Part shown: piece by piece, positions 1 to 44,310 of the stretch
Layout: the number at the start of each line of letters is the position of its first letter
How positions within the stretch are numbered: the stretch's first letter is position 1
Source of the DNA: Actinomycetota bacterium
GTDB taxonomy: Bacteria; Actinomycetota; Acidimicrobiia; Acidimicrobiales; Acidimicrobilacustridaceae
Assembly (NCBI GenBank): GCA_009705225.1
Contig: WLCQ01000003.1
Span: 1-44,310, forward strand
DNA length: 44,310 bases
Direction of reading: 5' to 3'
Program-made: the position numbers and the translations under genes
The notes under the pieces: model-generated
Database searches by the model: none
What the model was told of the DNA's origin: nothing
The model's input: only the letters and a program-made list of their open reading frames with translations

Positions 1-669
1 GACAGCGGCATCGCTCATGGCATCGCCCATGCGATCGCTGCCGGCACCCTTGCCCAGAACCGAGCGGTCGTGGCCCTCACCGATACCGACGTTCTTGATG
101 ATCCGGAACGTACGGCCCGCGCACTCGCGACGCTCATCGGTGATGAACCGGTGGAACTGGTGGTGTTCGCCCATCTCGACCCCACCGGATTCGTGAGCGC
201 GGCGCTTACCGATATCTCCGAAGAAGCGTGGGATCAGGCCTGTGAGCGGTCGCTGCGCCAAGCGTTCGTCGCTCTGCAGCAGGTCTACTCCCTCGTGGCC
301 GACGGCACGCCGGTCGTTCTCGTTCTTCCCAATGTTGGTGCAGTCGGTGTCGCGGGGCTGGTTCCGTTGTGCAGCGCGGTCGAGGGCATCCGGGTGATGG
401 CCAAGGCCGTCGCCCGCCGATGGGGCGTGCGGTCCATCACGGTCAACACGATCGAAGTCGATCTCGCGACCTTCATGCTCGGTGGTGCCGATGATCCCGA
501 CGCGGCGGCCCTGCTTCCCCAGGTGCCGGTGCTCGGCGCACCTGCGTTGCCGGTTGCCCCGATCCTCGACGATGTCATGGGTCTCATCGGGTTCTTCGCA
601 TCGCCGGCGGGACAGGCCGGTACCGGAGCGTTCCTCATGGCCGATCGGGGCACGGTGATGCTGCCATGA
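1..669 (+). CDS. SDR-fold protein, 5' partial; lacks the SDR Tyr/Lys catalytic pair
   Basis: The frame is open from base 1 (DSGIAHGIAHAIAAGTLAQNRAVVALTD...), like an SDR nucleotide-binding N-terminus, so the GTG at 70 is probably not the true start. C-terminal SDR-like segment VRSITVNTIEVD. YxxxK position reads CSAVE. Confidence 0.75.
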   Translation, partial: DSGIAHGIAHAIAAGTLAQNRAVVALTDTDVLDDPERTARALATLIGDEPVELVVFAHLDPTGFVSAALTDISEEAWDQACERSLRQAFVALQQVYSLVADGTPVVLVLPNVGAVGVAGLVPLCSAVEGIRVMAKAVARRWGVRSITVNTIEVDLATFMLGGADDPDAAALLPQVPVLGAPALPVAPILDDVMGLIGFFASPAGQAGTGAFLMADRGTVMLP

Positions 670-1436
670 ACACCCGGGTGCTCGATGGCCAGGTGGTGCT
701 CGTCACCGGCGCAGCCGCTGGTGTTGGTCGCGGGGTGGCGGTCGCCATGGCTCGCGCCGGAGCGGTGGTGGGCATCGGTGTTCGTCGTCCCGAAGCTGCC
801 GCCGATGTGGCCGATGAGGTCCGTGACGCCGGCGGCACGCCGGTGTTGCTGCGCTGCGATGTCACCAACACAGCTCAGAGCGCCGACGCCATCGGGCAAC
901 TGGTGGCCGAACATGGTCGGCTCGATGCGCTCGTGCACAACGCCGTGAGCAACCGCTCGAGTGAACCCACCGACTTCGAGAACGCCTCGCTCGATCTCTG
1001 GGAGGAGCACGCATCGGTCACGGTGCGAGCCACTTGGCGTCTCGCCGTGCAGGCCCATGCGCATCTGAAGGTCACGCAGGGGGCGTATCTCCTCATGACC
1101 TCTCCGGCCGGCATCGAAGGTTCGGCTCCGCTGCCCTTCTACAGCGCGGTGAAGGCTGCCCAGCGCGGTTTCGTGCGGGCGCTGGCTCGCGAGTGGGGCC
1201 CCGACGGCATCCGCGTGAACAGCATCGCTCCGCTCGCCATCTCACCTGCGCTCGAGAATCTCAAGGCCACCGATCCCGAGCGAGTGGCTCGTATCGAAGG
1301 GCTCGTCCCCCTTGGTCGTTTGGGTGATCCGGGCACTGATATCGGTCCGCCCTCGGTCTTCCTGTGCAGTCAGGAAGCTCGGTACGTGACCGGCCAGACC
1401 CTTGTGGTCAGCGGCGGTCGGTTCACGTCGCTCTAG
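666..1436 (+). CDS. SDR family oxidoreductase
   Basis: VTGAAAGVGRGVAVAMA glycine motif, NAVSN, FYSAVK (YxxxK), IRVNSIAP. ATGA overlap with the upstream gene. Confidence 0.93.
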   Translation: MNTRVLDGQVVLVTGAAAGVGRGVAVAMARAGAVVGIGVRRPEAAADVADEVRDAGGTPVLLRCDVTNTAQSADAIGQLVAEHGRLDALVHNAVSNRSSEPTDFENASLDLWEEHASVTVRATWRLAVQAHAHLKVTQGAYLLMTSPAGIEGSAPLPFYSAVKAAQRGFVRALAREWGPDGIRVNSIAPLAISPALENLKATDPERVARIEGLVPLGRLGDPGTDIGPPSVFLCSQEARYVTGQTLVVSGGRFTSL

Positions 1437-1491
1437 CGGATCACCGCGATCGCAGTCTCACGAGCAGCGCAGATTCACCGATCGCGCAGGT

Positions 1492-2334
1492 TCACCAATC
1501 GCGCAGGCGGGCCCGGAGTTCTTCGTTATGCACGAACACCGGCAGTTCCTCACGATCGTTCACGGTGGGCCGAACCGAGGTGCCACCGTCCACGCACAGC
1601 ACCTGACCGGTGACGTAACCGGCCAGTTCGGAGATCATGAACAGCACCGCTGCAGCGATGTCATCGGAGGTTCCGCGACGACGCATCGGGATGACCTCGA
1701 GATCGGTGCCGTCGGTATCGCCAGGTTTGCGGTTCGAGGCGCTCTTGGGTGTGGCGATCGAACCGGGGGCAACGGCATTGACCCGGATATCACGGGCTCC
1801 CCATTCGACCGCGAGTGATCGGGTGAGGGAGAGCACGGCGGCCTTGGCGGCGGCATAGGCCGAGCCATAGGGCATGGAGTTGAGCGCGGAAACCGTGGCG
1901 ATGTTGACGATGGAGCCACCCCGACCCTGCTCGACGAGTCGGCGACCCACAGCGCGCACCGTGTTGACGGTGGACCCGAAGTTGAGATCGACGACGTCGT
2001 CGAAGAACGGGTCGTCACTGGCGAACGGCGACCACTGTGGTGGCCACATCCCGCCGGCCACGGGCACACATCCATGCAGCGGTCCAAGTTCGCATGCAGC
2101 ATCGACGATGCCGGCGTACACGCCACGATCACGGCCATCGGCGATCAGTCCGACATGACTGACACCATTGGCTGTCAGTTCATCGGTACATACAGCGAGC
2201 TTGTTGGCGTCGATGTCGACGGCCACGATCTGCGCCCCGGCACGGCCGAGATGACGACAGACCGCGGTGCCGATGCCGCCACCTCCGGCACCCATGACAA
2301 CAACCGATTTCCCTGAGATCCCCCATACGTCCAT
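1492..2334 (-). CDS. SDR family oxidoreductase
   Basis: VVVMGAGGGGIGTAVCRHL, AYAAAKAA, IRVNAVAPGSIATP, GYVTGQVLCVDGG. Confidence 0.93.
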   Translation of the reverse strand: MDVWGISGKSVVVMGAGGGGIGTAVCRHLGRAGAQIVAVDIDANKLAVCTDELTANGVSHVGLIADGRDRGVYAGIVDAACELGPLHGCVPVAGGMWPPQWSPFASDDPFFDDVVDLNFGSTVNTVRAVGRRLVEQGRGGSIVNIATVSALNSMPYGSAYAAAKAAVLSLTRSLAVEWGARDIRVNAVAPGSIATPKSASNRKPGDTDGTDLEVIPMRRRGTSDDIAAAVLFMISELAGYVTGQVLCVDGGTSVRPTVNDREELPVFVHNEELRARLRDW

Positions 2335-2375
2335 GGTCAGACTCTAGGGGCGCGGACTGTTGCGTCGGGCCGGGC

Positions 2376-3197
2376 TCAGACGTGCATGGCGTCGGGTTCG
2401 GTCGGGCGATGCCAACCACCCGCGGCCCAGTTGCCGCCGTCAACATGAATTGTGCTTCCGGTGATGAAACGGGACAGATCGCTGGCGAGGAACAGAGCGG
2501 TGGCGGCGGAGTCTTCGGGAGTGCCGAAGTAACCGAGTGGGGGCATGAAGGCCGGGAGGAACTCCGGATCGGAGGCCAACATGGCGAGACGTGCTTCCTG
2601 CTCGCCGGCGCTGGGTTGACCATCGGGGGCGATCGAGTTGATGCGAATCCGACGCGTGCCCAACTCGAGCGCCATCGACTTCGAGAAGCTGGCAACCGCT
2701 GCTTTCATGGCGGCGTAGATGCCGAACGCCGGCCCGGCCTGATGGGCTTCGATCGAGGTGAGGTTGATGATCGAACCTCCGTCGGCCATCACCGGAGCAA
2801 CCCGTCGGATGAAGTGGGTGACCTGGGTGAAGTTCTCGGCGATGATCGAGGCCTCGCCCTTGGGTGCGGTGTCGAGGAACTGCGAGACGAACGTGCCGCC
2901 GGCGTTGTTCACGAGGATGTCGACGTGCCCGAACTTTGCGATCACTGCTTCGACGAACGCGTCGACGGCCGGGGCATCACGCACATCGAGTTCGGCGGTG
3001 ATGACCGGTCGACCCATCGCTTCGATCTCCGCAGCCACTGCGGCCATCTCGGGGCCCTGCCGGTCGCACAGAGCAAGCGAGGCTCCGCATCGTGCGAACA
3101 GCAGGGCGGTGGCGCGGCCGATGCCCTGAGCGGCGCCGGTGACGATGGCGACGCGGTCGGTGAGCAGGATCGATTGTTCGTCGAAAAGATGAGCCAT
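2376..3197 (-). CDS. SDR family oxidoreductase
   Basis: AIVTGAAQGIGRATALLFA, NNAGG, IYAAMKAA, IRINSIAPDG. ATG at 3197 (MAHLFDEQ) preferred over the longer ORF start. Confidence 0.92.
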   Translation of the reverse strand: MAHLFDEQSILLTDRVAIVTGAAQGIGRATALLFARCGASLALCDRQGPEMAAVAAEIEAMGRPVITAELDVRDAPAVDAFVEAVIAKFGHVDILVNNAGGTFVSQFLDTAPKGEASIIAENFTQVTHFIRRVAPVMADGGSIINLTSIEAHQAGPAFGIYAAMKAAVASFSKSMALELGTRRIRINSIAPDGQPSAGEQEARLAMLASDPEFLPAFMPPLGYFGTPEDSAATALFLASDLSRFITGSTIHVDGGNWAAGGWHRPTEPDAMHV

Positions 3198-3220
3198 GGG
3201 GTCACTCTCCCACACGGGCC

Positions 3221-4357
3221 TCAGCGGTCGGCGCTACCGATGGGTCGGCGCCATCCCCGCCTCGAGGCCCAGACCCCCCATGCCACGGCGCCGGTGGGGA
3301 TCTCGAGCAGATAGGTGAATCCACGGAAGAGGAACACGGCGGCGGTGGCGGCCTCTGCATCGCCGCCGAAGGCGATGAGGGTTGCCGCGGCGCCGGTCTC
3401 GACGAAGCCGACCCCACTGGGGGTGATCGGGATGGTCTCGAGCAGCCGGGCGAACGCGAACGCTGCGAATACCTCGATCCAGCCGAGCTCGTGGGTATCG
3501 AGACCGATCGAACGCACGCAGGCGAGAAGTAAGAGGTACTGGATGAGGTTGAACGCGATCACCCAGGCCGTGATCCAGAACCAGTGCTGGCGCAGCAACC
3601 CGATGCTGCGGCGGCGAAAATCAAGGATCGATTGGGTGATGTGGAGTTCGTTCAGGCGACGGACGCGACGACCGAGCGGATCGACGAGGCGTTGCCCGAT
3701 CGCGCCCACACGACTCGCGAGGGCCTCGCTACGCATGATGAGTGCGAGCACCACAACGGCGGAGATGAGCGCAACCACACCGAGGATGGCAGGGATGACG
3801 AGTTGCCCGGTCTCACGGCCGGTGCCGAGCAGGAGCACCACAGCGAGGACAGGCACCGCCAGCTTCACGAACACGTTCCACACCCCCGACACGAGGATTG
3901 AGAGCGTGACGGTGGGCGGTGAGAATCCCCAGGACATGTCCATCGCGTAGGTGGCGCCAACCCCGACCGCTCCACCGAACGGAACCACATTGGACACTGC
4001 GCTGCTGGCCAGATTGACAGTGACCGCCTGTCGTCGTCGTAGCCCGGGAAGGCAGTTCACCATCACGCCGCTGTAGGCCAGCACGGCGAGGGCCCAGATC
4101 CCGATGAGCATGGCGAGCGAAGCGATCGAGAGCGTGGTGATCTGGTTCCAGATCGCTGAGTAATGCGAGCCGCTCACTGCGGGAACGACGAACAGGAACA
4201 TGATCGCCGTGACCGACAGCGACAGCGCGGTCTCGACCAGTCGACGCCGTGGCGTCTTGCGCTGGAGCTCATGTGAGACCGCGGCGACGGCGTCGGTTGA
4301 TTCGTCGATCGGTTCGTCGGATGCTGATTGTCCAGTCCCCGATTCGGAGTGGGTCAC
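3221..4357 (-). CDS. YbhN/UPF0104-like (lysylphosphatidylglycerol synthase TM region family) membrane protein
   Basis: Multiple hydrophobic helices; ...ARLLETIPITPSGVGFVETGAAATLIAFG... motif of this family. GTG start at 4357 overlaps the PIG-L stop (GTGA). Confidence 0.8.
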   Translation of the reverse strand: MTHSESGTGQSASDEPIDESTDAVAAVSHELQRKTPRRRLVETALSLSVTAIMFLFVVPAVSGSHYSAIWNQITTLSIASLAMLIGIWALAVLAYSGVMVNCLPGLRRRQAVTVNLASSAVSNVVPFGGAVGVGATYAMDMSWGFSPPTVTLSILVSGVWNVFVKLAVPVLAVVLLLGTGRETGQLVIPAILGVVALISAVVVLALIMRSEALASRVGAIGQRLVDPLGRRVRRLNELHITQSILDFRRRSIGLLRQHWFWITAWVIAFNLIQYLLLLACVRSIGLDTHELGWIEVFAAFAFARLLETIPITPSGVGFVETGAAATLIAFGGDAEAATAAVFLFRGFTYLLEIPTGAVAWGVWASRRGWRRPIGSADR

Positions 4358-5178
4358 TGGGTCACCGGGGTGAATAGGGCGGAGAACTGCTCGGGGATCG
4401 GCTGATGACTGACGAACCACTCCGTCGCGAAAGCGATGGCGAAGATGTCTTCTGGTAGCCCGATGAACACCGCCAATGTGCGCACTGAATCGGCGGACTC
4501 GCTGCTGGCCTGCGTGGCGTGTGCCGCCATCGACGCGCGTTTGCGATCGAGAGCGCCCGAGACGTCAACGGTGTGGGTGAGCTGCGAATGCGGGGTGTAC
4601 CAGTTCGAAAGATCGGGCGGAACGAACCCCTCGGGAACCTCGAGGCCGAGGCTGGCGGCGAGATCGATACCCCCGGAGAGGAACTCGCGATCAATGGTGA
4701 CCTCGATGAACGGAAGTTCGAGTTCAGCTGCTGCGGCCAACGCAACGGCATGCACGCGCACATGATCAGGATGCCCGTAGCCACCCGCGGAATCGTCGGC
4801 CATGAGGAGATCGGCGGACTGCTCCTGAAGGATCTTGACGAGGCGTTCGGTCGCTTCGGCGGGCGAAGTGGCGCAGAGCGAACCAGCGGGCCAGTCGCCA
4901 GCGGCCGGCGGTTCGAGTCCGGAGTCGGCGAAGCCGAGGAACAGCAGTTCAGTGACACCGAGGGCTTCGGCCGAGGCCTGTGCTTCACGGCGACGACGAT
5001 CGGCAAGCGTCTCGCCAGCGGCGAGCAGCGAGGGATCGAAGAACCCGGCCCCGCCGTCGGTGGCCAGCACCAGCACGACGCGATGGCCGGCATCAACTGC
5101 CCGGGCGATGGTGCCGGCGCTGATGAGCGCCTCATCATCGGGATGGGCATGGAAGAACACGATTGTGCTGGTTGTCAC
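4354..5178 (-). CDS. PIG-L/LmbE family deacetylase
   Basis: FFHAHPDDEALISAGTIAR and GYGHPDHVRVH metal-binding motifs. Confidence 0.92.
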   Translation of the reverse strand: MTTSTIVFFHAHPDDEALISAGTIARAVDAGHRVVLVLATDGGAGFFDPSLLAAGETLADRRRREAQASAEALGVTELLFLGFADSGLEPPAAGDWPAGSLCATSPAEATERLVKILQEQSADLLMADDSAGGYGHPDHVRVHAVALAAAAELELPFIEVTIDREFLSGGIDLAASLGLEVPEGFVPPDLSNWYTPHSQLTHTVDVSGALDRKRASMAAHATQASSESADSVRTLAVFIGLPEDIFAIAFATEWFVSHQPIPEQFSALFTPVTQ

Positions 5179-5260
5179 CCTCCCATTGTGTCAGGAGCGT
5201 TCTCCAATGGGCGTGAGGAGTACCGTGGCGTGTCGTCGAACGTCGCAGGGGAGGTGAGCC

Positions 5261-6403
5261 GTGGCCGACACCGAACCCACGATCAGCAGTGACCGACCGC
5301 TGCGAATCGGCCTCGTCTCCGATTGCTATGTGCCCCGGCTCGGTGGCATCGAGATGCAGTCCCATGATCTCGCCCGGGAACTGCAGCGGGCGGGCCACGA
5401 GGTGGTGGTGATCACCCCCACGCCCGGCCCCACCATCGTCGACGGCGTCCGTGTGCAGCGGATCGACGTGCCGCTGCTGCCTTTCGACATTCCCTTCACC
5501 CGCAAGGCCTTTCGAGCCGTGGGTTCGCTGCTGCGCAGTGAACGGGTCGATGTTGCGCATTTCCAAGGCGGCATCGCCAGTCCCATGACCTACATCGCGG
5601 CTCGGGCCGCGCAGCGCGCCGGAGTTCCCAGTGTCATCACCCTCCACTGTGTGTGGGGATACGCCGCTCCGGGCTTCGCGCTTCTCGATCGACTCACGGG
5701 CTGGGGGAGTTGGCCGGTGGTGCTCTCGGCGGTGAGCGATGTTGCCGCTGAGCCGATTCGTCGTATCGCCGGACCCGAACACCCAGTGCTGGTGTTACCC
5801 AACGGCATTTCGAACGCTGCCTGGCGCATCGAACCGGCGCCCCGTTCCCCGGGTCGGGTCACGCTGGTGTCAGTGATGCGCCTCGCTCCGCGGAAACGTC
5901 CGATGCATCTTTTGAAGATGCTTCGGCGGGTCGTCGATCAGCTCCCGTTCGGCATCGATCTGCGAGTGGTCATCATCGGCGAGGGCCCCGAGCGCCCCCA
6001 GCTCGAGAAGTATCTCCGCAGCAACGGGCTCACCGAGGTCGTCGAGCTCGTGGGTCGCCGATCCCGCGATGAGATCCGCGAGATCTTCGCGACGGCTGAT
6101 GTTTTCGTTGCGCCGGCCAATCTCGAATCCTTCGGCATCGCCGCCCTCGAGGGTCGATGCGCGGGCCTACCGGTTGTCGCGAAGGCGCAGACCGGAATCC
6201 GCGAATTCATCACCCATGAACGGGAGGGGTTGTTGGCCACCTCTGATGACGACATGGTGGTGCAGCTCACCCGCATCATCAGCGACCACGAGCTGCGCGC
6301 CACGATGGCCGAGCACAACCGCAGCACGCCCTCGTCGGTTGATTGGGCCGATGTGGTGACGAAGAACGTCGAGGCTTATCGGCTGGCGATGACGCTGGTC
6401 TGA
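5261..6403 (+). CDS. Glycosyltransferase family 4
   Basis: GLVSDCYVPRLGGIEMQSHDLARELQRAGHEV; E(x7)E-like C-terminal motif (ANLESFGIAALEGRCAGLPVVA). GTG start with GGGGAGG upstream. Confidence 0.92.
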   Translation: MADTEPTISSDRPLRIGLVSDCYVPRLGGIEMQSHDLARELQRAGHEVVVITPTPGPTIVDGVRVQRIDVPLLPFDIPFTRKAFRAVGSLLRSERVDVAHFQGGIASPMTYIAARAAQRAGVPSVITLHCVWGYAAPGFALLDRLTGWGSWPVVLSAVSDVAAEPIRRIAGPEHPVLVLPNGISNAAWRIEPAPRSPGRVTLVSVMRLAPRKRPMHLLKMLRRVVDQLPFGIDLRVVIIGEGPERPQLEKYLRSNGLTEVVELVGRRSRDEIREIFATADVFVAPANLESFGIAALEGRCAGLPVVAKAQTGIREFITHEREGLLATSDDDMVVQLTRIISDHELRATMAEHNRSTPSSVDWADVVTKNVEAYRLAMTLV

Positions 6404-7284
6404 GCTCCGGAATCCTGCTGCTCGTTGTACGGGTTGGTCCGGCGTTCACGGGTGCGAGTCATGAACTGCTGCAGCAGGCGTGCGATCGCGTAGCCGACGA
6501 TGAAGATCACGGCGCCGCCAACGGCGTCGAGCCAATAGTGGTTGGCGGTGATGATGACGACAATGATCGTGACCACCGGATAGAGCACGGCGAGGGTCTT
6601 CGCCCACCAGGAACGAACTCGCGGATAGAACACGGCGGTACCCCACATCGCCCACCCGCAATGTAAAGACGGCATGGCGGCGAATTGGTTCGAGATCGAT
6701 TTCATGCCTTCGGAGTTGAACGACCAGAAGGTGGGGTACTTCACAAGCGTGTCGATGAAGCCGTAATTGGCGCCGCCCATGGAATCGAGCAGGCGGGGCG
6801 GCATGAGCGGGAACGTGGCAAAACCGATCAGCCCGAGCAGGGTGCCGATGAGCAGAGTGCTGCGCCACAGCTGGTAGTCATCAGGGAATCGCCGATAGAG
6901 GAACACCAGCGCGAAGAGGGTGGCGGCCATATAGACCGATCCGTAGAAGTAGTTGGCGACAATGATGAGCGGGATGAAATTGAGTGCCCACTGCTGCATC
7001 TGATGTTCGTGCCACAGGCCGACCATCTGTTGCCAGTCGATGAGTCGCTCTGCATTGGCGTAGGCCCGGGCGGGATTGGCGGAGGAGAAGTTGCGAATGG
7101 TCTCGTACACAATGTCGACGACGACGACCAGCAGCACCTCGCGCCACCAGTAGAGCTTGGAACCATCGGCGAGTGGGCGCCCACGACGCCATCGGGACGC
7201 CCTAGCTGGCGCGATCGATGGTGACGCGCCGGGGCTCGGTGATCCGGACATGGTTGTACCGGATTCGGTTGAGAATTCGCTCAT
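6376..7284 (-). CDS. PAP2 superfamily membrane protein
   Basis: FAAMPSLHCGWAMWGTAVFYP and ANHYWLDAVGGAVI PAP2 motifs; several TM helices. Confidence 0.85.
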   Translation of the reverse strand: MSEFSTESGTTMSGSPSPGASPSIAPARASRWRRGRPLADGSKLYWWREVLLVVVVDIVYETIRNFSSANPARAYANAERLIDWQQMVGLWHEHQMQQWALNFIPLIIVANYFYGSVYMAATLFALVFLYRRFPDDYQLWRSTLLIGTLLGLIGFATFPLMPPRLLDSMGGANYGFIDTLVKYPTFWSFNSEGMKSISNQFAAMPSLHCGWAMWGTAVFYPRVRSWWAKTLAVLYPVVTIIVVIITANHYWLDAVGGAVIFIVGYAIARLLQQFMTRTRERRTNPYNEQQDSGAQTSVIASR

Positions 7285-8792
7285 GTCGCACCCATGATGA
7301 CCGAAAGTGTTCCTGAACTGGAGATGACGTACAACTCGCCCTGATCGTCCTGACCGAAACCGGTGAGAGTATTCGGATCAACCGGGGCCCCGAGCGGGTG
7401 ATCGTCGAGTACGACACTGTTGCGACTCAGCAGTCCCCGCAGCACCCCGGTGCAGCGATCGCCATAGACGTAGACGCCTACGAGCGCAGGGATCGCTGCT
7501 CCTCGGTACACGATTCCGCCGATCACGCCGCAGGAACCGTCGTCATGGTTATACGTGAGTATCGGATCGACCAACTTCCGTTCATCAACGGTGTTCGAAC
7601 TGCTGGCTTCGGCACTGGCAGCGTCGATGCTGTTCTCAACAGCCTGATCTCCGTCACGGGACGGCCATCCGAGATCGATCCCACTCCCGGAATCAGCGGC
7701 CACGCGGTTGAGTTCTTCGCGTGATTGGTGGCCCACATCGGTGATCCAGAGGTCGCCATTGCGTCGATCGAAGCTGAACCGCCAGGGATTTCGTAGTCCG
7801 ACAGCCCACACCTCGGCGGCACCACCGTCGAGGAGGAATGGGTTGTCGGGGGGAATTGAGTATTGGAGCGCTCCATCGGGGATGGCGGGATCGATACGTA
7901 GGATCTTGCCGAGCAGTGATTTCGGATCGGCAGCGTTTCCCGTGTCGGAAGGTCGGCCGCCATCGCCAACACCGATGTAGAGGTAGCCGTCGGGGCCGAG
8001 GGCCAACTGTCCGCCGTTGTGGTTCTTGGCATCGCTGTGGTCGATCGTGAGCAGAACGATCCGGCTTGCGGGGTCGATGCGGGGACGGGGGACTGGCCCC
8101 GGCGTGCTGGGCGATGATCTGGGAGGCGGCGCGGTCTCGGATGGGGTCGTGGTCGTCCGCGACCGTGAACTCGGGCGGGTCGTGGTGGTGGTGGTGGGGG
8201 CGCCCGAGAAGTCGAGTGGATCGGTGACGGCGTAGCTGGCCACCACAATGTCGCCGTTGGTGGCGGTGTGATCGACGTAGAGGGTGCGGCCATCGGAGGA
8301 GAACGCCAGCCCGAGCAGGCCGCGTTCGCCCTCGGAGGAGGTGATCGAGGAGAGATCAAGCACCGGGTCCGGGGTCAGCGTGTAGCCGTCGCGCACGACC
8401 TTGCCCGATGAGAGATCCCAATTCGTGTCCTTGGAGATCATCCGGATGCGACCCGCCCGCTCGGCGATCCAGAGCTGATTGCGCATCGGCCGATTGGTCA
8501 TGGCGATGGGCTCGTCGAGGCCGTCGGCAACTTCCTCGAGCACGATGTTGGCGTTGAAGGTCGTGGGCCCCGGACCGGGGTCGACCGGCGGCCGGGTGGT
8601 CGTGACGGCTATCTGCTCACTGTCCGTGGACGTCGAACTGCAGGCAGTGAGGATGATGGGACCGAGGAGCAGTGCGAGCCCGATGGAGCTTCGAAGTGCC
8701 CGAGTCGCTCGTGCCGCAGTGGCTCTGCGGCTGCTCGCTTCCGACTCCGGAGTTCTCATAGGTCGTGCAAGGTTAGCGATGGTGGGCCCCAA
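7281..8792 (-). CDS. PQQ-dependent sugar dehydrogenase-type beta-propeller lipoprotein (glucose/sorbosone dehydrogenase family)
   Basis: Lipobox LTAC; AERAGRIRMI, NHNGGQLALGPDGYLYIGVGDGG, GLRNPWRFSFDRRNGDLWITDVGH; Thr/Ser/Pro-rich insertion. Confidence 0.88.
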   Translation of the reverse strand: MGPTIANLARPMRTPESEASSRRATAARATRALRSSIGLALLLGPIILTACSSTSTDSEQIAVTTTRPPVDPGPGPTTFNANIVLEEVADGLDEPIAMTNRPMRNQLWIAERAGRIRMISKDTNWDLSSGKVVRDGYTLTPDPVLDLSSITSSEGERGLLGLAFSSDGRTLYVDHTATNGDIVVASYAVTDPLDFSGAPTTTTTTRPSSRSRTTTTPSETAPPPRSSPSTPGPVPRPRIDPASRIVLLTIDHSDAKNHNGGQLALGPDGYLYIGVGDGGRPSDTGNAADPKSLLGKILRIDPAIPDGALQYSIPPDNPFLLDGGAAEVWAVGLRNPWRFSFDRRNGDLWITDVGHQSREELNRVAADSGSGIDLGWPSRDGDQAVENSIDAASAEASSSNTVDERKLVDPILTYNHDDGSCGVIGGIVYRGAAIPALVGVYVYGDRCTGVLRGLLSRNSVVLDDHPLGAPVDPNTLTGFGQDDQGELYVISSSGTLSVIMGAT

Positions 8793-8814
8793 AGGATCGG
8801 CGTGCTGCTCCAGT

Positions 8815-8856
8815 ACGTCACCTTCCGTTCACCTGAATGACAGACGTTCACCAACT
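8815..8856 (+). promoter_or_regulatory. Candidate PHO-box-like direct repeats upstream of pstC
   Basis: acGTCACCTtc (8815) and cgTTCACCTga (8826) are exactly 11 nt apart; a further GTTCACC at 8846. Confidence 0.5.
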
Positions 8857-8940
8857 GTTGGCTAAGGGTTGGTTGCCAGAGGCGGTGGGTTCCCGTTCAC
8901 TTGGCTCATCCGGTCGCTGCGGTCCCCGTGGTCGCGCCCG

Positions 8941-9999
8941 ATGCCCTCTTCCTTCCCCTCTGGAGAACCCCCACCCGTGTCCGGAATCGATCTCGAAGAT
9001 CCCCCGACGTCTCCGTCGCCGATGCCCGGCTCCACCCGTACCAAGCGGGTGGTCACCGAGGTGCCCAGCGTTGTTGACAAACGCTTCAACGCCATCACCA
9101 TGGGTGCGGGCATTTCGGTGCTCGTGTTGCTCCTGCTGGTCGGTGCGTTCCTGTTCATCCAGAGCTCCAATGCGATCTCCGAGACCGGAGTCCTTCGGTT
9201 CCTGACCCGCACCGAATGGCGCACTGATGTGCAACCCCCAGCCATCGGCGTCATGGGACTACTCACCGGCACGGTGCTGGTTGCATTCGTCGCTGTGCTC
9301 TTCGCAGTGCCGCTCAGTGTGTTCTGTGCACTTGCCATCACGGAATACTCCACCGCTCGTCGGCGCAAGTGGCTCATCGGTGTTGTCGATCTGCTCGCTG
9401 CGGTGCCGAGTCTGCTGTTCGGCCTCTGGGGTTTCCTGTTCCTATCGGACAAGATGATTCCGATCTCGACCTGGCTCACCCAGAACCTCGGATTCATCCC
9501 CATCTTCAGCACGGAGCAGAACGCAAGCCTCACCGGTTCGATTTTCATCGCCGGTGTGGTGGTGGCCCTTATGGTGCTGCCGATCATCACCTCGGTCACC
9601 CGCGAGGTCTTCTCCCAGACCCCGCCGGGGGAGAAGGAGGCTGCCCTCGCCCTCGGCGGTACCCGCTGGGGCATGATCCGCGCTGTGGTTCTGCCCTATG
9701 GCCGCGGCGGCATCATCGGCGGCTCGATGCTCGGTCTGGGTCGTGCGCTCGGTGAGACCATCGCTGTGGCACTGCTGCTGCCGCAGGTGCCGCAGCAGAT
9801 CGGTGAGAGCATCCACATCCTGCAGAACGGTGGTGCAACAGTTTCGGGTTTCATCGCCAACCGTGCAGGAGCAGACGCGTTCACGACCTCGGGTCTCATG
9901 GCTGCCGGTCTCGTGCTGTTCATCATCACCCTGGCCACCAACATGATCGCTTCGGTGGTTGTGTCGAAGAGCCGTTCGGGTGCGGGGGTCGACCTGTGA
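8941..9999 (+). CDS. pstC: Phosphate ABC transporter permease PstC
   Basis: PstC-type permease: LLAAVPSLLFGLWGFLFL, REVFSQTPPGEKEAALALGGTRWGMIRAVVLPYGRGGIIGGSMLGLGRALGETIAVALLL. ATG 8941 preferred; GTG near 8977 is possible. Confidence 0.93.
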   Translation: MPSSFPSGEPPPVSGIDLEDPPTSPSPMPGSTRTKRVVTEVPSVVDKRFNAITMGAGISVLVLLLLVGAFLFIQSSNAISETGVLRFLTRTEWRTDVQPPAIGVMGLLTGTVLVAFVAVLFAVPLSVFCALAITEYSTARRRKWLIGVVDLLAAVPSLLFGLWGFLFLSDKMIPISTWLTQNLGFIPIFSTEQNASLTGSIFIAGVVVALMVLPIITSVTREVFSQTPPGEKEAALALGGTRWGMIRAVVLPYGRGGIIGGSMLGLGRALGETIAVALLLPQVPQQIGESIHILQNGGATVSGFIANRAGADAFTTSGLMAAGLVLFIITLATNMIASVVVSKSRSGAGVDL

Positions 10000-11264
10000 G
10001 CACGGAAACCCTTTCCCCCGGTTCATCGGCTTCCAGTTCGTCGACCTCGAACGCCTCCCGTCCCACCCCACAGCGTCGGGCCCGTCGACCCCGCGAGTTC
10101 ACCAACTTCGACGTCTGGGTGCTGGTGGGTTCGATCATCAGCGCCTTGTGTCTCAACTGGCTGATCTTCTACCGCCTTACCGCCGGCGCCAGCCTGTTCG
10201 GTTTCCTGCTGTGTTCGTATTTCACGTTCCTCGCCATTTTCGGCGTCGTCACCGCCGATCGGATGGGTCGACTCGTCGCCACCGACAGGGTGATGACTGT
10301 GGTCGTCGTGAGTGCGGCGGCAATTGTGTTCGTGCCGCTCGTGCTGCTCATCGGGTACATCCTGCTCGAGGGCCTCAAGGCGCTCCGACCGAACTTCTTC
10401 ATCAGTGATCAGGAGGGCATCACCCCCGTGTTGCCCTCCACGTCAGGTGGTGCCTCACACGCCATCGTCGGTTCGATCGAGCAGGTCGGCCTCGCCCTGC
10501 TCTGGTCGTTGCCGCTTGCACTCGCAGCGGCAGTGTTCCTGAACGAGTCACGCAGCAAGTGGCGCCGGCCCGTGCGGATCTTCGTGGATGCCATGAGCGG
10601 ACTTCCGTCCATCGTCGCCGGTCTGTTCATCTTCGCCACGCTCATCCTGCCATTCGCCAAGAGCGGTAATCCGCTGTTCGGGTACAACGGCTTCATGGCC
10701 TCGTTGGCGCTTGCCATCACGATGCTTCCCACCATCACCCGCACTGTCGATGTGGTGCTACGTCTCGTTCCCGATGGTCTGCGTGAGGCATCGCTGGCCC
10801 TGGGCGCATCACGAGCCCGCACCGTCTTCTCCGTGGTGTTCCCCACCGCTCGAACCGGAATGACCACTGCGGTCGTGCTCGGTATTGCCCGTGCGGTGGG
10901 TGAGACCGCTCCGCTGCTGTTCACGGCCTTCGGCTACGACCTCATGAACTCAAACCCGTTCGCTGGTTCGCAGGAGAGCTTGCCGCTTTTTGTGTACCGC
11001 AACATTCGCAAGCCCGATATCGCGGCCATTGAGCGCGGTTTCGCCGGTGCCCTCGTGCTGCTGTTGCTCGTGGTTGCGCTGTTCGCGCTTGCCCGATTCA
11101 TCGGCCGCGATCGTTCGAAGCGTCGCGGTGCGCCCAAGGGTGGCGGTGCCGCAGTGCGGACGAATCCCGATGATCCCTTCAACTCCCCAACCAGCCCGAG
11201 CACCTCAGCAGATGCTGATGCGACGGCAACGGGGCAATCCGTCCAGGAGCCGATGACCTCATGA
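9996..11264 (+). CDS. pstA: Phosphate ABC transporter permease PstA
   Basis: [71 protein letters not shown]; 4-nt overlap with pstC. Confidence 0.93.
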
Positions 11265-12136
11265 CTGCAATCGCCGAAAGGGCAAACCCCATGTCGCAAA
11301 ATTCCACGCTGGTCACAGAACGACCTGCCATCGGTCGCGCCACCATCATCGGCGGCCCGCCCCCGGGTGCGGCAACGCTTGAGGCCCGCGGTGCCTGCGC
11401 ATGGTTCGGCGACCGTCTCGTGCTCGAAGGCGTCGATCTCGTGATGCCCGCAGGTCAGGTCACCGCACTCATCGGCCCATCGGGCTGCGGCAAGTCCACC
11501 TTCCTGCGTCTGCTCAACCGCATGCATGAACTCATCCCCGGCGCGGCACTCGACGGTGAGATCTTCCTCGACGGAACTGATATCTACGCCACCGGAACCC
11601 GGGCCCAGCAGGTGCGTATGCGCATCGGCATGGTCTTCCAGAAGCCGAACCCGTTCCCGGCGATGAGCATCCGCGAGAACGTGCTCGCCGGTCTCAAGCT
11701 TGCCCGCCTCAAGTGCGATGAGAAGGACGATCTCGTCGAGCAGTCACTCCTGCGCGCCGGCCTCTGGAAAGAGGTTCGTGACCGTCTTGACAGTGCCGGT
11801 GGTGCCCTGTCCGGCGGTCAGCAGCAGCGTCTGTGTATCGCTCGTTCGCTCGCTGTGCAGCCCAATGTGCTGCTGATGGATGAGCCTTGTTCAGCGCTCG
11901 ATCCCACCTCGACCCGTCGTGTCGAGGAGACCATCGACGAACTGCGTGGTGAGGTCACCGTTGTGATCGTCACCCACAACATGCAGCAGGCCAACCGCGT
12001 CTCGGATACCTGTGCGTTCTTCCTTGCGGCAGAGAACCAGCCCGGCGTTGTGGTCGAGCAGGGTCCGACCCGCAAGATGTTCGAGAACCCCGACGATCCC
12101 CGCACGCTCGACTACGTCGAAGGCCGCTTCGGCTGA
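11261..12136 (+). CDS. pstB: Phosphate ABC transporter ATP-binding protein PstB
   Basis: Walker [28 protein letters not shown], signature [16 protein letters not shown], Walker [14 protein letters not shown]. Confidence 0.97.
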
Positions 12137-13653
12137 TGTCTCGCTCACGACGCCGCTCCAGTTTCCAGCGAATCGTCGGTGCATTCGTTGCGTTCGTTGT
12201 TGCTGCTCTGGCTGCTGTCGGTGTGGCGCCATCCGCAAGCGCGGCACCGGCACGCATCAATGGTCAGGGCTCGTCCTATGTGGCGCTCGCCATGCAGCAG
12301 TGGGTGGCCGACGCCCAGACCTCGGGCCTGCAGGTCAACTATCTACCCACCGGTTCGCCGGGTGGTCTCACATCCTTCGGTCAGTCGCTCGCCGACTTCG
12401 CCGGCACCGAAGCTGAGTTCAGCGCTCTCTCCACACAGGGGATCGGTGACACTCGTGGCTATCAGTACGTGCCGTCGGTCGCCGGCGCTGTTGCCGTTAT
12501 GTACAACGTGCAGGATGCAGCGGGTCGCAAGGTGGACTACCTGCATCTGAGCCGCCGAACCATCGCCCGGATCTTCACCGGTGACATCACCACATGGAGC
12601 GACCCCGCGATCACCTCTGACAACAAGGGATTGGTACTTCCGAACCAGCCCATCAACGTCGTGTACCGCGGTGGCCAATCGGGAACAACGGGTCTGTTCT
12701 ATGACTTCGTGGCCAATGTCGCCCCTGATGTGTTCGGCCCGTGGGCAGCGCGCAACAGCTTCCCCACAGCGGTTCGAATCATCCAGCTGGACAGCTCCCC
12801 GAGCTTCGTGCCGAAGTCCCAGGCATTCCAAGGTTCCGACCAGATTGCCCAGTTCGTCGGCAGTGGACAGGGCCTGTGGAGTATCGGGTACGACGAGTTC
12901 GGCTATGCCAAGACCTACGACGTCCCCGCAGCTTGGGTCGAGAACGCGGCTGGCGAGTCGGTGCTGCCGTATGCAGAGAACATCTCAGCGGCCCTCGAGA
13001 CGGCCACGCTGCGACCCGATCTCTCGCAGGAACTCTCTGGTGTGTACAACTCCACCAACCCGATCGCCTATCCGATTTCGGCATACAGCTACATCGTGAC
13101 CCAGTGTGCCGAGTCCGCTGATCGACCGACCTGTCGGGGGGCCTACCCGAACGCAGGAATCACCGAGACGCTCACCAAGTGGCTCCGCTACATCGCGTGC
13201 GAGGGACAGGTGAACATGGCCCGGATCGGTTATTCGCCGCTTCCCCCGAACCTCTCGCAGGAGGTGGCCAACTCGATTGCTCGGTTGACCGGTCAGGCCC
13301 CGGAGCAACTGACCCAGGCCAACTGTGCGAACCCCAGGTTCGGTGGTTCTGTTGGCGACGGAGGAACCCCACCTGTCGATCCGATCAAGAACGTCGATGT
13401 CATCGGTGGTGAAAATGCCGTAGGTTCGGAGTTCGACGCCGCCGGTGGTGCAACCACCGGCAACGGCGGAACGACCTCGAGTGGTGGTGGCAGTACCGAC
13501 TGGCGCCGGGCAACTCCGGTCGCCTACGTCGGGCCGTCAATTGCGTCATCGAACGGCATTGCCGTTCTCTTTCTCCTGCTCGTGATGGCTGTCCCGGTCA
13601 TCGTGGGCGCAGTTCTCGCCCGCCGTCGACGGAGTGATTCCTCGCTCGGGTGA
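12136..13653 (+). CDS. pstS: PstS-type phosphate-binding protein with C-terminal transmembrane anchor
   Basis: INGQGSSYVALAMQQW, RIFTGDITTWSDPAI, VVYRGGQSGTTGLFYDFV, GYSPLPPNL. Signal peptide without lipobox. C-terminal TM followed by RRRR. Start overlaps the pstB stop (TGATG). Confidence 0.92.
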   Translation: MSRSRRRSSFQRIVGAFVAFVVAALAAVGVAPSASAAPARINGQGSSYVALAMQQWVADAQTSGLQVNYLPTGSPGGLTSFGQSLADFAGTEAEFSALSTQGIGDTRGYQYVPSVAGAVAVMYNVQDAAGRKVDYLHLSRRTIARIFTGDITTWSDPAITSDNKGLVLPNQPINVVYRGGQSGTTGLFYDFVANVAPDVFGPWAARNSFPTAVRIIQLDSSPSFVPKSQAFQGSDQIAQFVGSGQGLWSIGYDEFGYAKTYDVPAAWVENAAGESVLPYAENISAALETATLRPDLSQELSGVYNSTNPIAYPISAYSYIVTQCAESADRPTCRGAYPNAGITETLTKWLRYIACEGQVNMARIGYSPLPPNLSQEVANSIARLTGQAPEQLTQANCANPRFGGSVGDGGTPPVDPIKNVDVIGGENAVGSEFDAAGGATTGNGGTTSSGGGSTDWRRATPVAYVGPSIASSNGIAVLFLLLVMAVPVIVGAVLARRRRSDSSLG

Positions 13654-13693
13654 GCAACACCGGTGAACAAGAGGGCTGAAGTGTTGGCCTGTT

Positions 13694-13738
13694 CTTCACC
13701 TTGTGTTCCATCAGCCTCGGTCGATGGTTCACCTTGAC
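13694..13738 (+). promoter_or_regulatory. Second candidate PHO-box-like array, upstream of the second phosphate-binding-type gene
   Basis: TTCACCTTG at 13695 and again at 13728, 33 nt (3x11) apart; GTTCCATC lies in the 11-nt phase between them. Confidence 0.45.
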
Positions 13739-13831
13739 CCTAGATACTTCTCACTGCCGTGCCCCAACTTCGAGCACGGCGTCGACACCACCCAGCAGTC
13801 CACCTCTCCCCTTTTCGAAAGGACCAAAGCT

Positions 13832-15202
13832 GTGAAGAGTTCTCTTCTCAAGCGCAGTCTCATCGCCGGTGCAGTGGTTGCCACTTCCGTGGCCACTTTC
13901 ATCCCGACGATCTCCGCTGCGTCAGCCGCAACAGTCATTGCCGTCGCCGGCTCCGACACGACCGAAAACGTCATGAAGTCGATCATGGAGCAGGTCAGCA
14001 CCGTCGACGTGCCCACCTATAACGTTCCGGTGTACTCGTTGAACCCGTTCACTGTTCCCGCCGACGACTTCTGCCCCTCGGTGGTCTACTCCCCGCAGGG
14101 CACGACCGGGCTCACTGCTCCCAACCAGGTCGCCCCGAATGGTTCCGGCGCCGGCCGTAACGCACTCCGCGATTTCGTTGCGAGTAGCAAGCGCTACACC
14201 GCTGGCGCCGAAGTGCTCAGCAGCTCGGTTGAGGCCTATGCAGTAGCAACTCCGGTGAAGGGCTGCATTGATATCGCCCGCTCGTCGGCCTACAGCTCAG
14301 GCTCGCCCGCTGCCACCAAGGGCCAGTTCTACGCCTTTGCCCTTGACGCCGTGAGTTGGGCGTCCCCCAGCTCGAAGGCTCCGTCCACGCTTTCCATCAG
14401 CGACCTGCAGAAGATCTACAACTGCACCTACACCAACTGGAACCAGGTTCCGGGTGGTTCGGATGGGCAGATCCAGCGCTACCTCCCGCAGGCTGCTTCC
14501 GGTACCCGCGCCTACTTCCTCAGTGATGTGCTGATGGGAGCGGTCACCGACTTCACCGCCAAGACCAACTGCCCGGCAGTCAAGATCCTTGACAAGAACG
14601 GCCTCGAATTCGAGGAGAATCGGGGCGACAGGATCCCCGATGCGGACCTCGAGACTGCGATCCTTCCGTACTCGGCCGGCCAGTGGGCCTATCAGGCCAA
14701 CAACGCCGCCAACCCCTCGATCGACCAGCGCAAGTCATCCACTGGTGTCGTGACCGCCATCAAGGGGATCAACAACTCCGCCTTCGGCAAGACCGGTTCC
14801 GGAGACAACGTGCTGAACAACACCGGTCACGTTGCCTACAACGACATCGATGGCCGCTACCAGCTCAATGATTCTGGCTGGGCCAACGTTGACACCACCG
14901 CTGATGCGGCTGGCTACCCGATCACCGACAGCAACACCGTGCAGGAGTCGGGCAAGTCAAAGACAGCCGTCGATTTCCCGGGTGTACGTCTTGTCTACAA
15001 CGTGCTCCACACCGATTCCCCGAGCTACAGCACCGCCCGCGACCTCGTCGGCTTCAACAACATCGATAGCGGCGCTAAGAGCACCCTTTGCAGCGGTGGT
15101 TTCAAAACCACCATCTCGACCTTCGGGTTCTCACCGCTCACCTCAACAGCGAACGGTGCTTCGAATCTCGCCGGTTCCAGCTGCCGTCGCTACCTGGCCT
15201 AA
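13832..15202 (+). CDS. PstS-like secreted substrate-binding protein
   Basis: GTG start followed by signal peptide VKSSLLKRSLIAGAVVATSVATFIPTISAASA. PBP motifs VAGSDTTENVM, CIDIARSSAYSS, PQAASGTRAYFLS. The longer ORF start at 13703 lacks a plausible N-terminus. Confidence 0.82.
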   Translation: MKSSLLKRSLIAGAVVATSVATFIPTISAASAATVIAVAGSDTTENVMKSIMEQVSTVDVPTYNVPVYSLNPFTVPADDFCPSVVYSPQGTTGLTAPNQVAPNGSGAGRNALRDFVASSKRYTAGAEVLSSSVEAYAVATPVKGCIDIARSSAYSSGSPAATKGQFYAFALDAVSWASPSSKAPSTLSISDLQKIYNCTYTNWNQVPGGSDGQIQRYLPQAASGTRAYFLSDVLMGAVTDFTAKTNCPAVKILDKNGLEFEENRGDRIPDADLETAILPYSAGQWAYQANNAANPSIDQRKSSTGVVTAIKGINNSAFGKTGSGDNVLNNTGHVAYNDIDGRYQLNDSGWANVDTTADAAGYPITDSNTVQESGKSKTAVDFPGVRLVYNVLHTDSPSYSTARDLVGFNNIDSGAKSTLCSGGFKTTISTFGFSPLTSTANGASNLAGSSCRRYLA

Positions 15203-15223
15203 TCAGCAATTACTAGGTCCCAG

Positions 15224-15254
15224 GTCGGGGTTGGCCGCAGTGGCCAACCCCGAC
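15224..15254. terminator. 13-bp perfect hairpin (attenuator/terminator candidate)
   Basis: gtcggggttggcc-gcagt-ggccaaccccgac between two same-strand genes. Confidence 0.65.
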
Positions 15255-15274
15255 TCGGATCAATCGAAAGGCTC

Positions 15275-15946
15275 TTGATGACCTCGAATTCCTCATGGCT
15301 CGAACCCAAGGTTTTGGTTCCGTCCGGTGTCGCAGTCGTGGCAGTGGCGCTTCTCATCCTGGTTCTTGTCTTCGGGGGTAACTCGGGCGACTCGGCTGGG
15401 AGCGCCTCTTCAGTCAGCTCGACCTCATCCCCAGTCGTCGACTCGGTAACGGATCCGGTGAGCGGTGCCTCAGGTCCGGTGGAACCCGGCGCGGTGCCTG
15501 CATCGGTTCCGTCGGGTCCGTACACCACGCCGACGATGCCGGTACAGGTGGACGCTCCTCCGGTTGATGGAGCGGTGGATGGCGAGGCCATCACGGTTCA
15601 TGGGAGTCCGGAGCCCGGGTCGAAGCTGTACGGGGTTGAAGCGAGACTCTGCCGGGGAGATGTGGCAGTCGTCGATGACGGCATGTTCACCCCCACCCTC
15701 GGTGGAGTCTGTATCGCCAAGCCCCTTTCCGAGATTTCGGATTCGAAGGTTGCCGTCGTAGGGACCGAGCCGTTCGAAGGCCTGGACATCACGTTCAGGG
15801 TCGGTGTCGGTTCCACCACGTTCAAGACCCAGTACGACGGTCCTTCGACCATCACATGCGGGCCGAGCTCGCCATGTCAGATCGTTCTCAAACTGCAGTA
15901 TCCGAAGGGATTCGGCTTCAAGGGAATCCCTGTCACCTACCGGTGA
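15275..15946 (+). CDS. Membrane-anchored extracytoplasmic protein with one neocarzinostatin-like module
   Basis: N-terminal TM (VLVPSGVAVVAVALLILVLVFGG), Ser/Pro linker, then LYGVEARLCRG...FTPTLGGVC...VGVGSTTFKTQYDGPSTITCGPSSPCQIVLKL. Confidence 0.75.
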   Translation: MMTSNSSWLEPKVLVPSGVAVVAVALLILVLVFGGNSGDSAGSASSVSSTSSPVVDSVTDPVSGASGPVEPGAVPASVPSGPYTTPTMPVQVDAPPVDGAVDGEAITVHGSPEPGSKLYGVEARLCRGDVAVVDDGMFTPTLGGVCIAKPLSEISDSKVAVVGTEPFEGLDITFRVGVGSTTFKTQYDGPSTITCGPSSPCQIVLKLQYPKGFGFKGIPVTYR

Positions 15947-16098
15947 TCGCGGAACTCCCCGCTGATGCTTCGCAGTGTTCACTCGCAGTACCGGAACTGT
16001 TCTCCTCGGGAGAACTGCCCGGAAACCTTCATTCGTCACACTTCAACGGTATTCATCCACTGACTGGGCGCCAGGCGCCCGAGAGAGGTCACACTCTG

Positions 16099-18531
16099 AT
16101 GATTCGCTCCTTCCGATCCCGCCTTGTGGCGGTGTCAACGGGGGTGCTGCTCACCGCAGCAACTCTCGGGACACTCGCCCCAGTGGCCCAAGCGGAGACT
16201 GTGTCGGGCAATGTGCCGGCCACGATCACTGCCTCACCGACGACCGGGCTCGTCTCGGGCTCCACCGTCACGGTCTCAGCCACCGCCGACCTCAACTGGA
16301 ACATCTATTCGCTGCGGGCTCGCCTGTGTAAGAGCTCGGCGATGATCGACAATGCAGGTGACTTCTCGCCCACGCTTGGCGGCAACTGCATCTCCGGCCC
16401 GTTGGCTGCGAACACCGACAGCGACGTCACCGTGAATACATCTGTCGGAGCTCGTAGCTCGGCGACGCTGGACTTCAATGTTGGCGCCGGGTCCACGACG
16501 TTTGCCACGCAATACGACGGCAACACGACCATTGCTTGCGGTGTCACCTCGACCACAGGTTGCAAGCTCGTCGTTGAAATGTCGGCGAATAACCTCAGTG
16601 GCCGCGTGATCTACAAGTCGTTCCCGCTCACCTACGCCCTGCCGAACGCCCCCACCGGCGTATCAGCAGTTTGGGGTAACGCCAAGGCTGTCGTTTCCTG
16701 GACCGCTTCCGCTGCCCAGACCGGTCTGCCGGCGGTGACCTCCTACACCGTGACTTCCTCGCCCGGTGGCTTCACCTGCACGACGGCGAGCACCAGCTGC
16801 GAGGTTTCGGGACTCACGAACGGAACGCCCTATACCTTCAGCGTGACCGGAACGAGCACTCTCGGTACCTCCGCTGATTCCACTGCCACCTCAGCTGTCA
16901 CGCCCTCGAGCTCGGCCTACGTTGTCTCGTCGACACCGACGGCCGGTCTCTCCTCGGGAACCACTGTCGCCCAGACGGTCACCATGAGCACCGGGCAGAA
17001 CCTCTATTCGGTGCGCACCCGTCTCTGTAAGGCCTCGGCCACCATCAGCAACGCCGGTGATTTCTCGCCGACGCTCGGGGGCAACTGTGTCTCCACGCCG
17101 CTTGCCAGCAACACCGACAGCGACGTCACTGTGACCACATCAGCCGGCAGTCGTGGTTCGGCCTCGCTGAGCTTCAAGGTCGGCGCCGGCACGAAGACGT
17201 TTGCCACCCAGTACGACGGCAACTCCACCATCGCCTGCGGCACCACATTCGCCAATCGTGAATCCTGCAAGCTCGTGACGGAGATCAGCTACACCACCGC
17301 CCTTGGCGTCGCGCGTGTGGTTTACGAGAGCACGGCGATCGCCTTTGCGACGGTTCCCGCCGCCCCTGGTGCTCCCACCGTGGCCATCGGCGCCACTGGT
17401 GGCTCGGCAACTGCATCCTGGACCGCTCCCGCCACTGGTGGCTCAGCGATCACGGGCTATCAGGTGACCGCCACTGGCGGCGTGAGCCCCATTGTCTTCA
17501 CCGTCGGCGCTTCGACACTGTCCCAGGCGTTCGCCGGCTTGTCGAAGACCACCACCTACACATTCACGGTGAAGGCAGTGAACGGCGTGGGTTCCAGCCT
17601 CGCCTCTGCCGGTACCTCGAAGCTCGCTGCCGCTGTTCCGGCAAAGCCGGCAACGATCACGGTGGGCTCGACCGGCAACGGATCCATCACTGTGAACTAC
17701 ACAGCCCCGGCCACCACCGTGCCTGGCGCCCCCGTGACCGGCTACTTGGTGCAGGCGTTTGCCCCCCTTGCCACTACTGCGGCCGACACCTGCAACAACG
17801 GTGACAGCATCTTGACCTGCACGCTCACCGGGCTCACGAACGGCGTGAAGTACGAGATCCGGGTCTCCGCGAAGAACGTGGTCGGCACCGGCGTCAGCTA
17901 CAACAAGGTCAAGAACGTGATCCCCGCCACGACACCGGGCAAGCCGTCGATCACGACGGTCACTGGTGGCAATGGTCAGGTCACCGTGGCCTGGTCGGCA
18001 CCGCTTTCCAACGGCGGCTCGGCAGTCACCGGGTACACGGTTCAGGCCTTCAACGCCGCTGGCACCGACGCCATCGACGGCAAGACCTGCACGCCAACCG
18101 CCGCGACCGGCACCAACTGCATCGTCGCCGGCCTCACCAATGGCACCGCCTACACGTTCAAGGTGACTGCGGCGAACGCCAAGGGCAGCGGTTCGGCCTC
18201 TGATGCTTCGGCAGCAGCGACTCCGGCAACGGTACCTTCGGCTCCGGGCTCCCCGCAGGCCACCGCCAACTCCCTCAAGTCCGTCACGATCAGCTGGAGC
18301 GCCCCGAGCAGCAACGGCTCGGCGATTACCGGCTACACCGTGCAGGCCTACACATGGAACGGCAGCGTCGCCACCATCGTGACGCCGAAGAAGTGCACCA
18401 CCACCTCCGCCACGACCTGCAATATCGGGGGTCTTGTCGCTGGAACCCAGTACAAGTTCAACATCACTGCTACCAACGCCAAGGGGACCAGCTCCGCTGC
18501 GACCACTGCGGCTGTGACTGCGAAGAACTAA
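16099..18531 (+). CDS. Large secreted surface protein: two neocarzinostatin-like modules and five FnIII domains
   Basis: ATG 16099 with signal peptide MIRSFRSRLVAVSTGVLLTAATLGTLAPVAQAE. Modules at about 16210-16641 and 16915-17355; FnIII repeats (ITGYxVQA..., LTNGTxYTFxVTAxNxxGxS) elsewhere. Start downstream of ORF-track start 15856, which overlaps the previous gene. Confidence 0.85.
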   Translation: MIRSFRSRLVAVSTGVLLTAATLGTLAPVAQAETVSGNVPATITASPTTGLVSGSTVTVSATADLNWNIYSLRARLCKSSAMIDNAGDFSPTLGGNCISGPLAANTDSDVTVNTSVGARSSATLDFNVGAGSTTFATQYDGNTTIACGVTSTTGCKLVVEMSANNLSGRVIYKSFPLTYALPNAPTGVSAVWGNAKAVVSWTASAAQTGLPAVTSYTVTSSPGGFTCTTASTSCEVSGLTNGTPYTFSVTGTSTLGTSADSTATSAVTPSSSAYVVSSTPTAGLSSGTTVAQTVTMSTGQNLYSVRTRLCKASATISNAGDFSPTLGGNCVSTPLASNTDSDVTVTTSAGSRGSASLSFKVGAGTKTFATQYDGNSTIACGTTFANRESCKLVTEISYTTALGVARVVYESTAIAFATVPAAPGAPTVAIGATGGSATASWTAPATGGSAITGYQVTATGGVSPIVFTVGASTLSQAFAGLSKTTTYTFTVKAVNGVGSSLASAGTSKLAAAVPAKPATITVGSTGNGSITVNYTAPATTVPGAPVTGYLVQAFAPLATTAADTCNNGDSILTCTLTGLTNGVKYEIRVSAKNVVGTGVSYNKVKNVIPATTPGKPSITTVTGGNGQVTVAWSAPLSNGGSAVTGYTVQAFNAAGTDAIDGKTCTPTAATGTNCIVAGLTNGTAYTFKVTAANAKGSGSASDASAAATPATVPSAPGSPQATANSLKSVTISWSAPSSNGSAITGYTVQAYTWNGSVATIVTPKKCTTTSATTCNIGGLVAGTQYKFNITATNAKGTSSAATTAAVTAKN

Positions 18532-18537
18532 AGGAAA

Positions 18538-20616
18538 TTGATGAAACACCGCTCCCTCAAACGAGCGCTCGCAGTGGTGAGTGTCGCAGCTATGGCTGCG
18601 GCACTCACCGCGTTCGGCGTGGCAACTCCTTCCGAAGCTTTGGAATCGGCAACGGCCCCCTGGACCGTGTCGGTGACGCCGAACACCAGCATCACCGATG
18701 GGCAGCTCGTGTCAATCAATCTCCAGACCACGACTGCCCATCGCATCTATGAAGCGAATGCCCAGATCTGCAGACTCGGCGTTGACTACCAGCCGAGTGA
18801 CGGCGATCGTCCGGCGAAGGATTTCGACGCTGGGGATCTCAACTGCCCGGCAATTCCGATCTCATCGAGCTCCGATGTGCAGACCGGCGATGCCAACCTT
18901 TACGGACCGGCCACCCAGCCGGGAGGTTCATCGTTCTCGATGTACGTCGGTAGCGGAGTTGTGGAGTGGCCGGCCGTTTCGACCGGTCGAGCGCAGCGTC
19001 TGACCTGCGACTTCGAGAATCCCTGTGCCCTCGTGGTGGAGGTGTACGGGTCAGTCGCTCCCGGTGTCGCCCGGTGGATCCCGTATGTTCAGACGCTGTC
19101 GTACCGGGTCGACGACCCGGTGGCCGGCTGCGGCGGTCCCGCTGACGGGGTGCTGAACACCGCGGCACCAGAGCGGGTCACTGATCTGTGGATCAACTGG
19201 ACCCTCGATCAGTGCCGCCTCCCCGGCGCGCAGGCAGGCGCAGTATCGCGAACCAGTTTCTCTGATGAGTCCGATGCCATGAATGGATTTTCGAGTGGTG
19301 CACTCGATGTCGGCTACAGCGCAGTCGGTTATGACGCCGGACCTGCGCTCGGTCGAGGATCGCGAACCGAACCCCTCGAAGCCCGACCGTCGACAGCCGT
19401 GCCACTCGCAGTGAACGCCACCGTCGTGGCCGTGGGTAACGGTCGGCGCGGCCCGAACAGCCGAAAGATCCCGTTCACCGATGTACGTGTGACTCGCAGT
19501 CAGCTCGCCCGGATGTTCACCGGGGGTCCTCTCGAGTTCCTCGAATATGAGCGGCAGTCGTTTGCCGATCTCAACCCTCAGTTCGACGAGGCCAGCGTGT
19601 TCATCTCTGCGTCGATTCAGGTTGGTGCGTTCGCTCCCGCAGACGCGTCGTCCTGGTTCCTCACCAGCTTCCTGAAGGAAACGCAACCCGACGAATGGAA
19701 GGTTCCGGACACGAATAAATTCGGGCCCGAACGTGGCCTTACCCGAGGATCCTCAATCGCCTTCGGCATCGCAAACCCCTCGTTCAACGGTGCTGTGGAC
19801 ATGTTCACCGGAAACTCAGTACTCGTGAAGACCCTGCGGAGCCAGAACACCAATGACTTCGGTGGCATCTGGGTGCTCACCGATCTTGCAACTGCAAATC
19901 ATCTCGGTCTGTCGGTCGCCAGTATCGAGAACGACAATGGGGTTTTCGTTGCTCCCACCCCTGAATCGATGAACGCTGCGGTCGCCACGATGAAGCCCAC
20001 CGATGACGGTCGGCTGATGCCTGATCCGGCTGCATCCGTTGACAAAGATGCTGTGCAGCCCTACCCGCTCACATTCGTGGACTACGCAATCGCTCCCACC
20101 TCGAAGCTTGTCGATTCGACGTGCAAGGGACGTACTGCGTCCCAGGCGTTGCTCGGGACCTGGCTGAATTACGCGGTGAGCGAGGGCCAGAGCAAGCTCC
20201 CTGTTGGATACGCACCTCTCACTGATGACCTTCGAGCCACCGCAAGCGAGGCCATTGCCAAGATCGGTTCGGAGACTCCGGACTGTTTCGTCGAGGGAGA
20301 CCCGTTGCCTGTCCTCGCACCACCGCAGGGCGGCGGATCCGGAGCTGGAGGTGGCGGCGGTATCCGCAATCCCGGAATCAATCCGACAGCCACTGGCGGT
20401 GCTGACTCGCCGAACCCTGCATCTGGAACTGTGAAACCCGAAGTTCTTGCCGCAGAGGTCCCCGAGTTCACAGCACGAACTGCGGCCAGCGCTGCAGCCG
20501 CCTTCGGGGGCATGATCCTCGTGTTCGGGCTCTTGTCGCTGATGGCCATGGCCACGACCGGTCGACTGCCCACGATGAGCTCCCTCCGATCCCGTCTGGG
20601 AGGTCTGGGACGATGA
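18538..20616 (+). CDS. Neocarzinostatin-like module fused to a degenerate PstS-like domain, C-terminal TM anchor
   Basis: N-terminal signal peptide; module VSVTPNTSITDGQLV...CDFENPCALVVEV; PBP-like LARMFTG..., LPVGYAPLTDDLRATASEAIAKI matching the PstS C-terminal lobe; TM near the C-terminus. Confidence 0.78.
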   Translation: MMKHRSLKRALAVVSVAAMAAALTAFGVATPSEALESATAPWTVSVTPNTSITDGQLVSINLQTTTAHRIYEANAQICRLGVDYQPSDGDRPAKDFDAGDLNCPAIPISSSSDVQTGDANLYGPATQPGGSSFSMYVGSGVVEWPAVSTGRAQRLTCDFENPCALVVEVYGSVAPGVARWIPYVQTLSYRVDDPVAGCGGPADGVLNTAAPERVTDLWINWTLDQCRLPGAQAGAVSRTSFSDESDAMNGFSSGALDVGYSAVGYDAGPALGRGSRTEPLEARPSTAVPLAVNATVVAVGNGRRGPNSRKIPFTDVRVTRSQLARMFTGGPLEFLEYERQSFADLNPQFDEASVFISASIQVGAFAPADASSWFLTSFLKETQPDEWKVPDTNKFGPERGLTRGSSIAFGIANPSFNGAVDMFTGNSVLVKTLRSQNTNDFGGIWVLTDLATANHLGLSVASIENDNGVFVAPTPESMNAAVATMKPTDDGRLMPDPAASVDKDAVQPYPLTFVDYAIAPTSKLVDSTCKGRTASQALLGTWLNYAVSEGQSKLPVGYAPLTDDLRATASEAIAKIGSETPDCFVEGDPLPVLAPPQGGGSGAGGGGGIRNPGINPTATGGADSPNPASGTVKPEVLAAEVPEFTARTAASAAAAFGGMILVFGLLSLMAMATTGRLPTMSSLRSRLGGLGR

Positions 20617-21647
20617 CAATCGACGAACAGGTCTCGATGGTCGGTTCCATCGATGTCCTCCCACCCCATCGGGAGTTTGCTCCCAGGCCCGAAGCCACAC
20701 CGATGCATCGACCGGGGGCACCCTCCGGCAAACTCCTGCTCCTGTGGGCCGCTGTGCTCGTGCTCGTGGTCGCAGTAGTTCTCATTGCTGTGGAGCCGAT
20801 GTTCCAACAGCGTGAGCAGGGTTTGCTACTCAGCGACTACCGGTCTTCGATCGACAAGGCGGCCAACCAGGCCACCGGTCTCGGCGGCGTCGAAGTATCG
20901 ACCACCGCGCCTGAGTTCGGTTCGCCCGTGGGCATCATGGAGATCGAGCCAATCGGACTCCAGCAGGTCATTGTCGAAGGTGCTTCGGCTCCGATCATGC
21001 AGAACGGTCCCGGCCATGTGCCCGGCACTGCGGCACCGGGTCAGCCCGGTAACAGCGTTGTCGTTGGTAGGTCGGCGCTGTTCGGCGCACCGTTCGCCGA
21101 CCTCTCGAAACTTGCCGTCGACGACCTCATCGCAGTCACCACCACCCAAGGTCAGGTCGTCTATCGAGTTGCCGAAGCAGCATCGGTGCAGCTGAGCAAT
21201 GCCAAGCCGGAGAGCAAGCCGGCCTTGTCGGGAACTGCTGCTACCCCGGGTGAGTACAAACCGATCCTGGAGTCCGGTCGCATCTCGATCGAGTCGCTCT
21301 ACGGATCGACCACCGACGATCGACTCACGCTCGTCACCTCTGCCAGTGCCTTCCCGCTCAATTCGGCTGAAGCACGTGTGGTCATTGCCGTCATGGCGGG
21401 CAAGCCCTATGCGCCGACGCCGCAGAACGGTCGAACGAACCGCCAGACGGGTACCACCAGCGATACCTCACACTGGCCCTTTGCCCTGCTTGCGGCGCTC
21501 TGCCTCGCTGGGGCGATCGTCGGTGCGGTCCTGCTCTACCGGCGCTCCAGCGCGCGCGTGGCATATCTGCTCACGGTGCCACCGCTCTTGGTGTTTGCGG
21601 TGCTCGCCTCGGAGACACTCAGCCAGCTGCTGCCAGCCTGGTTCTGA
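20613..21647 (+). CDS. Sortase-fold membrane protein, apparently catalytically inactive
   Basis: N-terminal TM; GPGHVPGTAAPGQPGNSVVVGRSALFGAPFADLSKL aligns with sortase GPGHYPGTxxPGxPGNxxxAGHRxxxGxPFxxL. RLTLVTSASA occupies the LTLxTC position. Two C-terminal TM helices. Confidence 0.82.
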   Translation: MTIDEQVSMVGSIDVLPPHREFAPRPEATPMHRPGAPSGKLLLLWAAVLVLVVAVVLIAVEPMFQQREQGLLLSDYRSSIDKAANQATGLGGVEVSTTAPEFGSPVGIMEIEPIGLQQVIVEGASAPIMQNGPGHVPGTAAPGQPGNSVVVGRSALFGAPFADLSKLAVDDLIAVTTTQGQVVYRVAEAASVQLSNAKPESKPALSGTAATPGEYKPILESGRISIESLYGSTTDDRLTLVTSASAFPLNSAEARVVIAVMAGKPYAPTPQNGRTNRQTGTTSDTSHWPFALLAALCLAGAIVGAVLLYRRSSARVAYLLTVPPLLVFAVLASETLSQLLPAWF

Positions 21648-21660
21648 GCTTCGACCTTCG

Positions 21661-21698
21661 AGCAGCAGCTCAGCGGTTCAGCAGCTCAGCAGCTCAGC
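21661..21698. repeat. Short tandem repeat (cagcagctcag-type units) at a convergent gene junction
   Basis: agcagcagctcagcggttcagcagctcagcagctcagcg. Confidence 0.7.
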
Positions 21699-22563
21699 GT
21701 GGAGGCCGGATCAGGCCTTCCTGCACCACGGTGACGGCAAGTTTGCCGTCGGCGGTGAAGACCTCGCCGCGAGCGAATCCGCGACCACCGGAGGCTGATG
21801 GGGTGTCCTGCGCATAGAGCAGCCACTCATCGGCTCGGAACGGTCGATGGAACCACATCGCGTGGTCAAGGCTGGCCATGAACACGTTGTCGACCGGACC
21901 GAGCGCGTGCGGCAGCAATGCCGTATCGAGCAGTGTCATGTCCGAGGCGTAGGTGAGTGCACAGGCATGCAGCACGGGGTCGTTGGGAAGGTCGCCGGTG
22001 GCCTTGAGCCAGATGCGCTGATAGGGCGGAAGTTCGCGCTCTCGGTCGGCTGGTCCCCAGTCGCAGTTACGCAGATCGAACGGGAGATCGAGTTCGAATC
22101 GATGGTCGCCGTGCTCAGCAGCGATCTCCGCCCAGCGTTCCTTGATGCCGGGCAGCGTTTCGGGTGCAGGCACGTCAGGAATGGTCGCCGAATGGTCGAA
22201 GCCGTCCTCGGGAACCTGGAACGAGGCCGACAGGCTGAAGATGGCCCGACCACTCTGGATGGCGGTGACCCGACGGGTGGTGAACGACAGGCCGTCGCGG
22301 ATTCGCTGCACGTCGTAGAGGATCGGGATGCGGGCATCGCCCGGACGCAGGAAGTACGCGTGCAGAGAATGCACACGGGTTTCGGTTTCGACCGTGCGGG
22401 CGGCGGCCACGAGCGCCTGCCCGGCGACCTGACCGCCGAACACGCGCTGGCGATCAGCATGGGGGCTACTGCCCCGGAAGATGTTGAGTTCGATCTCCTC
22501 GAGGTCGAGGAGGTTCAGAAGTGCGTCGACGGCGGCCTGAGTCACCCGACCAATCTCCCACAT
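21694..22563 (-). CDS. tesB: Acyl-CoA thioesterase II (TesB family)
   Basis: VFGGQVAGQALVAAARTVETETRVHSLHAYFLRPGD, SLDHAMWFHRPFRADEWLLY. ATG 22563 (MWEIGRVTQ) preferred. Confidence 0.9.
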   Translation of the reverse strand: MWEIGRVTQAAVDALLNLLDLEEIELNIFRGSSPHADRQRVFGGQVAGQALVAAARTVETETRVHSLHAYFLRPGDARIPILYDVQRIRDGLSFTTRRVTAIQSGRAIFSLSASFQVPEDGFDHSATIPDVPAPETLPGIKERWAEIAAEHGDHRFELDLPFDLRNCDWGPADRERELPPYQRIWLKATGDLPNDPVLHACALTYASDMTLLDTALLPHALGPVDNVFMASLDHAMWFHRPFRADEWLLYAQDTPSASGGRGFARGEVFTADGKLAVTVVQEGLIRPPR

Positions 22564-22626
22564 CAGCACGCACCCGCGCACCGATGCTGCCACTCGCGTA
22601 TGAGTCGGGAAACTAGGGTCCGGTGT

Positions 22627-23817
22627 ATGGCACAGAACTTCCCCGAAGGATTCCGTTGGGGCACCGCCACGGCGGCGCATCAGGTCGAAGGTGGCAACTG
22701 GAACAACGACTGGTGGGCATGGGAGCACGCCGAGGGTTCCCCCTGCGAGGAACCCAGTGGCGACGCTGTGGATCAGTGGCATCTCTATGAGCAGGACATC
22801 GCGCTCTGCGCGGCACTCGGCTTCGACAACTACCGCTTCTCCATCGAATGGTCGCGTATCGAACCCGAGCCCGGCTTGTTCTCACGCGTTGCACTCGACC
22901 ACTACCGACGCGTCTGCGCGGCCTGTCATGCCCACGGCATGGAACCAGTGGTCACCTTCCATCACTTCACCACGCCGCGCTGGGTGGTGGCCGAGGGTGG
23001 CTGGCATACGGCCAGCACTGTTGATCGGTTCCTGCGCTTCAGCGAAGTGGCAGTGGGCGCGCTCGGTGATCTCATCGGTCGCGCCTGCACCATCAATGAA
23101 CCCAACATCGTGGCGATGATCGGCTATCAGATGGCGTTCTTCCCGCCCGGGGTGAGCGATCTCGATCAATACCGTCGGGCCACCGACAACTTCATCGCTG
23201 CCCACCAGCGGGTCGTGCCGATCCTGCGCGGTGGTCCCGGCGACTTCCCGGTGGGGCTCACCTTGTCCATGGCCGATCATCAGGCTGTTCCGGCCGACGA
23301 TCCCGATGCGCTCTCCGCACTCGATGCGCTGCGCCGTGACATGGAGGACCAGTACCTCGACGTCTGCACCGGTGATGACTTTCTCGGCGTGCAGACCTAC
23401 AGCCGCACCCGGGTGGGTCCCAAGGGTGTGATCGGCGGCGAGCCCGGCTACGACATCCTGGAGATGGGCTACGAGTTCTACCCGGAGGCGCTCGAGGCCT
23501 GCATTCGTCGGGCATGGGACTACACCGGTGGTTCCATCCCGTTGCTCGTCACCGAGAACGGCATCGGCACCCACGACGACGGTCAGCGTCGTCGCTATGT
23601 CACGACCGCGCTCGAGGGCGTGCTCGCCTGTCTCGCCGACGGCATCGATGTGCGCGGCTACACGTACTGGAGCCTGCTCGACAACTTCGAATGGTGCTTC
23701 GGCTATCGCCCACGCTTCGGCATCATCGATGTCGACCGCAGCACCCAGCGTCGCATCGTGAAGCCCAGTGGCGAATGGCTCGGGCGTGTTGCCCGCGCGA
23801 ATGCCCTCATCGAGTGA
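22627..23817 (+). CDS. GH1 family beta-glucosidase/glycosidase
   Basis: FRWGTATAAHQVEGGNWNNDWWAWE; acid/base TINEP; nucleophile VTENGIGT; YWSLLDNFEWCFGYRPRFGI. ATG 22627. Confidence 0.93.
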   Translation: MAQNFPEGFRWGTATAAHQVEGGNWNNDWWAWEHAEGSPCEEPSGDAVDQWHLYEQDIALCAALGFDNYRFSIEWSRIEPEPGLFSRVALDHYRRVCAACHAHGMEPVVTFHHFTTPRWVVAEGGWHTASTVDRFLRFSEVAVGALGDLIGRACTINEPNIVAMIGYQMAFFPPGVSDLDQYRRATDNFIAAHQRVVPILRGGPGDFPVGLTLSMADHQAVPADDPDALSALDALRRDMEDQYLDVCTGDDFLGVQTYSRTRVGPKGVIGGEPGYDILEMGYEFYPEALEACIRRAWDYTGGSIPLLVTENGIGTHDDGQRRRYVTTALEGVLACLADGIDVRGYTYWSLLDNFEWCFGYRPRFGIIDVDRSTQRRIVKPSGEWLGRVARANALIE

Positions 23818-23917
23818 ACCGCGCTGATTTTTGTGGATCACTGCCAGCGGTAGTGTGGTCATGCTCCAACGGGGCGAGCATCGCCGGCCGCCCCCGGTCG
23901 GCAGGAGAGGTACGCCA

Positions 23918-24406
23918 ATGAGTTCTGACGCTCCTGCAGAGCATGTGATCACTCCGATGCCCGAACCCAAGGGTCGCATCGGACACATCGTCGGACTCGT
24001 GCGCACCAAGGGTCTTCGCTACTCGCTCGTTGCCGCGGTGAACGTTGTTGTCGGTCAGGGGCTGCTGTTCACCCTGCAGCATTGGTGGCAACCGAATGTT
24101 GCGAATGTGATCTCGGTGTCGCTCTCCTCGGTTCCGGCCTATTACATGAACCGCTCGTGGGTCTGGGGCAAGAGCGGGAAGAGCCATCTGCGCAAGGAGG
24201 TCGCTCCGTTCTGGGCCTTCACCGTTCTGGGTCTGGTGCTCTCCACGATCGCGATCACGGTCGTGCAGGACCACACGACCAACAAGTTCCTGATTCTGGG
24301 AACACAGTTGTTCGTGTGGGGTGTCCTCTGGGTGGTTCGATTCTTCGTACTCGACAAGTTGTTCCATGTCGAGGTCTATGAGGACGACACCCCGGACATC
24401 GACTGA
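23918..24406 (+). CDS. GtrA-like membrane protein
   Basis: RYSLVAAVNVVVGQGLLF..., YYMNRSWVWG, TM helices, VVRFFVLDKLFH. ATG 23918 with AGGAGAG upstream. Confidence 0.82.
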   Translation: MSSDAPAEHVITPMPEPKGRIGHIVGLVRTKGLRYSLVAAVNVVVGQGLLFTLQHWWQPNVANVISVSLSSVPAYYMNRSWVWGKSGKSHLRKEVAPFWAFTVLGLVLSTIAITVVQDHTTNKFLILGTQLFVWGVLWVVRFFVLDKLFHVEVYEDDTPDID

Positions 24407-24433
24407 GCGCAAACCGACACCGACAGGACTCCG

Positions 24434-25060
24434 ATGAATCCCACTCTCCAACATGCCGCCGAAGCTGCTCGCGGCTTCATGCCTCCCGATGAAGGTCTGG
24501 CGCTGCACGACGCCGCGGCCACTGTGCCTGTTGGTGGTTCGCCCATGCTCGAGATCGGCAGTTACTGCGGCAAGTCCGGGATCTACCTCGGTGCCGCGGC
24601 GCAAGAGCGCGCCACGGTGTTGTTCGCTCTCGACCATCACCGTGGCTCCGAGGAGAACCAGCCGGGTTGGGAATGGCATGAACCCGACCTCGTCGATCCG
24701 GCCGTTGGTCGCATCGACACCCTGCCGAATTTCCGCCGCACAATTTTCGACGCCGGCCTCGAGGGAACAGTCATTGCGGTCGTCGGCGATTCACCCACAC
24801 TGGGTCGCCATTGGCAGATCCCGTTGTCGTTCCTGTTCATCGACGGCGGTCATGGTTCCGAACCGGCCCATCGTGATTTTGAACTCTGGACCCCATGGGT
24901 CGAGCGCGGTGGGCTGCTTGCCATTCACGACGTGTTCCCGGACCCGGCCGACGGTGGGCGCCCACCGTTCGAGATCTACTGCCGGGCCATCGAGTCGGGT
25001 GATTTCGTCGATGTGTCAGCCACCGGCTCGTTGCGGGTGCTGCGCCGGGTGCACGACTGA
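24434..25060 (+). CDS. Class I SAM-dependent methyltransferase
   Basis: MLEIGSYCGKSGIYLGAAA, ALDHHRGSEENQPGWEWHEP, FLFIDGGHGSEPAHRDFELWTPWVERGGLLAIHDVF. Confidence 0.8.
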   Translation: MNPTLQHAAEAARGFMPPDEGLALHDAAATVPVGGSPMLEIGSYCGKSGIYLGAAAQERATVLFALDHHRGSEENQPGWEWHEPDLVDPAVGRIDTLPNFRRTIFDAGLEGTVIAVVGDSPTLGRHWQIPLSFLFIDGGHGSEPAHRDFELWTPWVERGGLLAIHDVFPDPADGGRPPFEIYCRAIESGDFVDVSATGSLRVLRRVHD

Positions 25061-25073
25061 TCGGTCGGCATGC

Positions 25074-26162
25074 TCAGTCGGCGTGGTCGTCGATCGGGGT
25101 GTCGGTGTCGAGGTCGACCAAGGGCGGAAGCGCGTGGTGGTCGATGAACAGACCAGAGGCTGCCGAGGTTCGGCTGAGCGCATCGGCGGCGAGAATGACC
25201 GCAGCGTCGGTGTAGGTGGTGCGTTCGTCGCCGGGGAAATGCACCTCATCGGGGAACACGATGCCGGTCCAGTAATGGCCGTCATGATCACGGAGTTTCT
25301 GGGCCCAGGAGAACATCTGCAGCGCGATGTCGCGATTGCCGACCGAGAGTTCGGCGATGAGGCATTCGCAGGTCTCGGCAGCCGTGACCCATGGGCGGTC
25401 GCTCACGCAACGAATGCCACGATCCTCGACGAGGAACGTGTTGCGTCGTGAGGCGAGCCGTTCACGGCCCTCCTCATCGGTAAGTACGCCGCCGAGCACC
25501 GGGTAGTACCAATCCATGGCCCAGCGGGCTTTGGGGGCGAACGCGTCGGGGGCGGAACCGAGACAATGGGAGCGCACGATCTGGGCCAGACGGGAAACGC
25601 TGAGTTCCCAGTCGGGTCGCTCATGGCCGAGCAGATTGGCGATGGCCACGGCGCAGCGAAGGCTGTGACAGATGCTTGATGAACCCGTGAGCAATGCGAA
25701 TGACCACGGCGTGCCATCGGCATGACGGGCCCAGAGGATCTCGCCCCGGGGAGTCTGCAGATCAAGAACGAAATCGATCGCCTTCTCGACAGTTGGCCAC
25801 ATCGACTCCACGAACACGAGGTCGCAACTCAGCAGCCAGTGATGCCAGACGCCGGCTGCGATGTAGGCGATGGTGTTGGCGTCGAGCTTGTCCTGTTCGA
25901 TGGAATCGGCGAGGTAGTACTGATGCCAGGAACCGTCTTCGCGCTGCACATCAACCAACCACTGATAGGCCCGAAGCGCTTCGTCGGTGAGGCCGGCAAG
26001 ATCGAGCGCCATCGCAGCTTCGACATGGTTCCAGGGGTCGGCATGGCCGCCCGGGAACCACTGGATCATGCCGTTGGGCAGCTGCCACGAAGCGATGGCC
26101 TCGGCGGTCTCGCGGACCTGCTCTGCGGTGATGATGCCTTCGACGGAGGGGATGATGGTCAT
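25074..26162 (-). CDS. Alpha/alpha-toroid protein of the type often labelled prenyltransferase
   Basis: QLPNGMIQWFPGGHADPWNHVEAAMALDLAGL, VDVQREDGSWHQYYLAD, helical repeats. Confidence 0.65.
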   Translation of the reverse strand: MTIIPSVEGIITAEQVRETAEAIASWQLPNGMIQWFPGGHADPWNHVEAAMALDLAGLTDEALRAYQWLVDVQREDGSWHQYYLADSIEQDKLDANTIAYIAAGVWHHWLLSCDLVFVESMWPTVEKAIDFVLDLQTPRGEILWARHADGTPWSFALLTGSSSICHSLRCAVAIANLLGHERPDWELSVSRLAQIVRSHCLGSAPDAFAPKARWAMDWYYPVLGGVLTDEEGRERLASRRNTFLVEDRGIRCVSDRPWVTAAETCECLIAELSVGNRDIALQMFSWAQKLRDHDGHYWTGIVFPDEVHFPGDERTTYTDAAVILAADALSRTSAASGLFIDHHALPPLVDLDTDTPIDDHAD

Positions 26163-26923
26163 GCGGAGGCTCCCACGGTGGCGGTCCGACGGGTGGACGA
26201 GCCGGTGACCGGCTTGGTGGCGTAGACCACGAGTGATTTACCGAGCACCGGGTTGAGCAGACGTTCGGTGGTGCGGGTGATTGCCGGTGCGGTCATGATG
26301 TCCCACTCGAGCAGCTTGGTGTACTGCTTCACGAGGGGATTGCTGCTGTTGGTGGGCCCAACTGCACAGCGCAACCACCAATAGGGCGCATGGAGGGCGT
26401 GGGCCCGATGGGAAACGGTGGGGTTGAGGCCGGCGGTGCGCATCTTGTCGCGCAATTCGGATTCCGAGTAGATGCGCACATGCCCGCCGACCACGAAAGG
26501 AGCGTGGTATTCGTCGGAGAGCTTCCAGCAGATCTTCTCGGGCAGTTCGGCCGGGATGGTGATGGCAATGGTGCCGCCGGGGCGCAGTACCCGGGTGAGT
26601 TCGTCGAGGGCGGCCATGTCATCGGGGACATGCTCCATGACCTCCGACGCGATGATGCGATCGAAGGCGCCATCGGCGAACGGAAGCTGCGTGCCATCGC
26701 CGTTGACCGAGGTGCATGACAGTCCCGGGGCGATCTCGCCGGCCTCACGCATGGCGTCGGCGGTGTTCACCACCTGCACGAGTTCGGGATAGGCCATATC
26801 GCAGGCAACCACGGTGCTGCCCCGACGCAATGCTTCGAAGGCATGGCGGCCGAATCCACAACCGAGATCGAGCAGGCGATCGCCGGCCTGCAGGCCGAGT
26901 CGGTCGTAGTCGGCGGTGAGCAT
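26159..26923 (-). CDS. Class I SAM-dependent methyltransferase
   Basis: LLDLGCGFGRHAFEALRRGSTVVACD, DRIIASEVMEHVPDDMAALDELTRVLRPGGTIAITIP. Confidence 0.92.
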   Translation of the reverse strand: MLTADYDRLGLQAGDRLLDLGCGFGRHAFEALRRGSTVVACDMAYPELVQVVNTADAMREAGEIAPGLSCTSVNGDGTQLPFADGAFDRIIASEVMEHVPDDMAALDELTRVLRPGGTIAITIPAELPEKICWKLSDEYHAPFVVGGHVRIYSESELRDKMRTAGLNPTVSHRAHALHAPYWWLRCAVGPTNSSNPLVKQYTKLLEWDIMTAPAITRTTERLLNPVLGKSLVVYATKPVTGSSTRRTATVGASA

Positions 26924-26926
26924 GGC

Positions 26927-28303
26927 TCAGGCCCCGGTCTTCGGGAGTCGGGAGTGCTGATAGCGCGGAGCCGCGCCCGCGCCACCAGGACGGCGGGCCT
27001 GGATGGCGGCGGTCTCGGCCAGAAGTGCCCGGTAGTGCTCGACGGTGCCGACTGCCGTGTGGCGCCAGGTCCAGCGTTCGATCACGCGTTGGCGGCCGGC
27101 GGCACCGATGCGATCACGCAGTGCTTCGTCGTCGAGGGCCATGGCGATCTTGGCGGCCAAGGCCTCGCTGTCGCCCGGGGGAACGCACAGCGCAGTGTCG
27201 TTATCGGCACCAACGACCTCGGGGAGAGCTCCGCCAGTGGTGGCCACCAGCGGCACACCGCAGCTCATGGCCTCGATCGCCGGCAGGGAGAACCCCTCAT
27301 AGAGCGAAGGGACAACAGCGAGCTGTGCTTCGGAATACAGCTCGATGATGCGCTCCTCGGGAACGCCGGTGATGAACGTGACGGCGTCGCGCAGACCCAG
27401 TTCGTCGATGATGCGGGCCGAGGGGCCGCCCTCTTTGAGGCGCCCGATGACGACCAGTTCGATATGACGTTCGGTGCGGAGCTTGGCCACGGCCTCGAGC
27501 AGATAGCGCAGGCCCTTCATGGTGACGTCAGCGCTGGCGGTGGTGATGAGACGGCCGGGCACTCGCTTCACATGGGGCTGCGGCTTGAAGAGTTCCTGAT
27601 CGACGCCGACCGGCACCACATGTAGACGATCGAGCGGAACGTTCTGATCGGCGTGGATGTCCTTCAGGGAGTTCTGCGACACGGTGATGACCCGCGGCAT
27701 GCGTGAGGCCACGCGGGTCTGCATCTTGGTGAAGCCGTACCAACGACCCTTCGAGAACCGCTTGAAGGCGGTCTCGGCGTGTTCCATCTCGAGACGGCGA
27801 TCGACAGTGATGGGATGGTGGATGGTGGCGAGCACTGGGAGGCCAACTCGTTCCATGGCCAGCAGTCCGTAACCGAGACACTGGTTGTCCTGAACGAGAT
27901 CGAACTCATTGACCCGGCGGCGCAGATGTTGGAACGCGCGCACGCTGAAGGCGAGCGGCTCGGGGAAGCTGCCTCCCATGAAGGAGCTGACCTCGACGAG
28001 ATCGCCGAGGCTCTTGATCTCCCAGGGGCCGGGCAGGCGCATCGGATACTGGTCGTTGTAGATGTCGAGACTGGGTAGGTCGATGAGCGGCACCCGGGGG
28101 TCGACGATCGGATACGGCTGCCCGCTGAGCACCTCGACCTCGTGCCCGAGATCGAGCAGGGCCTTGGTGAGATGGCGGGTATAGACCCCCTGGCCGCCCA
28201 CATGGGGCTTGCCACGGTAGGTCAGGAACGCGATGCGCAGCGGAAGATCGCCGTCAGCAGCGGTGCGTCCCGAGGTTCGGGGGGCATCTGCGGTGGGGGA
28301 CAT
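26927..28303 (-). CDS. Glycosyltransferase family 4
   Basis: YRGKPHVGGQGVYTRHLTKALLDLGHEVEVLSG, VPSLYEGFSLPAIEAMSCGVPLVATTGGALPEVVG. Confidence 0.93.
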   Translation of the reverse strand: MSPTADAPRTSGRTAADGDLPLRIAFLTYRGKPHVGGQGVYTRHLTKALLDLGHEVEVLSGQPYPIVDPRVPLIDLPSLDIYNDQYPMRLPGPWEIKSLGDLVEVSSFMGGSFPEPLAFSVRAFQHLRRRVNEFDLVQDNQCLGYGLLAMERVGLPVLATIHHPITVDRRLEMEHAETAFKRFSKGRWYGFTKMQTRVASRMPRVITVSQNSLKDIHADQNVPLDRLHVVPVGVDQELFKPQPHVKRVPGRLITTASADVTMKGLRYLLEAVAKLRTERHIELVVIGRLKEGGPSARIIDELGLRDAVTFITGVPEERIIELYSEAQLAVVPSLYEGFSLPAIEAMSCGVPLVATTGGALPEVVGADNDTALCVPPGDSEALAAKIAMALDDEALRDRIGAAGRQRVIERWTWRHTAVGTVEHYRALLAETAAIQARRPGGAGAAPRYQHSRLPKTGA

Positions 28304-28337
28304 GAGTCGTCAAGTCTCCCCGCCCACCCTGTACGGG

Positions 28338-29828
28338 TCAAGATGAGAGGGAGTCAGATGACCGTCGCCGCCCCGGGACCGGGCGTCCGAGCGCCAGCCA
28401 CCAGGCCAGCGCCACGAGCAGCGCTGAGGCCCCCACCATGGGATTCGGGCCCATCCGGGTGGCAATGGTGTCCCCTGAGCGCATCCCGACCTCATGCTCC
28501 AGGACGGCTCGTTCGGAGATGCCGGTGCGGTCGATCAATCGCCCAGCGGGGTTGACGATCGCGCTGAACCCGGTCGGGGCGGCCTGCAGCACCCAGCGGT
28601 CGTTCTCGATGGCCCGGAGCCTGCTGGAGGCCACCTGCTGGGACTGGACCTCGGTGAGCCAGTAGCTCGAACCGTTGGTCGGATTGAGCAGGATCTCCCC
28701 GCCGTGGAGCACGCCATCGCGGCCGCGGTTGGTGAAGAAGATCTCCCAGGAGATCGCCACGGCGAGCGATCCGGCTGGGGTGTGCAGCACTGCCGGGCCG
28801 GTTCCGGCGCGGGCATCACGCACCGGCAGTCCGCTGTTCGAACCCCCCGCCCATTCGATGAACGAGCGCATCGGCACGTATTCGCCGAACGGCACGCGGC
28901 GAACCTTCTCGTAACGCTCACCTTCGGAACCATCGGGCAGGTACACCTGGGCGACATTGGTGAATGTGTGAGCGTCGACGCCTTCAGTCACCCCGGCGAC
29001 GAGAGTTGTGTCGAGTTTTTCGGCAAGAGCCGAGAGGGCCGCGCCCTGCAGATTCGCTCCGATCGGCCCCTCGACATCGACGACGTTCTCGGGCCACACC
29101 ACGAGATCCACAGGAGTGTGGACATCGGCGCTGGCATCGAGATGACGACGGAACACCGCCAGGGAATCGGAGGTGGCGGCGTGGGTGCCCTGCGGTCCAC
29201 CGCCCTGCACCACCGCAGCCCGGATCACCCGCACCTCATCACCCCTTGGTGCCACCATGGCGAATCCCCAAAGGGCAACGACGAATGCCAGTGCGCCGCA
29301 TGCGACGACCCACCGACGTTCCCACGCCGCCGAGAGCGACACGCCCACAAGCGCCACAGCGAACACCACGCCGATTGCGCACAGCACCCGGGCGATCTGA
29401 CCGAGCGGCGCGGCGGCTTGGCTCATTGCCGTGGTGGCTAGTGGCACGCCGCCGAACGGAAGGGTCCAGCGGGTGATCTCGGCGAGGGTGAATGCGGCCG
29501 GCACGGCGATCCATCGGATCCAACTACGCGAGGCCTGACCTGGCACCGCGACGCCGGCGAGGCCGACCATGGCGGCGTAGACGATGACGGCGATCGGATA
29601 CCCGACGGCGGTGAGTTCGACCATCCAGAGCATGGTGGGGGCGAACCAGGCCACCGCCATGAGAAAGGACCGCAGGAAGCGGGCCCGGGGCCGGGCGCCG
29701 GCGAGAAGCTGATCCCAGATGGCGACACCGATGAATGCCGCCGGCCACCATCCGAACGGCGGAACCGAAGCTGCCAGCAGCAACCCAGCGAGGATCGCCA
29801 GCGCTGGACCGCGCACGCGCGTTCCCAT
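28338..29828 (-). CDS. lnt: Apolipoprotein N-acyltransferase (Lnt)/nitrilase-superfamily membrane protein; catalytic Cys position is Ser
   Basis: LLLAASVPPFGWWPAAFIG; VVWPENVVD (Glu), YEKVRRVPFGEYVP (Lys), AISWEIFFTNRGRDGV in place of ICYE, LNPTNGSSYW. Confidence 0.8.
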   Translation of the reverse strand: MGTRVRGPALAILAGLLLAASVPPFGWWPAAFIGVAIWDQLLAGARPRARFLRSFLMAVAWFAPTMLWMVELTAVGYPIAVIVYAAMVGLAGVAVPGQASRSWIRWIAVPAAFTLAEITRWTLPFGGVPLATTAMSQAAAPLGQIARVLCAIGVVFAVALVGVSLSAAWERRWVVACGALAFVVALWGFAMVAPRGDEVRVIRAAVVQGGGPQGTHAATSDSLAVFRRHLDASADVHTPVDLVVWPENVVDVEGPIGANLQGAALSALAEKLDTTLVAGVTEGVDAHTFTNVAQVYLPDGSEGERYEKVRRVPFGEYVPMRSFIEWAGGSNSGLPVRDARAGTGPAVLHTPAGSLAVAISWEIFFTNRGRDGVLHGGEILLNPTNGSSYWLTEVQSQQVASSRLRAIENDRWVLQAAPTGFSAIVNPAGRLIDRTGISERAVLEHEVGMRSGDTIATRMGPNPMVGASALLVALAWWLALGRPVPGRRRSSDSLSS

Positions 29829-30400
29829 CAGTTGCCGTTCGAAACCTTCAGGCGGGGCGGCAGCAGACGGTCGGCGATGGTTTCGTAGGTCTGAGCCTCG
29901 GCCTGAACGGTCCGGGTGCCGGAGCGTTCGAACACGAGGGTGATCGCAATGGACTGACCGACTCGAAGCGGTTCGACGAGGCCGCTCAGCAGGAGCTGAT
30001 CGCCACCGGGCTGCATGCGCAGATCGCCGAATCCGGGGACATCGAGACGATCAACGGTGACGGGGTGACCAACGGTCTGGGTGCCGTCGCTGGGCTGGGA
30101 GGTCTGCCACTGTTGAAGCACCACGGTGGCCGCGGCGGGGGTAGATGCGCTGAGCAGTACGTCCGAGCCGCCGCCGTTATGCAGCCAGACGTACGCCGCG
30201 GTCGGGTCGCCCTCGGATGCCACGAGCGGGGTGCGGACCTCGATGGCCACCGGAGGCTTGGAGAAGGGATGGATGATGGCGACGAACACGAGGAGGCCGG
30301 CACAGAACAGCACCACCAGCACGGGCGCGGCGCGCCGGATTCGGGCGTAGATGTCGGTGCGGGGCGCGGGCACGGGTGTTGGCGGTTCGGGCGTAGTCAT
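29828..30400 (-). CDS. Membrane-anchored PCu(A)C-like domain protein lacking canonical Cu ligands
   Basis: N-terminal TM, then AAYVWLHNGGGSDVLLSASTPAAATVVLQQ...DLRMQPGGDQLLLSGLVEPLRVGQSIAITLVFERSGTRTV. Internal ATG 30400 preferred. Confidence 0.65.
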   Translation of the reverse strand: MTTPEPPTPVPAPRTDIYARIRRAAPVLVVLFCAGLLVFVAIIHPFSKPPVAIEVRTPLVASEGDPTAAYVWLHNGGGSDVLLSASTPAAATVVLQQWQTSQPSDGTQTVGHPVTVDRLDVPGFGDLRMQPGGDQLLLSGLVEPLRVGQSIAITLVFERSGTRTVQAEAQTYETIADRLLPPRLKVSNGN

Positions 30401-30480
30401 GGGGTCTTTCGGTGATGGCGAGGTGTGTGCATCCTTGTCCCGATCGCGACCGGAGGTCAGATCGGACGGCACCGATTCGC

Positions 30481-31125
30481 TCAGAGATCGAGCGCGGTGA
30501 GCCACTCTCCGAGTGGTTCGAGCAACACCGGCCCGAGATGATGGCCACCCTCGACATCAACCCAGGTGACCTCCGCCCCCGAGCGTTCGAGGAACTTCGC
30601 GGCGGCGCGGCCGCGGGTTTGTTCGACCTGGGCGTCATGGCGACCGTGCACGATGAGTGCCTGGATGCCCTCGACACGCGTGGCGTCGATCTCATCTCGA
30701 TGCAGCAGGTACGGCGAGATCGCCGCGATCGCCCGAGGTCGGATGGAGACGGTGCGATCGAGTGCGACGTTAAGTGCCAGCGCGCCGCCCTGGGAGAATC
30801 CGCCGAGCACGAGGCGGTCGGGGGTCAGCCCGCTGGCCTCGAGTGCGGCGGACATCGCCAGGTCAACCGCATGGATGCTCGCTGTGACCTCGGCGAGATC
30901 AGGTCCGTTCTCGTCGACGTGGTACCAGCAGAGGTTCTCCTCGTGCTCGATCCGCGGTCGTGGTGACACGATCCGCCAACTGGCTTCTGGGTCGAACATC
31001 ATCGCCCGGGACAGGAAGCGCTCGGGGCGGTCTCCGAACCCGGGAAGCAGGAAGAGCATGCGGTCGGCATCCTCGGGCCCGCTGAGAACGAGTTCGAGAG
31101 GTTCTGATTCTGACGGGGCGCTCAT
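30481..31125 (-). CDS. Phospholipase/carboxylesterase family alpha/beta hydrolase
   Basis: LVLGGFSQGGALALNVAL nucleophile elbow, LIVHGRHDAQV, GGHHLG. Confidence 0.88.
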   Translation of the reverse strand: MSAPSESEPLELVLSGPEDADRMLFLLPGFGDRPERFLSRAMMFDPEASWRIVSPRPRIEHEENLCWYHVDENGPDLAEVTASIHAVDLAMSAALEASGLTPDRLVLGGFSQGGALALNVALDRTVSIRPRAIAAISPYLLHRDEIDATRVEGIQALIVHGRHDAQVEQTRGRAAAKFLERSGAEVTWVDVEGGHHLGPVLLEPLGEWLTALDL

Positions 31126-31213
31126 ATCCGCCCGAAACTATCGGGGATGGCTGCTTCGGGAAGCCCGCTCAGGGACGAGAAATTCACCGAAGCCTGAGGC
31201 AACAAAGCTTGCA

Positions 31214-31243
31214 CAGCCAAGCTTGGAACAGCCAAGCCTGGGT
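31214..31243. repeat. 15-nt imperfect tandem repeat x2
   Basis: acagccaagcttgga / acagccaagcctggg. Confidence 0.8.
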
Positions 31244-31977
31244 TAGGGCAGGCGGGCGGCGGCGACCGATGCGCCGGTCCACCACCAGATGCTGTCGTAG
31301 CGCACCGAGCCACCGCCATTGGGGGCGTGGATCATCATGCCGTCGCCCAGGTACAGGCCGACGTGGTCAGGAGCGCCGCCGCCGAATCCCCAATTGAAGA
31401 CGAGGTCGCCGGGCTGCAGTTGATCCATTGGGATGTGGATCGTGGTGGCCCACTGGGCACCGCTGTAGTGCGGCAGTTCGATGCCGGCCTGGAGGTAGAC
31501 CCATCGGGTGAAACCGGAACAATCGAAGGCGTAGGGGCCGGCGGAGCCATAGGAGTAGGGGGCACCGAGCTTGGACCGTGCTGCGGCGATTGCGGTTGCG
31601 ATCGCTTCCTGACGGGGATCGGGGGCAGGAGCAACTGGTTCAGCCGCGGCGGGCGTTGCGGGCGTTGCGGACGTTGCGAGAACGGGTGTCACGAGGGCTG
31701 GGGCTTCGATGAGTGGGGCCACGATCATCGGCTCAGCGCCGGGCTGGTGCAGAGCGGTACCGCTCCCGGGGCTGGCGAGAACGATGGGCGCATCGGTGGT
31801 GAGTACTGCCGCAGGGGTGTACTCGCCGGTGACCGATCGGGCGCTGGCGGCCGGCGCTGCAGCAAGCGCGCAGCTGAACGCAGCAATGACAGCGAAGACA
31901 CGGAACGCCCCGGAGATCCGGCGACGGATCAGGGTCTGCGGCCAGTTCGGCAGCTGAAGGAGGAGGTGCGCTCTCAT
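31243..31977 (-). CDS. NlpC/P60 family cell-wall peptidase
   Basis: YAFDCSGFTRWVYLQAG (Cys), QPGDLVFNWGFGGGAPDHVGLYLGDGMMIHAPNGGG (His). Confidence 0.92.
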   Translation of the reverse strand: MRAHLLLQLPNWPQTLIRRRISGAFRVFAVIAAFSCALAAAPAASARSVTGEYTPAAVLTTDAPIVLASPGSGTALHQPGAEPMIVAPLIEAPALVTPVLATSATPATPAAAEPVAPAPDPRQEAIATAIAAARSKLGAPYSYGSAGPYAFDCSGFTRWVYLQAGIELPHYSGAQWATTIHIPMDQLQPGDLVFNWGFGGGAPDHVGLYLGDGMMIHAPNGGGSVRYDSIWWWTGASVAAARLP

Positions 31978-32020
31978 TGTTGCGAAAGTGTTGCAGTTTC
32001 ATCGCAGGAATGCAACGCAA

Positions 32021-32054
32021 TCCGTAACATTTCGAGTGATTCCGTAATATTTGG
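32021..32054. promoter_or_regulatory. Tandem direct repeat, 20-nt period, upstream of the NlpC/P60 gene
   Basis: tccgtaacatttcga / tccgtaatatttgga in an AT-rich intergenic patch. Confidence 0.5.
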
Positions 32055-32113
32055 AACTGATCGACTGGGTTTTCCCCGGTCGTGATCAAGGCCTCAATCA
32101 GCGTGGAAATACG

Positions 32114-33568
32114 TCAAAAGCCCTGTTCAGCGAGGTCAAGTGCGGCTTTGCGACCCTGACGGATACACGCCGGGATCCCCAGGCCTTCATGGGCCGCTCC
32201 AGCAACTGTGAGCCCAGCGGAACCGGCCATGAGTTCGTCATGAAGAGCTCGCACCCGGCCCAGATGTCCGGCCCGGAACTGCGGGAGGGCATCGTTCCAT
32301 CGGGTGATCCGGCACGCAACGAACGGTTCGTCGAGTCCCATGGTCGTGCCGAGGTCATGGTGGATCGCCGCCGCAAGGGCGTGGTCATCGAGTTCGAGCG
32401 CAGCGGTGTCGCCATGCCGACCGGCCGAAACTCGCAGGATGGCGACGTCGGGATCAGCGAGATGCGCCCATTTCGAGGAGGCCCATGAACATGCGGTGAG
32501 TGCTGGCAGTCGGTCGGTGAGCGCGACGAGGAATCCGCTGCCGTCGAGATCGCACCCAAGGGCGTGGCGCTGAACCGCCACGGTGATCATGGCCACCGAG
32601 GCGTACTCGAGTCGGGCCAGATCGGCGGCTCCCTGCGGCGCATGTTCGGCGAGGAGCCCAGCGGCAGGTGCCGCGGGAAGGGCCAGTACGACGGCATCGG
32701 CAGCGACGGCGCCGCTCGGTGTTTCCATGAGCCACTGCCCATCGGAGTGATGGAGTCCGGTGACGGGGGCCGATAACCGAACCTCGCCGCCCAGTTCGAG
32801 GATCCGGGTATGCAGCGTGTCGGTGAGCAGTTGGGTGCCACCGGATAGACCGTTGAACACCGGGGCGGCTGGGTCAGCACCGGCAGCACGGGCCGTTTCG
32901 AGTTGCCTGCGCAACGAGACGATGAGGCTGGGGTGGATCCGGGCCGCCGAGGCAAGTTGGCCCGCTCCCGCGGCAAGACTGAGTTTGTCGGCATCACCGG
33001 CGTTGACCCCGGCGAGTAGCGGTGCGACGAGACGCTCGAACACCTCGTCGCCGAGTCGCGAGCGAATGAGCCAGCCCACCGACTGATCGTCGACGCCATC
33101 GGGATCCGGGCCGGGTGGACCATCGATCCACTCGGTGCGATCGAGATCAAGAGCGGCGCGGGCCACACCGTCGGGGCTGATGATCCCCGACGCAGCGAGC
33201 GCCTCGAGATCAGTCGGCACGCCGAGAACGAGACCGCCCGGAAGTCGGTGGAGCCCGCCTCTCGTCCAGACACCCGCACTCGAGCTGACCGGCGAGGTGA
33301 GCAGATGTGCGAGACCGAGTTCACGGCACAGATCGACGGCATCGGGAACCCGGGCCAGAAACGCATCGGCTCCGCAGTCGACGGTGTGGCCGGCGAACTC
33401 GCCTGATTGGATTCGTCCGCCGACTCGCGCTGTGGCCTCGAGCACCGTGACGTTGCGCGACGAGCGACCGCCCGGTGCTGTTGCATCAGCGAGCAGCGAA
33501 TATGCGGCCGTGAGCCCTGCGATGCCGGCCCCGATGACGACGACATGCGGGCTCATGGGCAGCGGCAT
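32114..33568 (-). CDS. hemG: Protoporphyrinogen/coproporphyrinogen III oxidase
   Basis: VVVIGAGIAGLTAAYSLL FAD motif, GGRIQSGEFAGHTVDCGADAFLAR, C-terminal GLTVAGAAHEGLGIPACIRQGRKAA. Confidence 0.9.
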   Translation of the reverse strand: MPLPMSPHVVVIGAGIAGLTAAYSLLADATAPGGRSSRNVTVLEATARVGGRIQSGEFAGHTVDCGADAFLARVPDAVDLCRELGLAHLLTSPVSSSAGVWTRGGLHRLPGGLVLGVPTDLEALAASGIISPDGVARAALDLDRTEWIDGPPGPDPDGVDDQSVGWLIRSRLGDEVFERLVAPLLAGVNAGDADKLSLAAGAGQLASAARIHPSLIVSLRRQLETARAAGADPAAPVFNGLSGGTQLLTDTLHTRILELGGEVRLSAPVTGLHHSDGQWLMETPSGAVAADAVVLALPAAPAAGLLAEHAPQGAADLARLEYASVAMITVAVQRHALGCDLDGSGFLVALTDRLPALTACSWASSKWAHLADPDVAILRVSAGRHGDTAALELDDHALAAAIHHDLGTTMGLDEPFVACRITRWNDALPQFRAGHLGRVRALHDELMAGSAGLTVAGAAHEGLGIPACIRQGRKAALDLAEQGF

Positions 33569-33575
33569 CTCCGGG

Positions 33576-34499
33576 TTATTCGCCGAGACCGGCGGTGGCG
33601 ATGACCTGACGAGCCAATGCCGCCATCACCGTGGGTTCATCGTTGAGTGATCGGGTGCGGGAGAACGCCAGACCGAGTTCCGACGCGAGGTGGGCCGCTT
33701 CGATATCGAGGTCGTAGAGCACCTCGAGGTGATCGGCGGTGAAGCCCTGGGCGCAGACCACCACGCCATCCGTGGCATTCGTGTCGGCCAGTTCCCGCAT
33801 GACATCGAGGATGTCGGGACCGCGCCAGGGTTCGGGAGTGCGGCCGGCACTCTGCCAGGCCAGACCCCAGTCGGCGAGACCGAGTCGCTCGGCCACGTTG
33901 GCCGCGCTGGCACCGAGTTCATCGGGGTAGGGGTCATCGACCAACACCCGCTCGGGCAGCGAGTGGGCGGTGAACAGCACCTTGTGGCGTTCGGGTTGGC
34001 CGACGCGGGCTGTGGCCACGGCGTCGGTGAGGAAGTCGAGGTAGGCAGGTTCGAGATGCCAGTTGGTGATCTCGTGCACGGTGAGTCCGACCTCGGCGCC
34101 GGCCTCGGTCGCGCGGCGCTGATATTCGCCCACGCTGAATCCCGAGAAGTGCGGAGCGAGAACAAGTCCGACGGCTTCGGTGATGCCCTCGGCGGCCAAC
34201 TCGGCCACCGCGTCCTCGATGAACGGAGCGGCATGCTTCTGACCGAGCACCACCCGCCACCGACCGGGCATTGCGGCTTCGAGTCCGGCTTCGAGCGCTG
34301 CTCGCTGGGCTTCGGTCCGCTGGGCCAGAGGGGAGATACCGCCGATGGCGTCGTAGCGACTGATGAGATCGGCGAGTTGCTCGGGAGTGGGCGGACGACC
34401 CCGACGGATATGCACGTAATAGGGCTCGATCTCGGCCGGCGAACGCGGTGTCCCATAGGCCATCACGATCAGGCCGATACGGGATTCGGTGGGGCTCAT
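33576..34499 (-). CDS. hemH: Ferrochelatase (coproporphyrin or protoporphyrin)
   Basis: [78 protein letters not shown]. Confidence 0.93.
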
Positions 34500-35617
34500 G
34501 AAGCGTTGACCTCCGGAGAAATGGTGCCGTCGCAGCGGCCTTCGGTGTGCACGAGTTCAACGACGCGCTCGAGCACGCCGGGATCGGTTTCGGGCATGAC
34601 CCCGTGACCGAGATTGAAGATATGGCCCGGGTGCCCGGCGTTGCGACGCAGCACATCGCGGGTGGCTTCCGCCGTGACCTCCCATGGGGCGAAGCACAGG
34701 GCCGGGTCGAGGTTCCCCTGCAGCGCGGTTCCTGCCGGCACGCGGGTACGGGCCACGTCGAGAGGTACGCGCCAGTCGACGCCCACCACGTCGGCGCCGG
34801 CACTGGCCATGAGTCCGAGCAGTTCGCCCGTGCCCACGCCGAAGTGAATGCGCGGGACGCCGAGATCGGCGACGCCCTCGAACACCCGGCGACTATGGGG
34901 GAGCACGAAGCGCTCGTAGTCGGGTGGGGCAAGTGCCCCGGCCCAGGAATCAAAGATCTGCAGGGCCACTGCGCCATTGTCGATCTGCGATCGAAGCGAG
35001 ACGATTGCCATCTCGGCGAGTCGCTCCATGAGCGCGTGCCACAGCGTGGGGTCGCCGTGCATCATCGCCTTGGTGCGCGTGTAGGTGCGCGAGGGCCGGC
35101 CCTCGATCAGATAACTGGCCACGGTGAACGGAGCCCCGGCGAACCCGATGAGCGGCACCGTGAGCTCACGGGCGAGGATGCGCACTGTTTCGAGCACATA
35201 GGGCGTATCGATCTCGGGCTCGAGCGGCCGGAGGCGCTGGAGATCGGCTGTGCGTTCGAAAGGTTGCTCGACCACCGGGCCGACGCCGGGGGCCACATCG
35301 ACGCCGAAGCCGATCGCTGCGGCCGGCACGACGATGTCCGAATAGAGAATGGCGGCGTCGACTCCATAGCGACGAACCGGCTGCAACGTGATCTCGGCGG
35401 AAAGTTCCGGGTCGGCGATGGCCTCGAGGATGCTGCCGACGCCACGGATCGATCGATACTCGGGCAGGGATCGTCCGGCCTGACGCATGAACCACACCGG
35501 CACCCGATCGCCGGGGCCACCGGGGATGCCCCGACAGGCCCGCAGGAATGCCGGTAGTGCAGCGGGGGAGTCGGGGGCGGTCGGCTCAGAAGGGTTCGGC
35601 TCAGAAGGGTTCGGCAC
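34496..35617 (-). CDS. hemE: Uroporphyrinogen decarboxylase
   Basis: [68 protein letters not shown]. Confidence 0.96.
35583..35612. repeat. Exact 15-nt tandem repeat x2 within the hemE N-terminus
   Basis: ggctcagaagggttc x2, encoding [12 protein letters not shown]. Confidence 0.9.
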
Positions 35618-35781
35618 GGCGCCACGCTACCGACCGGCCCACCGCAGTGAGAATCCGACGGTCGTCTGGGGGAGCGGTTGCAGCCGCGGGTAGCATTGCC
35701 GATCCCCATCGGCGGGTCCGCAGCGTCTTCGAAACGGCGTGGCGGTGCCCTCGTTGGCCCAACCCCGTCCCGAGGCAGCCC

Positions 35782-37953
35782 ATGGCTCCACACCCCGATC
35801 TCATCGCCGAACAGGCCTACATCGACGAGGCCTACGCGTGTCTGGACGCCTCACGAGTAGCAGCGAGCCGACTCACCTCGATGGTCGAGGTCGGTCGTGG
35901 CGGCACCGAGCAGGCCCGGTTCGAGCGCGAGGTCATCTACGACACCGTCGTGAACCGACTCACCCAACTGCAGCTCGGTGATGCCGCGTTGTGCTTCGGC
36001 CGGATCGATCGGGAACTCGATCGCGACATTGCGAGCGAGCCCGGGCAGCACGGTGGATTCGCGGTTCCCACGCTCGGCGACCTCGACGGTCCCGGTGTCG
36101 AGAGCTTCTACATCGGCCGTATTGCTGTTTCGAACAGCGATCAGGACCCAGTGATCGTTGATTGGCGTGCTCCGATCGCCGAACCGTTCTACCGGGCCAC
36201 CGGCCGCCAGCCCATGGGACTCGCGCGGCGACGCCATTTCGCCACCCGCGGTCGACAACTGCTCGGTATCGAGGACGAGCTCTTCGGTGACACGTTGGCG
36301 AGCTTGGGCATGCCGCCGAGTGATGAGGCTCCGGTGGTCGCCGGTCAGGGTGCGTTGTTCTCCGCGCTCGAAACTGCGCGCACCGGTCGACTCGGAGACA
36401 TCGTCGCCACCATTCAGGGCGAACAGGACGAGATCATCCGGGCGCCGCTGCCCGGTGTGCTGGTCGTGCAGGGTGGCCCCGGGACCGGCAAGACCGTTGT
36501 CGCCCTCCATCGTGCGGCGTATCTGCTCTACACCCACCGGTTCCCGCTCGAGGGCCAGGGTGTGCTCGTCATCGGTCCGAACCGTCTGTTCCTCGGCTAC
36601 ATCGAACAGGTGCTCCCTTCGCTGGGCGAAGCGGGTGTCGAACTGGCGGTGCTCGCCGATCTCGTCCCCGACATCAGCATCCGTTCCTACGACAAGGGAT
36701 TGACGGCCCGCGTCAAGGGCGACCCGCGCATGGTTCGGTTCTTGGAGCGGGCATTACGCGATCGTGAGCGTCCGCTGCGAAGCGATCTCGTGGTGGGCTA
36801 CGGACTGCAACGGCTCACGCTGCGGCGCGAACGAAGCCTCGAGATCATCCGCGATGCCCGTCGCCGCTATCGCAGGCACAACGGAGCCCGCCGCTTCGTC
36901 GAGAACGAGGTCTTCGCCGAACTCGCTCTCTCGTCGCGCGACGAGATTCCGGCTTCAGAGGTGCGCGAGCGACTCCGCCGCGATCCTGTCGTTCGCGAAG
37001 CGCTGGAATGGATGTGGCCGATCCTCACGCCCCAACAGTTCATCCATGATCTCTTCGGAGCCAAGGGTCTGCTGCGTCACGCGGCTGAAGGGGTGTTCAG
37101 CGACGCGGAGTGGTCAGCGCTGCAGCGGCCGTGGTCGGAGACCCTTCGCGAGGTCCCTTGGACCCATGAGGATGCCCCGTTGCTCGATGAGGCCCGGGCG
37201 CTGCTCGGCCCGAAGCCGCGCCGTCGACGCCCCGGTGAGAGCACCGATGACGACGAGATCCGCACCTACGGACACATCGTGGTCGATGAGGCCCAGGATC
37301 TCTCTCCGATGCAGCTACGCATGCTCGAGCGTCGTTCGCTCAACGGCTCGATGACGATTGTGGGTGACATCGCGCAGGCCACTGGCCAGTGGGCGCACAG
37401 TTCGTGGCAGGAGATCCTCGATCGACTTCCGGCCCGGCGCCCGCCTCACCGCGCCGAACTCACGTTGGGCTACCGCCTGCCCGCGCCCATCATGGCGCTG
37501 GCTGCCAGGGTGCTGCGTCACGCGGCGCCCGATCTCCTGCCTCCCCGCTCGGTTCGTGAGGACGGCTCTGAGCCGGTCATCTCCCGCGCTGCTCCCGGGT
37601 ATCTCGCTCGTGCAGTTGCCGAGATCACCATGATCGAACGGGCCGAGGTCGATCCCGGCCAGGTGGCCATCATCTGCCCGCCATCGATCATCGATGAGCT
37701 CTGCGATGCGCTCGATGTCGCCGGCATCGCCTATGGCCGGGCCACGCGTAACGGGCTTGAGCATCGGGTCACTGTGGTTGAGGTCGGGTTGGTGAAGGGC
37801 CTTGAGGTCGACGCCGCCATCGTGGTCGAACCGGCCCTCATGGTGGCTGAGCAGGCCCAGGGCGATCGTGCGCTCTACGTTGCGCTCACCCGGGCCACGA
37901 AGCGATTGGCCGTGGTGCATGAAGCGCCACTGCCGCCGTCGTTGCTGCCCTAG
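35782..37953 (+). CDS. HelD/HelR-like UvrD-family helicase (RNA polymerase-associated ATPase type)
   Basis: VVQGGPGTGKTVVALHRAAYLLYTHR, VVDEAQDLSPMQLRMLERRS, YVALTRATKRLAVVHEAPLP; HelD-type N-terminus. ATG 35782. Confidence 0.87.
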   Translation: MAPHPDLIAEQAYIDEAYACLDASRVAASRLTSMVEVGRGGTEQARFEREVIYDTVVNRLTQLQLGDAALCFGRIDRELDRDIASEPGQHGGFAVPTLGDLDGPGVESFYIGRIAVSNSDQDPVIVDWRAPIAEPFYRATGRQPMGLARRRHFATRGRQLLGIEDELFGDTLASLGMPPSDEAPVVAGQGALFSALETARTGRLGDIVATIQGEQDEIIRAPLPGVLVVQGGPGTGKTVVALHRAAYLLYTHRFPLEGQGVLVIGPNRLFLGYIEQVLPSLGEAGVELAVLADLVPDISIRSYDKGLTARVKGDPRMVRFLERALRDRERPLRSDLVVGYGLQRLTLRRERSLEIIRDARRRYRRHNGARRFVENEVFAELALSSRDEIPASEVRERLRRDPVVREALEWMWPILTPQQFIHDLFGAKGLLRHAAEGVFSDAEWSALQRPWSETLREVPWTHEDAPLLDEARALLGPKPRRRRPGESTDDDEIRTYGHIVVDEAQDLSPMQLRMLERRSLNGSMTIVGDIAQATGQWAHSSWQEILDRLPARRPPHRAELTLGYRLPAPIMALAARVLRHAAPDLLPPRSVREDGSEPVISRAAPGYLARAVAEITMIERAEVDPGQVAIICPPSIIDELCDALDVAGIAYGRATRNGLEHRVTVVEVGLVKGLEVDAAIVVEPALMVAEQAQGDRALYVALTRATKRLAVVHEAPLPPSLLP

Positions 37954-38630
37954 AGCGCGCTCACCAGGATGCGGGTGCTGGCGAACTCGTCGATCTCGAC
38001 GAGCTGACCATCGATCTCAACCGTGGTGCCATCGGCGCCTGCAGGGCCCGATGTGGCGATGACTGTTCCCTTATGGCCGGGCAGCAGCGAGGAGCGTTCA
38101 AGGAATTCGAGAAGGCCCGGCGTGAATTCGAGTTCCTCCGGAATGCGCGACACCACGAACTCGGCACCGATGAGGAGCTGGTCAAGACTGACCGTGTCGG
38201 GTGCGTTGTAATCGGTGCCCGGGATGGGGTTGCCGTGCGGACAGGTGGTGGGATCGCCGAGGGCGCGGGTCATTGCGGCTTCGACCGTGGGGGAGATGAC
38301 GTGCTCCCAGCGGCCGGCTTCGACATGGGCATCGGCCCAGGAGAGCCCGAGCATGTCGGTGAGGAATCTTTCGGCCAGACGATGGCGACGCACCACGGTC
38401 TCGGCGAGTGTGAGGCCATCCTCGGTGAGTCGGATGCTGCCGGCGTCGATGGTGACGATCCCGGACTTCTCCATCCGTTTGATCATCTCGGAGACCGCTG
38501 GTCGCGAGACGTCGAGTCGTTCGGCGATGCGGGCCTGAATGACGGCGACATCGTCCTCGCGCAACTCGAAGATGGCTTCGCAGTACTCCTCGAAGGCCGG
38601 ATGCCATTCACGCTGGGTCTGGGGCGCCAT
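37950..38630 (-). CDS. DtxR/IdeR-family metal-dependent transcriptional regulator
   Basis: EEYCEAIFELREDDVAVIQARIAERLDVSRPAVSEMIKRMEKSGIV, RRHRLAERFLTDMLGLSWADAHVEAGRWEHVIS, CPHGNPIP. Confidence 0.95.
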   Translation of the reverse strand: MAPQTQREWHPAFEEYCEAIFELREDDVAVIQARIAERLDVSRPAVSEMIKRMEKSGIVTIDAGSIRLTEDGLTLAETVVRRHRLAERFLTDMLGLSWADAHVEAGRWEHVISPTVEAAMTRALGDPTTCPHGNPIPGTDYNAPDTVSLDQLLIGAEFVVSRIPEELEFTPGLLEFLERSSLLPGHKGTVIATSGPAGADGTTVEIDGQLVEIDEFASTRILVSAL

Positions 38631-38679
38631 GGCACAGAGTCTACGGGAGCAGGGCGTCAGGCAACCCGGCGCGTGCAGA

Positions 38680-38716
38680 CGCCCGATGTTCAGCTGTGCG
38701 CCCGATGTTCAGCTGT
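38680..38716. repeat. 19-nt-period tandem repeat x2 upstream of the DtxR-family gene
   Basis: cgcccgatgttcagctgt-g-cgcccgatgttcagctgt. Confidence 0.85.
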
Positions 38717-38725
38717 TCGTAGTTG

Positions 38726-39121
38726 TCAGGCTCTTCCGAGCACCCGGTCGACTGCGATCTCGATCACGACCCGGTCATCGCGCACCTTGGGTTGGCGATA
38801 GCGCCCGGCGTATCGCTCCACAGCGATCGCAACACGTTCGGGATCGGAGGTGACGGTTGCTCGTCCCTCCATGGTGAGCCAACGGCCGCCATCGACCTGA
38901 CACACCGCGGCCGGACTGCCTTGAGCTTGGGCCACATTGCGGGCTTTGCGACTGCCGGCCCAGGTGATGACCCGTACCAGTTGTTCCTCGGGGTCCCAGG
39001 TGAATCCAACGGCCACCACATGCGGCGTACCGTCGGCCCGCATGGTGGTGAGCGTGGCGAGATGTCGCTCGGTGACGAAGGTGACGACCTCGTCGGCGAG
39101 GTCGGAAGGATCATGGGCCAT
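38726..39121 (-). CDS. PPOX/FDOR split-barrel protein, F420-dependent biliverdin reductase-like
   Basis: TERHLATLTTMRADGTPHVVAVGFTWDP, QVDGGRWLTMEGRATVTSD, VVIEIAVDRVLGRA resemble recalled Rv2074-type sequences. Confidence 0.8.
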   Translation of the reverse strand: MAHDPSDLADEVVTFVTERHLATLTTMRADGTPHVVAVGFTWDPEEQLVRVITWAGSRKARNVAQAQGSPAAVCQVDGGRWLTMEGRATVTSDPERVAIAVERYAGRYRQPKVRDDRVVIEIAVDRVLGRA

Positions 39122-39125
39122 CAGG

Positions 39126-41684
39126 TCACTCCGAGGAGATGGCGCGCAGCACGTCGAGACGAGCGGCGCGGCGGGCGGGATAGAGCGCGGCGCCCACGCC
39201 GGCGAGGGCGGCGATGATCACGATGGTGACCAACTGCGCCCACGGAACGGCGAAGCTCGTGATGCCCTCGTCATACAGGGCTTGGACGAGTGCCCAACCG
39301 AACACCAGGCCGATACCGAGACCGATGATGGTGCCGATGAGGCTGATGATGACCGACTCGGCCCGAATGCTGGAGCGAACCTGACGGCGGCTCATACCCA
39401 CTGCTCGCAGCAGACCGAGCTCACGGGTGCGCTCGTAGACCGAGAGCAACAGCGTGTTGATCACACCGATGATGGCGATGATGAGCGCGAGTGCCAACAG
39501 CACATAGACGATCACCAAGAACTGATTGGCCTGATCGGTCTGGGCTTTGGTGAACTCCTTGACACTCTGAAGCTTCGCCCCCGGCACGGTTGCGATGAGC
39601 TGGTCGAGCGGTCCACGGGCTTCGGCGATCCCGGCGTCGCTCGAGTCGTTCAACCCCACATAGATGGATTGAGCGGTCTGCTGATCGGGGGGAGTGACCT
39701 GCGCGAACAACTGGGCGTTGATGAAGTAGCCCGGTCCTTGGATCGGGAACCGCGTGTCGTAGACCGACTCGATAGTGAGCTCCGATGGACCGCCCTGGAG
39801 GAAGCTCACCGCCAACGTGTCGCCGACTGACAGGTGCTTGTCGGCAGCCAGTGTTTTCGGGATCGCTACTCCGGAGTCGGAGAGGTCGGCGAACGAGCCG
39901 GACACGTCAGTGATGGTGACCACCTGCTGAAGTGCGGCAGGGTCGGTGCCCAGCACGACCTTGGCCTTGCCGTCGATATTGGCGAAGCCGGCTCCTACGG
40001 CGGCGGCGACCTTCACTTCGGGGAGAGCAGTGATCTGACCGGCGAGGCTCAGCGGGAGGGCGGTGGCGCCGAAGCTGTCCGTGGTGACCACGTACTGCGC
40101 GGTGACCGAGGTATTGATGGCTTCGACGAGCGAGACCTTCAGCGATTGCGCCGTGACCGAGATGAAGCCCACGAGCCCCACACCGATCATCAGTGCTGAT
40201 GCGGTTGTGGCGGTGCGCTTGGGGTTGCGCATGGCGTTCTCGCGGGCGATCCGACTGCTCACTCCACCGAATCGGGCCATCGGCCAACCGAGGACCCGGG
40301 CCATCGGTGCGGCGATGACGGGACCGATCACCGTGAAACCCATGAACACGAGGAAGGCGCCGAAACCGACGAGCTGCAGGGCGGAATCGCTGTTGCCGTA
40401 GAGACCGAACCAGAGTCCGATAGCGCCGCCGACGAGCAGCAGGGCACCGATCACGATTCGTCGCTTTGAGGTTTTGGTCGATTCGACTGCGACATCGCGC
40501 ATTGCGGCGATCGGGGCGATGGAGGCGGCGCGCCGCGCCGGCAAGATCGCCGAAGCAAGAGTGATCATCGTGCCCACGAGGACTGAAGAGATCACGGCCG
40601 AGGCGGGGATGATGATCGGCGTGTCCGGCCCCGAGAATCCGAAGCTCTGCATCAGTGCGTTGAGACCCATGGCCAGCAGCACGCCGAAGCCGACGCCGAC
40701 GATTGACGCGACGAATCCCACGGCAAATGCCTCGAGCAGTACTGAGGTGAGCACCTGGCGCCGACTCGCACCGAGCGCCCGAAGCAGGGCGAGCTCCTTG
40801 GTGCGCTGGGCAACAATGATCGAGAACGTGTTGTAGATGATGAACGAACCCACGAACAGTGCGATGAGCGCGAACACCAGCAGGAACGTGTTGAAGATCC
40901 CGATGATCTTCTGGAACGCGTCCTGATTCTCGGCGGTGAATTCCGCACCGGTGATGGCCTCGGTGCCGGGAGGGATCACTGCAGCCACGCGCTCGGTCAG
41001 AGCAGTCTGGGATACGCCGGGGTCCCCAGAAACCGAGATCCAGTCAAAGGTGCCGGGCTGGCCCACCAACTGTTGTGCTGTCTTGGTATCGAACAGCGCG
41101 GCCTGCGCGCCTCCCCAGGTATCGAGCTTGCCGAACTTGGCCACGCCGACGATCCGGAATTGCTGGACGCCCTGGGCGGCGAGGATCGAGATGGTGTCAC
41201 CCACGGCGAACTCGCCATCCCTCGCCGACTTGGCGTCGAGCACGACCTCATCCGGGCCGTTCGGTGCCGCGCCGTCAGTGAGATTCCAGCCGTTGAGCGA
41301 TGGCGATGTGAGCCAGTTCAGCAGGAAGTTCGGTGGGCCTTGGGCCGCAACGAGTGGCTTGTTGTCGCGGCCGAGCACCCGAATCTGGCCGAACACCTCG
41401 CCCTCAGCCGCGTCGACGCCGGAGACCGCCTGCACCGCGGGAACCGCTGAGTCGGAGATCCGGTCGCGCTGCGATCCGAACGGAGTTTCGACCTCGTTGC
41501 TGGAGCGGACGACGACATCGATAGACGAATAGACGTCGGAGAAGATCTTGTCGAAGCTGGAACTGATGCTCGAGGTGAGCACCTGGGTGCCGGCCATGAA
41601 CGCGACGCCGAGGATGACAGCGACGCCGGTGGCGATGAGCCTGACCTTGTGCGCGAGGAGACCTCGCAGGGTGACTTTGAGCAT
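39126..41684 (-). CDS. MacB/FtsX-type ABC transporter permease
   Basis: Two FtsX modules (RTKELALLRALGASRRQVLTSVLLEA; RTRELGLLRAVGMSRRQVRSSIRAES), MacB-like periplasmic domains. ATG 41684 (MLKVTLRGLLAHKVRL). Confidence 0.9.
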   Translation of the reverse strand: MLKVTLRGLLAHKVRLIATGVAVILGVAFMAGTQVLTSSISSSFDKIFSDVYSSIDVVVRSSNEVETPFGSQRDRISDSAVPAVQAVSGVDAAEGEVFGQIRVLGRDNKPLVAAQGPPNFLLNWLTSPSLNGWNLTDGAAPNGPDEVVLDAKSARDGEFAVGDTISILAAQGVQQFRIVGVAKFGKLDTWGGAQAALFDTKTAQQLVGQPGTFDWISVSGDPGVSQTALTERVAAVIPPGTEAITGAEFTAENQDAFQKIIGIFNTFLLVFALIALFVGSFIIYNTFSIIVAQRTKELALLRALGASRRQVLTSVLLEAFAVGFVASIVGVGFGVLLAMGLNALMQSFGFSGPDTPIIIPASAVISSVLVGTMITLASAILPARRAASIAPIAAMRDVAVESTKTSKRRIVIGALLLVGGAIGLWFGLYGNSDSALQLVGFGAFLVFMGFTVIGPVIAAPMARVLGWPMARFGGVSSRIARENAMRNPKRTATTASALMIGVGLVGFISVTAQSLKVSLVEAINTSVTAQYVVTTDSFGATALPLSLAGQITALPEVKVAAAVGAGFANIDGKAKVVLGTDPAALQQVVTITDVSGSFADLSDSGVAIPKTLAADKHLSVGDTLAVSFLQGGPSELTIESVYDTRFPIQGPGYFINAQLFAQVTPPDQQTAQSIYVGLNDSSDAGIAEARGPLDQLIATVPGAKLQSVKEFTKAQTDQANQFLVIVYVLLALALIIAIIGVINTLLLSVYERTRELGLLRAVGMSRRQVRSSIRAESVIISLIGTIIGLGIGLVFGWALVQALYDEGITSFAVPWAQLVTIVIIAALAGVGAALYPARRAARLDVLRAISSE

Positions 41685-41685
41685 C

Positions 41686-42450
<765 letters not shown>

Positions 42451-42477
42451 GTCGGAGAGCCTAGGGGTTGGTACGCG

Positions 42478-42506
42478 CAACGGGACAGGCATTGCCTGTC
42501 CCGTTG
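42478..42506. terminator. Perfect 14-bp inverted repeat downstream of the peroxiredoxin gene
   Basis: caacgggacaggca-t-tgcctgtcccgttg; no obvious U-tract. Confidence 0.7.
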
Positions 42507-42543
42507 ACGGTGTTCACGACGAAGGTGGCAGCACCACCCGGGC

Positions 42544-43179
42544 TCACTTGTTGGGCTGGGGGGTGATGCGCAGGTAGGGCTTGAGCTTCGTGAAGCCCTT
42601 CGGGAATCGCTCGGTGGCTTCCTCGTCAGACAGTGCGGGGGCCACGATGACGTCGCCGCCGTCGGTCCAGTTGGCCGGGGTGGCCACCTTGTAGCCGTCG
42701 GTGAGCTGCAGGGAGTCGATGACCCGGAGCAGTTCATCGAAGTTACGACCGGTGCTGGCTGGGTAGGTGAGTATGAGACGCACCTTGTTGGCCGGATCGA
42801 TGATGAACACCGAGCGCACGGTCATCGTGTCGCTGGCATTCGGGTGGATCATGTCGTAGAGATCGGCGACCGCTCGGTCGGGATCGGCGATGACCGGAAA
42901 GTTCACGGCCTGACCCTGGGTCTCCTCGATGTCGCCCTCCCACTTGTGATGTGAGTCGACGGGATCGACCGACAGGCCGATGGGCTTCACGTTGCGCTTG
43001 TCCCATTCGGGCTTGAGCTTGGCCACGGTGCCGAGTTCGGTGGTGCACACCGGGGTGAAATCCTTCGGGTGCGAGAAGAGCACCGCCCAGCTATCGCCCT
43101 TCCAGTCGTGGAACGAGAGCGTGCCGTGGGTGGTGTCGGCAGAGAAATCTGGGGCGATATCGCCGAGACGAAGAGTCAT
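42544..43179 (-). CDS. 1-Cys peroxiredoxin (Prx6-type)
   Basis: SHPKDFTPVCTTELGTVAKLKPEWDKRNVKPIGLSVDPVDSHHKWEGDIEE. Confidence 0.95.
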   Translation of the reverse strand: MTLRLGDIAPDFSADTTHGTLSFHDWKGDSWAVLFSHPKDFTPVCTTELGTVAKLKPEWDKRNVKPIGLSVDPVDSHHKWEGDIEETQGQAVNFPVIADPDRAVADLYDMIHPNASDTMTVRSVFIIDPANKVRLILTYPASTGRNFDELLRVIDSLQLTDGYKVATPANWTDGGDVIVAPALSDEEATERFPKGFTKLKPYLRITPQPNK

Positions 43180-43269
43180 CAGGGGCCTCCGGGGGCTTTG
43201 ATACGGGCCATGGGTCCATGGTCGGGTAGCCCATTCTATGGCCTGAGCCGCAAAAGTCGACCCAATTGG

Positions 43270-44187
43270 TCAGATTTCGGCCCGATGGATATCCGGCTCG
43301 ATGAAGATGCGGGTTGCCTCGGGCACAACGGCGCGGATCGACGCTTCGATCGCGTTGATGATCGCGGCCAGTTCGGTCATGGTGAGGTCCCCGGTGAACT
43401 GGAGCTTCGTGGCCACCAAGATGTCGTCGGGACCGATGTGTTCGGTGCGCAAATTGATGAGTCGCTCAACACCGGGGTGCTTCTCGATGGTTTCGCGGAT
43501 AGCGGCTTCGTGCGTCGAACTGGCCGATTCGCCGATCAACAGGCTTTTCATCTCGATGCACAGGACGATTGCGATGATCCCGAGCAGCAAACCGATGCTC
43601 AGCGTGCCGATGCCATCCCAAACGGCATTGCCCGTGACGGTGTCGAGGATGACTGCGGTGAGCGCGATGACCAAACCGATAAGCGCACCGGTGTCCTCGA
43701 GCAGCACCACCGGGATCTCGGGCGACTTGGAGTGCCGGATATATCGGAACCAACTCCCGGAGCCCTTTGCCGGCCTGGCTTCCTGGACGGCAGTCCGGAA
43801 CGAGAGTGACTCGAGTACGAGCGCGACGCTCAGGATGCCGATGGCCCAACCGGGTGATTCGAGTTGGTGGGGGTGCAGGATCTTCTCGATCCCCTCGAAG
43901 ACTGCGAATGCCGACCCGAGCGTGAAGAGCACGATCGAAACCACGAAGGCCCAGAAGAACCTCTCGCGTCCGAAGCCGAACTGATGATCCGCCGTCGGAG
44001 CCCGGCTGGCACGTTTCCCGCCGAGCAGAAGCAGCACCTGGTTTCCCGTGTCGGCCACGGAGTGCACAGCTTCGGCGAGCATCGAACTCGACATCGTGAA
44101 GGCGAAGCCCACGAATTTCGCGATAGCGATACCGAGGTTCGCCAACAGTGCAGCAAGGATCGCTCGTTTGGATCCGCCAGTTGACAT
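43270..44187 (-). CDS. Cation diffusion facilitator (CDF) family transporter
   Basis: SSMLAEAVHSVADTGNQVLLLLG, EDTGALIGLVIALTAVILD, C-terminal cytoplasmic domain. Confidence 0.9.
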   Translation of the reverse strand: MSTGGSKRAILAALLANLGIAIAKFVGFAFTMSSSMLAEAVHSVADTGNQVLLLLGGKRASRAPTADHQFGFGRERFFWAFVVSIVLFTLGSAFAVFEGIEKILHPHQLESPGWAIGILSVALVLESLSFRTAVQEARPAKGSGSWFRYIRHSKSPEIPVVLLEDTGALIGLVIALTAVILDTVTGNAVWDGIGTLSIGLLLGIIAIVLCIEMKSLLIGESASSTHEAAIRETIEKHPGVERLINLRTEHIGPDDILVATKLQFTGDLTMTELAAIINAIEASIRAVVPEATRIFIEPDIHRAEI

Positions 44188-44205
44188 CGTGGTTCCGCCG
44201 TTCGT

Positions 44206-44310
44206 TCAGTGAGTGCCGTGTGAACCGGGAACGTAGCGCGCCCGGGAGGCCGCGATCTCGGACCACGCTGCTTCGCGGCCCTCGAACTCCTCGATGATCG
44301 AGAACTTGCC
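44206..44310 (-). CDS. 3' end of an unidentified CDS running off the right edge
   Basis: Open frame from the edge, ...GKFSIIEEFEGREAAWSEIAASRARYVPGSHGTH*. Not in the supplied ORF track because it is short and partial. Confidence 0.5.
   Translation of the reverse strand, partial: GKFSIIEEFEGREAAWSEIAASRARYVPGSHGTH

Follow-up and report, generated by a model that had tools for sequence, protein, structure and literature searches.

The gene that ends a phosphate-uptake locus in the window (the whole 44,310-nt stretch of contig WLCQ01000003.1 that was analyzed, to which all coordinates here refer) encodes a protein with a sortase fold and without the catalytic residues of a sortase, and we conclude from sequence comparison that it belongs to a real and conserved pseudosortase family of Actinomycetota phosphate-uptake loci. 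Sortases staple proteins to the cell wall and have been studied as transpeptidases and as drug targets. Because the catalytic residues are lost and yet the family is conserved in phosphate-uptake clusters, the pseudosortase probably holds surface proteins without cutting them. No earlier description of a conserved non-catalytic sortase family, nor of a sortase associated with pst or WxL, was found in the open-access literature, and the word sortase has zero occurrences in a review from 2021 on Streptomyces phosphate transport (PMC7866108).

Fold and catalytic positions of the window protein

A first-pass annotation of this DNA had described an intact open reading frame with a sortase framework and three transmembrane (TM) helices. 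The 344-aa frame was uninterrupted, and the framework was borne out both by a match to PF04203 (Sortase) over residues 109-258 (E 1.2e-15; 57.8 bits vs. a curated cut-off of 26.6) and by an AlphaFold model (pLDDT 89, pTM 0.84) built on an alignment of 92 sequences, 76 dead and 16 active, that superseded a poor earlier model on 16 sequences (pLDDT 61.7). In the model, helices 38-59, 61-87, 285-311, and 314-339 surround a beta domain, and all except 61-87 match the three TM helices that had been predicted, for a layout consisting of an N-terminal TM helix, an extracytoplasmic sortase domain (residues ~99-262), and two C-terminal TM helices. The best Foldseek matches in the PDB were all sortases, in agreement with the profile search: Clostridium SrtD (4d70) gave a TM-score of 0.82 (target-normalized), the class E structures 5go5/5go6 gave 0.72, and SrtE1 (5cuw) gave 0.66, with class C enzymes matched as well. 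The possibility that there was no sortase fold at all, which the first-pass annotation had raised against itself, is dismissed by the model scores and these matches. When sortase classes were compared by HMM search, the class E model NF033747 was the best-matching NCBIfam model, with a partial match of 68.4 bits that does not reach its cut-off of 160, and class C and class D family profiles scored the protein lower.

The His-Cys-Arg triad is absent, its places being taken by Arg153, Ser243, and Ala254 (Table 1). Replacement of the catalytic His by Arg and of the catalytic Cys by Ser had been read from the sequence at the outset, and alignment placed both residues as proposed. The catalytic Arg had been claimed as retained, and here the reading was off by one: the Arg in question is residue 255 (CGT, 21375-21377), a neighbor of Ala254 on strand beta8, and alignment with active class E sortases assigns the catalytic position to Ala254 and rules out a retained Arg. 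Among 76 non-redundant relatives the His position is Arg in 75 and Lys in 1, while the Cys position is Ala in 45, Ser in 22, Gly in 4, Thr in 3, Val in 1, and Met in 1, and is Cys in 0/76. The Arg position holds Val (30), Ala (18), Arg (12), or other residues, and Ala254 is invariant across the window's orthologue clade. The signature of the family, Arg or Lys at the His position with a residue other than Cys at the Cys position, is therefore found in all 76 relatives and in the window. One family member, L167 (from genome G144), has Lys at the first position and Thr at the second. It had also been considered that a different His/Cys pair might occupy the active site, but the sortase domain of the window protein contains no Cys, so no such pair is possible. 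That this protein is a pseudoenzyme, a non-catalytic sortase, is well supported by the alignments. The residue following GPGH also departs from active enzymes, being Val136 in the window and Tyr or Phe in 15/16 active class E sequences; in the class E sortase SrtE1, Tyr229 of the beta3/beta4 loop functions in LAXTG recognition (PMC5148588), and the Val136 position may be its equivalent.

Conservation, distribution, and origin of the family

Orthologues from the same genus share 56-81% identity, are all dead, and have intact frames, and more distant orthologues were found in the family and the order of the window genome. No orthologue keeps His/Cys, and Arg153 and Ser243 are not private to one genome. 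A private mutation is ruled out by these orthologues together with dN/dS values of 0.10-0.30 for the pseudosortase among same-genus copies (close to the 0.13-0.19 of surf2, the adjacent upstream gene), which are rough because several pairs approach saturation at synonymous sites. A scan of the genomes of 85,462 species yielded 80 named loci, from Streptomyces, Micromonospora, Nocardioides, Cellulomonas, Microbacteriaceae, Propionibacteriaceae, termite Bifidobacteriaceae, Pseudonocardiaceae, Nocardiopsidaceae, and Acidimicrobiia, with Arg at the His position in every one and with pst genes in nearly all of those of sufficient length. The 76 non-redundant relatives span at least 12 actinomycete families and include isolates and metagenome-assembled genomes (MAGs). 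The family is patchy across Actinomycetota, given that a strict DNA pattern, which undercounts, matched 5/397 genomes sampled across the phylum; two newly found pattern-matched members were likewise dead. Genomes G012 and G004, both of which group with the window's genus, are matched by contigs of the public records L049 and L059, respectively; the titles of these records, Acidobacteria bacterium for L049 and Bifidobacterium breve for L059, are therefore probably wrong.

In a tree from which the three catalytic columns were removed and the gappiest rows dropped, a single branch separates the 74 dead from the 25 active rows (bootstrap 100, SH-aLRT 99). This topology fits a single ancient loss of catalysis, as seen in a tree that draws its active rows from the class to which the window belongs and that has no independently known root.

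The phosphate-uptake locus and its surface proteins

The pseudosortase gene is the last of nine co-directional genes that begin with pstC (Table 1), in accord with the earlier proposal that a sortase-fold gene ends a phosphate-uptake locus. The 4-nt overlap with the upstream surface-protein gene was also found as described, and its ATGA sequence makes translational coupling of the two genes possible. Upstream of pstC, GTTCAC(C) words resemble actinomycete PHO boxes and weakly suggest control by PhoP, weakly because GTTCACC recurs often in other parts of the window. The genome's second pst cluster (contig C68) had no sortase homologue within the 20 kb examined.

Table 1. Positions of genes, upstream repeats, and key codons of the pseudosortase locus.
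Feature	Position	Strand	Basis or remark
PHO-box-like repeats upstream of pstC	8827..8900	+	GTTCACC at 8827 and 8846; GTTCAC at 8895
pstC, permease	8977..9999	+	orthology
pstA, permease	9996..11264	+	orthology
pstB, phosphate ABC ATPase	11261..12136	+	orthology
surf1, PstS-like (PBP_like_2), C-terminal TM, RRRR tail, degenerate sorting-signal-like PVAYVGPSI	12136..13653	+	
PstS-family protein (PBP_like_2), without C-terminal TM	13724..15202	+	Pfam
Small secreted protein, N-terminal TM, without Pfam family	15278..15946	+	Pfam scan
Fibronectin type III (FN3) surface protein	16099..18531	+	Pfam; exact start uncertain, with the frame already open further upstream
surf2, 691-aa secreted protein, weak PstS-like C-terminal domain, C-terminal TM, basic tail	18541..20616	+	pre-TM motif VPEF conserved
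ATGA overlap of surf2 and pseudosortase genes	20613..20616	+	sequence; possible translational coupling
Pseudosortase gene, 344 aa	20613..21647	+	Pfam, structure model, Foldseek
Val136 codon, after GPGH	21018..21020	+	alignment; Tyr/Phe in 15/16 active class E sequences
Arg153 codon AGG, catalytic His position	21069..21071	+	alignment; Arg in 75/76 relatives, Lys in 1
Ser243 codon TCT, catalytic Cys position	21339..21341	+	alignment of 76 relatives
Ala254 codon GCA, catalytic Arg position	21372..21374	+	alignment with active class E sortases

Linkage to pst distinguishes most of the dead sortases from the active ones sampled. The pseudosortase gene cluster contains pstC/pstA/pstB in the window and in 65/76 relatives, while pst genes were near 0/19 deduplicated active class E sortases (Fisher p 1e-12), a comparison in which the loci were collected by similarity to dead queries, so that a pst-linked active sortase could exist elsewhere. 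The active control comprised 20 class E loci belonging to the same taxonomic class, taken with ~9.5 kb of flanking DNA per side, or less where the contig was shorter. The 11 dead loci without pst are mostly cut off by contig ends or by the edges of the DNA examined around them, and in the two that were rechecked pst was just outside. The long-branch members L171 and L172 had no pst genes in the DNA examined, and L171 has a PstS-like gene upstream.

In most loci, the gene directly upstream of the pseudosortase specifies a surface protein with a C-terminal membrane anchor. A [LVIM][PA]xTG motif (LPXTG/LAXTG) just before the TM segment was found in 22/56 upstream tails; 1000 shuffles, which served as the baseline, gave 1.0 on average and never more than 6. 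In the window's clade, surf2 instead has VPEF/LPEF/MPDF-type motifs, located between a variable linker and the TM segment; [LVIMP]Px[FY] occurs there in 9/11 surf2 tails (shuffled mean 0.2), a result deserving less weight because the motif was defined after inspection. The surf1 tails of the window and its relatives have the form PVAY[TVL]GPS-TM-basic, and that of the window, PVAYVGPSIASSN-TM-RRRR (12136-13653), resembles a degenerate LAXTG sorting signal. In other loci, a conserved 875-aa C-terminally anchored protein (L042:10765-13389 and L102:3736-6360) has no Pfam family and is similar to the PstS-like proteins of the locus.

Proposed role and comparison with known systems

The reading we favor, with a probability of roughly 0.6, is that the pseudosortase is a non-enzymatic binder or scaffold for the anchored, phosphate-binding-protein-like surface proteins of its locus; a scaffold or peptide-binding role is plausible for a dead sortase fold. 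The protein would be made together with the pst genes and would be held in the membrane so that its former active-site groove faces outward. The groove would bind, without cleaving, the sorting-signal-like C-terminal tails of surf2, of surf1, or of an LPXTG/LAXTG protein in other lineages, and the bound surface proteins would be held or handed over such that a phosphate-capturing assembly is kept beside PstCAB. Any covalent anchoring would be the work of a separate active sortase. The adaptor model is drawn from two facts taken together: the sortase of a sortase-substrate gene pair is dead, and every genome tested still has another sortase. Several observations count against binding of this kind. 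Two same-genus copies have lost the VPEF motif (MGSF/MGSL), about one quarter of the loci have no clear anchored protein directly upstream, and the surf1 counterparts in genomes G004, G005, and G014 carry VAYTG, a tail that could be a real substrate of an active sortase. Additionally, Val136 and the change at position 254 suggest an altered LAXTG pocket, and therefore the ligand may be something other than a sorting signal. The fuller proposal, that a patchy, phylum-wide pseudoenzyme family acts as an adaptor that reads tails uncut and builds a phosphate-capturing surface complex beside PstCAB, is put forward tentatively and at somewhat less than even odds.

Other roles for a dead sortase are conceivable. 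It could regulate an active class E sortase, pairing with the housekeeping enzyme or competing for its substrates and thereby tuning anchoring at phosphate limitation. Candidate partners for such a role exist: the window genome has one further sortase (contig C176) with the intact triad AGHR / MAC / TRIVV, another sortase gene was present in 30/30 pseudosortase-bearing genomes tested, with a recognizable intact His/Cys/Arg pattern in 28 by motif check, and in many loci the adjacent upstream gene encodes a LAXTG/LPXTG protein. However, other sortases are common in the group anyway (125/148 related genomes matched), and the genes that accompany the pseudosortase are pst genes, not those of active sortases, which leads us to regard regulation as unlikely. 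We give a little less credence to a ligand sensor, in which Arg153 would let the old active site bind an anion (phosphate or a wall polymer) and signal to PstCAB. The uniform presence of Arg or Lys at position 153 looks like a specific replacement and not a random loss, and the content of the locus is phosphate uptake; on the other hand, the 76-relative alignment revealed no second basic residue conserved across all clades; position 137 is Arg in 55/76 relatives but Pro in the window.

An enzyme with different chemistry, e.g., with Ser243 as nucleophile, would suit the window protein and the 22 relatives with Ser, but the catalytic His is gone throughout the family, and residue 243 cannot be the nucleophile in most members because Ala is the commonest residue there; we consider such an enzyme very improbable. 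Loss of catalytic residues might also be expected of a decaying gene or an assembly artefact. This explanation is scarcely credible in view of the intact frames and low dN/dS within the genus and because isolates and MAGs of independent origin, from at least 12 families, show identical substitutions. The first-pass annotation had already argued from the intact frame against simple decay, and purifying selection combined with multi-family conservation makes that argument stronger.

If the binder reading is true, the family would show a wall-anchoring enzyme turned into a binding protein tied to nutrient uptake, and would imply that actinomycetes surround the Pst transporter with elaborate surface machinery. 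Culturable relatives in Streptomyces, Micromonospora, and Nocardioides carry the family, and the hypothesis is testable there. The findings also call for caution in automatic annotation, where pseudosortase genes should not be read as working sortases.

Among known systems, class E sortases (NF033747; Streptomyces coelicolor SrtE1, PDB 5cuw) are closest by profile and share the fold. They cleave LAXTG and transfer the product to lipid II. The active homologue in the window genome likewise has one N-terminal and two C-terminal hydrophobic segments. Unlike class E enzymes, the pseudosortase has no His, Cys, or Arg at the catalytic positions, has Val in place of Tyr/Phe after GPGH, is pst-linked, and falls well below the class E cut-off. 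Class D (4d70) and class C (4g1j) sortases, the top Foldseek fold matches, are in contrast enzymes with intact triads. With the PstSCAB high-affinity phosphate transporter the locus shares pstC, pstA, pstB, and PstS-like proteins; ordinary pst operons are not known to have a sortase-fold gene. A further likeness is to the WxL/Csc clusters of low-GC Gram-positives, which are not known to include pst genes or a dead sortase. No WxL-domain match was present among the scanned proteins of the window locus, while related pst loci encode WxLIP_PGBD (PF06030), small LPXTG proteins, and, in L102, a protein whose WxL match falls just short of the Pfam cut-off. In these other actinomycetes (L102:11912-14772 and L042:2253-3389), a csc-like cell-surface complex is joined to a pst operon with a pseudosortase.
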